Positions 1-45,567 of a DNA stretch of 45,567 nt are shown here, piece after piece (position 1 is the stretch's first letter; each line of letters opens with the position of its first letter). The stretch covers positions 1-45,567 of the forward strand of contig NZ_CABHXX010000032.1 of NCBI RefSeq assembly GCF_902170565.1. The letters are read 5' to 3'. The notes under the pieces were generated by a model. The model was not told the origin of the DNA. It worked only from the letters and a program-made list of their open reading frames with translations, and did no database searches. Position numbers and translations under genes: made by a program. The DNA is from Yersinia thracica (lineage in GTDB: Bacteria > Pseudomonadota > Gammaproteobacteria > Enterobacterales > Enterobacteriaceae).

Positions 1-141
1 TTTAGGTTCAAAAACCGGTCTTAAAGTGGCGCACTTTTAAAGCATAACTGTGGCTCATTTTTAGACCATAATTGACACACTCATGCCCCACAAGAAAATT
101 GGATAGTGGTTTTTACTATATAATTCAATAACATTACCCAC
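1..141. other. Left-edge non-coding stretch downstream of fliE
   Basis: No coding region was recognised here. A weak inverted repeat, ATAGT/ACTAT around a T-rich loop, lies at about 103-119, just past the fliE stop. It could be a weak terminator for fliE, but the stem is only 5 bp. The neighbouring gene to the left is outside the window. Confidence 0.3.
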
Positions 142-453
142 TCACACCCCCATATTCATCACGTCTTGATAAGCAGCTACCAGCTTATTACGCACTTGGA
201 TGCCGAGCTGTAAAGAGACAGATGATTTTTGCATATTCACCATCACATCATTAAGGCCAACACCGGGCACACCTAATTCAAAATTCTGCCCCAGAGTACG
301 GGCTGTCTGCTGGTTTTCACTGATTTTACCAATAGCCGCTTTTAATTCGCTGGCAAAACCGGCTTCAGCTGGCAGTGTTCTTACTGAACCCGATGCTTGC
401 AATGCAGTCACCTGCAATTGCTGTAAAACCCCTTCAATACCTTGAACAGACAT
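142..453 (-). CDS. fliE: Flagellar hook-basal body adaptor FliE
   Basis: FliE is a small export substrate that joins the MS ring (FliF) to the proximal rod and sits in the basal body periplasmic core. The protein is 103 residues, against about 104 in E. coli. It opens MSVQGIEG and ends in the family's conserved tail, with GIQVRNKLVAAYQDVMNMGV at the C-terminus. The ATG at 453 is chosen because GGGG lies six bases before it; an alternative ATG at 459 abuts that purine run, and the longer reading up to 498 adds residues unlike the family. It is divergent from fliF across about 600 bp, the usual enterobacterial arrangement. Identification is secure; the start is less so. Confidence 0.95.
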   Translation of the reverse strand: MSVQGIEGVLQQLQVTALQASGSVRTLPAEAGFASELKAAIGKISENQQTARTLGQNFELGVPGVGLNDVMVNMQKSSVSLQLGIQVRNKLVAAYQDVMNMGV

Positions 454-1055
454 GCTCATCCCCAAAAATGCGTCAGTAGGCCAATAACTGCGTGGCAAAT
501 AGGCGCGTTAATGCGGATATTTGCCATCCAGCAGGTATTACTTTTTTCAGGATGACACCCTAACACATCATTTTTGCGCTAAAGCGGCTAAATAGGCCCA
601 AAAATACCGGCTTATTGAGCCATCAAATTTCCACTTACAGCAAATAATGGCATGCCGATATAGTCTAAATAATTCGAGTTGCAGGAAGGCGGCAAGGGAG
701 AGACAAATCGGTCGGGAACCGATTTGAACAGCATTTATGCTAGCCCGCAGGGTGAGCCTCAAGGATGAAGCTCATTAATCCCGATAAGCTTACTGTAGTA
801 AGTGATTCGGGTGACAAATCTGCCAGGAGCAGATTTGAACGCTGTTTGCAGCGGCCTCGCAGAGGCGAGGCCCATGGACGGGCCGAGTAACGAGCGCGGC
901 CAACGCGCATGCGGCTTGAAGTATGACGAGTATAAAAGGGATATCAGCTATTGATGCGTTATCGCTCACAGCACTTGGGAGTCTGTTTTGTTCCAACACA
1001 TTAGTTACATAAAAAATACTAACTCAAACGTTGTTCAGCTTGGCCAAGGACGTGT
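454..1055. promoter_or_regulatory. fliE-fliF divergent intergenic region
   Basis: This roughly 600-bp divergent region must hold the FlhDC-dependent promoters for fliE and the fliFGHIJK operon, but I cannot pick a confident -35/-10 or FlhDC box. About 276 bp of it (659-934) is a composite ERIC-type repeat. The fliE-proximal part (454-658) and the fliF-proximal part (935-1055) are unique sequence. AAGGA lies about seven bases before the fliF ATG. No credible gene was seen. Confidence 0.5.
659..934. repeat. Composite ERIC-type element with two hairpin insertions
   Basis: The left end (tata..taaataattcgagttgcagg) and right end (gcatgcggcttgaagtatgacgagtata) match the termini of the other ERIC-type copies in this window. 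The central palindrome (cccgataagcttactgtagtaagtgattcggg, in short: cccgataagc..gattcggg) is retained at about 780-811. At 276 bp it is about twice the normal ERIC length (about 127 bp) because of two structured insertions, one on each side of the core. Their first hairpins lie at 702-729 and 813-840. A further GC-rich hairpin (GCCTCG/CGAGGC) lies at 854-871. Confidence 0.75.
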
Positions 1056-2774
1056 ATGAATGCCTCGATAACTGGCGGTGAAAATCGTGAGAATAACTTT
1101 ACGACGACACTGGCACGCCTACGCGCGAATCCGAAAATCCCACTGTTGATTGCAGCGGCTGCGGCCATCGCTATTATTGTCGCGCTGATGTTATGGGCTA
1201 AAAGTCCAGATTATCGCGTCCTTTATAGCAACCTGAGTGATCGTGATGGCGGTGATATCGTCACGCAATTGACGCAACTGAATATTCCCTATCGTTTCGC
1301 GGATAATGGCGGAGCGCTGTTGATCCCGGCAGATAAAGTGCATGAAACTCGTCTGCGTCTGGCACAACAAGGTTTACCTAAAGGTGGTGCCGTCGGTTTT
1401 GAGCTGCTGGATCAGGAAAAATTTGGCATCAGCCAATTCAGCGAGCAAGTCAACTATCAGCGGGCACTGGAAGGTGAACTCGCCCGAACTATCGGCACAC
1501 TTGGCCCGGTACTGAATGTCCGGGTACATTTAGCGATGCCGAAACCCTCGCTATTTGTTCGTGAGCAAAAATCGCCAACCGCCTCTGTCACACTCGCCTT
1601 GCAACCTGGCCGTGTACTTGATGATGGTCAAATCAATGCCATCGTCTACATGGTTTCCAGCAGTGTGGCGGGTTTACCCCCTGCAAGTGTCACTGTGGTC
1701 GATCAAACTGGCCGTTTGCTAACGCAATCTGATAGCGCGGGCCGCGACTTAAATGCGGCACAACTTAAATTTACTAATGAAGTGGAAAACCGCTTCCAGC
1801 GCCGCATTGAAACTATCCTGGCACCGATGGTGGGTAGCGGTAATATTCATGCGCAAGTCACTGCGCAAGTTGATTTTGCCAGCCGTGAACAGACTGATGA
1901 AGAGTACAAACCGAATCAGGCCGCCAACCAAGGGGCGGTACGCTCTCAGCAAGTCAGTACCAGCGAACAACTGGGCGGCACCAATGTCGGCGGTGTTCCG
2001 GGGGCGTTGTCCAATCAACCGCCAATAACCCCAGTAGCACCCATTGAAGTGCCTCCAGCGACTCCTGCAGCGGGTGCCGGTGCGGCTGCGAATACCGCCA
2101 ATGCAGCGAACCGCCCGGCGGCGACCACTACTGCAGCTAAACAGACTGCGACTTCAAGTAATAGCCGCCACGACCAAACCACTAACTTCGAAGTTGACCG
2201 CACTATCCGCCACACCCAGCAACAAGCAGGTATGGTGAAGCGCCTCTCCGTCGCCGTGGTCGTCAATTACGGCATGGATAAAGCGGGCAAACCTATTGCG
2301 CTGAGCAAAGAGCAATTAGCGCAGGTGGAATCACTGACGCGCGAGGCCATGGGCTTCTCCACTGACCGTGGCGACACTCTCAATGTGGTCAATACGCCAT
2401 TTAGTGCCACTGGCGAAGATACCGGCAGCAACCTGCCATTCTGGCAGCAACAGTCGTTCTTTGATCAATTGCTTAATATTGGTCGCTATTTGCTCATCTT
2501 ACTGGTCGCGTGGATCTTATGGCGCAAACTGGTACGCCCATTGATGGAGAAAAAACAAGTAGCGGATAAAGCAACGGCGTCGGTCAATAGCATTGTACAG
2601 ACCGCGCAAGCGTCTGAAACAGCGAAACAAACTAAAGAAGAGCTGGCCCTGCGTAAGAAAAATCAGCAACGAGTGAGTGCTGAAGTTCAGGCCCAGCGTA
2701 TACGCGAACTTGCGGATAAAGACCCACGTGTTGTCGCGCTGGTTATCCGTCAATGGATGAGTAACGACCAATGA
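1056..2774 (+). CDS. fliF: Flagellar MS-ring protein FliF
   Basis: FliF multimerises in the inner membrane to form the MS ring, the platform for the rotor and export apparatus. The 572-residue protein (E. coli about 552) has a first membrane helix at about 29-48, a large periplasmic part with ring-building domains, an Ala/Pro/Thr-rich low-complexity stretch at about 320-365, and a second membrane helix at about 477-491. The extreme C-terminus ([13 protein letters not shown], about 556-568) is the FliG-binding tail. The ATG at 1056 follows AAGGA at good spacing. The stop overlaps the fliG start (ATGA), implying translational coupling. It is first gene of fliFGHIJK. Confidence 0.98.
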
Positions 2775-3763
2775 GCCTGACCGGAACTGAAAAAAGCGCC
2801 ATCATGCTGATGACACTGGGCGAAGACCATGCCGCAGAGGTATTCAAACACCTTTCCTCGCGCGAAGTGCAGCAACTCAGCACCACCATGGCCAGTATGC
2901 GGCAGGTTTCTCACCAACAGTTGGTTGATGTATTGGCTGAGTTTGAAGACGATGCCGAGCAATATGCTGCTCTGAGTGTCAATGCCAGCGATTATCTGCG
3001 CTCGGTGCTGATAAAAGCATTGGGTGAAGAACGTGCATCCAGCTTGTTAGAAGACATTCTGGAATCACGCGAAACCACCAGCGGCATGGAAACTCTCAAC
3101 TTTATGGAGCCGCAGATGGCGGCCGACCTGATCCGCGACGAACATCCGCAGATTATCGCCACTATTCTGGTTCACCTGAAGCGCGCTCAAGCGGCCGATA
3201 TTCTGGCACTGTTCGACGAGCGTCTGCGCAACGATGTCATGCTGCGTATTGCCACCTTCGGTGGGGTTCAACCCGCTGCGTTGGCTGAATTGACCGAAGT
3301 GTTGAACAACTTGCTCGATGGCCAAAATCTCAAACGCAGCAAAATGGGCGGTATCCGCACTGCGGCCGAGATTATCAACCTGATGAAAAGCCAGCAGGAA
3401 GAAACCGTTATGGACGCAGTACGCGAATACGACGGCGAGCTGGCACAGAAAATTATCGACGAAATGTTCCTGTTCGAGAATCTGGTCAGTGTCGACGACC
3501 GCAGCATCCAGCGTTTACTGCAAGAAATCGACAACGAATCGCTGTTGATTGCCTTGAAAGGTGCCGATCAGGCGCTGCGCGAGCGCTTCCTCAGCAATAT
3601 GTCACTGCGTGCGGCAGAAATTCTGCGCGACGATCTGGCCACCCGTGGGCCGGTGCGGATGTCACTGGTCGAGAACGAACAGAAAGCCATCTTGCTGATT
3701 GTCCGTCGTTTGGCGGAAAGCGGCGAGATAGTCATCGGTGGCGGCGAGGATATCTATGTCTGA
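2771..3763 (+). CDS. fliG: Flagellar motor switch protein FliG
   Basis: FliG is the C-ring protein nearest the membrane and the rotor part that meets the MotA stator. It is 330 residues, close to the family's usual length. The N-terminal domain (from about residue 1) binds FliF, the middle domain carries the EHPQ motif at about 125-128, which contacts FliM, and the C-terminal torque helix (about 270-300) is rich in the charged residues that interact with MotA. The start overlaps the fliF stop, and the stop overlaps the start of fliH. No truncation or missing motif was seen. Confidence 0.98.
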
Positions 3764-4478
3764 TAGGATTAATGCCCTGCCCTGGCAGCCCTGGTCACTG
3801 AATGACTTTGCCAGCCAACCAGAACCTACCGCTGCCACTGCGCCGCCAGATATCAGTATGTTGTTTACTGATGAGCCAAGAGCGGATACCGCGCCAACGG
3901 AAAGTGATGAACAACAAACACTGATAAACTTGCAACTCGAAGCCGAGAAACAGGGCCGTCAGCAAGGGTTTGCCAAAGGGTTGCAAGAGGGCTTGGATAA
4001 AGGTTACCAAACCGGTCTGGAAGAGGGGCATCAGCAAGCGCTGGCAGATGCCGAGAAACAGTTGGCGCCGATCACCGCGCACTGGCAAACCCTAGTCGAT
4101 GATTTTCAAAACACCCTGGATGCGCTGGACAGTGTGATTGCCTCGCGATTAATGCAAATGGCCTTGGCGGCAGCAAAACAGATTCTGGGGCAACCGGCAA
4201 TTTGCGATGGCACCGCGTTGCTGGCTCAAATCCAGCAAATGATTCAACAAGAGCCGATGTTTGCCGGTAAACCACAATTACGGGTGAATCCGAATGATTT
4301 GGCCGTGGTGGAACAGCGCTTAGGCTCGACGTTGAGTCTGCATGGCTGGCGCTTATTGGGTGATAGTCAAATTCACCCCGGCGGATGCAAAGTCAGCGCC
4401 GAAGAAGGTGATTTAGATGCCAGCCTGGCGACGCGCTGGCATGAGCTATGCCGTCTGGCAGCACCAGGAGAATTATGA
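3756..4478 (+). CDS. fliH: Flagellar export ATPase regulator FliH
   Basis: FliH is the cytoplasmic stator-like partner of the FliI ATPase; it holds FliI inactive and delivers FliI-chaperone-substrate complexes to the export gate through FliN. The 240-residue protein begins [13 protein letters not shown], resembling E. coli FliH (MSDNLPWKTW). It has the characteristic Gly-rich heptad region [20 protein letters not shown] (about 75-95). I use the ATG at 3756, overlapping the fliG stop by 8 bp, rather than an upstream in-frame start inside fliG. Its stop overlaps the fliI start. Confidence 0.95.
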
Positions 4479-5842
4479 TGACCGCCCGCCTTGGCCGCTG
4501 GCTTACCTCTTTAGACAAGTTCGAAGAGCGTATCAGCCAATCAACCACCATTCGCCGTTACGGGCGGTTGACGCGCGCCACCGGCCTGGTGCTGGAAGCC
4601 ACCGGTTTGCAACTTCCCCTCGGTGCAACCTGCCTGATTGAACGCCATGATAACGGTGAAGTTCAAGAAGTTGAGAGCGAAGTGGTGGGTTTTAACGGCC
4701 AGCGTCTGTTTTTGATGCCGTTGGAAGAGGTCGAGGGGATTGTGCCCGGCGCCCGAGTTTATGCCCGCATCACCACCGGCGGGGCTTCTGCCAGTAAACA
4801 GTTGCCACTCGGCCCAGAATTACTGGGGCGAGTATTAGATGGCAGCGCCAAACCACTTGACGGCTTACCTGCACCGGAAACCGGTTATCGGGCCCCGCTG
4901 ATGACACCTCCCATCAACCCATTACAACGAACCGCGATTGAACAGGTTTTGGATGTTGGCGTGCGCACTATTAATGCCCTGCTGACGGTCGGCCGAGGGC
5001 AGCGTATGGGGTTGTTCGCCGGTTCCGGGGTGGGGAAAAGTGTCTTGTTGGGCATGATGGCCCGCTACACCCAAGCGGATGTCATTGTGGTTGGGCTTAT
5101 CGGTGAACGTGGCCGTGAAGTTAAAGATTTTATCGAGAATATTTTAGGTACCGAGGGGCGCGCCCGCTCGGTGGTTATCGCCGCCCCCGCTGACGTATCG
5201 CCGTTGCTGCGTATGCAAGGCGCAGCCTATGCCACCCGTATTGCAGAAGATTTCCGCGACCGTGGCCAGCATGTGTTACTCATCATGGATTCCCTGACGC
5301 GCTACGCCATGGCACAACGCGAGATAGCACTGGCAATCGGCGAACCTCCGGCAACCAAAGGTTATCCACCCTCCGTATTCGCCAAATTACCGGCACTGGT
5401 TGAACGCGCGGGTAACGGCGTGTCTGGCGGCGGCTCGATTACCGCATTTTATACGGTACTGACCGAGGGCGATGATCAGCAAGACCCGATTGCCGACTCC
5501 GCACGCGCCATTCTCGATGGTCATGTGGTGTTATCTCGCCGTTTGGCAGAATCCGGTCATTATCCCGCCATTGATATCGAAGCCTCTATCAGCCGAGCGA
5601 TGACCTCACTGATTGATGAGAATCACTACAGTAAAGTTCGCCAATTTAAACAGTTACTTGCCAGTTTCCAGCGCAACCGCGATTTGGTCAGCGTCGGGGC
5701 CTATGCCGCCGGTAGCGACCCCTTGTTGGATAAGGCCATCGCCCTCTACCCGCAAATGGAAATCTTCTTGCAGCAAGGTATGTATGAACGCAGCAGTTAC
5801 GAAGATGCCTGCCAGCATCTGAAGAGCCTGTTCCCGGGTTAA
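4478..5842 (+). CDS. fliI: Flagellum-specific ATPase FliI
   Basis: FliI is the hexameric cytoplasmic ATPase that energises substrate release and unfolding for the flagellar type III export gate; it is related to the F1 beta subunit. The protein is 454 residues. Walker A (AGSGVGKS) is at about 181-188, and the GERGREV and [11 protein letters not shown] motifs follow. The N-terminus [10 protein letters not shown] matches the family. Two ATGs are adjacent (4475 and 4478). The second gives about 7-nt spacing from AGGAG and the family-like N-terminus, so it is preferred; it overlaps the fliH stop (TGATG). A tandem repeat array follows within 3 bp of the stop. Confidence 0.98.
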
Positions 5843-5844
5843 TC

Positions 5845-6235
5845 GCTAACAACCCTGCGGCGTCAAGCACCCAATGTATGCCCAAGTGATTAGCGTTGCA
5901 GGTAGGCAGCAAGAGAAAGCACCCCGATGAGCTGACTCTCGTCAGTGATTCGGGTAAGTGAACGTAGCTAACAACCCTGCGGCGTTAAGCACCCAATGTA
6001 TGCCCAAGTGATTAGCGTTGCAGGTAGGCAGCAAGAGAAAGCACCCCGATGAGCTGACTCTCGTCAGTGATTCGGGTAAGTGAACGTAGCTAACAACCCT
6101 GCGGCGTTAAGCACCCAATGTATGCCCAAGTGATTAGCGTTGCAGGTAGGCAGCAAGAGAAAGCACCCCGATGAGCTGACTCTCGTCAGTGATTCGGGTA
6201 AGTGAACGTAGCTAACAACCCTGCGGCGTTAAGCA
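5845..6235. repeat. Tandem ERIC-type array, three 122-bp units plus a partial
   Basis: Units start at 5845, 5967 and 6089, each exactly 122 bp. A 25-bp partial fourth unit (6211-6235) follows and runs into the element's right end at about 6244. Units 2 and 3 are identical as read; unit 1 differs at one base (cgtcaag against cgttaag). Each contains the ERIC-like core cccgatgagctgac..gtcagtgattcggg. The array fills the fliI-fliJ gap and interrupts what is otherwise an overlapping gene run. Confidence 0.92.
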
Positions 6236-6256
6236 CGAAGGGCATTGAGGAATACG

Positions 6257-6703
6257 ATGAAAAGTCAGTCACCTCTCATCACCCTGCGCGACCTGGCTCA
6301 AAAGGCGGTCGAACAGGCAACGACCCAATTGGGGCAGGTTCGCTTGTCTTATCAGAATGCTGAGCAGCAACTGAGTATGTTGCTGTCTTATCAGGATGAA
6401 TATCGGGTGCGGCTGAATGACACGCTGAGTCATGGCATGGCCTCCTCCAGTTGGCAAAATTATCAGCAATTTATTCAAACATTGGAGCAAGCTATTGAGC
6501 AACATCGTCATCAGTTGGCCCAGTGGAATGTAAAAGTTGAACAAGCAGTGAAGCATTGGCAAGAAAAGCAACAGCGGTTAAATGCATTTGAAACGCTGAA
6601 CGAGCGAGCTGAAACCACCGCACGTTTGCACGAGAACCGTTTGGATCAAAAACTGATGGATGAGTTCGCCCAGCGCGCCTCACAAAGGAGTCTACATTCA
6701 TGA
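6257..6703 (+). CDS. fliJ: Flagellar export chaperone FliJ
   Basis: FliJ is the coiled-coil central stalk of the FliI hexamer; it also links the ATPase to FlhA and escorts export chaperones. The protein is 148 residues (E. coli 147). It is almost wholly helical and Gln/Glu-rich, with the conserved [11 protein letters not shown]-like segment ([13 protein letters not shown]) at about 75 and the C-terminal [16 protein letters not shown] at about 127-142. The ATG at 6257 follows TGAGGA and gives the family-like start [14 protein letters not shown]. It lies about 410 bp from fliI because of the repeat array, whereas these two genes are normally tightly spaced. The stop overlaps the fliK start. Confidence 0.96.
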
Positions 6704-8055
6704 ATCTATCTCTCTTGCCTACTGCTATCACTGCAAGTGAAGCCGAGGGCGCAGCATCCTCGACATCTATTGCCGCGCTGTTTACCGACGCGGGATTACC
6801 GGCCGATTTTGCCAAACTTTTGGGTGACCAGCTGGGGAAAGAACTCACCGCCCTGGATGCTTCAACCCTGAAATCATCTTTAGCCGCGGCGACTGACATC
6901 ACCCCTGAAGTTGACAGTAGTCAATCAACCGCCGGTAACAGCAAGTTGAATCAGTTGTTGGCCGCATTGGGAGATATCAGTGCTACGCTACCAGCGGGTT
7001 TAACCCATGCAGGACAAACTGGCGATGCCGCGGGCATTAAGAAAACCACCATCAATGACAGCGGTAAGCCGGATAGTGCCAGTGATAAAACTCACGATAA
7101 AGTCGACCCCGCCGCATTACAAACCTTGTTGGCAATGTTGCCGCATCAAGTGGCTAACACATTGAGCGGGCAAAAAGCCCCCCTGACTGATACCAACGGC
7201 CTGACGAACAATAAAACAGCAGCCAGGCAAGATATTTCCACTCTCACCAGTCTGACCTCACAAGATAAAGGTTTAGCCGCACTGATGGGTGGCACCCTGG
7301 GCAGTATGAAAAATGATAAAACCATAAACAGTGACGATGTATTAGCGGGGGTAGCCACGAAAACAAAAATAACGGCTTCATCGGATAAGTTGGCCCCGTT
7401 GAGCGGGAAAGATGCTGACACCAGCACGCTCAATGCGAAAACCGCGCCACTGGCAGCACAAGCTGAAACCATCGCCGCTGCGGTGGATAAAACCTTGGTC
7501 AATTCAGCTACCCTGACCCATTCTCTTCCCCCGGTATCCAGCCCTGTTCTGCCGACGACCGCCAGCGCCCATATCAGTGCGCCCGTCAGTGGTTATTTAA
7601 GTGCGCAACTGGGCAGTCAAGAATGGCAACAATCACTTGGGCAACAAGTGATTATGTTCAGCCGCAATGGGCAACAAAACGCCGAGTTGCGGCTGAACCC
7701 GCAAGAATTGGGTGCATTGCAAATCAGTCTAAAAATAGAAGATAAGCAAGCACAATTACACTTCGTTTCAGCTCATAGCCAGGTTCGGGCCGCGATTGAA
7801 GCCGCCATGCCAAGCTTACGCACCGCTTTGGCCGAAAGTGGTATTCAGTTAGGCCAAAGTAGTGTCGGCAGTGAAGGTCAATGGCAACAAGCACAGCAAC
7901 AGAGCCAGCAAAATCAGCAAGATTTCGCCTCGCGCGGTCAGCCAGCTTATGGTGAAGTCGCCTCTGGCGAAGCACAGGTGAGCACACCGCTGGTCACACC
8001 AGCCGCATTGCAAGCTCTGGCCAATGGCAATGGTGGCGTTGATATTTTCGCCTAA
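6700..8055 (+). CDS. fliK: Flagellar hook-length control protein FliK
   Basis: FliK is the exported molecular ruler that measures hook length and triggers the FlhB switch from hook to filament export. The 451-residue protein (E. coli 375) has a long Ser/Thr/Ala/Lys-rich disordered ruler region (about 60-280) and a compact C-terminal domain at about 325-390, with the conserved [20 protein letters not shown] run. A Gln-rich tail follows. The ATG overlaps the fliJ stop (ATGA). It is the last gene of this operon. The extra length sits in the ruler region and is consistent with the family's known length variation. Confidence 0.96.
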
Positions 8056-8199
8056 AAGGCGCTGTTAATTTCGCCAAACGGGAACAAACGGGCAAGCTAG
8101 GCCGTTTTTCTCCACCTATTCTGCCTATTGGGATTAAGGATAAGCGGGATAATCATCAGTAATAATTCGGATAGCTTGGTGTCAGTGGCCCCAGGCTGT

Positions 8200-8268
8200 T
8201 ATACCCAAAATAATTCGAGTTGCAGGAAAGCGGCCAACGCACATGCAGCTTGAAGTCTGACGGGTATA
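8200..8268. repeat. Internally deleted ERIC-type element before fliL
   Basis: This 69-bp element keeps the left end (tatacccaaaataattcgag) and the right end (cgcacatgcagcttgaag..tgacgggtata) of the full copy at 39472-39600 but has lost the central palindrome. It lies between fliK and fliL, so the fliL promoter is probably inside or next to it. The rest of the 8056-8313 gap shows no gene. Confidence 0.8.
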
Positions 8269-8313
8269 TTGTGATCCACCGGTTTGATACCAAAACAGGA
8301 ATTTGCCTTCTCC

Positions 8314-8784
8314 ATGTCTCAAAATACCTTCCCGGCCAAGCGTAAGAGTTCAATCTGGGTGATCCTGCTGGTGCTGATTGCGGTGGCAGCAACTGCGGGT
8401 GGCGGTTATAGCTGGTGGGCACTCAATAAGAGTCAACCAACCACAGCGAAAGTCGCTCCTGTCATCCCGGTGTTCATGCCCTTGGAGACCTTTACGGTCA
8501 ATCTAATCACGCCGGATAATAATCTGGATCGTGTGCTGTATATCGGATTAACGTTAAGGCTCCCCGACGACAGCACGCGTGCAAAACTCAATGACTATCT
8601 GCCGGAAGTGCGCAGCCGGTTACTGTTACTGCTCTCCCGTCAATCCGCTGATAGTCTGGCGAACGAAGAGGGCAAGCAGCGCTTAGTCGGTGAAATTAAA
8701 AACGTTCTTAGCCCGCCAATGGTTAAAGGTCAACCTAATCAGGTAGTCAGCGATGTGCTGTTTACCGCATTTATATTGCGATAA
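8314..8784 (+). CDS. fliL: Flagellar basal body-associated protein FliL
   Basis: FliL is a single-pass inner membrane protein that associates with the stator and MS ring and supports motor torque. The protein is 156 residues (E. coli 154). A short basic N-terminus (AKRKSS) precedes the membrane helix at about 15-37, and the periplasmic domain has the conserved LETFTVNL and [13 protein letters not shown] segments, ending VLFTAFILR. The ATG at 8314 is preferred to an upstream TTG (8284), which lacks family similarity; AGGA lies about 11 bases before it. First gene of fliLMNOPQR. Confidence 0.95.
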
Positions 8785-8789
8785 TCATT

Positions 8790-9794
8790 ATGGGCGATAG
8801 CATTCTTTCACAAGCAGAGATTGACGCACTGTTAAACGGTGACAGCGGGGGTGATGAACCCGAAGCGGTCACTGGCAACGAGACAGACGTTAAGCCTTAT
8901 GACCCGACGACCCAGCGACGTGTGGTGCGTGAGCGCCTACATGCGCTGGAGATAATCAATGAGCGGTTTGCCCGTCAGTTCCGGATGGGGCTGTTTAACC
9001 TGTTGCGCCGCAGCCCGGACATTACGGTTGGCCCGATAAAAATCCAGCCATATCATGATTTTGCCCGCAACTTGCCGGTGCCAACCAACCTCAACTTGAT
9101 ACATTTGAAACCATTACGTGGGACAGCGCTGTTTGTTTTCGCCCCGAGTCTGGTGTTTATTGCCGTTGATAACTTGTTTGGTGGTGATGGCCGCTTCCCG
9201 ACAAAAGTAGAAGGGCGCGAGTTTACCCACACAGAACAACGCGTGATTAACCGGATGCTACGGCTAGCGCTGGATGCATATCGTGATGCCTGGGCTCCCA
9301 TCTATAAAATTGATGTGGAATATGTCCGCTCTGAAATACAGGTGAAATTCACCAATATCACCACCTCCCCCAACGACATCGTGGTCACGACCCCTTTCCA
9401 GGTGGAAATCGGCGCGTTGAGTGGAGAGTTTAATATCTGTATTCCGTTTGCCATGATTGAGCCATTGCGCGAACTGCTAACCAACCCACCACTGGAAAAC
9501 TCCCGTCAGGAAGACAGCCATTGGCGTGAAACGCTGGTCAAGCAAGTTCAGCACTCTGAGCTGGAGCTGGTGGCTAATTTTGTTGATATCCCGCTGAGAT
9601 TGTCGCAGATACTCAAGCTACAGCCGGGGGATGTGTTACCCATAGATAAACCTGAGCGACTGATTGCGCATGTCGACGGCGTGCCGGTGCTGACCAGTCA
9701 GTACGGGACATTAAACGGGCAATATGCCCTACGTGTTGAACATTTGATTAACCCTATTTTGAATGCTCTGAATGAGGAACAGCCCAATGAGTGA
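8790..9794 (+). CDS. fliM: Flagellar motor switch protein FliM
   Basis: FliM forms the middle of the C ring and receives phosphorylated CheY to reverse rotation. The protein is 334 residues, identical in length to the E. coli protein. Its first residues contain the CheY-binding peptide (ILSQAEIDALLNG, about 4-16), followed by the middle domain that contacts FliG and the C-terminal SpoA-like domain that pairs with FliN (about 250-325). It starts 5 bp after fliL and overlaps fliN by 8 bp. No unusual feature was seen. Confidence 0.98.
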   Translation: MGDSILSQAEIDALLNGDSGGDEPEAVTGNETDVKPYDPTTQRRVVRERLHALEIINERFARQFRMGLFNLLRRSPDITVGPIKIQPYHDFARNLPVPTNLNLIHLKPLRGTALFVFAPSLVFIAVDNLFGGDGRFPTKVEGREFTHTEQRVINRMLRLALDAYRDAWAPIYKIDVEYVRSEIQVKFTNITTSPNDIVVTTPFQVEIGALSGEFNICIPFAMIEPLRELLTNPPLENSRQEDSHWRETLVKQVQHSELELVANFVDIPLRLSQILKLQPGDVLPIDKPERLIAHVDGVPVLTSQYGTLNGQYALRVEHLINPILNALNEEQPNE

Positions 9795-10203
9795 CCCTAA
9801 GTTTCCGTCTGATGATGGAAAGGAATCCGTGGATGACCTGTGGGCTGATGCGTTTAATGAGCAACAGGCAGCGGAGAAGCCAGCGGCCACTACCGAAGGC
9901 GTATTTAAATCACTGGAAGCACCCGACGCACTGGGTAACCTGCAAGATATCGATTTGATTCTCGATATTCCGGTGAAACTGACCGTCGAACTGGGCCGCA
10001 CCAAAATGACCATCAAAGAATTGCTGCGCCTGTCTCAAGGTTCAGTGGTTTCTCTCGATGGCCTGGCGGGCGAACCTTTGGATATTCTGATTAACGGTTA
10101 CCTGATTGCACAGGGTGAAGTCGTGGTGGTCGCGGATAAATACGGCGTGCGTATCACTGACATTATTACCCCATCAGAACGTATGCGTCGTCTGAGTCGC
10201 TAA
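9787..10203 (+). CDS. fliN: Flagellar motor switch protein FliN
   Basis: FliN forms the base of the C ring and docks FliH-FliI for export. The protein is 138 residues (E. coli 137). A variable acidic N-terminus is followed by the SpoA-type domain (about 55-138), which is nearly unchanged from E. coli: QDIDLILDIPVKLTVELGR and ITPSERMRRLSR at the end. The ATG at 9787 (MSDPKF) is used because it resembles the E. coli start and overlaps the fliM stop. The stop overlaps the fliO start. Confidence 0.98.
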   Translation: MSDPKFPSDDGKESVDDLWADAFNEQQAAEKPAATTEGVFKSLEAPDALGNLQDIDLILDIPVKLTVELGRTKMTIKELLRLSQGSVVSLDGLAGEPLDILINGYLIAQGEVVVVADKYGVRITDIITPSERMRRLSR

Positions 10204-10739
10204 TGACCGCAGCACAAAGGGTGGCAATAACAGCAACTGAAGCAACATCGGCAGCTATTGCGCCGGTGGTGGCGAAGACTTCAGTAGCAACGGATACGCC
10301 GGTGACCTCGCCGCAAACCCCCGTCACCGGGTTTGCCGCCAGCCACCCCGGCACCGCCACGCAACAAACAGCCCCGGCAATGCCCGCAGGCTCAGTGTTG
10401 ACCCAAGTCGGCACGGTGCTGGGGGGGATTTTGCTGTTGATTTTATTTGCCGCCTGGCTGGTGCGCCGATGTGGTTTTGCGCCACAAGCTCGCAACAATA
10501 AGCTATTGAATGTGCGGGCCAGTTGTCAGGTCGGCCAGCGCGAGCGGGTGGTGATTGTCGAAGTGGACAACACCTGGTTGGTATTAGGTGTCACCGCCCA
10601 ACAAGTGACGCCGCTCCATACACTGGAACGCCCTCCGGTTGACGAAACCAGCACCGCGCTGTCATCTGACACAGGAAAACCGGCTGATTTTCGCCAGCTA
10701 TTGAACAAGATCCTGAAACACCCGGAAAAATCGGCATGA
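10203..10739 (+). CDS. fliO: Flagellar export assembly protein FliO
   Basis: FliO is a membrane scaffold that helps assemble the FliP pore of the export gate. The protein is 178 residues (E. coli 121). The extra length is an Ala/Thr/Pro-rich N-terminal stretch of about 60 residues with no obvious domain. The membrane helix (about 75-95, [20 protein letters not shown]) and the cytoplasmic GARERVVVV-like segment ([20 protein letters not shown], about 112-131) fit FliO. The ATG at 10203 overlaps the fliN stop; a later start near residue 60 cannot be excluded. Confidence 0.9.
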
Positions 10740-11488
10740 TGTCTCTGCGTCCGCTCATGAATAAAGTCCCTTTGCTGCTGCTCGCCCTGCTCTGCTCTCC
10801 GGCGGCATTGGCTCAATTACCGGGCATTATCAGCCAGCCGTTGGCGAACGGTGGGCAAAGCTGGTCTTTACCAGTACAAACGCTGGTTTTTATCACCACG
10901 CTGAGTTTTCTGCCCGCCGCATTGCTGATGATGACCAGCTTTACCCGCATCATTATTGTGCTGGGTTTGCTGCGCAACGCATTAGGCACCCCTTCTGCCC
11001 CCCCCAATCAAGTGATGCTAGGTTTAGCGCTGTTTCTGACGTTTTTCATCATGTCGCCGGTGTTTGACAAGGTTTATCAAGATGCTTATCTGCCCTTCAG
11101 TCAGGACAAGATAAGTATGGAAGTGGCGATGGATAAAGGCTCACAACCATTACGTGAATTTATGTTACGCCAGACCCGCGAAACTGACCTTGCCCTGTAT
11201 GCCCGGCTAGCTAATCTGCCGCCATTGGAAGGGCCGGAAGTGGTGCCGATGCGCATTCTGTTGCCCGCCTATGTCACCAGTGAGCTGAAAACCGCTTTCC
11301 AAATTGGTTTTACTGTATTTATTCCGTTTTTGATTATCGACCTGGTAGTGGCCAGTGTGCTGATGGCCCTGGGGATGATGATGGTGCCGCCCGCCAGTAT
11401 TTCGCTGCCTTTCAAGTTGATGCTGTTTGTATTGGTTGATGGCTGGCAGTTGCTACTGGGTTCTCTGGCACAAAGCTTTTATAGCTGA
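10736..11488 (+). CDS. fliP: Flagellar export gate protein FliP
   Basis: FliP forms the pentameric core of the export pore in the inner membrane. The protein is 250 residues (E. coli 245). It has a cleavable signal peptide (about 1-26, ending PAALA before QLPGI) and four membrane helices, with the conserved [39 protein letters not shown] and [17 protein letters not shown] segments. Two start ATGs (10736, 10739) are possible; the first overlaps the fliO stop. Confidence 0.98.
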
Positions 11489-11500
11489 GGTAGATACATC

Positions 11501-11770
11501 ATGACACCAGAATCGGTAATGGCCCTCGGCGTTGAGGCAATGAAAATCGCCCTTGCATTGGCCGCGCCATTATTACTGGCGGCATTGATTAGCGGCTTAA
11601 TTGTCAGTCTGTTGCAGGCCGCGACACAAATTAATGAAATGACACTGTCATTTATCCCTAAAATACTGGCTGTTTTCGCTACTTTGGTTATCGCAGGCCC
11701 GTGGATGCTAAGTTTGATCCTCGACTATATGCGTAATTTGTTTACCAGCCTGCCAACGTTGATTGGCTGA
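11501..11770 (+). CDS. fliQ: Flagellar export gate protein FliQ
   Basis: FliQ is a small inner membrane component that packs around the FliP-FliR pore. The 89-residue protein has two hydrophobic hairpin helices (about 17-40 and 53-75), matching the family's size and topology, with the conserved [18 protein letters not shown] between them. GAGG lies about nine bases before the ATG. fliR follows two bases after the stop. Confidence 0.98.
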
Positions 11771-11772
11771 GC

Positions 11773-12555
11773 ATGGTCTCTCTTGATACTACTCAACTCA
11801 GCGTCTGGGTCAGCCAGTATTTCTGGCCATTGATCCGCATATTGGCCTTAATCACTACTGCGCCAGTATTAAGTGAAAAGCAGATAAATCGCAAAGTCAA
11901 AGTCGGTTTGGCGGTATTAATCACCTTTCTGGTTGCCCCCTCCCTGCCCCCGGTCAATATTCCACTCGTCTCCAGCGGTGCGGTGTGGGTCGCGGGTCAG
12001 CAGATATTGATTGGCGTTGCTATCGGCTTGACCATGCAGTTTGCTTTCGCGGCTATCCGGCTGGCTGGTGAAGTGATTGGTTTACAAATGGGATTGTCTT
12101 TCGCCACCTTCTTTGACCCTTCCGGTGGGCCAAACATGCCGGTTCTCGCCCGGTTGTTAAACTTATTGGCGATGCTGTTATTTCTCAGCTTTGATGGCCA
12201 TTTGTGGCTGATTTCTTTATTAGCGGACAGTTTTCATACTTTACCGATTCAGTTCGAGCCACTGAATGGCAATGGTTTTCTGGCATTAGCACAGGCCGGT
12301 TCATTGATCTTTATGAATGGGCTGATGCTAGCCTTGCCACTGATTACCCTGCTACTCACCCTGAATATGGCATTAGGTATGCTTAACCGCATGACGCCAC
12401 AACTTTCTGTTTTCGTTATAGGTTTCCCGCTGACATTGACGGTCGGTATTATTTCGTTGGGCTTAACCATGCCTCTGTTAGCCCCTTTTACCGAGCATCT
12501 GTTTGGCGAGTTTTTCGACCGGCTGGCGAGTGTTATCAGTGGGTTGGCGTATTGA
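11773..12555 (+). CDS. fliR: Flagellar export gate protein FliR
   Basis: FliR completes the FliPQR pore of the export gate in the inner membrane. The 260-residue protein is highly hydrophobic, with about six membrane segments and the conserved [20 protein letters not shown]-type segment at about 105-125. It is the last gene of fliLMNOPQR and converges on flgL, leaving an 87-bp gap that holds a repeat remnant and a hairpin. Confidence 0.98.
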
Positions 12556-12556
12556 C

Positions 12557-12610
12557 TTACACCCAAGTCATTGGCGTTGCCGGTAGGCTGCCAGCAAGTA
12601 TGAAGGGGAT
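12557..12610. repeat. ERIC-type remnant between fliR and flgL
   Basis: A left end (acacccaagtcattggcgtt..ggtaggctgccagcaa) is joined directly to a right end (agtatgaagggga), as if the central palindrome had been deleted. The left end resembles the fuller copies at 5967-6089 and 33061-33183. Boundaries are approximate. Confidence 0.6.
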
Positions 12611-12631
12611 CCTGTGGGGCTAGCCCACAGG
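12611..12631. terminator. Hairpin between convergent fliR and flgL
   Basis: CCTGTGGG/CCCACAGG form an 8-bp stem with a 5-base loop, midway between two converging operons. There is no T-tract on either side, so it may be a weak or factor-assisted bidirectional terminator rather than a classic one. Confidence 0.45.
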
Positions 12632-12642
12632 TTGAAAGCAGA

Positions 12643-13623
12643 TTATTTATTCAGTTGGAACAGAGATAAGCCCTGCATATTGGTGAATGTGGTGTAAGAG
12701 GCCTGTAAGGCGGCCTGCTGCATAACATAGGAAGAGATAGCAGAGTTCCAATCGACATCCACTAAATCACTCAGCCGCTGCTTGTTGATCAAGGTGCGGT
12801 CTGCACCCAAACCATCAAGATTGTCCAATTCTTGCAGTTGAGTACCAATTTCCGCTTGGACAGATAACACATTATTCAATGAGTTAGCCATGCCGCGGAT
12901 ACCTTTATCCATCGCCGCATTCACTTGTTCTTTAACCTCATCGGTCGCACCTTGCATGGGTGTTTTGAGGGCATTGAGAACAGTATCTATGGTATTAAAG
13001 ATATTGTTTTCAGAAGCCACCGGAGCACCATTAGCATCATCAGGTTCTGGTTTGGCATTGCTGGTCAGCGCCATAAAGACACTGTCACCGGTGTGACCGA
13101 CCGTCATTGACCGATTAGCATCGACTTTTTGCTCAATCGCGACATTACCGCCCATATAAGTCACTTCACCGGTTTTGCTAACAGCAAAAGGCGGCTTATC
13201 ACTTTGAAAACCACCAAAAATATAGCGGCCATTACCATCAGTGATGTTCGCCTGATTAACCAATTGGTCTTTCAAACCCTGCAATTGAGTGGCATAAGAG
13301 GCGCGGTCATCATCACTCAAAATATCGCTCTTGGCACTGATGATGACACTTTGAATTGACTGAATGGTGCTGGTGGCCTGCGCCAAAACCGTGGTTTCCA
13401 GTGATGAACTCTGGCGGGCGAAGCTACGTGCCAACGCGTACTGGTTATTCTCCGACTCGGCTTGTGACACCATCACCGCCTGAGATGCCGACATCGGGTC
13501 ATCCGAGGGATTAACCACGCGCTTGCCAGTGGAAAGTTGTTGGCCTGACTGCATCCAAAGGGATTGAGCATTGGTAATGCCCTGCATATTTTGCTGATAC
13601 AGCATGCTGGTACTTAAGCGCAC
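12643..13623 (-). CDS. flgL: Hook-filament junction protein FlgL (HAP3)
   Basis: FlgL is the second hook-filament junction protein, placed between FlgK and flagellin. The 326-residue protein (E. coli 317) has flagellin-like conserved ends: MRLSTSMLYQQNMQGITNAQ at the N-terminus (GTG read as Met) and ISSYVMQQAALQASYTTFTN near the C-terminus, with a variable middle. The GTG at 13623 is chosen because AAGGA lies upstream at about nine bases and the E. coli protein starts MRFSTQMMYQQNM. A longer upstream reading to 13677 is not family-like. It follows flgK after about 110 bp. Confidence 0.96.
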   Translation of the reverse strand: MRLSTSMLYQQNMQGITNAQSLWMQSGQQLSTGKRVVNPSDDPMSASQAVMVSQAESENNQYALARSFARQSSSLETTVLAQATSTIQSIQSVIISAKSDILSDDDRASYATQLQGLKDQLVNQANITDGNGRYIFGGFQSDKPPFAVSKTGEVTYMGGNVAIEQKVDANRSMTVGHTGDSVFMALTSNAKPEPDDANGAPVASENNIFNTIDTVLNALKTPMQGATDEVKEQVNAAMDKGIRGMANSLNNVLSVQAEIGTQLQELDNLDGLGADRTLINKQRLSDLVDVDWNSAISSYVMQQAALQASYTTFTNMQGLSLFQLNK

Positions 13624-13736
13624 GATGTCAGTTCCTTTTAGTAACAGCTTAGTCAGTCGGCCCGCATTAACCGCCATTCTGACTAAACCTAAAATGAGAT
13701 AAGCAGCGGCAATGCTGCAATGCCGCTAACCAAAAC

Positions 13737-15401
13737 TTAACCGCGCAGACTCAGTAACGCGTTAAACAACGTCGAAGCGGTTTGGATAACTTGGGCATTC
13801 GCCAGATAATATTGCTGGAAACGCTGTAAGTCGCCGTACTCTTCATCCAGGTTCACCCCGGAAATAGACTGCTGCTCCGCTGACAACTGTTTGACGATGT
13901 TGGCCTGTGCCGTGCTGTTGGTTTTTGCCGTCGCCGTTTGGTTACCGACATTACTGACCAACCCGGCATAAGCACCCGAAAATGTCGCTTTACCGTCGAC
14001 CAGTTTTTTGGTTTGCAGATCTAATAACGCCTGCGCGTTGACGTTGTCACTCGCGCCGCCATCCTTGGTACCACCCGCAGCAATCATGCTGGAGTCCGTA
14101 ATGGCGACCTGCAAATTAGCGGCAACATTGGAAACCGTTTTAATGGTGAATTTATCTTTGCCTTCTGGCCCCGACGTGCCGTTAGTGACGCTGACCGCGA
14201 TACCGTCGAAGTTCAGTGTGGGTTTGCCATCTTTATCCGTTCCGGCCGTGGTCGGAACTTTAGTATTGTCCGACAAGCGCGTAACCTGCCAATCTGTACC
14301 ATCAAACTCCACCGTGTAATCACTGGATTTGACTTTCGAGGTGTCGGTGTAATTGACGGTTAGGCTGGCATCACCCTGATTTTTCGCATTTTTTAATACA
14401 GAAGGCTTCACAAAACTAAAGAAATCTGTGCCCTCATCACCATTGGCATCAAAGCCCGCTTTATGCTGGGTATTAAAGCTATCGGCCATCACCAAAGCTA
14501 ATTGGCCCAATTGGTTACGTGCGCTATCCAGTGCTTCACTGCGGAATTTCAGTGTTCCGCCGAGCGAACCGCTAGCCAGGCGACTTTCATCAATTTCAAT
14601 GGTGTCGCTAGTGCCGTGTTTATAGCCTAACGTGAGGCGGGTTGCATCGGCGCTGGAGGGAATGGCTTCCACTTTATAAGCATTCGGCCCTTGCACCAGA
14701 GATAAACCTCCGGCAAATGACACATTGTAAGCATCGCCATCTTGCTGAGTGACCGTCACCGCCACAATCTGGTTTAACTCGGTAACCAGTTGATCGCGTT
14801 GGTCAAGCAAGGCGTTTGGCTCGCTACCGCTGCTACCGCGCAGGCGGGTAATCTGGTCATTTAACTTGGCGATTTGCTCAGCATAGTTATTAATTTGCGT
14901 TGCACTGTCACTTATCTTTTGGTTGACGCCATTATCCATATCACGCAGATATTTATCCGCATTCTGGAATTGGTTAACCAGCCCTTCGGCCTTGCCCAAT
15001 ACCGTTTTACGCGCCGCATCATCGCCCGCGTTACTCACCAGATTTTGCAGGTTGTTGAAGAAATCCTGCATGGTGGTTGAGATGTTATTGGAGGTATTAG
15101 CCAGTAAATTATCGATCTGAGAGATTTGCTGATAATAGGTCGTCAGTCCACTGCTTTGGGTTTGTGATGCACGCAACTGGTTGGTAATAAAGGCATTATA
15201 TTCACGGTTAACACCGGTCACTGCCACGCCATTACCAATAAAACCCGCCGGACTTAATGTCCCGCCATTTTGGGCAAAAATAGTGTTCTGGCGGTTATAG
15301 CCAGCCACCTGAAAATTGCTGATGTTGTTACTGACGGTGCTCAAGGCATATTGGGCTGCGCTCAGACCACTCATCGCAGTATTCATTAAACTATTGGACA
15401 T
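13737..15401 (-). CDS. flgK: Hook-filament junction protein FlgK (HAP1)
   Basis: FlgK caps the hook and joins it to FlgL and the filament. The 554-residue protein (E. coli 547) has the N-terminal rod/hook-type helix (NTAMSGLSAAQYALSTVSNN, about 6-25), a helical second segment at about 85-200, a variable middle domain, and the C-terminal VNLDEEYGDLQRFQQYYLAN segment (about 511-530). It is likely transcribed from the sigma-28 promoter match at 15504-15530 as a class 3 flgKL unit, in addition to read-through from flgB-J. Confidence 0.98.
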   Translation of the reverse strand: MSNSLMNTAMSGLSAAQYALSTVSNNISNFQVAGYNRQNTIFAQNGGTLSPAGFIGNGVAVTGVNREYNAFITNQLRASQTQSSGLTTYYQQISQIDNLLANTSNNISTTMQDFFNNLQNLVSNAGDDAARKTVLGKAEGLVNQFQNADKYLRDMDNGVNQKISDSATQINNYAEQIAKLNDQITRLRGSSGSEPNALLDQRDQLVTELNQIVAVTVTQQDGDAYNVSFAGGLSLVQGPNAYKVEAIPSSADATRLTLGYKHGTSDTIEIDESRLASGSLGGTLKFRSEALDSARNQLGQLALVMADSFNTQHKAGFDANGDEGTDFFSFVKPSVLKNAKNQGDASLTVNYTDTSKVKSSDYTVEFDGTDWQVTRLSDNTKVPTTAGTDKDGKPTLNFDGIAVSVTNGTSGPEGKDKFTIKTVSNVAANLQVAITDSSMIAAGGTKDGGASDNVNAQALLDLQTKKLVDGKATFSGAYAGLVSNVGNQTATAKTNSTAQANIVKQLSAEQQSISGVNLDEEYGDLQRFQQYYLANAQVIQTASTLFNALLSLRG

Positions 15402-15503
15402 AAAGAGATCCTTTTACCGCAGGCGATTTACATCGCGCACCTGCATTTATTAATATTGGGATACTGCCTGAGGAGATCTACGCCCCCGCACAGCCTATTC
15501 AGA

Positions 15504-15530
15504 GTATCGGCCCGAGTTTGGAAAACTTGA
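15504..15530 (-). promoter_or_regulatory. Sigma-28 (FliA) promoter match upstream of flgK
   Basis: On the minus strand the sequence reads TCAAGTTT, 11 bases, GCCGATAC. The consensus is TAAAGTTT-N11-GCCGATAA, so 14 of 16 positions match with exact spacing. It lies about 100 bp before the flgK start. flgKL has a class 3 promoter in Salmonella, which fits. Confidence 0.75.
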
Positions 15531-15587
15531 GTGAAAATATGGGTGTAAAGATCAATCCTCACCAATCCGATAGGCGTTATTGTCGCA

Positions 15588-15658
15588 GGCAGTTTGGGGG
15601 AGGCCAGCGCACAGGCAACGGAGCGTACACGTAGTACGTGACGGCGCCGAGCACTGCC
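15588..15658. repeat. Dyad-rich 71-bp element between flgK and flgJ
   Basis: GGCAGT at 15588-15593 is inverted as ACTGCC at 15653-15658, and a nested CACGTA-G-TACGTG palindrome lies at 15628-15640. It looks like a second family of dispersed palindromic repeat, but only this copy is in the window, so repetition is not shown here. It sits upstream of the flgK promoter and could form an RNA hairpin in flgJ-flgK read-through transcripts. The rest of the 15402-15688 gap holds the promoter and nothing else recognised. Confidence 0.45.
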
Positions 15659-15688
15659 CAATCCCAAAATGACCAGTAAAATAGCCTA

Positions 15689-16651
15689 TTAGAAAAGAGA
15701 ATCCAGATTGCTGCTATAGGCTTTCACTGCTTGCTCTCCGGTATTCTTCATTTGCTGAATCACATTGACTAATTTTTGGGCATATTGGGGGTCTGTAGCA
15801 TAACCGGCGCGCTGCAAAGCATGGGCACCTTGTTCAGGGCTTTGAGCGGCAGCCACATTGGCATAGCGCGGGTTTTGGGTCAGTAATTTGACATAATCAC
15901 TGACCGCCTCGACATAAGAGCCATAGACCCGGAAGCGCGCTGTGGTTTTCTTCGCCACACCTTGCTCATATTCCGTGGTGGTAATTTCACTGACCGGGCC
16001 ATCCCAGTTACTGCCCGCTTTAATACCAAATACGTTATAGCTGCTTTTGCCATCAGCGGTTGGGATCTCGCGCTGACCCCAACCGGATTCCAGCGCGGCC
16101 TGCGCCATAATAAGTTGATGCGGGATGCCACTTTGCTGGCTGGCAATTTGCGCTGGAATAGACAGACGCGCGACGAAATTACCGGTACTTTGCGGCAATG
16201 AAACTGGGCTGTTGACTGGCGGTGTCGGCATGGCCCGGCGCACCATTTGCTCCAATGCTTGCGCCGGAAGAGTTTGCAAGACTTCATTATCCAGCATCAT
16301 TGGCACCGTGCCGGCTGTTTCACTCGGTGAAGAGGTTCCTGAAAGCTGCTCCACCATCATGTCCGCCAGCCCAAGCCCCTTGAGCGACATTTGCTGCGCG
16401 ATTTGCTGGTCATACATTGAGGTATAGAGCCGGGTCTGGTCACTGTTCATGATGCCCTCTTGCGGCAAGGCGGAGCGCATGCTTTTCAGCATCATCTGCA
16501 CAAACATCCCCTCCACCTGCTGGGCAACCTTCTTTAGGTTGCCATCAGGATCTCTCGCCGCGTCACGTTTCAAGCTATTCAGTGATTGGGCATCATAGGC
16601 GGCTCCGAACATTTCATTGGCGCTGCCGGACATGGCCATCAAATCGCTCAT
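15689..16651 (-). CDS. flgJ: Rod cap and peptidoglycan hydrolase FlgJ
   Basis: FlgJ caps the growing rod and hydrolyses peptidoglycan so the rod can cross the cell wall. The 320-residue protein (E. coli 313) has the N-terminal rod-cap domain (about 1-105, with VEGMFVQMMLKSMRSALP at about 46-63), a variable linker, and a C-terminal glucosaminidase-type domain (about 160-305). The motif QAALESGWGQREI includes the likely catalytic Glu188. Its ATG overlaps the flgI stop by one base (TAATG). Confidence 0.97.
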   Translation of the reverse strand: MSDLMAMSGSANEMFGAAYDAQSLNSLKRDAARDPDGNLKKVAQQVEGMFVQMMLKSMRSALPQEGIMNSDQTRLYTSMYDQQIAQQMSLKGLGLADMMVEQLSGTSSPSETAGTVPMMLDNEVLQTLPAQALEQMVRRAMPTPPVNSPVSLPQSTGNFVARLSIPAQIASQQSGIPHQLIMAQAALESGWGQREIPTADGKSSYNVFGIKAGSNWDGPVSEITTTEYEQGVAKKTTARFRVYGSYVEAVSDYVKLLTQNPRYANVAAAQSPEQGAHALQRAGYATDPQYAQKLVNVIQQMKNTGEQAVKAYSSNLDSLF

Positions 16652-17772
16652 TAGATAATTTCCAATTTAGCCCGTAAGCAGCCGGCACTCTGCATCGCCT
16701 GCAAGATAGACATCAAATCAATCGGTGTTGCCCCCAGAGAGTTCAAGGCGCGCACCACATTATTCAGATTCGGGCTAGCATTGACGCGTTGCAATGCGCC
16801 ACCTTGCTGCTGAACGGAAATCTGGGTATTCGGTGTCACGACGGTTTGCCCACCACCAAAGGGAGTATCTGGCTGACTGACGGTATTCTGTTTATCAATA
16901 ACCACCGACAAGTTCCCTTGCGCCACAGCACAAGAGTCAAGCATGACATTGCGGTTCATCACCACCGAACCGGTGCGCGAGTTAATTATGACCTTGGCAT
17001 CACCTGCATCAATATTCACTGGGATGTTTTGAATATCCGCCAGGAAGCGCACTTGCGAACTGTTACCGCGTGGCACCAACACCTGGATAGTGCGAGCATC
17101 AATGGCGGTCGCGGAACCAAAACCGCGTTGGCGGTTAATGGCATCACTGACCTGCTGTGCGGTGGTGAAATCTTCAGTATTCAATTGCAGATTAATCACC
17201 CCATCAGTGCCAAAGGTGGTGGGCAGCTCGCGTTCAATAGTCGCGCCATTGCTAATGCGCCCGCCGGTCAATTGGTTGACCTGAACACTGCTGCCACCGG
17301 AGGAAGCACCGGCCCCGCCCACTAACACGTTACCCTGCGCCAAAGCATAAACTTGATTATCAACCCCTTTTAGTGGGGTCATCAGCAAGGTGCCGCCACG
17401 GATACTTTTGGCGTTCCCCATTGAGGACACCACCACATCAATGGTTTGCCCGGTGCGGGAAAATGCCGGTAGCTTGGCAGTGACCATCACCGCCGCCACG
17501 TTTTTGAGCTGCATATTGGTGCCCGGTGGCACGGTAATACCCAATTGTGACAGCATGTTGCTGAGACTTTGCGTGGTAAACGGCGTCTGCATGGTCTGGT
17601 CACCGGAACCATCCAACCCCACCACCAGACCATAGCCAATCAATGCGTTATCGCGCACTCCCTGAACGGTCACCAAATCGCGAATACGCTCGGCTGACGC
17701 TGGCAATGACACCAGCGTGAACAGCACAATAAGCTGCATGATAAATAGGGTGATAAGTGACTGTTTACGCAT
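16651..17772 (-). CDS. flgI: Flagellar P-ring protein FlgI
   Basis: FlgI forms the periplasmic P ring, the bushing for the rod in the peptidoglycan layer. The 373-residue protein has a cleavable signal peptide ending SLPASA before ERIRDL, the conserved [19 protein letters not shown] near the mature N-terminus, and a C-terminal [20 protein letters not shown] segment. The ATG at 17772 follows GAGG at 7 bases; a TTG one codon upstream is possible but less likely. It sits 11 bp after flgH. FlgA (23360-24040) is its assembly chaperone. Confidence 0.97.
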
Positions 17773-17783
17773 CAATGGGCCTC

Positions 17784-18500
17784 TTAGTATGGCGAAACAT
17801 TAAGGAAGAACCGCTGCAACCAGCCCATGGTTTGCGCTTCATTGATATAACCATTACCCACATACTCGATGCGCGCATCAGCCACCTGGGTTGAGGTCAC
17901 TGTATTGCTGCCGCTGATGGTGCGTGGGTTGACGACCCCAGAGAAACGAATGAATTCCGTTCCCTGATTAATGGCGATTTGTTTCTCGCCCACCACATGC
18001 AAGTTGCCGTTAGCCAGCACTTGATCCACCGTCACCGTGATGGTGCCACTGAAGGTATTGTTAGCATTTGCCCCGCCCTTGCCACCAAAGGTGTTATCAC
18101 CCGAAATATCCATATCAGCACGTGCATTACCCAGTAATCCTTCCAGATAGCGTGGCGCGGTAGCGACACCAAATTTGCTGGAACCGTTACGGCTGGCATT
18201 GGCAGAAGAACTTTTGCTGGCACTGACATTTTCCTGCAAGGTAATGGTCAGTGTGTCGCCGATGTTACGTGGGCGACGGTCTTCAAATAGCGGCTGATAA
18301 CCATAGTTCATCGGCTGGGCAGCCTGGAAAATAGAGCCATTTGGCAGGGGCGCACTGGCAGGGGCTGGCTGTGCTGACGTCGAGCCATCCACCAGGGGTT
18401 TATGCGGAATATACGCACAGCCATTGAGCAATAGCGTCGCCATCAACGGCGCACTCATCCATCTCAACTCACCTAATTTTCGCAGCGGCGATGTATCCAT
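17784..18500 (-). CDS. flgH: Flagellar L-ring lipoprotein FlgH
   Basis: FlgH forms the outer membrane L ring. The 238-residue protein has a lipoprotein signal with a cysteine at about 28 (TLLLNGC), followed by the family's [12 protein letters not shown] and the almost invariant [34 protein letters not shown] and [17 protein letters not shown] segments. The N-terminus before the lipobox is somewhat long; an ATG at 18458 ([14 protein letters not shown]) is an alternative start. It follows flgG after about 100 bp that hold a strong hairpin. Confidence 0.95.
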
Positions 18501-18568
18501 CTCTGATTATCAATCCTGTAACCTGTTAGAGGCTGGCAAGGTCAGCCCCGAATACTCATTATTCTGCG

Positions 18569-18600
18569 GCTCTCAGGGGGCGCTCTTGCCCCCCGAGAGC
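18569..18600 (-). other. Strong hairpin between flgG and flgH
   Basis: GCTCTC/GAGAGC plus GGGGG/CCCCC form an 11-bp stem with one mismatch and an 8-base loop. It starts four bases after the flgG stop on the minus strand. There is no T-tract, so inside an operon it more likely acts as an mRNA 3' protector or attenuator that adjusts flgH-J expression relative to flgB-G than as a full terminator. Confidence 0.55.
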
Positions 18601-18604
18601 GGAT

Positions 18605-19387
18605 TTATAGCTGTGTCAGTTTTTGCAACATCTGATCTGAAGTTGAAACCGCTTTACTGTTGATTTCATAGGCGCGTTGCGTCTGGATCATATTGACCAA
18701 CTCTTCCGCCACATTGACGTTAGAAGTCTCCACATACCCTTGATACAACAAGCCACCGCCGTTCAGGCCCGGCGTCGTTTCATTCGGCGCACCGGAACTG
18801 GCGGTTTCCTGGTACAGGTTTTCACCGACACTTTCCAAACCGCTGTTGTTAATGAAGGTGGCCAGAGTCAGTTGTCCAACTTGCTGAGTGGCAGTTTGCC
18901 CTGGCAAGGTGACACTGACGATACCGTCACGACCCACTGTCATTTTCATCGCGTTGGCTGGAATGGTAATCGCCGGTTGAATCTGAAAACCACCAGAGGT
19001 CACCAGTTGGCCATTTTGGTCAACCTGGAAAGAACCGTCGCGGGTATAGGCATTGGTGCCATCAGGCATCTGCACCTGAAAGAACCCTTCGCCTTTGATA
19101 GCCACATCTTTGGTGTTATCGGTTTTGGACAGGTTACCCTGACTGTGCAAACGCTCAGTGGCCACCGGGCGAACACCGGTACCAATCTGCAAACCCGATG
19201 GCAAGGTGGTCTGCTCGGAAGATTGTGCTCCCGGTTGACGCATGGTTTGGTACAACAAATCTTCAAACACCGCCCGCTGACGTTTAAAGCCATTGGTGCT
19301 GACGTTCGCCAGGTTGTTGGCGATAACGTCCATATTGGTCTGCTGTGCATCCAAGCCAGTTTTGGCAATCCAGAGTGATCGGATCAT
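18605..19387 (-). CDS. flgG: Flagellar distal rod protein FlgG
   Basis: FlgG forms the distal rod that passes through the P and L rings. The protein is 260 residues, the usual length. It has the N-terminal rod signature ([20 protein letters not shown], about 19-38), the middle hook-like domain with [16 protein letters not shown] (about 94-109), and the C-terminal [20 protein letters not shown] segment (about 230-249). It lies 26 bp after flgF. Confidence 0.98.
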
Positions 19388-19413
19388 CAGTTTATTCCTC
19401 TGCGCCTATGCGC

Positions 19414-20169
19414 TTAGCTGATTGCTAACAGCTGGTTAGCGCGCTGTTCGTTTTCATCCACGCTGTGGATGACTTTCATCTGCATTTCGAAGCTGCGGGC
19501 ATTGGCAATCATGTCGGTCATAGCTTCAACCGCTTTCACGTTGCTGCCCTCCAGCACCCCCGGCATCACTTTGATGAGTGGATCATTAGCCAGCTGAGCA
19601 CCACGCGCCTGTTGGGTCGCGGCGGTCAGATGGAACAAACCGTCATCGCCGTGCATCACTTCACCGGCAGTGGCTCTCACCCGTTTGATTTGCCCCAACT
19701 GAGCAATGGTATTCGGTGAATCACCGGCGTTCAGTGCCGAGATAGTGCCGTCCGCAGCAATGGTAATCGCCGCCTGAGGGGGGACATCAATCGGGCCGTT
19801 GTCACCCATCAATGGATAGCCCTGCACGGTCATCTGCCCGTCAGCTGAAATCTGAATATTCCCGTTACGGGTATAGGCTTCAGTGCCATCGGGCAGTTGA
19901 ACCGCTAAATAGCCATCCTGCTGCAAGGCCACATCCAACGGACGGCCGCTGTAGTTCATCGTCCCCTGGCTGATATCTACCCCGGGGGTCGACGCCGTGA
20001 CCATAGTGCGCGTGGGCATACTTGGCCCATCAATAGGTACGGCCCGCATCGCCGCTAGCTGCGCGCGGAAACCCGGCGTTGAGGCGTTAGCCAGATTATT
20101 AGCGGTAACCGCTTGCAGTTCGAGGGACTGCCGGGCAGCCCCCATTGCGGTATATATTGCGTGATCCAT
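19414..20169 (-). CDS. flgF: Flagellar proximal rod protein FlgF
   Basis: FlgF is one of four proximal rod proteins (FlgB, C, F, G). The 251-residue protein has the rod signature QAVTANNLANASTPGFRAQL (about 19-38), a hook-like central domain and the C-terminal EAMTDMIANARSFEMQMKVI helix (about 214-233). It follows flgE after 21 bp. The family's length and motifs are intact. Confidence 0.98.
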   Translation of the reverse strand: MDHAIYTAMGAARQSLELQAVTANNLANASTPGFRAQLAAMRAVPIDGPSMPTRTMVTASTPGVDISQGTMNYSGRPLDVALQQDGYLAVQLPDGTEAYTRNGNIQISADGQMTVQGYPLMGDNGPIDVPPQAAITIAADGTISALNAGDSPNTIAQLGQIKRVRATAGEVMHGDDGLFHLTAATQQARGAQLANDPLIKVMPGVLEGSNVKAVEAMTDMIANARSFEMQMKVIHSVDENEQRANQLLAIS

Positions 20170-20190
20170 GAGCGAGTCCCGTCAGTGCGA

Positions 20191-21504
20191 TTAACGCAGG
20201 TTAACCAGAGTTTGTAAGATCTGATCCTGGGTTTTGATGGTCTGCGCGTTCGACTGATAGTTACGCTGCGCCACAATCATGTTCACCAGTTCTTTACTCA
20301 AATCCACGTTAGAGGATTCCAGTGCGCCGCTGGTCAATGTGCCAAAGCCGCCGCTACCCGCCGTCCCGAGAATCGCGTTACCGGAGGACAGGGTTTCTTT
20401 CCAGACGTTATTGCCCTCAGATGACAAACCTTCTGGGTTAGCAAAGTTAACCATCACGATTTGGCCTAGCAATTGGCTCTGCTGGTTTGAATAAGTCCCG
20501 ACCACCGAGCCGTCGTTGTTGATCTGGAAGCCAGTGAATTCGCCCGCGGCATAACCCGTTTGGTTTTGGGCAACAATGCTGTCCGTACCGGTATTTTGCT
20601 GCTTGCTGCCCGCCACATTCAGCGCGAAATCCTGTGCCGGGGCGCCATTAACTATCCCCATTGGGATGGTCAAGGTGAAAGGCACAGTTGTTGGGGTTTC
20701 TACCGGTGTGGTGGCCGGTGGGGTTATCACCGGATGGGTGGTTTCAACCAATGCACCGTTAGTGTCAAAACGCATGGAACCGCGTCTCTCGGCCACTTGT
20801 GCAGGGGCGGCGCTGCTATCACGGGTGTAAACATCCCAAGAGTTACCATTGATAGAATCTTCGGAGCGCTTAACATAGAACACGTTGATTTCATGGCGGT
20901 TACCCAAGCTATCAAAGGTGGTCATGTTATTCACAAAGCTATAGGTATCGGGCTTTTCGGGATCAAACGTCGGGGTAGTGACCCCCGCACTGCTGGTTGT
21001 CTCGGCGGGAATAATTTTGTGCGTCGACGTCAAGTTAGCCACCATATTGCCGGAAGTGGTGGCTTTGGCTGGGATCATGCCCTGGGGGATAGACAGCGGA
21101 ACCGGGTTGGCCCCTTGCTGTACCGTCGGAGGTGTTCCTGTTGCCGGGTAACCGGTCAGGTTGAGGCCCTGCATATTGACGATATTGCGGTTTTCATCCA
21201 GCTTAAACTGACCGTTGCGGGCATAGAAGATACCGCCGGTGCTGTCTTGCATGCGGAAGAAACCATTTTGGCTGATAGCCAAGTCCAGACGGCGGTTGGT
21301 GGTAGTGGTGGTGCCGTCGTTAAAATCCTGAGTAATCCCTGCAACCTTGACGCCCATCCCGGTCTGAGAGCCGGCGAACATATCGGCAAAAGAAACTGAG
21401 CCGGCTTTAAAACCTGAGGTCGCCGAGTTGGCGATATTGTTACCGATCACATCCAGGTTACTGGACGCTGCGTTCAAACCGCTGACTGCTTGAGAAAAGC
21501 CCAT
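20191..21504 (-). CDS. flgE: Flagellar hook protein FlgE
   Basis: FlgE polymerises into the hook, the universal joint between rod and filament. The 437-residue protein (E. coli 402) starts MGFSQAVSGLNAASSNLDVI, followed by GNNIANSATSGFK, and ends with the ELVNMIVAQRNYQSNAQTI helix (about 406-424). The additional length is in the Thr/Pro/Val-rich variable outer domain (about 255-300), exposed on the hook surface. It is separated from flgD by 125 bp containing a hairpin. Confidence 0.98.
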   Translation of the reverse strand: MGFSQAVSGLNAASSNLDVIGNNIANSATSGFKAGSVSFADMFAGSQTGMGVKVAGITQDFNDGTTTTTNRRLDLAISQNGFFRMQDSTGGIFYARNGQFKLDENRNIVNMQGLNLTGYPATGTPPTVQQGANPVPLSIPQGMIPAKATTSGNMVANLTSTHKIIPAETTSSAGVTTPTFDPEKPDTYSFVNNMTTFDSLGNRHEINVFYVKRSEDSINGNSWDVYTRDSSAAPAQVAERRGSMRFDTNGALVETTHPVITPPATTPVETPTTVPFTLTIPMGIVNGAPAQDFALNVAGSKQQNTGTDSIVAQNQTGYAAGEFTGFQINNDGSVVGTYSNQQSQLLGQIVMVNFANPEGLSSEGNNVWKETLSSGNAILGTAGSGGFGTLTSGALESSNVDLSKELVNMIVAQRNYQSNAQTIKTQDQILQTLVNLR

Positions 21505-21543
21505 TTTCTTCTCCGTTAAATTCGGGGTCCGTTACAGACCTAA

Positions 21544-21567
21544 AGCGTTGATGACATATCAAACGCT
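21544..21567. other. Hairpin between flgD and flgE
   Basis: AGCGTT/AACGCT plus GAT/ATC pair with one bulge, in the 125-bp flgD-flgE gap. It is followed by a T-run in plus-strand orientation, opposite to the genes, so as read in the flgD-flgE mRNA it lacks a downstream U-tract. It may be a stabilising or processing structure in the operon mRNA. Confidence 0.4.
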
Positions 21568-21629
21568 GTTTTTAATCATCAAGACCTGAGTAACTCACCG
21601 TCTTGTCTGTTGTGTTGTGCTGTTACGAT

Positions 21630-22316
21630 TTACAAAATCTGACGGATTTTATCCATCGTAATGGTACCCGCCATGCCGAGATCCAATTTAGGGCCGTCAC
21701 TACCCCGAGTGACACCATTAACAATGGCGTAGCTCAAAGGTGTCGCTACCACCGATGCACCGCCGTTAGTCGCGGTGATCGTCACGGTATAAGCGCCGTC
21801 CGGTGCATTACCACCGGCCTCCAGTGAGCCATCCCAGGTAAAGGCATGCACACCCGCCGTCAATCCGCCAATCTCTATCGTGCGAACTGCCACGCCGTTA
21901 CTGTCGCTGATAGTCGCCGTCACTTTGTCAGCGGCTTGCTCCAGCTCAACACCAAATGGTGTAGTGGTCACAACGCCATCTTTGCTACCGGCCAACACAT
22001 TGGTTCCCGGAATCATCACGCCGCGACCAATCAGGCTGCTAGCTTGCAATGATTGGCTGTTATCAATTTGGCCGGAGATAGAACCCAGAGTGGTATTCAA
22101 TTTTTCAATGCCGCTCACGGTGTTGATCTGCGCTAATTGCGTGGTCAATTCGTTGTTTTGCATTGGGTTGGTCGGGTCCTGGTTTTTCAACTGTGCCACC
22201 AACAACGTCAGGAAACTGTTCTGCAGATCCTGGCTGGTGCTGCCGCTGGTTGAACCGGTGCCGCTAGTGCTGTTAATCCCGTAATCACTATCAGTCAGGG
22301 AATTCGTAATAGCCAT
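21630..22316 (-). CDS. flgD: Flagellar hook cap / hook assembly protein FlgD
   Basis: FlgD caps the growing hook and is later replaced by FlgK. The 228-residue protein has the conserved N-terminal export region FLTLLVAQLKNQDPTNPM (about 36-53) and QNNELTTQLAQINTVSGIEK, followed by the fibronectin-like/tudor-like hook-cap core with the FTWDG motif at about 160. It sits 15 bp after flgC. Confidence 0.98.
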   Translation of the reverse strand: MAITNSLTDSDYGINSTSGTGSTSGSTSQDLQNSFLTLLVAQLKNQDPTNPMQNNELTTQLAQINTVSGIEKLNTTLGSISGQIDNSQSLQASSLIGRGVMIPGTNVLAGSKDGVVTTTPFGVELEQAADKVTATISDSNGVAVRTIEIGGLTAGVHAFTWDGSLEAGGNAPDGAYTVTITATNGGASVVATPLSYAIVNGVTRGSDGPKLDLGMAGTITMDKIRQIL

Positions 22317-22331
22317 GTGTACAGGCTCCTG

Positions 22332-22736
22332 TTATTGACCCAATGTCAGTGTTTTGAGCATCAACGATTTCGTCGTATTCAGCACTTCAACATTGGCCTG
22401 ATAACTACGCGAAGCTGAAATGGTGTTCACCATCTCGCCAGTGATATCAACGTTAGGCATCCGGACATACCCCTTGGCATCCGCCAGTGGGTTACCGGGT
22501 TGAAAGACCAAACGATCTGGCGCTGGGTCATCAACAACTTGTGCAACTCGCACACCGCCGGTTTCTTGCCCCGGCTGAGCCGCAACCTGAAACACCACTT
22601 GCTTAGCGCGGTAGGGTTGACCATCCGGGCCGGTCACACTGTCGGCGTTCGCCATGTTACTGGCGCTGACGTTCATCCGCTGCGACTGAGCTGATAATGC
22701 AGAACCGGCAATATCAAAAATATTCAGTAAAGACAT
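22332..22736 (-). CDS. flgC: Flagellar proximal rod protein FlgC
   Basis: FlgC is a proximal rod protein. The 134-residue protein matches the family's length exactly. It has the N-terminal rod signature ([20 protein letters not shown], about 20-39), [20 protein letters not shown] (about 92-111) and the C-terminal [20 protein letters not shown]. It follows flgB after 5 bp. Confidence 0.98.
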
Positions 22737-22741
22737 CCGTC

Positions 22742-23155
22742 TTATCCTTGTTGTAACACTGACATCATCCCTTTGATCTGACCGCCGAGAATGGTCAAAT
22801 CGGTCTGATATTTCAGGCTGTTATCGGCAAAATTGGTACGTTCGCGGTCCATATCCACCGTGTTGCCATCCATTGATGGCTGGTCTGGCACCCGGAATAA
22901 TAGGTCCAGATCAGGCGGCTGAACTGTACTTGCAGGGATATGACGGGCTGACGTTAAACTGAGTGACACCCCGGTTCCATTGACACGTCCTTGCTCCATC
23001 ACTTTTTTCAGTTGGCTGGAGAAATCAATATCACGTGCCTGAAAGCCGGGCGTATCCGCATTAGCAATATTGGACGACAGGATCTCCTGTCGTTGCGCGC
23101 GCAAGTTAAGCGCCTCTTGTTGAAAACGCAGAGCGCCGTCCAGTTTGTCGAGCAT
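22742..23155 (-). CDS. flgB: Flagellar proximal rod protein FlgB
   Basis: FlgB is the first rod protein laid on the MS ring and FliE. The 137-residue protein starts [20 protein letters not shown] and carries [20 protein letters not shown] (about 26-45). The ATG at 23155 follows a G-rich Shine-Dalgarno; the longer reading to 23194 adds non-family residues. It is first gene of flgBCDEFGHIJ and divergent from flgA across about 200 bp, which must carry the class 2 promoters for both. Confidence 0.97.
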
Positions 23156-23359
23156 AGTCCCCCCCGCAAGGTTAGAATTTGGAGTCGACAGCATAAACGC
23201 CGTACCGGGAAGCCTATCGTCAGAATAAGAGCAAAATGCGTCGCTATTTGTCCCCTTAGCCTTGTCGAGCTACGGGTACACTAGTGTGCGAGAGGGGATA
23301 CCCCGGCATTACCCGGTTGTGTGGACGGAGATAATGTTGTGAGGACGGAGAGAATATTG
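23156..23359. promoter_or_regulatory. flgB-flgA divergent promoter region
   Basis: This 204-bp gap separates flgB (minus) from flgA (plus). By analogy with enterobacteria it should contain FlhDC boxes and two sigma-70 class 2 promoters. I could not identify them with confidence by eye. Confidence 0.5.
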
Positions 23360-24040
23360 ATGGCAATGAAAAGAAATGACGCCCTAACCTTAGCTTTAGG
23401 GCTAGTGTTTATGAGTCAAGCATTGGCACATCAGGCGATGGCAGCAGATTTATCAGCACAGGTAAATCAATTCTTTCGCCAGCAATATCCCGATAAAAGC
23501 CGTCAGGTTAATGTCATTATCAAAACCCCGCAGAGCCAATGGCCACAATGCGAGACGCCCGAAATTTCGCTGCCACCCAATGCCCGCCCTTGGGGAAATA
23601 TCAGCTTGTCGGTGCGGTGCGAGGGTTTACGGCGTTTTATTCAGACCCAAGTACAGGTCAGCGGCCAGTATGCGGTGGCCGCCCGTCAACTGACGGCAGG
23701 GGCGAAAATCACGCCGCAAGATATTGCAATGAAACAAGGCCGGCTCGATACCCTGCCCCCTGGCGCGTTATTGGAACCCAGTTTTGCTCAAGGCGCGGTC
23801 AGTTTACGGCAAATCAATGCTGGCCAGCCGCTGACTCGCAATATGTTGCGCCGCCTGTGGAGAGTCAAAGCAGGGCAAGATGTGCAGGTCTTAGCGCAGG
23901 GCGACGGATTTAATGTTAACGGCAGTGGCAAAGCCATGAACAACGCCGCAGTGCAAGATAATGTCCGGGTGCGCATGGCGTCGGGCCAAATCGTCAGTGG
24001 CACCGTGGCTGACGATGGTACAATTAAGATAATGTTATAG
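23360..24040 (+). CDS. flgA: P-ring assembly chaperone FlgA
   Basis: FlgA is the periplasmic chaperone needed to assemble the FlgI P ring. The 226-residue precursor has a cleavable signal peptide (about 1-27, ending HQAMA before ADLSAQ), then CEGLRRFIQTQVQVSG and the SAF-like domain with KQGRLDTLPPGALL (about 131-144) and the strongly conserved C-terminal NAAVQDNVRVRMASGQIVSG. The ATG at 23360 follows GGAGAG; the ATG at 23366 and a GTG at 23339 are alternatives. The sigma-28 promoter of flgM starts five bases after its stop. Confidence 0.96.
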   Translation: MAMKRNDALTLALGLVFMSQALAHQAMAADLSAQVNQFFRQQYPDKSRQVNVIIKTPQSQWPQCETPEISLPPNARPWGNISLSVRCEGLRRFIQTQVQVSGQYAVAARQLTAGAKITPQDIAMKQGRLDTLPPGALLEPSFAQGAVSLRQINAGQPLTRNMLRRLWRVKAGQDVQVLAQGDGFNVNGSGKAMNNAAVQDNVRVRMASGQIVSGTVADDGTIKIML

Positions 24041-24044
24041 TGAT

Positions 24045-24071
24045 TAAAGTTTTTGTAACCTTTGCCGATAA
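24045..24071 (+). promoter_or_regulatory. Sigma-28 (FliA) promoter of flgMN
   Basis: TAAAGTTT, 11 bases, GCCGATAA: a perfect 16 of 16 match to the sigma-28 consensus with exact spacing. It starts five bases after the flgA stop and lies about 120 bp before the flgM ATG. It fits the known class 3 promoter that gives FlgM autoregulation. Confidence 0.92.
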
Positions 24072-24090
24072 CCTTGGTATGCAGTTATTT

Positions 24091-24168
24091 GCGGGTTAAA
24101 CAGTGACAATCCCGCTATTCTTTTGCTGAAAGATAAAAATCTTGCGGGTCGATAAACGTCAATCCCGC
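24091..24168 (+). repeat. Twin GCGGG/CCCGC hairpins in the flgM leader
   Basis: Two 25-bp units, 24091-24115 and 24144-24168, each start GCGGGT and end CAATCCCGC with different middles; the copies lie 53 bp apart. Each can form a 5-bp GC-only stem. Both lie between the sigma-28 promoter and the flgM Shine-Dalgarno, and the second ends about 8 bases before GGAG. They may be RNA hairpins or a duplicated operator. Confidence 0.6.
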
Positions 24169-24189
24169 TATATAAGGGAGCAACACCAT

Positions 24190-24489
24190 ATGAGTATTGA
24201 TCGCACCCAGCCATTATTACCGGTAACACAAGTGCAACCACGGGAAACCAGTGATATTGCGCAGCAAACGCGGAAACAGTCTACCCAGACAAAAACGCCG
24301 GTGAGTGGTACTGAGGTTAAATTGAGTGACGCGCAGGCGAAATTGATGCAACCGGGTAGTCAGGACATCAATGTAGAACGTGTCGAAACCTTAAAACAGG
24401 CGATTCGTTCAGGTCAACTGACCATGGACACCGGTAAAATTGCCGATGCTTTGCTCAGAAATGTCGCAGATGATCTGAAGAACAGCTAA
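24190..24489 (+). CDS. flgM: Anti-sigma-28 factor FlgM
   Basis: FlgM binds sigma-28 (FliA) and blocks class 3 promoters until the hook is complete, when it is exported. The 99-residue protein (E. coli 97) has a disordered Gln/Thr-rich N-terminal half and the sigma-binding C-terminal half (about 50-99), with [14 protein letters not shown] and [19 protein letters not shown]. The ATG at 24190 follows GGAG. Expression from a perfect sigma-28 promoter at 24045-24071 gives feedback; read-through from flgA is also likely. flgN follows after about 50 bp. Confidence 0.97.
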
Positions 24490-24500
24490 ACATAAAATAA

Positions 24501-24530
24501 TCGTTAACCGTAAAATCGTTAACCGTAAAA
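24501..24530 (+). repeat. 15-bp perfect tandem duplication before flgN
   Basis: tcgttaaccgtaaaa occurs twice head to tail (24501-24515 and 24516-24530) and ends exactly where the flgN Shine-Dalgarno AGGA begins. It looks like a recent slippage duplication in the flgM-flgN gap. Confidence 0.85.
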
Positions 24531-24536
24531 GGATAG

Positions 24537-24980
24537 GTGGTGGTGGAAAGATTACAAACCAATCTGGACCAGCAGCTGGAACTGCTTGAATCCCTGAAAA
24601 CTGTCGTAGCGCAAGAACAGCAATTACTGTGCTCCGGTCGGATTCAAGGCAGGGTGCTGCAAGGTGTCACTGAACAAAAAAGTTCAATTTTGGCGACCTT
24701 GGCTTATCTGGATCAGACCCGGCTCACCACCGAAAAAACGAGCAATATTCAAGCGCCGTACAGCAGCGTGCATGAGTTAGCCGTCCGCTGGCAACGTATA
24801 TTGGCGCTGGCCGAAGCGCTGCGCTACAGCAACCTGCATAATGGGCTATTACTGCAACAGCATATTGAGCATAACACTCAGGCGCTGGCTGTTTTGAACA
24901 CACGCCACGGCCAGACACTGTATGGGCCTGATGGTCACTCTAAAGGCGCCAGTTTGCTGGGCCGCAAGATTGGTATTTAG
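24537..24980 (+). CDS. flgN: Flagellar export chaperone FlgN
   Basis: FlgN is the cytoplasmic chaperone that delivers FlgK and FlgL to the export gate. The 147-residue protein (E. coli 138) is helical with the conserved VTEQKSSILATLAYLDQ segment (about 44-60) and the tail TLYGPDGHSKGASLLGRKIG. Three in-frame GTG codons lie side by side (24537, 24540, 24543) after AAGGATAG; which is used is unclear. Its stop is 2 bp from the inv stop, so the two genes converge with no room for a terminator. Confidence 0.94.
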   Translation: MVVERLQTNLDQQLELLESLKTVVAQEQQLLCSGRIQGRVLQGVTEQKSSILATLAYLDQTRLTTEKTSNIQAPYSSVHELAVRWQRILALAEALRYSNLHNGLLLQQHIEHNTQALAVLNTRHGQTLYGPDGHSKGASLLGRKIGI

Positions 24981-24982
24981 CC

Positions 24983-27529
24983 CTATTGCGGTGCCGCGCA
25001 AAGTGGATACGCCGATGACACCGATATTGCCTGCAATGCGCCGCTAGTCATATCCATGGCGACAAAATCTGTACTGGTCTTTTTAGTCCAATAGTTGCCC
25101 GATGGCCATTCAGAGCTATCATAGGTTGTCAAACTCCCCCACTCTCCCCATAGCGTCCCGTCAGCTGCGCGCGAGCCATTAGTGGTGCGCGAGGATTCAA
25201 TCAGTGCCGTCATATCTGTAGCTTGGCAGATTCTGCTGGCTTGAATATCTGTTTTCAGCGACTGACCGCCAGAATATACCCACAGATTAGGTTTGAACCG
25301 ATAGGTTGCGGTATAGCTCGGGAACTTTTTACTCTTTGCTGTCACCTTAACGGTGCTGCCATAGGTTTGATAGACAATATTGACCTTACCCTGATTATCC
25401 ACCGCCACGTTGGGCATATATGATGACGTCCAGTCATACTGAGTATTATTCGCCACATTACCATTCATCACCAATTGGAAGGTGGCTTTATTAAAGATTG
25501 TTTTCGGGAAATCTTTATCCGTCGCGAAATTTTCCCCATTGACCGAAATAGCGGTTATTTCAGGCACTGGATCGAGTGTTATTTTTCTCTGTAACCCACT
25601 CTGTTCCGTGGTGCCAATTTTAGGTGTGATAGTGACATCCCCAGCTGTATTTCCGGTCACAGTCGCGGTATAGCTGTCTGGCTGCTCGCTAATGGCACTG
25701 ATATTTACCGCAATTCCACTTTGGATGAAACTAAGATCCTTGATACCACTGATAAAATCATTATTTTTATTATGCGGTACAAATGTAAGAGTAGAGCTCA
25801 TGGTGCCATCAGCCACAATTTCGGATGCGGAAACAGTAAAGCTTGAGTGAGCAGTATCTAGGGTCGAATCTACTGCAAACTGAACATCAACACTCTGCTG
25901 TTGCCCCTCGATATCCAAGGTGACCACAGACACACCCGCAGTCATGTTGGTTAATGCAATACTCGCAGTACCCTTCCCATCAGTTTTTTCCGTGACTTCG
26001 CTAGGGAGTGCGCCATTACTGGTTGTAATGACAACTTCTTGCCCTACCACTGGCGCATTATCAAGATTGGCAACAGTAAATTCAACGGTGATCGCGGTGC
26101 TACCATCAGCCGGTGCACCATCACCTGTCACCGTCGATGTGACAATAAACTGAGGTTGCTGAACAATAGCGGTCAATGTTGATGGGTTAGAGCTATTTCC
26201 ATCACCATCGACCGCCGTCGCGCTGATGTTATAGGTGTTGGCCGCCAGTTCGGTCTCATTACTCACTCCAGTGGCCCGGCTTGCGGATGCCACGCGTCGA
26301 TAAACAGGCAAAACCACACTATAATTCATTGTATCTATGAGGATTATTTTGCCGCCAGCGGCAACTAGCTCAGTATCATTCCAGATAATGCGTTTTGCTG
26401 CATATTGATTCTGTACGCGCGCACTAACTTGATAAACCTGGCCCGGCTGGCCAGAGAGCACCGCTGGAGATAATGCCAGTTTGAACATATTCTGTTTCTG
26501 GTACTCCAGCACAATATTAGCATTACGCTCGACAAGATTATAACGACTCTCAGCAAGCAAACGCGTCCCGGCGACCTGCGAGGGGCTAAACTGCGAGCGA
26601 AAGCTCTCTCCGAAACGATAATCTATTTGTAAGTTCCACTGGGTTTCATGCTGATGACTTTTCCCCATGCGCTGTTCAACCCCGAGAGTTAATAAAGGTA
26701 TCGGCGTATAATTAAGCCCGGCAGTAAACGCATAAGGGTTGCTTTGCAGATTATCTTTTCCAAACAAAGCGACTCGTTCACCCGTATATTGTTCATAGAT
26801 TAACTTCCCCCCCAATTGAGGAAGTGTTGGTAAATAAGCTTTGACGCGTAAGTCGCCACCTGCAGCAGGTCGCTCATTATAATGGGCGAAATCTCGGGAC
26901 GGGTGCCACCCATTAAGACGAAAATAACCATTAGCTGATAGTTGCAAATAGTCAGCCCAAGCCTCAACACCAAAACCAAGACGGTGATTATGTCCCGTCA
27001 AATCATTATCATAGAAAGTATTCAGCCCATACAGCCATTTTTCCTGCAACGTACGAACTCCTGCACCGATATTAAGTGTATTTCGGCTGTCTTTATTTCT
27101 AATGCCTAACTGACTAAAAAAGAGATATGAATCGGAGTCATACCAAGGGAGAAGCCAGTCAAGAGAGCTTTCGTTAAGAGAGAATTTTTTGTCAAAGTTA
27201 ACATTAACTTGAGCAGTACCAAACTTAGCTAGCCAATGTTTTATTTCTTGATTTGCCGCATCATTCGCCATTGAACGTGCGATATCAGATGCCCTGCCAG
27301 ATGATGCCAGTTTTGCTCCAGTATTTAACATCTTATAGGCGACTTCATCATGGTGTGGCAAGGTCTCAAATTCTTCTGAATTAAAATAATAAGGCTCATT
27401 CATTGGTATTCCATTAATACTATTTTGCCGTGAAAGCCCAGGGGTAAATATGTCAAATATCAAACTAACTAATATTATTGTCTTAGTGATAACATTAGAA
27501 ACAGTTAGCTTATTAATAAACACATACAT
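24983..27529 (-). CDS. inv: Invasin (inverse autotransporter adhesin)
   Basis: Invasin is the Yersinia outer membrane adhesin that binds host beta1 integrins and promotes uptake. The 848-residue protein resembles the roughly 835-residue Y. enterocolitica form, not the longer (about 985) Y. pseudotuberculosis form, so it probably lacks domain D2. Order: hydrophobic signal segment (about 13-30), inverse autotransporter beta-barrel (about 105-345, with SSLDWLLPWYDSDSYLFFSQ), bacterial Ig-like domains (about 415-740) and a C-terminal lectin-like domain. Cys768 and Cys844 are spaced as the known disulfide, and Asp772 (CQATD) matches the integrin-critical aspartate. The ATG at 27529 follows GAGGG. 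The first 100 residues look divergent from the Y. enterocolitica sequence I recall. Integrin binding is inferred, not shown. Confidence 0.93.
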   Translation of the reverse strand: MYVFINKLTVSNVITKTIILVSLIFDIFTPGLSRQNSINGIPMNEPYYFNSEEFETLPHHDEVAYKMLNTGAKLASSGRASDIARSMANDAANQEIKHWLAKFGTAQVNVNFDKKFSLNESSLDWLLPWYDSDSYLFFSQLGIRNKDSRNTLNIGAGVRTLQEKWLYGLNTFYDNDLTGHNHRLGFGVEAWADYLQLSANGYFRLNGWHPSRDFAHYNERPAAGGDLRVKAYLPTLPQLGGKLIYEQYTGERVALFGKDNLQSNPYAFTAGLNYTPIPLLTLGVEQRMGKSHQHETQWNLQIDYRFGESFRSQFSPSQVAGTRLLAESRYNLVERNANIVLEYQKQNMFKLALSPAVLSGQPGQVYQVSARVQNQYAAKRIIWNDTELVAAGGKIILIDTMNYSVVLPVYRRVASASRATGVSNETELAANTYNISATAVDGDGNSSNPSTLTAIVQQPQFIVTSTVTGDGAPADGSTAITVEFTVANLDNAPVVGQEVVITTSNGALPSEVTEKTDGKGTASIALTNMTAGVSVVTLDIEGQQQSVDVQFAVDSTLDTAHSSFTVSASEIVADGTMSSTLTFVPHNKNNDFISGIKDLSFIQSGIAVNISAISEQPDSYTATVTGNTAGDVTITPKIGTTEQSGLQRKITLDPVPEITAISVNGENFATDKDFPKTIFNKATFQLVMNGNVANNTQYDWTSSYMPNVAVDNQGKVNIVYQTYGSTVKVTAKSKKFPSYTATYRFKPNLWVYSGGQSLKTDIQASRICQATDMTALIESSRTTNGSRAADGTLWGEWGSLTTYDSSEWPSGNYWTKKTSTDFVAMDMTSGALQAISVSSAYPLCAAPQ

Positions 27530-27891
27530 TGACAACCCTCCCGGATTAATACCAACTCAATAATATTCATTAAAAAGACAATAGAGAACCAACAGTAAAC
27601 ACGGCAACCTCAAAATAAAATTCGAATATCACTTCCATTCCTTAAAAAGATAATTAATAGAGTAGCAGAAATTATAAAAGCTCAACTAAAAATCACGCAG
27701 CAATTAAAATATAAATTAAATAACATTCAATATATTATTTATCATCCTATTTAAATTAAATATTAATATATTCAGCGATGTTTTTATCAAAATAACTTAC
27801 GCCATATTGATAAAATAATATCGTCTCATTTTTAGCAATACGATACTCTGGCGTGACTAGGTAAATACTGGCCTAGTTTAAAGGAGGAAAT
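27530..27891. promoter_or_regulatory. A+T-rich region between inv and a small secreted-peptide gene
   Basis: This 362-bp divergent gap is strikingly A+T-rich compared with the flagellar genes on each side. In other yersiniae the inv promoter is silenced by H-NS and activated by RovA, which bind A+T-rich DNA, so the composition fits. I did not find a convincing single -35/-10 pair. An ACTAGG/CCTAGT inverted repeat (27856-27877) sits just before the Shine-Dalgarno of the plus-strand small gene. Confidence 0.6.
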
Positions 27892-28047
27892 ATGGAAAAA
27901 CAGCGTGTAAGTTTATTATTTAGCTTGGTTTTTGTCGGCGTTATGGCGATGTCTGCACATTCAACAGCCCAAGCCAGGGAGATCAATAGCAGGCCACCCC
28001 ATCCAATTCCGATATGCTACGGCTGCTTTTCCCCAATAGGATTTTAG
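27892..28047 (+). CDS. Small secreted peptide of unknown function
   Basis: I do not recognise this gene. It encodes 51 residues with a textbook Shine-Dalgarno (AAGGAGG, five bases before the ATG). The sequence starts MEKQRVSLLFSLVFVGVMAM, a typical Sec signal, and an AxA-type cleavage site (STAQA) falls at about 28. The predicted mature part is about 23 residues, Pro-rich (RPPHPIPI), with two cysteines as CYGC and the tail FSPIGF. It is divergent from inv across A+T-rich DNA and converges on flhE, overlapping its stop by 4 bases. An exported disulfide-bonded peptide is inferred. It might instead be a leader peptide or a decaying gene, but the signal and ribosome site argue for translation. 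Confidence 0.65.
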   Translation: MEKQRVSLLFSLVFVGVMAMSAHSTAQAREINSRPPHPIPICYGCFSPIGF

Positions 28048-28466
28048 CGATAATTCACCAGCACTTGGTTACTAATGACTTGCAGCGGCGGATTTACTCG
28101 CCCTTTACCTGCAATAAAGTAAACAAAAGTCAGTTGAGTCGCAGCCGCTTCCCCCGCCAACCCGCGGCTTTGCCCGCTGCCGCCTTCAAGAGGCATACAG
28201 CGGGTCGGCGTACACAACTGAACTTGTAAACCATCCGGTGCTGCCGACATTAATTGGTAGCGCCAACCTACTGACACAATCCGCGCATTTTCTTGAGCCA
28301 GTGCAACCGGTGATTGCAGCGGTTTGGCGGAAATAGCTACTCCGCGAAAACTCTGTGTAATGCCAATATCATCGGCCACCCACGTCCCTGAAGCAGCTGC
28401 ATTCAATGGCACTATTGCGAACGAAAGCACACTGCCCAGAATCACGGGAAAAAGACGAGTTAGCAT
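28044..28466 (-). CDS. flhE: Flagellar protein FlhE
   Basis: FlhE is a small periplasmic protein of enterobacteria that prevents proton leakage through the export gate and influences swarming. The 140-residue protein has a signal peptide (about 1-25, ending NAAAS or nearby) and a compact periplasmic domain with two cysteines (QLCTPTRC, about 83-90). The ATG overlaps the flhA stop by one base. Its stop lies inside the last codons of the convergent small-peptide gene. Confidence 0.93.
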   Translation of the reverse strand: MLTRLFPVILGSVLSFAIVPLNAAASGTWVADDIGITQSFRGVAISAKPLQSPVALAQENARIVSVGWRYQLMSAAPDGLQVQLCTPTRCMPLEGGSGQSRGLAGEAAATQLTFVYFIAGKGRVNPPLQVISNQVLVNYR

Positions 28467-30544
28467 CAGGCTGCTCCTATGGTTGACGTCATACGGATCT
28501 GGCGATTATCGCCAATCTCCAAGTTAGACAGCACCACCATCTGCGGTAGGCTACGGCGCAAGAAGCGCGCTAATAATGCACGGAGCGCGTGGTTAACCAG
28601 TAATACTGGCGGTGCGCCCAGCATTTCCTGACGTTGCAGTGCTTGTTTGGATTGTTCCAACAGACGGTCAGCCAGACCCGGTTCTAAGCCACTGCCACCT
28701 TGAAGTGCCTGTAATAACAAGCGCTCTAATGCTGCATCCAGCCCAATAACCTGAATTTCGCCGGTTCCGGGGAACCATTGCTGGGCAATTGAGCGCCCCA
28801 GTGCAACTCGCACCACAGCGGTTAATTCATAAGGATCAGTTTGATTTGGCGCATGCTCGGCAAGTGTTTCAATAATGGTGCGCATATCGCGAATGGATAC
28901 CCGCTCCATTAAGAGGTTTTGCAGCACTTTATGCAGCGTGGTTAAGGTCACCACTCCCGGGATAAAATCTTCTGTCAGTTTCGGCATTTCTTGTGAAACC
29001 CTGTCCAGCAATTGCTGTGTTTCCTGACGTCCGAATAAATCACTCGCATATTGGCTAATCAAATGATTCAAGTGCGTGGCAACAACGGTACTGGCCTCGA
29101 CCACCGTAAAGCCCTGAATCTGCGCTTGTTCGCGCAATGCACTTTCAATCCATACCGCCGCCAAACCAAAGGCGGGATCATGGGTGGCTTCACCTGGCAG
29201 TGTCCCAACAGCATTACCGGGGTTGATCGCCAGCCAGCGGCCCGGATGGGCTTCACCGCTGCCAATCTCGACCCCTTTCATTAATATCCGATAACTGGCG
29301 GGCGGGAGTTCCAGATTATCTCTGATATGCACCACCGGCGGTAGATAACCCATTTCTTGAGCAAACTTTTTACGAATACTGCGAATTCGGCCAAGTAACT
29401 CACCATTTTGCTGGAAATCGACCATCGGAATCAGGCGGTAACCGACTTCCATACCCAATGGGTCTTCCAACTGAACATCGGACCAAGTGGCTTCAGCGGT
29501 GGGTTGATTATCCTGTACCACTGGCGCTTCTGCCGCAGCCGGTTGCTGAGATTGTTTACCGCGCAAACGCCAGGCCAATGCCAACAACGCAGCAGTAAAC
29601 AGCAGGAATACAAAGTTGGGCATTCCGGGCACCATACCCAGTAACCCCAGTACCGCTGCACTCAACACCATCACCCGCGGGTTGTTGAATAACTGGGTGA
29701 CCATTTGCTGGCCGACATCTTGATCAGTGCTCACGCGGGTCACAATAACCCCCGCCGCCGTGGAGATAACCAATGCCGGGATCTGCGCCACTAAGCCATC
29801 ACCGATGGTCAATAATGTATAGGTTTCGGCGGCATGGCCCACCGCCATATCATGCTGGAGAACCCCCACCAACAAACCACCCACCACGTTAATCACCATG
29901 ATCAGTAGCCCAGCAACCGCATCACCACGAACAAATTTACTGGCACCGTCCATTGAGCCGTAGAAATCCGCTTCCTGGGTAACATCAGAACGGCGCTTTT
30001 TCGCTTCGTCTTCACCAATCAAACCGGCATTTAAGTCGGCGTCGATGGCCATCTGTTTACCGGGCATACCATCAAGTACAAAACGCGCGCCAACCTCGGC
30101 AATACGCCCCGCCCCTTTGGTGATAACCATAAAGTTGATGATAACCAAAATGACAAAGACCACGATACCGATGGCAAAGTTGCCACCCACCAGGAAATGG
30201 CCAAAGGCTTCAACGACGCGCCCTGCCGCCGCTGCACCAGTGTGACCATCCATCAGAATGATACGCGTGGAAGCAACGTTTAGGGATAAACGCAATAACG
30301 TCGAGAACAGTAGAATGGTTGGGAAGGCGGCGAAATCCAAAGTGCGCTGGGTAAACATGGCCACCAGCAACACCATAATCGACAGCGCAATGTTGAAGGT
30401 AAACAACAAATCAAGGATGAAAGGCGGCAGCGGCAGCACCATCATCGACAAGATCATTAAGATTAAGATTGGCCCGGCAAGAATTTGCCACTGGGTATCT
30501 TTGAAGTTGCCCGGTAAACGAAGCAGGGCGGCCAAATTAGCCAT
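28466..30544 (-). CDS. flhA: Flagellar export gate protein FlhA
   Basis: FlhA is the large export gate protein that uses the proton gradient and receives chaperone-substrate complexes. The protein is 692 residues, the E. coli length. The N-terminal half has about eight membrane segments (about 20-330). The cytoplasmic loop carries the family signature with ARFVLDGMPGKQMAIDADLN (about 152-171), followed by GLIGEDEAKKRR. The C-terminal cytoplasmic domain (about 360-692) forms the nonameric docking ring. The start overlaps the flhB stop. Confidence 0.98.
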   Translation of the reverse strand: MANLAALLRLPGNFKDTQWQILAGPILILMILSMMVLPLPPFILDLLFTFNIALSIMVLLVAMFTQRTLDFAAFPTILLFSTLLRLSLNVASTRIILMDGHTGAAAAGRVVEAFGHFLVGGNFAIGIVVFVILVIINFMVITKGAGRIAEVGARFVLDGMPGKQMAIDADLNAGLIGEDEAKKRRSDVTQEADFYGSMDGASKFVRGDAVAGLLIMVINVVGGLLVGVLQHDMAVGHAAETYTLLTIGDGLVAQIPALVISTAAGVIVTRVSTDQDVGQQMVTQLFNNPRVMVLSAAVLGLLGMVPGMPNFVFLLFTAALLALAWRLRGKQSQQPAAAEAPVVQDNQPTAEATWSDVQLEDPLGMEVGYRLIPMVDFQQNGELLGRIRSIRKKFAQEMGYLPPVVHIRDNLELPPASYRILMKGVEIGSGEAHPGRWLAINPGNAVGTLPGEATHDPAFGLAAVWIESALREQAQIQGFTVVEASTVVATHLNHLISQYASDLFGRQETQQLLDRVSQEMPKLTEDFIPGVVTLTTLHKVLQNLLMERVSIRDMRTIIETLAEHAPNQTDPYELTAVVRVALGRSIAQQWFPGTGEIQVIGLDAALERLLLQALQGGSGLEPGLADRLLEQSKQALQRQEMLGAPPVLLVNHALRALLARFLRRSLPQMVVLSNLEIGDNRQIRMTSTIGAA

Positions 30545-31692
30545 TAGTCAGTCTCACTCTCTGTTGCAAAATCCAGACCTTCCGGTACTGGCAGATGTTC
30601 AGGTTTTTTCGGGATTAGCCCGCCTTCCCGCTTCCAGCGTTTCAGCTGATACACCCAGGCAAGAACTTCTGCCACCGCGGCATAAAGGGTGGCTGGAATA
30701 TGTTGGCCCACATCACTGTGCCGGAACAAAGCCCGGGCCAGTGGCGGCGCTTCTAACAAAGGAATCCGATGTTCAGCGCCCAGTTCACGGATACGCAATG
30801 CAACCGCTCCCGCTCCTTTTGCCAAGACTTTAGGCGCACTCATTTTTGCTTCGTTGTACTGCAATGCGACGGCATAGTGAGTTGGGTTAGTCACTATGAC
30901 ATCGGCTTTATGCACATCAGCCATCATCCGTCGGCGGGCCATCGCCCGTTGTTGTTGACGAATGCGCCCTTTCACATGCGGGTCACCCTCTTGATCTTTG
31001 AATTCATCACGTATTTCCTGTTTGGTCATACGCAATTTTTTAATATGGTTGGTTATTTGGAAAAACACATCAAACGCGACCATCGGCGTGAGGCCTAAAA
31101 CCACCACTAATCCACAAAAAATAATCAAGTGGAGCGCATCACCTAAAGCCGCCACCGGCGGTGCGGCCATTAACCGCATCATATCGGGCCAGTTATGCCA
31201 GAGGAATATTCCAGTCACCCAGCCGACCAAGGTGGCTTTCAAAATGGCTTTCAGTAACTCAGCCAATGCCTGAGAGGAAAACATCCGTTTTAAGCCCGCA
31301 ATTGGGCTCATCCGCTTGAGGTCAAACTTGATTGATTCGCCGCTAAACAGCACGCCGCCCAACAGCATCGGAACGGCCAGCGCCACTATCACCAATCCGG
31401 CAAAAATAGGTATCATCGCTATTAGCGTTTGGCGCAGTAACATGCCAATTTGCCGTAGCATTTGCTTATCATCACTGATGATACCGTGATCAAAATGCAG
31501 CCCTTGGGCAATCATGGCGGCCAACTGGCGTGCCATCGATTCCCCCGAAACCCACAGAATAGATAAACCGGCCCCAAGCATCAGCATTGAAGTCAGTTCG
31601 CGCGAGCGCGGGATCTGGCCTTTTTCTCGAGCCTTCTCCAGCTTATGGGATGTGGGTTCCTCGCTTTTTTCTGCATCGCTATCTTCAGCCAC
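30544..31692 (-). CDS. flhB: Flagellar export switch protein FlhB
   Basis: FlhB is the gate protein whose self-cleavage lets the export apparatus switch from rod/hook to filament substrates after FliK signals. The protein is 382 residues (E. coli 382). Four membrane helices lie at about 35-55, 90-112, 140-165 and 185-210. The cleavage motif NPTH is at 269-272. FlhB is the first gene of flhBAE and starts about 255 bp from cheZ, after a hairpin terminator candidate. The promoter in 31693-31900 was not resolved by eye. Confidence 0.98.
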   Translation of the reverse strand: MAEDSDAEKSEEPTSHKLEKAREKGQIPRSRELTSMLMLGAGLSILWVSGESMARQLAAMIAQGLHFDHGIISDDKQMLRQIGMLLRQTLIAMIPIFAGLVIVALAVPMLLGGVLFSGESIKFDLKRMSPIAGLKRMFSSQALAELLKAILKATLVGWVTGIFLWHNWPDMMRLMAAPPVAALGDALHLIIFCGLVVVLGLTPMVAFDVFFQITNHIKKLRMTKQEIRDEFKDQEGDPHVKGRIRQQQRAMARRRMMADVHKADVIVTNPTHYAVALQYNEAKMSAPKVLAKGAGAVALRIRELGAEHRIPLLEAPPLARALFRHSDVGQHIPATLYAAVAEVLAWVYQLKRWKREGGLIPKKPEHLPVPEGLDFATESETD

Positions 31693-31901
31693 CGCAATGA
31701 CCTCTGTAAGCGTAAATATTCCTGTTCAGCCTAAGCGTTCCCATGTCAGAGAAATGGATAAGAGATGAAAATTGCTGCCTAGCATGACAAATATTCAGCC
31801 AGCCGATGGATGGAACAAAGCGATAATTGAGGGGTTATTTGCCGGTTCAAGGTGTTCGGTCGGTTTGGTCGGCGTTTATCGAATGACTCAGCAAAAGAGT
31901 G

Positions 31902-31929
31902 GGTAGATGAGAGCTGCCTCTCACCTACC
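31902..31929 (-). terminator. Terminator candidate after cheZ
   Basis: GGTAG-TGAGAG pairs with CTCTCA-CTACC with one internal mismatch and a 4-base loop. It lies about 20 bp after the cheZ stop in transcription direction and is followed by CACTCTTTTGC on the minus strand, a modest U-rich tail. It would end the mot/che transcript before flhB. Confidence 0.6.
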
Positions 31930-31948
31930 TGGTAAGGTTTTCGGCAGC

Positions 31949-32593
31949 TTAGAAACCTAAGCTATCGAGCAGGTCATCAACTTGATCCTGGCTGGCAATA
32001 ACACCCGCACCATTTTTATCCATTTGCGGCCCATTGAGTAAACTGTCAGCGGGTTTTTGCGGTTTTGACGGCATATCGGGAATGTTCTCCATCAATACCA
32101 TTAGCAACTGTTTCTCAATCTCTTGCACCACATCCATCATGCGCTTGATAACCTGACCCGTCAGATCTTGGAAATCCTGCGCCATCATGATTTCCAATAA
32201 TTGCGCATTGGTAAATGAAGTGTGTTGCGGCACGACATCCAGATATGCACGAGTATCTGTGACCAAGTCGCGGGCATCTGACAGCTCGATTGGGTTAGCA
32301 AACCATTCATCCCAGCGAACTTTGAGCGCCTTAGCCGACGACTCCAGCTCATTCTGGCGCGGCTGTGCTGCTTCAACACAGTTCAATGCTCTTTCAGCGG
32401 CCTGTGCCGTCATATGAACCACATAGTCCAGACGGTCACGAGCATCAGGAATAGCTTCTGCGGCTTGAGCAATGGCTTGATCAAGACCCAATTCGCGCAG
32501 ACTGTCACGTAACATCCGCGTCAATTGGCCAATACGGCTTATTATATCACTGGCCGATGCCGCATCTGTTGCGGGCATTTGATGGTTACTCAT
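31949..32593 (-). CDS. cheZ: CheY-P phosphatase CheZ
   Basis: CheZ speeds dephosphorylation of CheY, ending the tumble signal. The protein is 214 residues, the E. coli length. It forms a long helical hairpin dimer; the catalytic segment [19 protein letters not shown] (about 140-158) keeps the Asp143/Gln147 pair. The C-terminal helix [11 protein letters not shown] binds CheY. The ATG at 32593 lies 9 bp after the cheY stop, and a hairpin terminator candidate follows the gene. Confidence 0.97.
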
Positions 32594-32602
32594 CTCGCCT
32601 CC

Positions 32603-33028
<426 letters not shown>

Positions 33029-33060
33029 TTAAATACCAAAACCGACTTACACCTGATCTC

Positions 33061-33183
33061 TCCCCAAAGACATTGGCGTTTCAGCCAGGCAGCAAACAAA
33101 CGCATCCCGATGAGCTGACATAAGTCAGTGATTCGGGTGCGTGCGTGTGGCTAACACCGCTGCAACGTCAAGGACGAAGGGGA
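33061..33183. repeat. ERIC-type element between cheB and cheY
   Basis: About 123 bp with the core atcccgatgagctgac..gtcagtgattcgggt and ends ccccaaagacattggcg and caacgtcaaggacgaagggga. It fills nearly the entire cheB-cheY gap and ends at the cheB stop. The arms match the fliI-fliJ array more closely than the copy at 39472, so at least two subtypes are present. Confidence 0.85.
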
Positions 33184-34233
33184 TTAGATGCGCAGGGCTT
33201 GGCCGCTACTAATCTGTGCCAACATCCGCTGGCTTATCTGATTTAACTCCAGAATTTCATTAACACCGCCCATCCCAATAGCTTCTCGCGGCATGCCGAA
33301 TACCACACAACTGGCTTCGTTTTGGGCGAGGGTATAAGCCCCTGCGCGATGCATTTCCAGTAACCCAGCCGCACCATCATTGCCCATTCCCGTCAGGATC
33401 ACACCGACCGCATTGCGCCCGGCATACTGTGCCACTGAACGGAAAAGCACATCGACCGAGGGACGATGGCGATTAACCGCAGGCCCGTCATGGATACGCA
33501 CCTGATAGTTTGCCCCACTTCGCGCCAGTTCCATGTGCCGATCACCGGGTGCAATATAGGCGTGTCCGGGCAATACCCGCTCACCGTCTTCTGCTTCTTT
33601 CACCGTAATTTGGCACAATTTATTGAGTCGCTCAGCAAATGAACGGGTAAAACCCGGTGGCATATGCTGTGTTATCAACAAGGCCGGGCTGGTCGGTGGC
33701 AACGGCTGCAATACCGTGCGGATAGCTTCGGTTCCCCCGGTCGAAGCGCCGATCGCAATGAGCTTTTCGCTACTGAGCAACGGCGTATGAGTCAGCATCA
33801 CCGGCGCATTTTCTGGGCCACGCTGGGGTAACCGAGCTTTCGCCGCCGTGCGGATTTTCTCCGCAATTAATTCGCTGTAAGCCAGCATCCCTTCGCGAAT
33901 ACCCAACTGAGGTTTAGTGACGAAATCAATGGCCCCTAACTCCAGCGCCCGCATCGTTATCTCGGAGTTTTTCCCGGTTAATGACGACACCATCACCACC
34001 GGCATGGGCCGCAGACGCATCAGTTTTTCAAGGAAATCCAAGCCATCCATTCGCGGCATTTCAACATCGAGTGTTAACACCTGCGGATTAAATTTTTTAA
34101 TTAAATCACGGGCAACCAACGGATCGGGTGCCGCAGCAACCATTTCCATGTCTGGGTGACTGTTAATAATCTCTGTCATTAACTGGCGCATCAACGCGGA
34201 ATCATCAACGCACAATACTCTGATTTTACTCAT
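33184..34233 (-). CDS. cheB: Chemoreceptor methylesterase CheB
   Basis: CheB removes methyl groups from receptors (and deamidates them) after phosphorylation by CheA, giving adaptation. The 349-residue protein has an N-terminal receiver domain with Asp56 and a C-terminal esterase domain with the catalytic triad Ser164, His190 and Asp286 all present ([24 protein letters not shown]). The ATG at 34233 ([11 protein letters not shown]) overlaps the cheR stop; a GTG codon just upstream gives one extra residue but is less family-like. Confidence 0.98.
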
Positions 34234-35093
34234 CACCTCTCCTTGGTCAGTCCATAAACGGTCTGCCCGCGCAAATAGAATTCCCGACTAATCTGACTGA
34301 AATTCTCCGAGTGGCCTGCAAACATCAAACCGCCGGGTTTTAGCAAAGGGACAAAGCGACGCAGAATGCGCTCCTGCGTTTCTTTATCAAAATAAATCAT
34401 TACGTTACGACAAAAAATAGCGTCAAATTGCCCCGGCAATGCCCATTCAGGTGCTAACAGATTCAACTGCTGAAACTGAATCATATTGGCAAGCTCCGGC
34501 CGCACTCTAACCATGCCCTGATGAGGGCCGGTGCCACGCAGAAAATAGCGCTGCATTTGTTGTGCCGACAATGAACGCAATTCATCTTGGCGATACACAC
34601 CGCTGGTGGCTTTCTCCAGCACTTGTGTATCAATATCACTGGCCAATATTTGGCAAGAACCCGACCGATTCCCCAATACATCACAGAGTGTCATGGCGAT
34701 GGAATAAGGTTCTTCGCCGGTCGAGGCCGCAGTACTCCAAACCGAATAATTCCCTGACCGCTGGCGAGCATGCTCTGCCAGAATCGGAAAATGGTGCGCT
34801 TCACGGAAAAATGCCGTGAGGTTAGTGGTCAGTGCATTAATAAATGCCTGCCACTCTGCACTGTTAGGATCGGTCTCCAGCAAAGCCAAATATTGCCCAA
34901 AATCATCAATTCCCAGCAATCTTAACCGCCTCACCAGGCGGTTATAGACCATTTCCCGTTTGTGGGAGGCTAGGACAATCCCAGCCCGTTGGTAAATAAG
35001 TTGGCAAATGCGTCGGAAGTGAACATCCGAGAGCGGGAGCCGTTGAATCATCTGGGTCAGGGGAGACCCAGACTCTTGGGGTGATGGTTTCAT
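34233..35093 (-). CDS. cheR: Chemoreceptor methyltransferase CheR
   Basis: CheR methylates receptor glutamates using S-adenosylmethionine and, in enterobacteria, docks on the NWETF tail of abundant receptors. The protein is 286 residues, the E. coli length, with an N-terminal helical domain and the SAM-binding fold ([16 protein letters not shown], about 119-134; [14 protein letters not shown], about 150-163; [18 protein letters not shown], about 228-245). Only tsr in this window carries the NWETF tail. It follows the Tap-like receptor after 28 bp and overlaps cheB. Confidence 0.98.
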
Positions 35094-35121
35094 TCGGTCT
35101 CACCCCACCATGCCGTCTTTG

Positions 35122-36789
35122 TTACACCGTTTGACAATCTGGGGTTTCCTTTGCAGCCGCTGTTTTCACAACAACTTGTTTCACAACAAATGGCTTACCA
35201 CTGTCTGCTGCCGCTTGCCCCTCCCCGCCGTCGCTATCTTGCTCCAAACGAAAAACAGACACTGCATCAGAGAGCATTCCTGCTTGCTCTTCCAGTGCAT
35301 TAGCTGCAGCTGCAGCCTCTTCTACTAATGCGGCGTTTTGCTGAGTGACCTGATCCATCTGTGTTACCGCGAGTGAAACCTGCTCAATACCTCGGCTTTG
35401 TTCATCCGAAGCGGAAGCAATTTCACCCATAATGTCGGTTACCCGGGTCACTGAGCGAACAATCTCTTCCATGGTGGTACCCGCATTTTCGACCAGTGTG
35501 GAGCCCTGGCGAACTCGGCTAACCGATTCATCGATTAACCCTTTGATTTCTTTTGCTGCCTGCGCACTGCGCTGGGCTAAATTGCGTACTTCACCGGCCA
35601 CGACAGCAAATCCACGCCCTTGTTCACCAGCCCGAGCCGCTTCAACCGCAGCATTCAGTGCCAGTATATTGGTTTGGAAGGCAATGCCATCGATAACGCT
35701 GGTAATTGCGCCAATCTTCTGCGAACTGGTGGCGATATCATGCATTGTTTTCACCACGCTGCCGGTTAATTCACCTCCTTTTGCTGCCGTCCCCGATGCT
35801 TCTTGCGCCAGTTGTGTCGCCTGACGGGCATTATCAGCATTCTGTTTCACTGTCGCCGTCAATTGCTCCATACTGGCCGCAGTTTGCTCCAATGAAGCAG
35901 CCTGCTGTTCGGTTCTTGCGGACAAATCATTGTTACCAGCAGATATTTCCTGAATCCCGGTTAACATGGATTCTGTCCCATCGCGAACATGGCTAACAGT
36001 GGTGATAAGCGACTGTTGCATGGTGCGCAAACTGGCAAACATCTGGCTGATTTCATTGCGGCCAGAGACAGTAATTTGACCGGATAAATCCCCCTGAGCA
36101 ATCCTGTCAAAATGGGCGCGCATAATCTTCAATGGCTTGACGAACATGGTTCGTAGCCAGATAAGTGAAGAAATCGCCATCGCAATCACCATCAAAATGG
36201 CACCGGCAAATATCCACATGGAGAGGTGGTAAGCCTGTTGGTTCTGGCTGCCAGCATCCGCAACCACTTCATTGGCATACTGCAAATACTGTATAAAATC
36301 GGCCTCAAACAGATCTTGGGTTTTCTGAGTGGGCTGATCCATAAAACTCTGTAAATTGCTGGCTTCCAGAAAATCGATTAATTGCCGTAAGGAAACACGT
36401 AAATTCTGATAACTGTTTTTTGTCGCGTCTAGCAACTCACCACCGGTATCACTCTCATCAAGACGAGGAACTGCCAAAAACTGATTAAAATACAGATCCG
36501 CTTTTTGTAGTGAGCTACGCGCATTACCCATTAGCGCGTTGACTTGCTCCTGAGGGACTTTGAGAGCCGAGCGAGTCGCCGCCCGGTTTAAGGTATTACG
36601 CGCCTGAAGTAAGGATACCCAACTGAGGCTTAATGCATCCCGCTGCTGGCTACTGAGATCCACTCGATTTAAATTTTGATAGTCTGAGCGAAAAGCAGTA
36701 AATGACAGACCACTTGAAATTAACTGTATCGAGCAAATCAACATCAGTAGCAGGAAAAAGCTGGTAGAAATCCGGATTCGGCCAAACAT
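35122..36789 (-). CDS. Tap-like methyl-accepting chemotaxis protein
   Basis: This membrane chemoreceptor couples ligand binding to CheA through CheW. The 555-residue protein starts [10 protein letters not shown], like E. coli Tap (MFNRIRIST), has membrane helices at about 9-30 and 190-212, a HAMP domain at about 213-265, and a signalling tip ([20 protein letters not shown]). It sits where tap sits in E. coli, next to cheR. Unlike Tap, its sensor keeps RNTLNR at 64-69, Arg73 and DQPT ending at Thr154, the framework of amino-acid-binding Tsr/Tar receptors. It has no NWETF tail; its C-terminus ends KETPDCQTV. The ligand is unknown, so I leave the symbol empty. Confidence 0.9.
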
Positions 36790-36835
36790 CGTAACCTCTT
36801 CTCAGCCAGCTCGTTGGCCAGCTTCTATTTTTATC

Positions 36836-36957
36836 TACCCAAGATAATTGGAGTTGCAGGTAGGCAGCCAGCAAACGAATCCCGATGAGCTTACTCCAGT
36901 AAGTGATTCGGGTTCGTGAGCGCAGCTAACACCCCTGCAATTTCAAGTATGAAGGGT
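36836..36957. repeat. ERIC-type element between tsr and the Tap-like gene
   Basis: About 122 bp starting tacccaagataattggagtt, with core aatcccgatgagcttactc..gagtaagtgattcggg-like arms and right end caatttcaagtatgaagggt. It separates the two receptor genes within one strand. Confidence 0.88.
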
Positions 36958-36966
36958 TGTAGGGGG

Positions 36967-38640
36967 TTAGAAAGTTTCCCAATTATCTTGCAGGTCACTT
37001 CCCAGTGTTTTTTTAGCAGTACCGCTCTTATCCTGTGTCGGCTGTTTGGTTTTTCTCACATCTTTTTTGGTACTACCGTTATCCATATGCAGGACAAATA
37101 CGGACATGGATTGGGTTAACATACTGGCTTGCTCTTCCAGTGCGGCGGCGGCGGAAGCGGATTCCTCCACCAACGAGGCGTTTTGTTGTGTCACACGGTC
37201 CATTTCTGTCACCGCCTGACCCACTTGATCAATACCCCGGCTTTGTTCATCAGAGGCGGAAGCAATTTCGCCCATAATGTCAGTGACGCGGGTCACCGCA
37301 TTCACGATATCTCCCATGGTTTCACCAGCACTTTCAACCAGCACAGAACCCATGTCGACACGGTTAACTGAATCTTCAATCAACCCTTTAATTTCTTTTG
37401 CTGCTTGCGCACTGCGCTGAGCCAAATTACGCACTTCACCTGCTACAACGGCAAAACCACGGCCTTGCTCACCGGCACGGGCAGCTTCAACCGCAGCATT
37501 TAATGCCAGGATATTGGTTTGGAAAGCAATGCCATCAATGACGCTGGTGATATCAGCAATTTTCTGCGAACTACCGGCAATCTCATGCATGGTTTGCACC
37601 ACGTTAGCGACCACTTTTCCGCCTTTTTGCGCGGTTTCTGAAGCACTCAATGCCAGTTGGCTTGCCTGACGGGCATTTTCAGCATTCTGTTTCACCGTGG
37701 CAGTAAGCTGCTCCATGCTGGCAGCGGTTTCTTCCAGTGATGCGGCCTGTTGCTCGGTACGAGCTGACAAATCATTGTTACCGGCGGCAATTTCTGATGC
37801 ACCGCTGTAAATAGCATCGGCACCTAAACGTACATCGCTGACGGTGGTAATCAATTCAGATTGCATATGTTTCAAACTCGCGGCCAAGGTGCCCATTTCA
37901 TTGCGGCTATGCACCTCAATGTTCTGAGTTAAATCACCATTAGCAATATGTTTGATATGTTCAATCAAGTGTTTCAGCGGGTTAATCAAAATGTGCTGCA
38001 TACCCAACCAAACAATGACAATTACAGCAAATACCGCAATCAACACGAAAATAATCACACTCATCGCGTAAGTGAAGGAGCGGTTGCTGTCTTCCACGGC
38101 AGCGGCGTACAGATGGTCGTTTTGGGTCAGATAAGTGTTGTAATCCTGCTCAAAAGCATTTTGGAAACTGGAGGTGGGCTGATCAAAAAATTCATTGATC
38201 TTGCCTGATTCCATCAATTGAATAAGTTCGGTCAATGCGGCAAAGTATTGGTCGTAAGTGAGTTTTAATTTTTTAGCTGATTCTGGGTCTTGTTTGCTAT
38301 CCAAAGGAATTTGTTCATAGCTTTTAAAACGCTCCGCCGCTACACCCAATGTGCCTTTGGCTGAAGCCAAAAGGTCATTCACTGTCGGGCCACTGCCGGT
38401 GTGATTCACATCCATCATGTAGCGGATGCCAGCACGGTTCAGCGTATTACGCGTTTGCAGTAGATTTACCCAGCTTTCATTCAATACCGACTGTTGCTGA
38501 CGGATAACTTGTAAAACCGCAAAGTTTTCTTTGTCATTTTTCAAGGAGTTGAAGAAAAGCCCGCCGGAAACCAGTTGTAAGGCACCAAATAGCACTAACA
38601 CCAGCAGCAAGCTGGTGACCACTTTCATACGCTTGAACAT
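36967..38640 (-). CDS. tsr: Serine chemoreceptor Tsr
   Basis: Tsr senses serine and related cues. The 557-residue protein is close to E. coli Tsr along its length. Serine-contact residues R64, N68, R69, R73 and T156 are present. Membrane helices lie at about 8-30 and 190-212, then HAMP, the methylated coiled coil and the signalling tip. It ends in NWETF, the CheR/CheB docking tail. In E. coli the tar gene lies at this position and tsr elsewhere, so this locus has Tsr in the tar slot. A strong sigma-28 promoter match lies about 80-107 bp upstream. An ERIC-type element follows the stop. Confidence 0.95.
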
Positions 38641-38720
38641 GTTATCCCTTCATAAGTACGTCAAAATATAGGTATATCAAAATACGAGTACGTCAAAATA
38701 TAAACGTTTAATTAACTGTG

Positions 38721-38747
38721 TTATCGGCACCAAGAGGGGGAACTTTA
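38721..38747 (-). promoter_or_regulatory. Sigma-28 (FliA) promoter match upstream of tsr
   Basis: On the minus strand: TAAAGTTC, 11 bases, GCCGATAA, 15 of 16 matches to the sigma-28 consensus with exact spacing. It lies in the 284-bp cheW-tsr gap, 80 bp or so before the tsr ATG, so tsr and genes downstream have their own class 3 promoter besides read-through from motA-cheW. Confidence 0.88.
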
Positions 38748-38924
38748 CCGGAGAGAGGGATTATTTTACCGGGGAGATACTGGGTATTAACAATTTGATC
38801 TTTGTGTTTAGGCAAAACTCAGAACAGAAGGGCTGACTTGCCCTCCTGCTCGTTTGAAAAGGTGATGATAGTGTTGTGGTCAGTGACTCGGCATCAAATC
38901 AAAACCTGACCCCATTAGGCTTAA

Positions 38925-39422
38925 TTAGCCTTTCACCACTGAGTCAAGCAATGACATCTCTTCACTGCTCAGCAACTTCTCAATATCAACCAAAATCAGC
39001 ATCCGCTCACCCAGTGAGCCTAAACCGGTCAGATACTCAGTCGCCAGCGTCACAGCAAACTCAGGAGCTGGGCGGATTTGCTCAGCGGTCAATGACAACA
39101 CATCAGATACGCCATCGACCACAATACCGACGACACGCTGACCAAAATTCAGCACGATCACCACGGTATTTTCGTTATAGCTGACACCCTGTTGGGCAAA
39201 TTTAACCCGTAAATCAATAATAGGAACAATAACGCCGCGTAAGTTAGTGACACCTTTAATGAAAGCCGGGGTGTTAGCGATGCGGGTCACTTGATCATAA
39301 CCGCGGATCTCTTGGACTTTCAGAATATCAATGCCGTACTCTTCAGCACCCAGCGTAAAAATCAGGAACTCTTGTCCTACCGTTTCGCCTGCCAGCTTCG
39401 TGACGGTTGCTAGTCCTGCCAT
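38925..39422 (-). CDS. cheW: Chemotaxis coupling protein CheW
   Basis: CheW links receptor tips to CheA in signalling arrays. The 165-residue protein (E. coli 167) is a single CheW-type SH3-like domain, with [20 protein letters not shown] (about 32-51), [13 protein letters not shown] (about 64-76) and the [19 protein letters not shown] segment (about 133-151). It follows cheA after an ERIC-type element and precedes tsr. Confidence 0.98.
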
Positions 39423-39471
39423 GTTTTTACCCTTTAATCAATAGGTTGAATTTATGTTTTTTTCAAGGCTC

Positions 39472-39600
39472 TATACCCTAAATAATTCGAGTTGCAGGAA
39501 GGCGGCAAGTGAATGAACCCCGATGAGCTTACTGTGTTGTAAGTGATTCGGGTGATTGAACGTAGCCAACGCGCATGCAGCTTGAAGTATGACGGGCATA
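39472..39600. repeat. ERIC-type element between cheA and cheW
   Basis: The best-preserved copy here: 129 bp, termini tataccctaaataattcgag and gcatgcagcttgaagtatga..gggcata, and core accccgatgagcttac..gtaagtgattcgggt. It directly abuts the cheA stop codon, so it is transcribed as the cheA-cheW spacer. Confidence 0.92.
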
Positions 39601-41649
39601 TTACGCGACGACTACATCATCAGCAGTAACACGTTTTTCCCGGTTTAAGGCCTGCAATGCCGACACATCAACAATAAGGGCCACACTGCCATCACCCAAT
39701 ATGGTGGCGGCAGAAATACCGGGGACTTTCCGATAATTACTTTCCAGATTCTTCACCACCACCTGATGCTGGCCAATCAATTGGTCTACCAGCAGAGCAT
39801 AACGGCGACCGGCACTTTGCAGAATCACAACAATGCCTTGGGTGGCTTCAGTTTTCGCATTTTCAACATCAAATACACGGAACAATTCCACCAGCGGTAA
39901 ATATTCACCACGCACTTGTAATACGCGCTCACCACCCGCCAGTGGATGTAAATCCTCAGCCAATGGTTGCAGTGATTCCATTACGGCATTCAATGGCAAA
40001 ATAAACACTTCATCACTGACTTTGACAGACATGCCATCAAGGATAGCCAGCGTCAATGGCAGCAAGATACGGATAGAAGTGCCTTTGCCCGCCTGGAAAC
40101 TGACTTGCACATGGCCGCCCATTTCCTGAATATTTCGCTTAACCACGTCCATCCCGACACCACGGCCGGAAACATCGGTCACCTGCTCAGCAGTTGAAAA
40201 TCCAGGCGCGAAAATCAACATCCCGACATCTTCATCACTCATATGCTCATTAACAGCCATACCTTGAGACTGAGCTTTCACCAGAATTTTCTGCCGATTA
40301 AGCCCGGCTCCATCATCAAGAACTTCAATACAAATATTGCCGCCTTGATGTTCTGCGGACAGTGTCAGATTGCCTACCGGGGCTTTACCCGCCGTAATGC
40401 GTGTTGCAGGGTCTTCAATACCGTGGTCCAAACTGTTCCGCACCAGATGGGTTAATGGATCGATAATGCGTTCAATCAGACTTTTATCCAGTTCAGTCGA
40501 ACTGCCAAGCAGTGTGAGTTCAACTTGCTTATTCAGCTTACTGGCTAAATCGCGCACCAACCGAGGGAAGCGGCTGAAGACATATTCCATCGGCATCATA
40601 CGAATCGACATCACTGACTCTTGCAAGTCGCGCGCATTACGTTCCAACTGCCCCATGCTATTGAGCAAATCGCCGTTAATCACCGGGTCTAAGGTACTGG
40701 AGCGCTGAGCCAGCATAGATTGCGTGATAACCAGCTCGCCCACCAGGTTAATCAGTTGGTCAACTTTCTCAACCGCCACGCGGATGCTGGTTGACTCACT
40801 GGCTTTCGCTTTAGGTTTCACATGCTCGGCACTGGTCGTTACGGCCTTAGCTATATTTTTGATTTCTGCAATCGGGGTGGGGGCGACTGGCGGCACTTGC
40901 GCGGCAATCGGGGCGGCGACAGCCACCTCAACCACAGGGTCTTGCGCTGATTCGACCTGCACAAAGCTAATCTGCTCGGGTTCCAGCACAAAACACAGCA
41001 CGGCGCTGATATCATCTTCACTGACCGATGTAATCAGGGTCGCTTCAAGGCTATCGGCACCTTGGTGGGCATCTTTGACGTCGCCAAGATTGCCCAGTTC
41101 TTCCAGCATCAGCGGGATTTCTTGCTCTTTCAAACCAGACAGACGAATGCGCATTCCCCCCTGAACCAACGCCGGAGACTTACTGCTGCCCTTGGTTTCA
41201 GCGCTTGGGGCCGCTGCGTGATCCGCTGTCGCAACATGATGAGTGGTTTGCTGTTCTAAAGCTTCGAGTGCCAATTGGCGTAATGCATGACAAATATACT
41301 CAAAGCTTTCCGCATTAGGTTCTTGAGAGGTTTTGTAGGCGTCCAACTGTTCCTGCATAATATCTTTCGTTTCCAAAAACAGGTTGATGATATCAGTGCT
41401 CAAACGCATTTCGTCGCGACGGGCACCATCCAACAGGTTTTCCAACAAATGGGTTGTCTCTTGTAATACCGAAAAACCAAATGTTGCGGCACCGCCCTTG
41501 ATCGAGTGAGCAGCACGGAAAATAGCATTAAGTTGTTCATTATCTGGTGCCAACGGGTCCAGCAATAACAGGTGCTGTTCCATGTCTGCCAGCAGTTCAT
41601 CTGCTTCATCAAAAAAAGTCTGATAAAACGCGGTAATATCCATGCTCAC
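39601..41649 (-). CDS. cheA: Chemotaxis histidine kinase CheA
   Basis: CheA phosphorylates CheY and CheB under receptor control. The 682-residue protein (E. coli 654) has the HPt domain with His48 (AIFRAAHSIKGG), a P2 CheY/CheB-binding domain at about 165-235, an Ala/Pro/Val-rich linker, the dimerisation domain, the ATPase domain (HLVRNSLDHGIE, DDGAGL, GRGVGMDVV) and a CheW-like tail. I start at the GTG at 41649 (MSMDIT, as in E. coli), with AGAGG at 7 bases; an ATG two codons on is possible. Met98, the start of the short CheA form in E. coli, is present (codon at 41358). It starts 10 bp after motB. Confidence 0.97.
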   Translation of the reverse strand: MSMDITAFYQTFFDEADELLADMEQHLLLLDPLAPDNEQLNAIFRAAHSIKGGAATFGFSVLQETTHLLENLLDGARRDEMRLSTDIINLFLETKDIMQEQLDAYKTSQEPNAESFEYICHALRQLALEALEQQTTHHVATADHAAAPSAETKGSSKSPALVQGGMRIRLSGLKEQEIPLMLEELGNLGDVKDAHQGADSLEATLITSVSEDDISAVLCFVLEPEQISFVQVESAQDPVVEVAVAAPIAAQVPPVAPTPIAEIKNIAKAVTTSAEHVKPKAKASESTSIRVAVEKVDQLINLVGELVITQSMLAQRSSTLDPVINGDLLNSMGQLERNARDLQESVMSIRMMPMEYVFSRFPRLVRDLASKLNKQVELTLLGSSTELDKSLIERIIDPLTHLVRNSLDHGIEDPATRITAGKAPVGNLTLSAEHQGGNICIEVLDDGAGLNRQKILVKAQSQGMAVNEHMSDEDVGMLIFAPGFSTAEQVTDVSGRGVGMDVVKRNIQEMGGHVQVSFQAGKGTSIRILLPLTLAILDGMSVKVSDEVFILPLNAVMESLQPLAEDLHPLAGGERVLQVRGEYLPLVELFRVFDVENAKTEATQGIVVILQSAGRRYALLVDQLIGQHQVVVKNLESNYRKVPGISAATILGDGSVALIVDVSALQALNREKRVTADDVVVA

Positions 41650-41659
41650 GGTGTCACCT

Positions 41660-42781
41660 CTACTGTGCGTCGCGGCTTGTCGGAGAGACCGGTGCATTAC
41701 TTGCAGGTGCCGCTGGCAACGATGTCGTTGGCCCGCGGGCAACTCGAGTAACATTCTCCGTGCTCGATTGTTGTGTTTGTGATGCTGTTGCTGCTTTTCC
41801 TGTGGTGCCAGATTGTTCAGTAGGTAGCGCCGCCCCCGTGGCCACAGGTGGTGTCGCAGCAGTATTAGGCGCAGTCACCGCAGGCGTCGTGCCAGTGGAG
41901 TCAACCTGTTTTAAGCTTTCCGCTTTTTCTATATCAAGCGCCCGGCTATCTAAATTCTCGTGCTCAATATCATGTTGAGTTTGTTTATTCAGCACCAAAA
42001 TACTGATACGGCGGTTAACCGGGTCATCTGATGCTTGCTCTTTTAGGCGCATTGTCGACGCCATGCCCACCACGCGTAATACTTTGCCTTCATCCAATCC
42101 CCCGGCCAGTAATTCACGCCGTGAGGCATTGGCACGATCGGCCGACAGTTCCCAGTTACTGTACCCTCGTTCGCCCATGGCATAGGGCAAGTCATCGGTG
42201 TGACCAGACAAACTGATCTTGTTGGGGATGTCATTCAAGATTGGCGCTATAGCACGTAAAATATCGCGCATATACGGCTCAACCTGGGCGCTCCCCATTT
42301 TGAACATAGGTCGGTTTTGACTATCAATAATCTGAATTCTCAACCCTTCGTCCATCATGTTGATCAACAGATGTGGCCGCAAAGCTCTGAGCCTCGGGTC
42401 GGATTCAATTAATTGGTCCAGTTTTTCCCGTAATTTATTAAGCCGATACTCTTCTTTGCGGCTCTCTTCGGAATCAATGTGCTTACGCACTTCACCCACT
42501 TGCTGGGTCGGGTCATCACCGCCGCCGGGAATGGGGCTGGTGCTATCACTGCTTTTTTCACCATGGGTCAGTGCGACTTTCAATGGCGTACGAAAATACT
42601 CGGCAATTTGTGTCAGCTCTTGCGGGCTGGAAACCGACAGCAACCACATCACCAGAAAGAAGGCCATCATTGCTGTCATAAAGTCTGCATAAGCAATTTT
42701 CCATGATCCGCCATGATGGGCTTGGGCATGTTTGGCTTTGCGCTTTCTGACCAGAATAACGGGGTGGTTCTGATGCTTCAT
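41660..42781 (-). CDS. motB: Flagellar stator protein MotB
   Basis: MotB anchors the stator to peptidoglycan and carries the proton-binding aspartate. The 373-residue protein has a basic N-terminus, one membrane helix (about 29-50) with Asp33 in [12 protein letters not shown] (Asp32 in E. coli), the plug region, and an OmpA-like peptidoglycan-binding domain (about 150-270, [20 protein letters not shown]). It is about 65 residues longer than E. coli MotB (308) because of a C-terminal Ala/Thr/Pro-rich tail (about 300-373) with no recognised domain. The ATG overlaps the motA stop. Confidence 0.97.
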
Positions 42782-43665
42782 GCGTCCTCTTCTGTCGCTT
42801 GCTGTGCCGGCGCTTTCACTCTGCGCACATGCTCTTCCAGCTCAATGAACGATGGCCGTTCCGTGGTATAAAGTGTTTTACGACCAAATTCCACGGCAAT
42901 TTGCGGGGCATATCCGTTCAGACTGGAAAGCAAAGTCACCTTGATGCACTGCATCATTTTGGTGGTTTCTGCGCTCTGTTGACGTAGCAATGTCGCCAAT
43001 GGCGAAATAAATCCATACGCCAACAAAATACCCAGGAATGTCCCTACCATTGCATGGGCAATTAACGCCCCAAGCTCTGCGGCCGGTCGGTCTGCGGATG
43101 CCAAGGCATGCACCACCCCCATCACCGCGGCAACAATACCGAATGCAGGTAAAGAATCCCCGACCATCGCCAGACTACCCGCAGGGACTTCGCATTCTTG
43201 CTCATGAGTTTCTATCTCTTCATCCATCAAAGCTTCGATTTCAAAAGCGTTCATGTTCCCACTGACAATTAACCGTAAATAGTCGGTAATAAATTCCACC
43301 AATAACTTATCGGCCAAAATCCTTGGATAATTAGAGAAAATTTCACTTTCCAGGGGACTTTCTATATCCCGCTCGAGTGAGAGCATGCCCTGTTGGCGGG
43401 ATTTGGCTAATAAGCGGTACAACAGCGCCATTAAATCCATATAGAGGACTTTGTTATATTTAGAGCGGCGCATCAGTTTTGGCATGGCCTTCAGCGTAGC
43501 TTTTATCGCTTTACCATTGTTGCCCACAATAAACGCGCCAATACCCGCTCCGCCGATAATTAAAAATTCAGCGGGTTGATATAATGCCCCCAGGTGACCA
43601 CCGACAATGATGTAGCCGCCAAAAACCGCCCCTAAGACCACGATATAACCCAAAATAACTAACAC
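42778..43665 (-). CDS. motA: Flagellar stator protein MotA
   Basis: MotA is the inner membrane stator subunit whose cytoplasmic loop pushes FliG, powered by protons with MotB. The protein is 295 residues, the E. coli length. Four membrane helices are evident, and the key residues Arg90, Glu98, Pro173 and Pro222 are all present at E. coli numbering. The start is GTG (43665), after AAGGAT at good spacing. It follows flhC after 137 bp; I saw no sigma-28 match there, so transcription may run on from flhDC or from an unrecognised promoter. Confidence 0.97.
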
Positions 43666-43741
43666 GCGATATCCTTAGCAAAGTGTGTGGGTGGAAGGTG
43701 AGGCGTTAGCACCCTTTGAGTGCTATAAGTTGCCAATAACA

Positions 43742-43777
43742 GGCGACAGGGACGGTATCCATACCGCTGCTGTCACC
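43742..43777. other. Imperfect palindrome between flhC and motA
   Basis: GGCGACAG and CTGTCACC flank a CGGTAT-cc-ATACCG core in the 137-bp flhC-motA gap. As RNA it could form a long interrupted hairpin. There is no clear T-tract after it on the minus strand, so it might attenuate or process the flhDC-mot transcript, or be an operator. Confidence 0.45.
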
Positions 43778-43802
43778 CAAAATTCTAACAACTCAAAGAA
43801 AC

Positions 43803-44384
43803 TCAAACTGCGCGTCTAACCTGCTCATCCAGCAGTTGTGAAGTTATATCGGCAGATTGCGGAGAAAGTTTACGTTTTTTTACTGCGCGGGAAGGTGGCT
43901 GGCAGAGACTGCAAACAAAGCTGTTTCGCGGTTGATGTGCATGGGTGATAAAAGTCCCACCACAGCAGTTACAACCAGAAAGCTGCAACATGCCACTATC
44001 GACGAACCGAACCAAGGTCCAGGCTCGCGTTAATGCCAATAATGGCGGTATTCCGGACTGTTCAGGACACTGTTCGAGATAAAGACGATAAGCCTTGATG
44101 ACGGCCTCAACACCGGTGCATTGACCACTTTTTAGCAAAAAACTATAAGCGTTATAAAACATCGATGAATGGATATTCTGTTCCCAGGTCATAAACCAAT
44201 CGGTCGAAAACGGTAACATACCTTTAGGCGGAGGACTGCCCCTCAGCTCTTTATAAAGCTTAATTAAACGCCCTCGGCTGAGTTGCGTTTCGCTTTCTAA
44301 CATCTGCAAACGCGCGCCTAAAGTTATCAACTCCATGGCTAAATGGATGTCTTTAGCTTCCTGAACAATACTTTTCTCAACCAT
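43803..44384 (-). CDS. flhC: Flagellar master regulator subunit FlhC
   Basis: FlhC joins FlhD in the FlhD4C2 activator of class 2 flagellar promoters. The protein is 193 residues (E. coli 192). It keeps the zinc-binding cysteines near the C-terminus (CNCCGG at 138-143 and CSLC at 158-161) and the long conserved [20 protein letters not shown] segment (about 50-69). It starts 3 bp after flhD and would be co-translated. Regulation is through the flhD upstream region. Confidence 0.98.
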
Positions 44385-44387
44385 CGG

Positions 44388-44738
44388 TCATGCTCTTTTC
44401 TTAGGCGCACTACCGTCTTTTAACGATAGCTCGTGGAGTAAATGACTCGACAATAAAATTCCTGTGTGGATTTGCTGCAAATCATCCACACGAGATTCTT
44501 TCGTCAGATGATGAATTGTATTGTGATCACTGAAACGAAAATGACAAACCAATTGGTTAGTCTCAGCTAATTTAACCATCTGCGGTAATGTTAACTGGGC
44601 TAGCGCGTCGGCCATAGTATCCGTAATACCCAAGCGAAACATCGCTGAGGCTTTCTCATCGTTAATTAACCGCTGTGCTAAGAGCAAATATGACAAATTA
44701 ATATCATAAATATGTTTGAGTAATTCAGACGTACTCAT
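44388..44738 (-). CDS. flhD: Flagellar master regulator subunit FlhD
   Basis: FlhD is the other subunit of FlhD4C2. The 116-residue protein has E. coli length, with [20 protein letters not shown] near the start and the [19 protein letters not shown] segment (about 54-72). I use the ATG at 44738 ([11 protein letters not shown]): GGGA lies about eight bases before it, while an ATG at 44747 has no spacing from that site. The upstream region carries CRP and RcsAB-type sites, so carbon status and envelope stress probably set its level. Confidence 0.97.
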
Positions 44739-44989
44739 TTTATACATCCCGACTGATTATGTTTTAAAACATAAGTTGGATGATAGAATTCTTCACCCAA
44801 GACCTGGGATCCTTCCCGTTATACAGTTAATTAAAACCTATAGAACTAAAAGTAATAGAAACCTACTGGTGCTACATGACAAAAAATACCGTTTTGTATG
44901 AAATAACATGCCATCTGCCTGACAGTTTGATTTGTGTTGCTTACTGCTCTGATATTGCACCTTCGACATGAAACTTTTCTTACAAAATA

Positions 44990-45005
44990 TTAGGAATATT
45001 CCTAA
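44990..45005. promoter_or_regulatory. RcsAB-type box in the flhD leader
   Basis: TTAGGAATATTCCTAA is a perfect 16-bp palindrome that matches the RcsAB box consensus (about TAAGAATATTCTTA). With the promoter below, it falls at about +4 to +19, the position known for the E. coli flhDC site through which the Rcs system represses motility. Binding here is inferred. Confidence 0.75.
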
Positions 45006-45014
45006 AGAGGCCCA

Positions 45015-45044
45015 ACTCTACTCCCGAATCGTTAGCACATACAA
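45015..45044 (-). promoter_or_regulatory. flhD: Probable sigma-70 promoter of flhDC
   Basis: Minus strand TTGTAT (45039-45044), 18 bases, TAGAGT (45015-45020): both hexamers match 4 of 6. Start would be near 45008, leaving about 270 nt of leader. It is preferred because it places the CRP site near -72 and the RcsAB box just after +1, as in E. coli. An alternative, TTGGGC-17-TAATAT (45010-45015 and 44987-44992), has a better -10 but a less familiar layout. Confidence 0.5.
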
Positions 45045-45072
45045 TGTGACTAGCGATTCATTTTAAATGTAA

Positions 45073-45088
45073 TGTGACCGACATCACA
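45073..45088. promoter_or_regulatory. CRP (cAMP receptor protein) site upstream of flhDC
   Basis: TGTGACCGACATCACA has both perfect half-sites (TGTGA, TCACA) with a 6-base spacer. It lies 335 bp before the flhD ATG and centres near -72 of the proposed start. CRP activates flhDC in E. coli from -71.5, so function here is a reasonable inference. Confidence 0.8.
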
Positions 45089-45409
45089 AAAATAAAATAT
45101 AAAATGGAGATGCCTCTCTTTTTTTGGTTGTTTTTTGACCTGCGCGGCGTTCAAAAAATAGCCGAAAGTAAAAAAATAGCTAAAAAACTAAGGATATAGG
45201 CCCTATTCTTAGTGTTTTTAGATCAGTTCGAACAAAAACACTTCCAAAACGAAATAACAGGATATAAATCTGTCATAACAGTAAATCATCAGAATTAAGA
45301 TCTGACAAGTCACTTTATAGTTCGGTACCTCTATGGGTAACTACCCAGAACCATATTGGTTTAACGAATATTTATGCCGTGTTAAAAAGTGCCTTTCATC
45401 GTTTATTTA

Positions 45410-45435
45410 TTAACCTATCTGTTTATTTAGGTTAA
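45410..45435. terminator. A+T-rich hairpin near the right edge
   Basis: TTAACCTA and TAGGTTAA make a perfect 8-bp stem with a 10-base loop. On the minus strand it is followed by TAAATAAA-type A+T-rich sequence, without a good U-tract. It may be a terminator for a gene outside the window or a regulator site. Confidence 0.3.
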
Positions 45436-45479
45436 AAGTACCGAAAACGTGTATTAAAAAAGGCAACAGAGGTAACCAT

Positions 45480-45539
45480 ATGTTTCACCGTTATTCACCC
45501 TCACACATTTTCATCAAAAATATTTTCAACCCAGGTTAA
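45480..45539 (+). CDS. Possible 19-residue leader peptide
   Basis: ATG preceded by AGAGG at seven bases, coding MFHRYSPSHIFIKNIFNPG, then stop. It lies about 28 bp from the right edge, so a larger gene may begin just outside. It could be a regulatory leader or a chance ORF. No function is proposed. Confidence 0.25.
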   Translation: MFHRYSPSHIFIKNIFNPG

Positions 45540-45567
45540 TATCAATTTTTTAATAAGGGAATTACTC

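Follow-up and report, generated by a model that had tools for sequence, protein, structure and literature searches.

Positions 27892-28047 of the analysed Yersinia thracica DNA hold a real gene that is kept by selection in most species of the genus that were searched. We state this with high confidence because the reading frame is conserved and open in 21 of 25 genus genomes and is under purifying selection. The likely explanation is an authentic gene, restricted to the genus, that encodes an exported mini-protein; its mRNA would be led by a hairpin, and its product would be exported by the Sec system, form a disulfide and act at the envelope or on the flagellum side. Its distribution contradicts a general role in invasin function. 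The features of the locus are given below, where the window is the whole stretch of DNA that was analysed (45,567 nucleotides) and positions are those of the window unless another locus is named.

27892..28047, plus strand: mini-protein gene, 51 codons, ATG at 27892, TAG at 28045-28047; homologues in 21/25 genus genomes
27892..27975, plus strand: predicted signal sequence, residues 1-28 (MEKQ...AQA), with an n-region of charge +1, a hydrophobic core and AxA at residues 26-28
27976..28044, plus strand: predicted mature peptide of 23 residues, following the putative cleavage site
28015..28026, plus strand: CYGC cysteine pair (C42, C45); C42 invariant in 21/21 members, CxxC in 18/21, CC in 3/21
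27880..27887, plus strand: Shine-Dalgarno sequence AAAGGAGG, clear in most homologues; in L008 and L018-L021 it is weaker or its spacing differs
27855..27878, plus strand: 5' stem-loop with an 8-bp stem, 27855-27862 / 27871-27878; 97.6% of 168 cells paired
27844..27849, plus strand: putative -10-like box TACTCT; TANTCT in 18/21 (TAATGT in L005 and L007, none in L020)
27780..27836, strand not applicable: upstream element common to genomes with inv or an inv remnant, probably part of the inv cassette
28044..28466, minus strand: flhE, convergent neighbour (PF06366, E=9.2e-31)
24983..27535, minus strand: inv (inverse autotransporter / invasin), divergent, inconstant neighbour (PF11924, E=3.2e-94)
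24537..24980, plus strand: flgN (PF05130, E=5.7e-26), next upstream gene in the 15 carriers without intact inv

The mini-gene is conserved and under purifying selection

Homologues were identified by profile search, every one of them beside flhE. They encode 47-66 residues, of which M1, L9, C42 and P48 are invariant in the 21-member alignment. All 21 frames are open, with no internal stops. When dN/dS was estimated from Nei-Gojobori counts, all 142 of 210 pairs that gave a finite estimate lay below 1 (median 0.25; the remaining 68 pairs gave none), and among the 30 pairs with the lowest dN the 29 computable ones ranged from 0.07 to 0.48. Eight close pairs (395 codons) carried 46, 29 and 81 substitutions at codon positions 1, 2 and 3, respectively. 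The first-pass annotation of this DNA had proposed a gene here, and the comparison bears this out: the substitutions are mostly synonymous, with the third codon position changed most. The signs that it had named as speaking against a gene, frameshifts or stop codons and loss of the cysteines, are seen in none of the 21 homologues, which all keep an open frame and two cysteines. In the longest family member, L008 (66 aa, positions 1447-1644 of its locus, minus strand), the tail is extended and the ribosome site weak, and this member may be drifting.

The mini-gene is absent from four genus genomes (G001, G006, G009 and G012), and flhE is present in all four. In a tree of flhA and flhE, which was built from fragments, rooted on a single outgroup and has four inner nodes with support below 0.8, three of the non-carriers stand on a branch of their own, and a single gain plus a single loss, the latter in G006, would account for the tree.

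We also asked how readily such a frame arises by chance. Signal-like features (a positive n-region, a hydrophobic core and AxA) occur in 2 of the 191 window ORFs of 40-75 aa, and the mini-gene alone combines them with a Shine-Dalgarno sequence. Thirty dinucleotide shuffles of the window gave on average 0.03 ORFs with all features, and 1.67 when the Shine-Dalgarno sequence was left out; the criteria were chosen after the finding was known. The ribosome site, which had been called near-ideal, is indeed strong (AAAGGAGG) and is kept in most members.

The product is very probably a tiny exported peptide with two cysteines

The window protein begins with MEKQ (n-region charge +1), followed by a hydrophobic core (best 10-residue KD 2.84) and AQA, and its predicted mature part, REINSRPPHPIPICYGCFSPIGF, contains two cysteines. 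An n-region charge of at least +1 and a best 10-residue KD of at least 2.18 were found in 21/21 members. The triplet at the expected cleavage place (residues 23-28) is AxA in 11 members, VxA in 7, and AQS, AQG or TQA in the other 3. Thus the sequence has the marks of Sec export, namely a positive n-region, a hydrophobic core and small residues at -3 and -1. Two cysteines lie downstream of the core in every member, as CxxC in 18 and as CC in the clade formed by L009, L011 and L013. A tryptophan occurs after the invariant proline in 18 members, and the trio to which the window protein belongs ends in PIGF. In many members a cysteine within the core comes after F; the window protein is without it. 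The lipobox consensus is [LVI][ASTVI][GAS]C, and no cysteine stands at the cleavage site in the 21-member alignment, which argues against a lipoprotein.

Judged from these sequence features, the product is very probably a tiny exported two-cysteine peptide; probably it is disulfide-bonded, about 20-25 residues long, and active either in the periplasm or extracellularly. The signal peptide with an AxA site that had been described before can be recognised in the window protein, and its n-region and core recur in all 21 members, as does the pair of mature cysteines. The description of the mature part as proline-rich holds for the subclade of the window and its near kin, but not for the family, where the only invariant proline is P48, which follows the cysteines.

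A small inner-membrane protein, with an uncleaved hydrophobic anchor and a cysteine tail in the periplasm, would likewise show a hydrophobic core in 21/21 members, and strict AxA at the expected place in only 11/21 would suit it. However, small residues fit for signal peptidase I are kept there in all members, mostly as AxA or VxA, and we consider such an anchor unlikely.

An exported peptide might instead act on other cells, as a pheromone-like signal or a small bacteriocin-like molecule released through the outer membrane. The size, the signal sequence and the short aromatic mature part are consistent with this, as is the faster change of the mature part (median dN/dS 0.36 in 111 computable pairs, 3 of them at 1 or above) compared with the signal part (0.25 in 149 pairs, all below 1). 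Phr-type secreted peptides (TIGR04429) are also made as a short pre-peptide with a signal sequence, but only 2/21 members touch the Phr model, and only weakly (best E=0.069). The cut-offs of Phr and PhrA are not reached, the PhrA score of L010 being 13.8 bits against 40. Moreover, every ORF of at least 90 aa in the surrounding 1.5 kb or so is either a flagellar gene or inv, and phages and plasmids yielded no relative at E 0.1; when one member was compared with plasmids at E 10, a single match (E=7) appeared. An action on other cells has, in our judgement, only a modest chance of being correct.

A conserved hairpin precedes the ribosome site

The inverted repeat that had been noticed upstream of the gene is real, and its stem ends one nucleotide before the ribosome site. 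In 21 sequences, 4 of the 8 pairs showed changes on both sides. The outermost pair holds all 4 unpaired cells; the other pairs comprise 128 Watson-Crick, 19 G-U and 0 mismatched cells. The covariation score and the share of paired cells were reached by 0/500 shuffles, and slid controls scored far lower, with the structure being derived from the same alignment that was scored and kinship among sequences inflating such scores. Two of the five measures were weak: the number of pairs with both-side changes was reached by 23/500 shuffles and the pair types by 140/500. By fold energy alone, the 5' region is unremarkable (z -0.30). We also considered the inverted repeat as a DNA operator and rejected this, since 19 G-U cells and no mismatches in the inner pairs fit RNA pairing better than a protein-binding palindrome.

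The mRNA probably starts at the hairpin, with transcription beginning at the foot of the stem, because in the window the TANTCT box (present in 18/21 members) sits 5 nt before it. A consensus promoter scan gave 0 matches. No FliA-type promoter was found either, the best matches having 5-7 mismatches of 16, compared with 5-8 in a reversed-sequence control. With a model of the leader, no credible second copy was found in the genome of the window, a second match (E=5) being taken as chance. The same model was run against ten flhE loci without the mini-gene (4 from the genus and 6 from 5 other genomes) and gave one weak match (L037, E=2.5), with none in the 4 genus loci.

Given the covarying hairpin, the conserved entity could be an RNA, either dual-function or antisense to the tail of flhBAE, with the ORF being secondary. 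The mini-gene and flhE lie tail to tail: their ORFs overlap by 4 nt in the window, and across the 21 carriers the arrangement ranges from a 14 nt overlap to an 18 nt gap. As no terminator-like site was found in window positions 27500-28100, the two transcripts may overlap, which would also suit an RNA. Nevertheless, the third-position bias, the open frames and dN/dS values well below 1 show that the protein is selected, and the hairpin occupies an ordinary 5' leader position. We regard an RNA with a secondary ORF as very unlikely.

The flagellar genes are constant neighbours and inv is not

In the window, the genes of this neighbourhood include flgA, flgM, flgN, inv, the mini-gene, flhE, flhA and flhB. 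The mini-gene and inv, whose ORF begins at 27535 on the minus strand, are divergent and separated by an AT-rich gap of 356 nt; this layout, together with the overlap with the end of flhE, agrees with the first-pass annotation. A general link to inv, as first drawn from this layout, is not supported. All 21 carriers have flhE on one side, which gives the mini-gene a constant place in the flagellar cluster, but inv is found at the locus in only 6. The other 15 lack an intact inv and have flgM-flgN upstream. In one of these, L006, a broken 3' remnant of inv lies between flgN and the mini-gene (945-1206 of that locus, two tblastn pieces). Conversely, in G006 inv and flhE are about 0.8 kb apart, yet the mini-gene is absent.

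The upstream DNA was compared in five pairs of relatives of which one has an intact inv and the other does not (L001/L002, L001/L003, L005/L007, L015/L016 and L015/L014), and also in L006/L004. Within 80 nt of the ATG on its upstream side these pairs were 55-100% identical, and farther out 15-60%. Where sisters agree in inv state, the similarity beyond 80 nt was higher than in these pairs. L001 and L015, which are more distant and both carry inv, showed 76-95% identity at 61-140 nt (95, 95, 76 and 78) and lower values nearer in and beyond. Because the proximal 80 nt follow the species and the DNA further out differs with the inv state, inv looks like a passenger with its edge near the -35 region of the mini-gene, which stays put.

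At window positions 24980-27835, inv sits as a cassette that is bounded on one side by the stop of flgN, 2 nt away from its own stop, and on the other by a point about 60-80 nt upstream of the mini-gene. Since sister genomes differ in this cassette and more distant inv-bearing genomes have the same adjoining element, an exchange of the whole cassette between genomes is suggested. A near-palindrome, TTTTATCAAAAT..ATATTGATAAAA, lies at window positions 27782-27815; the seven genomes with inv or a remnant largely keep its left arm and ATAAAATA, but its symmetry does not persist in all of them. It may serve in the regulation of inv or of both genes.

A gene that is co-regulated with inv (H-NS/RovA) and serves adhesion would explain the divergent arrangement over the AT-rich gap and the upstream element shared by inv-bearing genomes. 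Against it stand the 15 carriers without intact inv, the inv-positive genome without the mini-gene, and the proximal 80 nt that track the species across inv-positive and inv-negative sisters. The mini-protein is not in general an invasin partner, and an invasin-linked function is highly improbable.

Searches beyond the genus gave no credible relative

Searches of Pfam, NCBIfam, PHROGs and PDB sequences, and of Rfam with the whole window at the gathering threshold, returned nothing credible, so that the mini-protein is still as unrecognised as it had been called at first. Weak matches, each in one member, were obtained in NCBIfam (TraU 0.0019, TorF porin 0.015, Lar 0.018, HPE1-like CxxC 0.02 and PhrA 0.05), in Pfam (EmrE 0.041, SNAPC3 0.051, DsbD_2 0.06, DUF7828 0.062, POPLD 0.074 and UL124 0.078) and in PHROGs (phrog_27004 0.012 and phrog_10867 0.096), and one PDB chain was matched at E 0.98. 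No toxin family was among the Pfam matches of the 21 members at E 0.1, which speaks against a type I toxin of the Hok kind. Among 60 relatives, the best match outside the genus had an E value of 0.05. When 295 family-level genomes were searched, 19 had a match at E 0.05 or below, of which 3 were genus members and 16 were partial, at E 0.003 or worse. The single match in a named genome, a Phycisphaerae contig, covered 18 residues and was taken as chance, in a search that may omit near relatives. The family thus appears to be restricted to the genus.

FlhE (PF06366) is also a protein of the flagellar region with a signal-like start of its own; however, it has 140 aa and is encoded on the opposite strand, and the mini-protein does not match its model. 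The amino-terminus of TraU (NF010297, PF06834) likewise has a signal sequence and a short stretch followed by CxxCxxP, but the TraU models span 306-330 positions and belong to conjugation systems, and the mini-protein ends right after the motif, far below the cut-off. We give hardly any credence to a detached copy or mimic of this amino-terminus (signal, then P..D[IV]CWxCxFP) that engages periplasmic disulfide helpers or a secretion channel: residues 6-53 of L008 match NF010297 at E=0.0019, and the motif aligns when the family profile is set against 10 TraU N-termini, in which ..DVCWxCxFP-like motifs come after a signal sequence (local probability 81, global 32), but only 1/21 members matches, with 17.2 bits against a cut-off of 298, the compared TraU rows were picked by the motif (10/12 loci), which biases the comparison, none of nine mature parts tested alone matches an NCBIfam model and only one of the nine gave a Pfam match (DUF7828, E=0.072), and the genome of the window has no TraU match. 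We did not accept the lead and attribute it to a shared short motif.

Among the papers listed for Yersinia, flhE and inv in searches of freely available literature, no title or abstract opening points to a gene between inv and flhE. An RNA-seq study of Y. enterocolitica places its lists of start sites and sRNAs in supplements and names deposited start-site data (GEO GSE119404) (PMC6478967); passages of this paper do not mention the mini-gene. The invA promoter has been described (PMC3131269), and passages of that paper do not mention the mini-gene either. Small unannotated Salmonella proteins known from ribosome profiling (PMC5345727) are likewise encoded by short genes missed in annotation; the mini-protein family differs in being found in one genus only.

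Proposed mode of action

The reading that we favour, an exported mini-protein acting on the envelope or flagellum side, would work as follows. The gene would be transcribed from its own promoter, starting at the foot of the hairpin, which would cap and stabilise the short mRNA and leave the ribosome site open. The product would be exported by Sec and cut by signal peptidase I after about residue 26-28. DsbA would then close the cysteine pair, giving a peptide of 20-25 residues that contains a small ring and, for the majority of members, ends in an aromatic tail. The site of action would be the periplasm or the immediate surroundings of the cell, and the most plausible role is that of a small modulator on the envelope or flagellum side, because flagellar genes are the constant neighbours of the mini-gene. 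The modulator role is the weakest step of this mechanism.

The four genus genomes without the mini-gene keep flhE and at least the observed part of flhA, and the mini-protein is therefore not an essential flagellar part; the lack of any flagellar-type promoter match likewise counts against the modulator role. A more specific version, in which a disulfide-ringed flagellar or envelope accessory peptide of 20-25 residues, translated from a hairpin-capped mRNA within the flagellar cluster, tunes a periplasmic flagellar step in this one genus, for example by way of FlhE or through the oxidation of FlgI (P-ring), seems to us doubtful.

Significance

The mini-gene adds a well-supported family of exported mini-proteins that none of Pfam, NCBIfam, PHROGs or the PDB sequences covers, and the obvious reading of it as invasin-associated is now corrected. 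Sister genomes also differ at this locus in whether inv lies between flgN and the mini-gene, which itself stays in place. The small size of the mini-protein, its constant flagellar place and its retained cysteine pair make a direct test easy. Within the literature searched it is undescribed; it is ordinary in kind, and stands out by how well it is conserved and by its fixed position among the flagellar genes.
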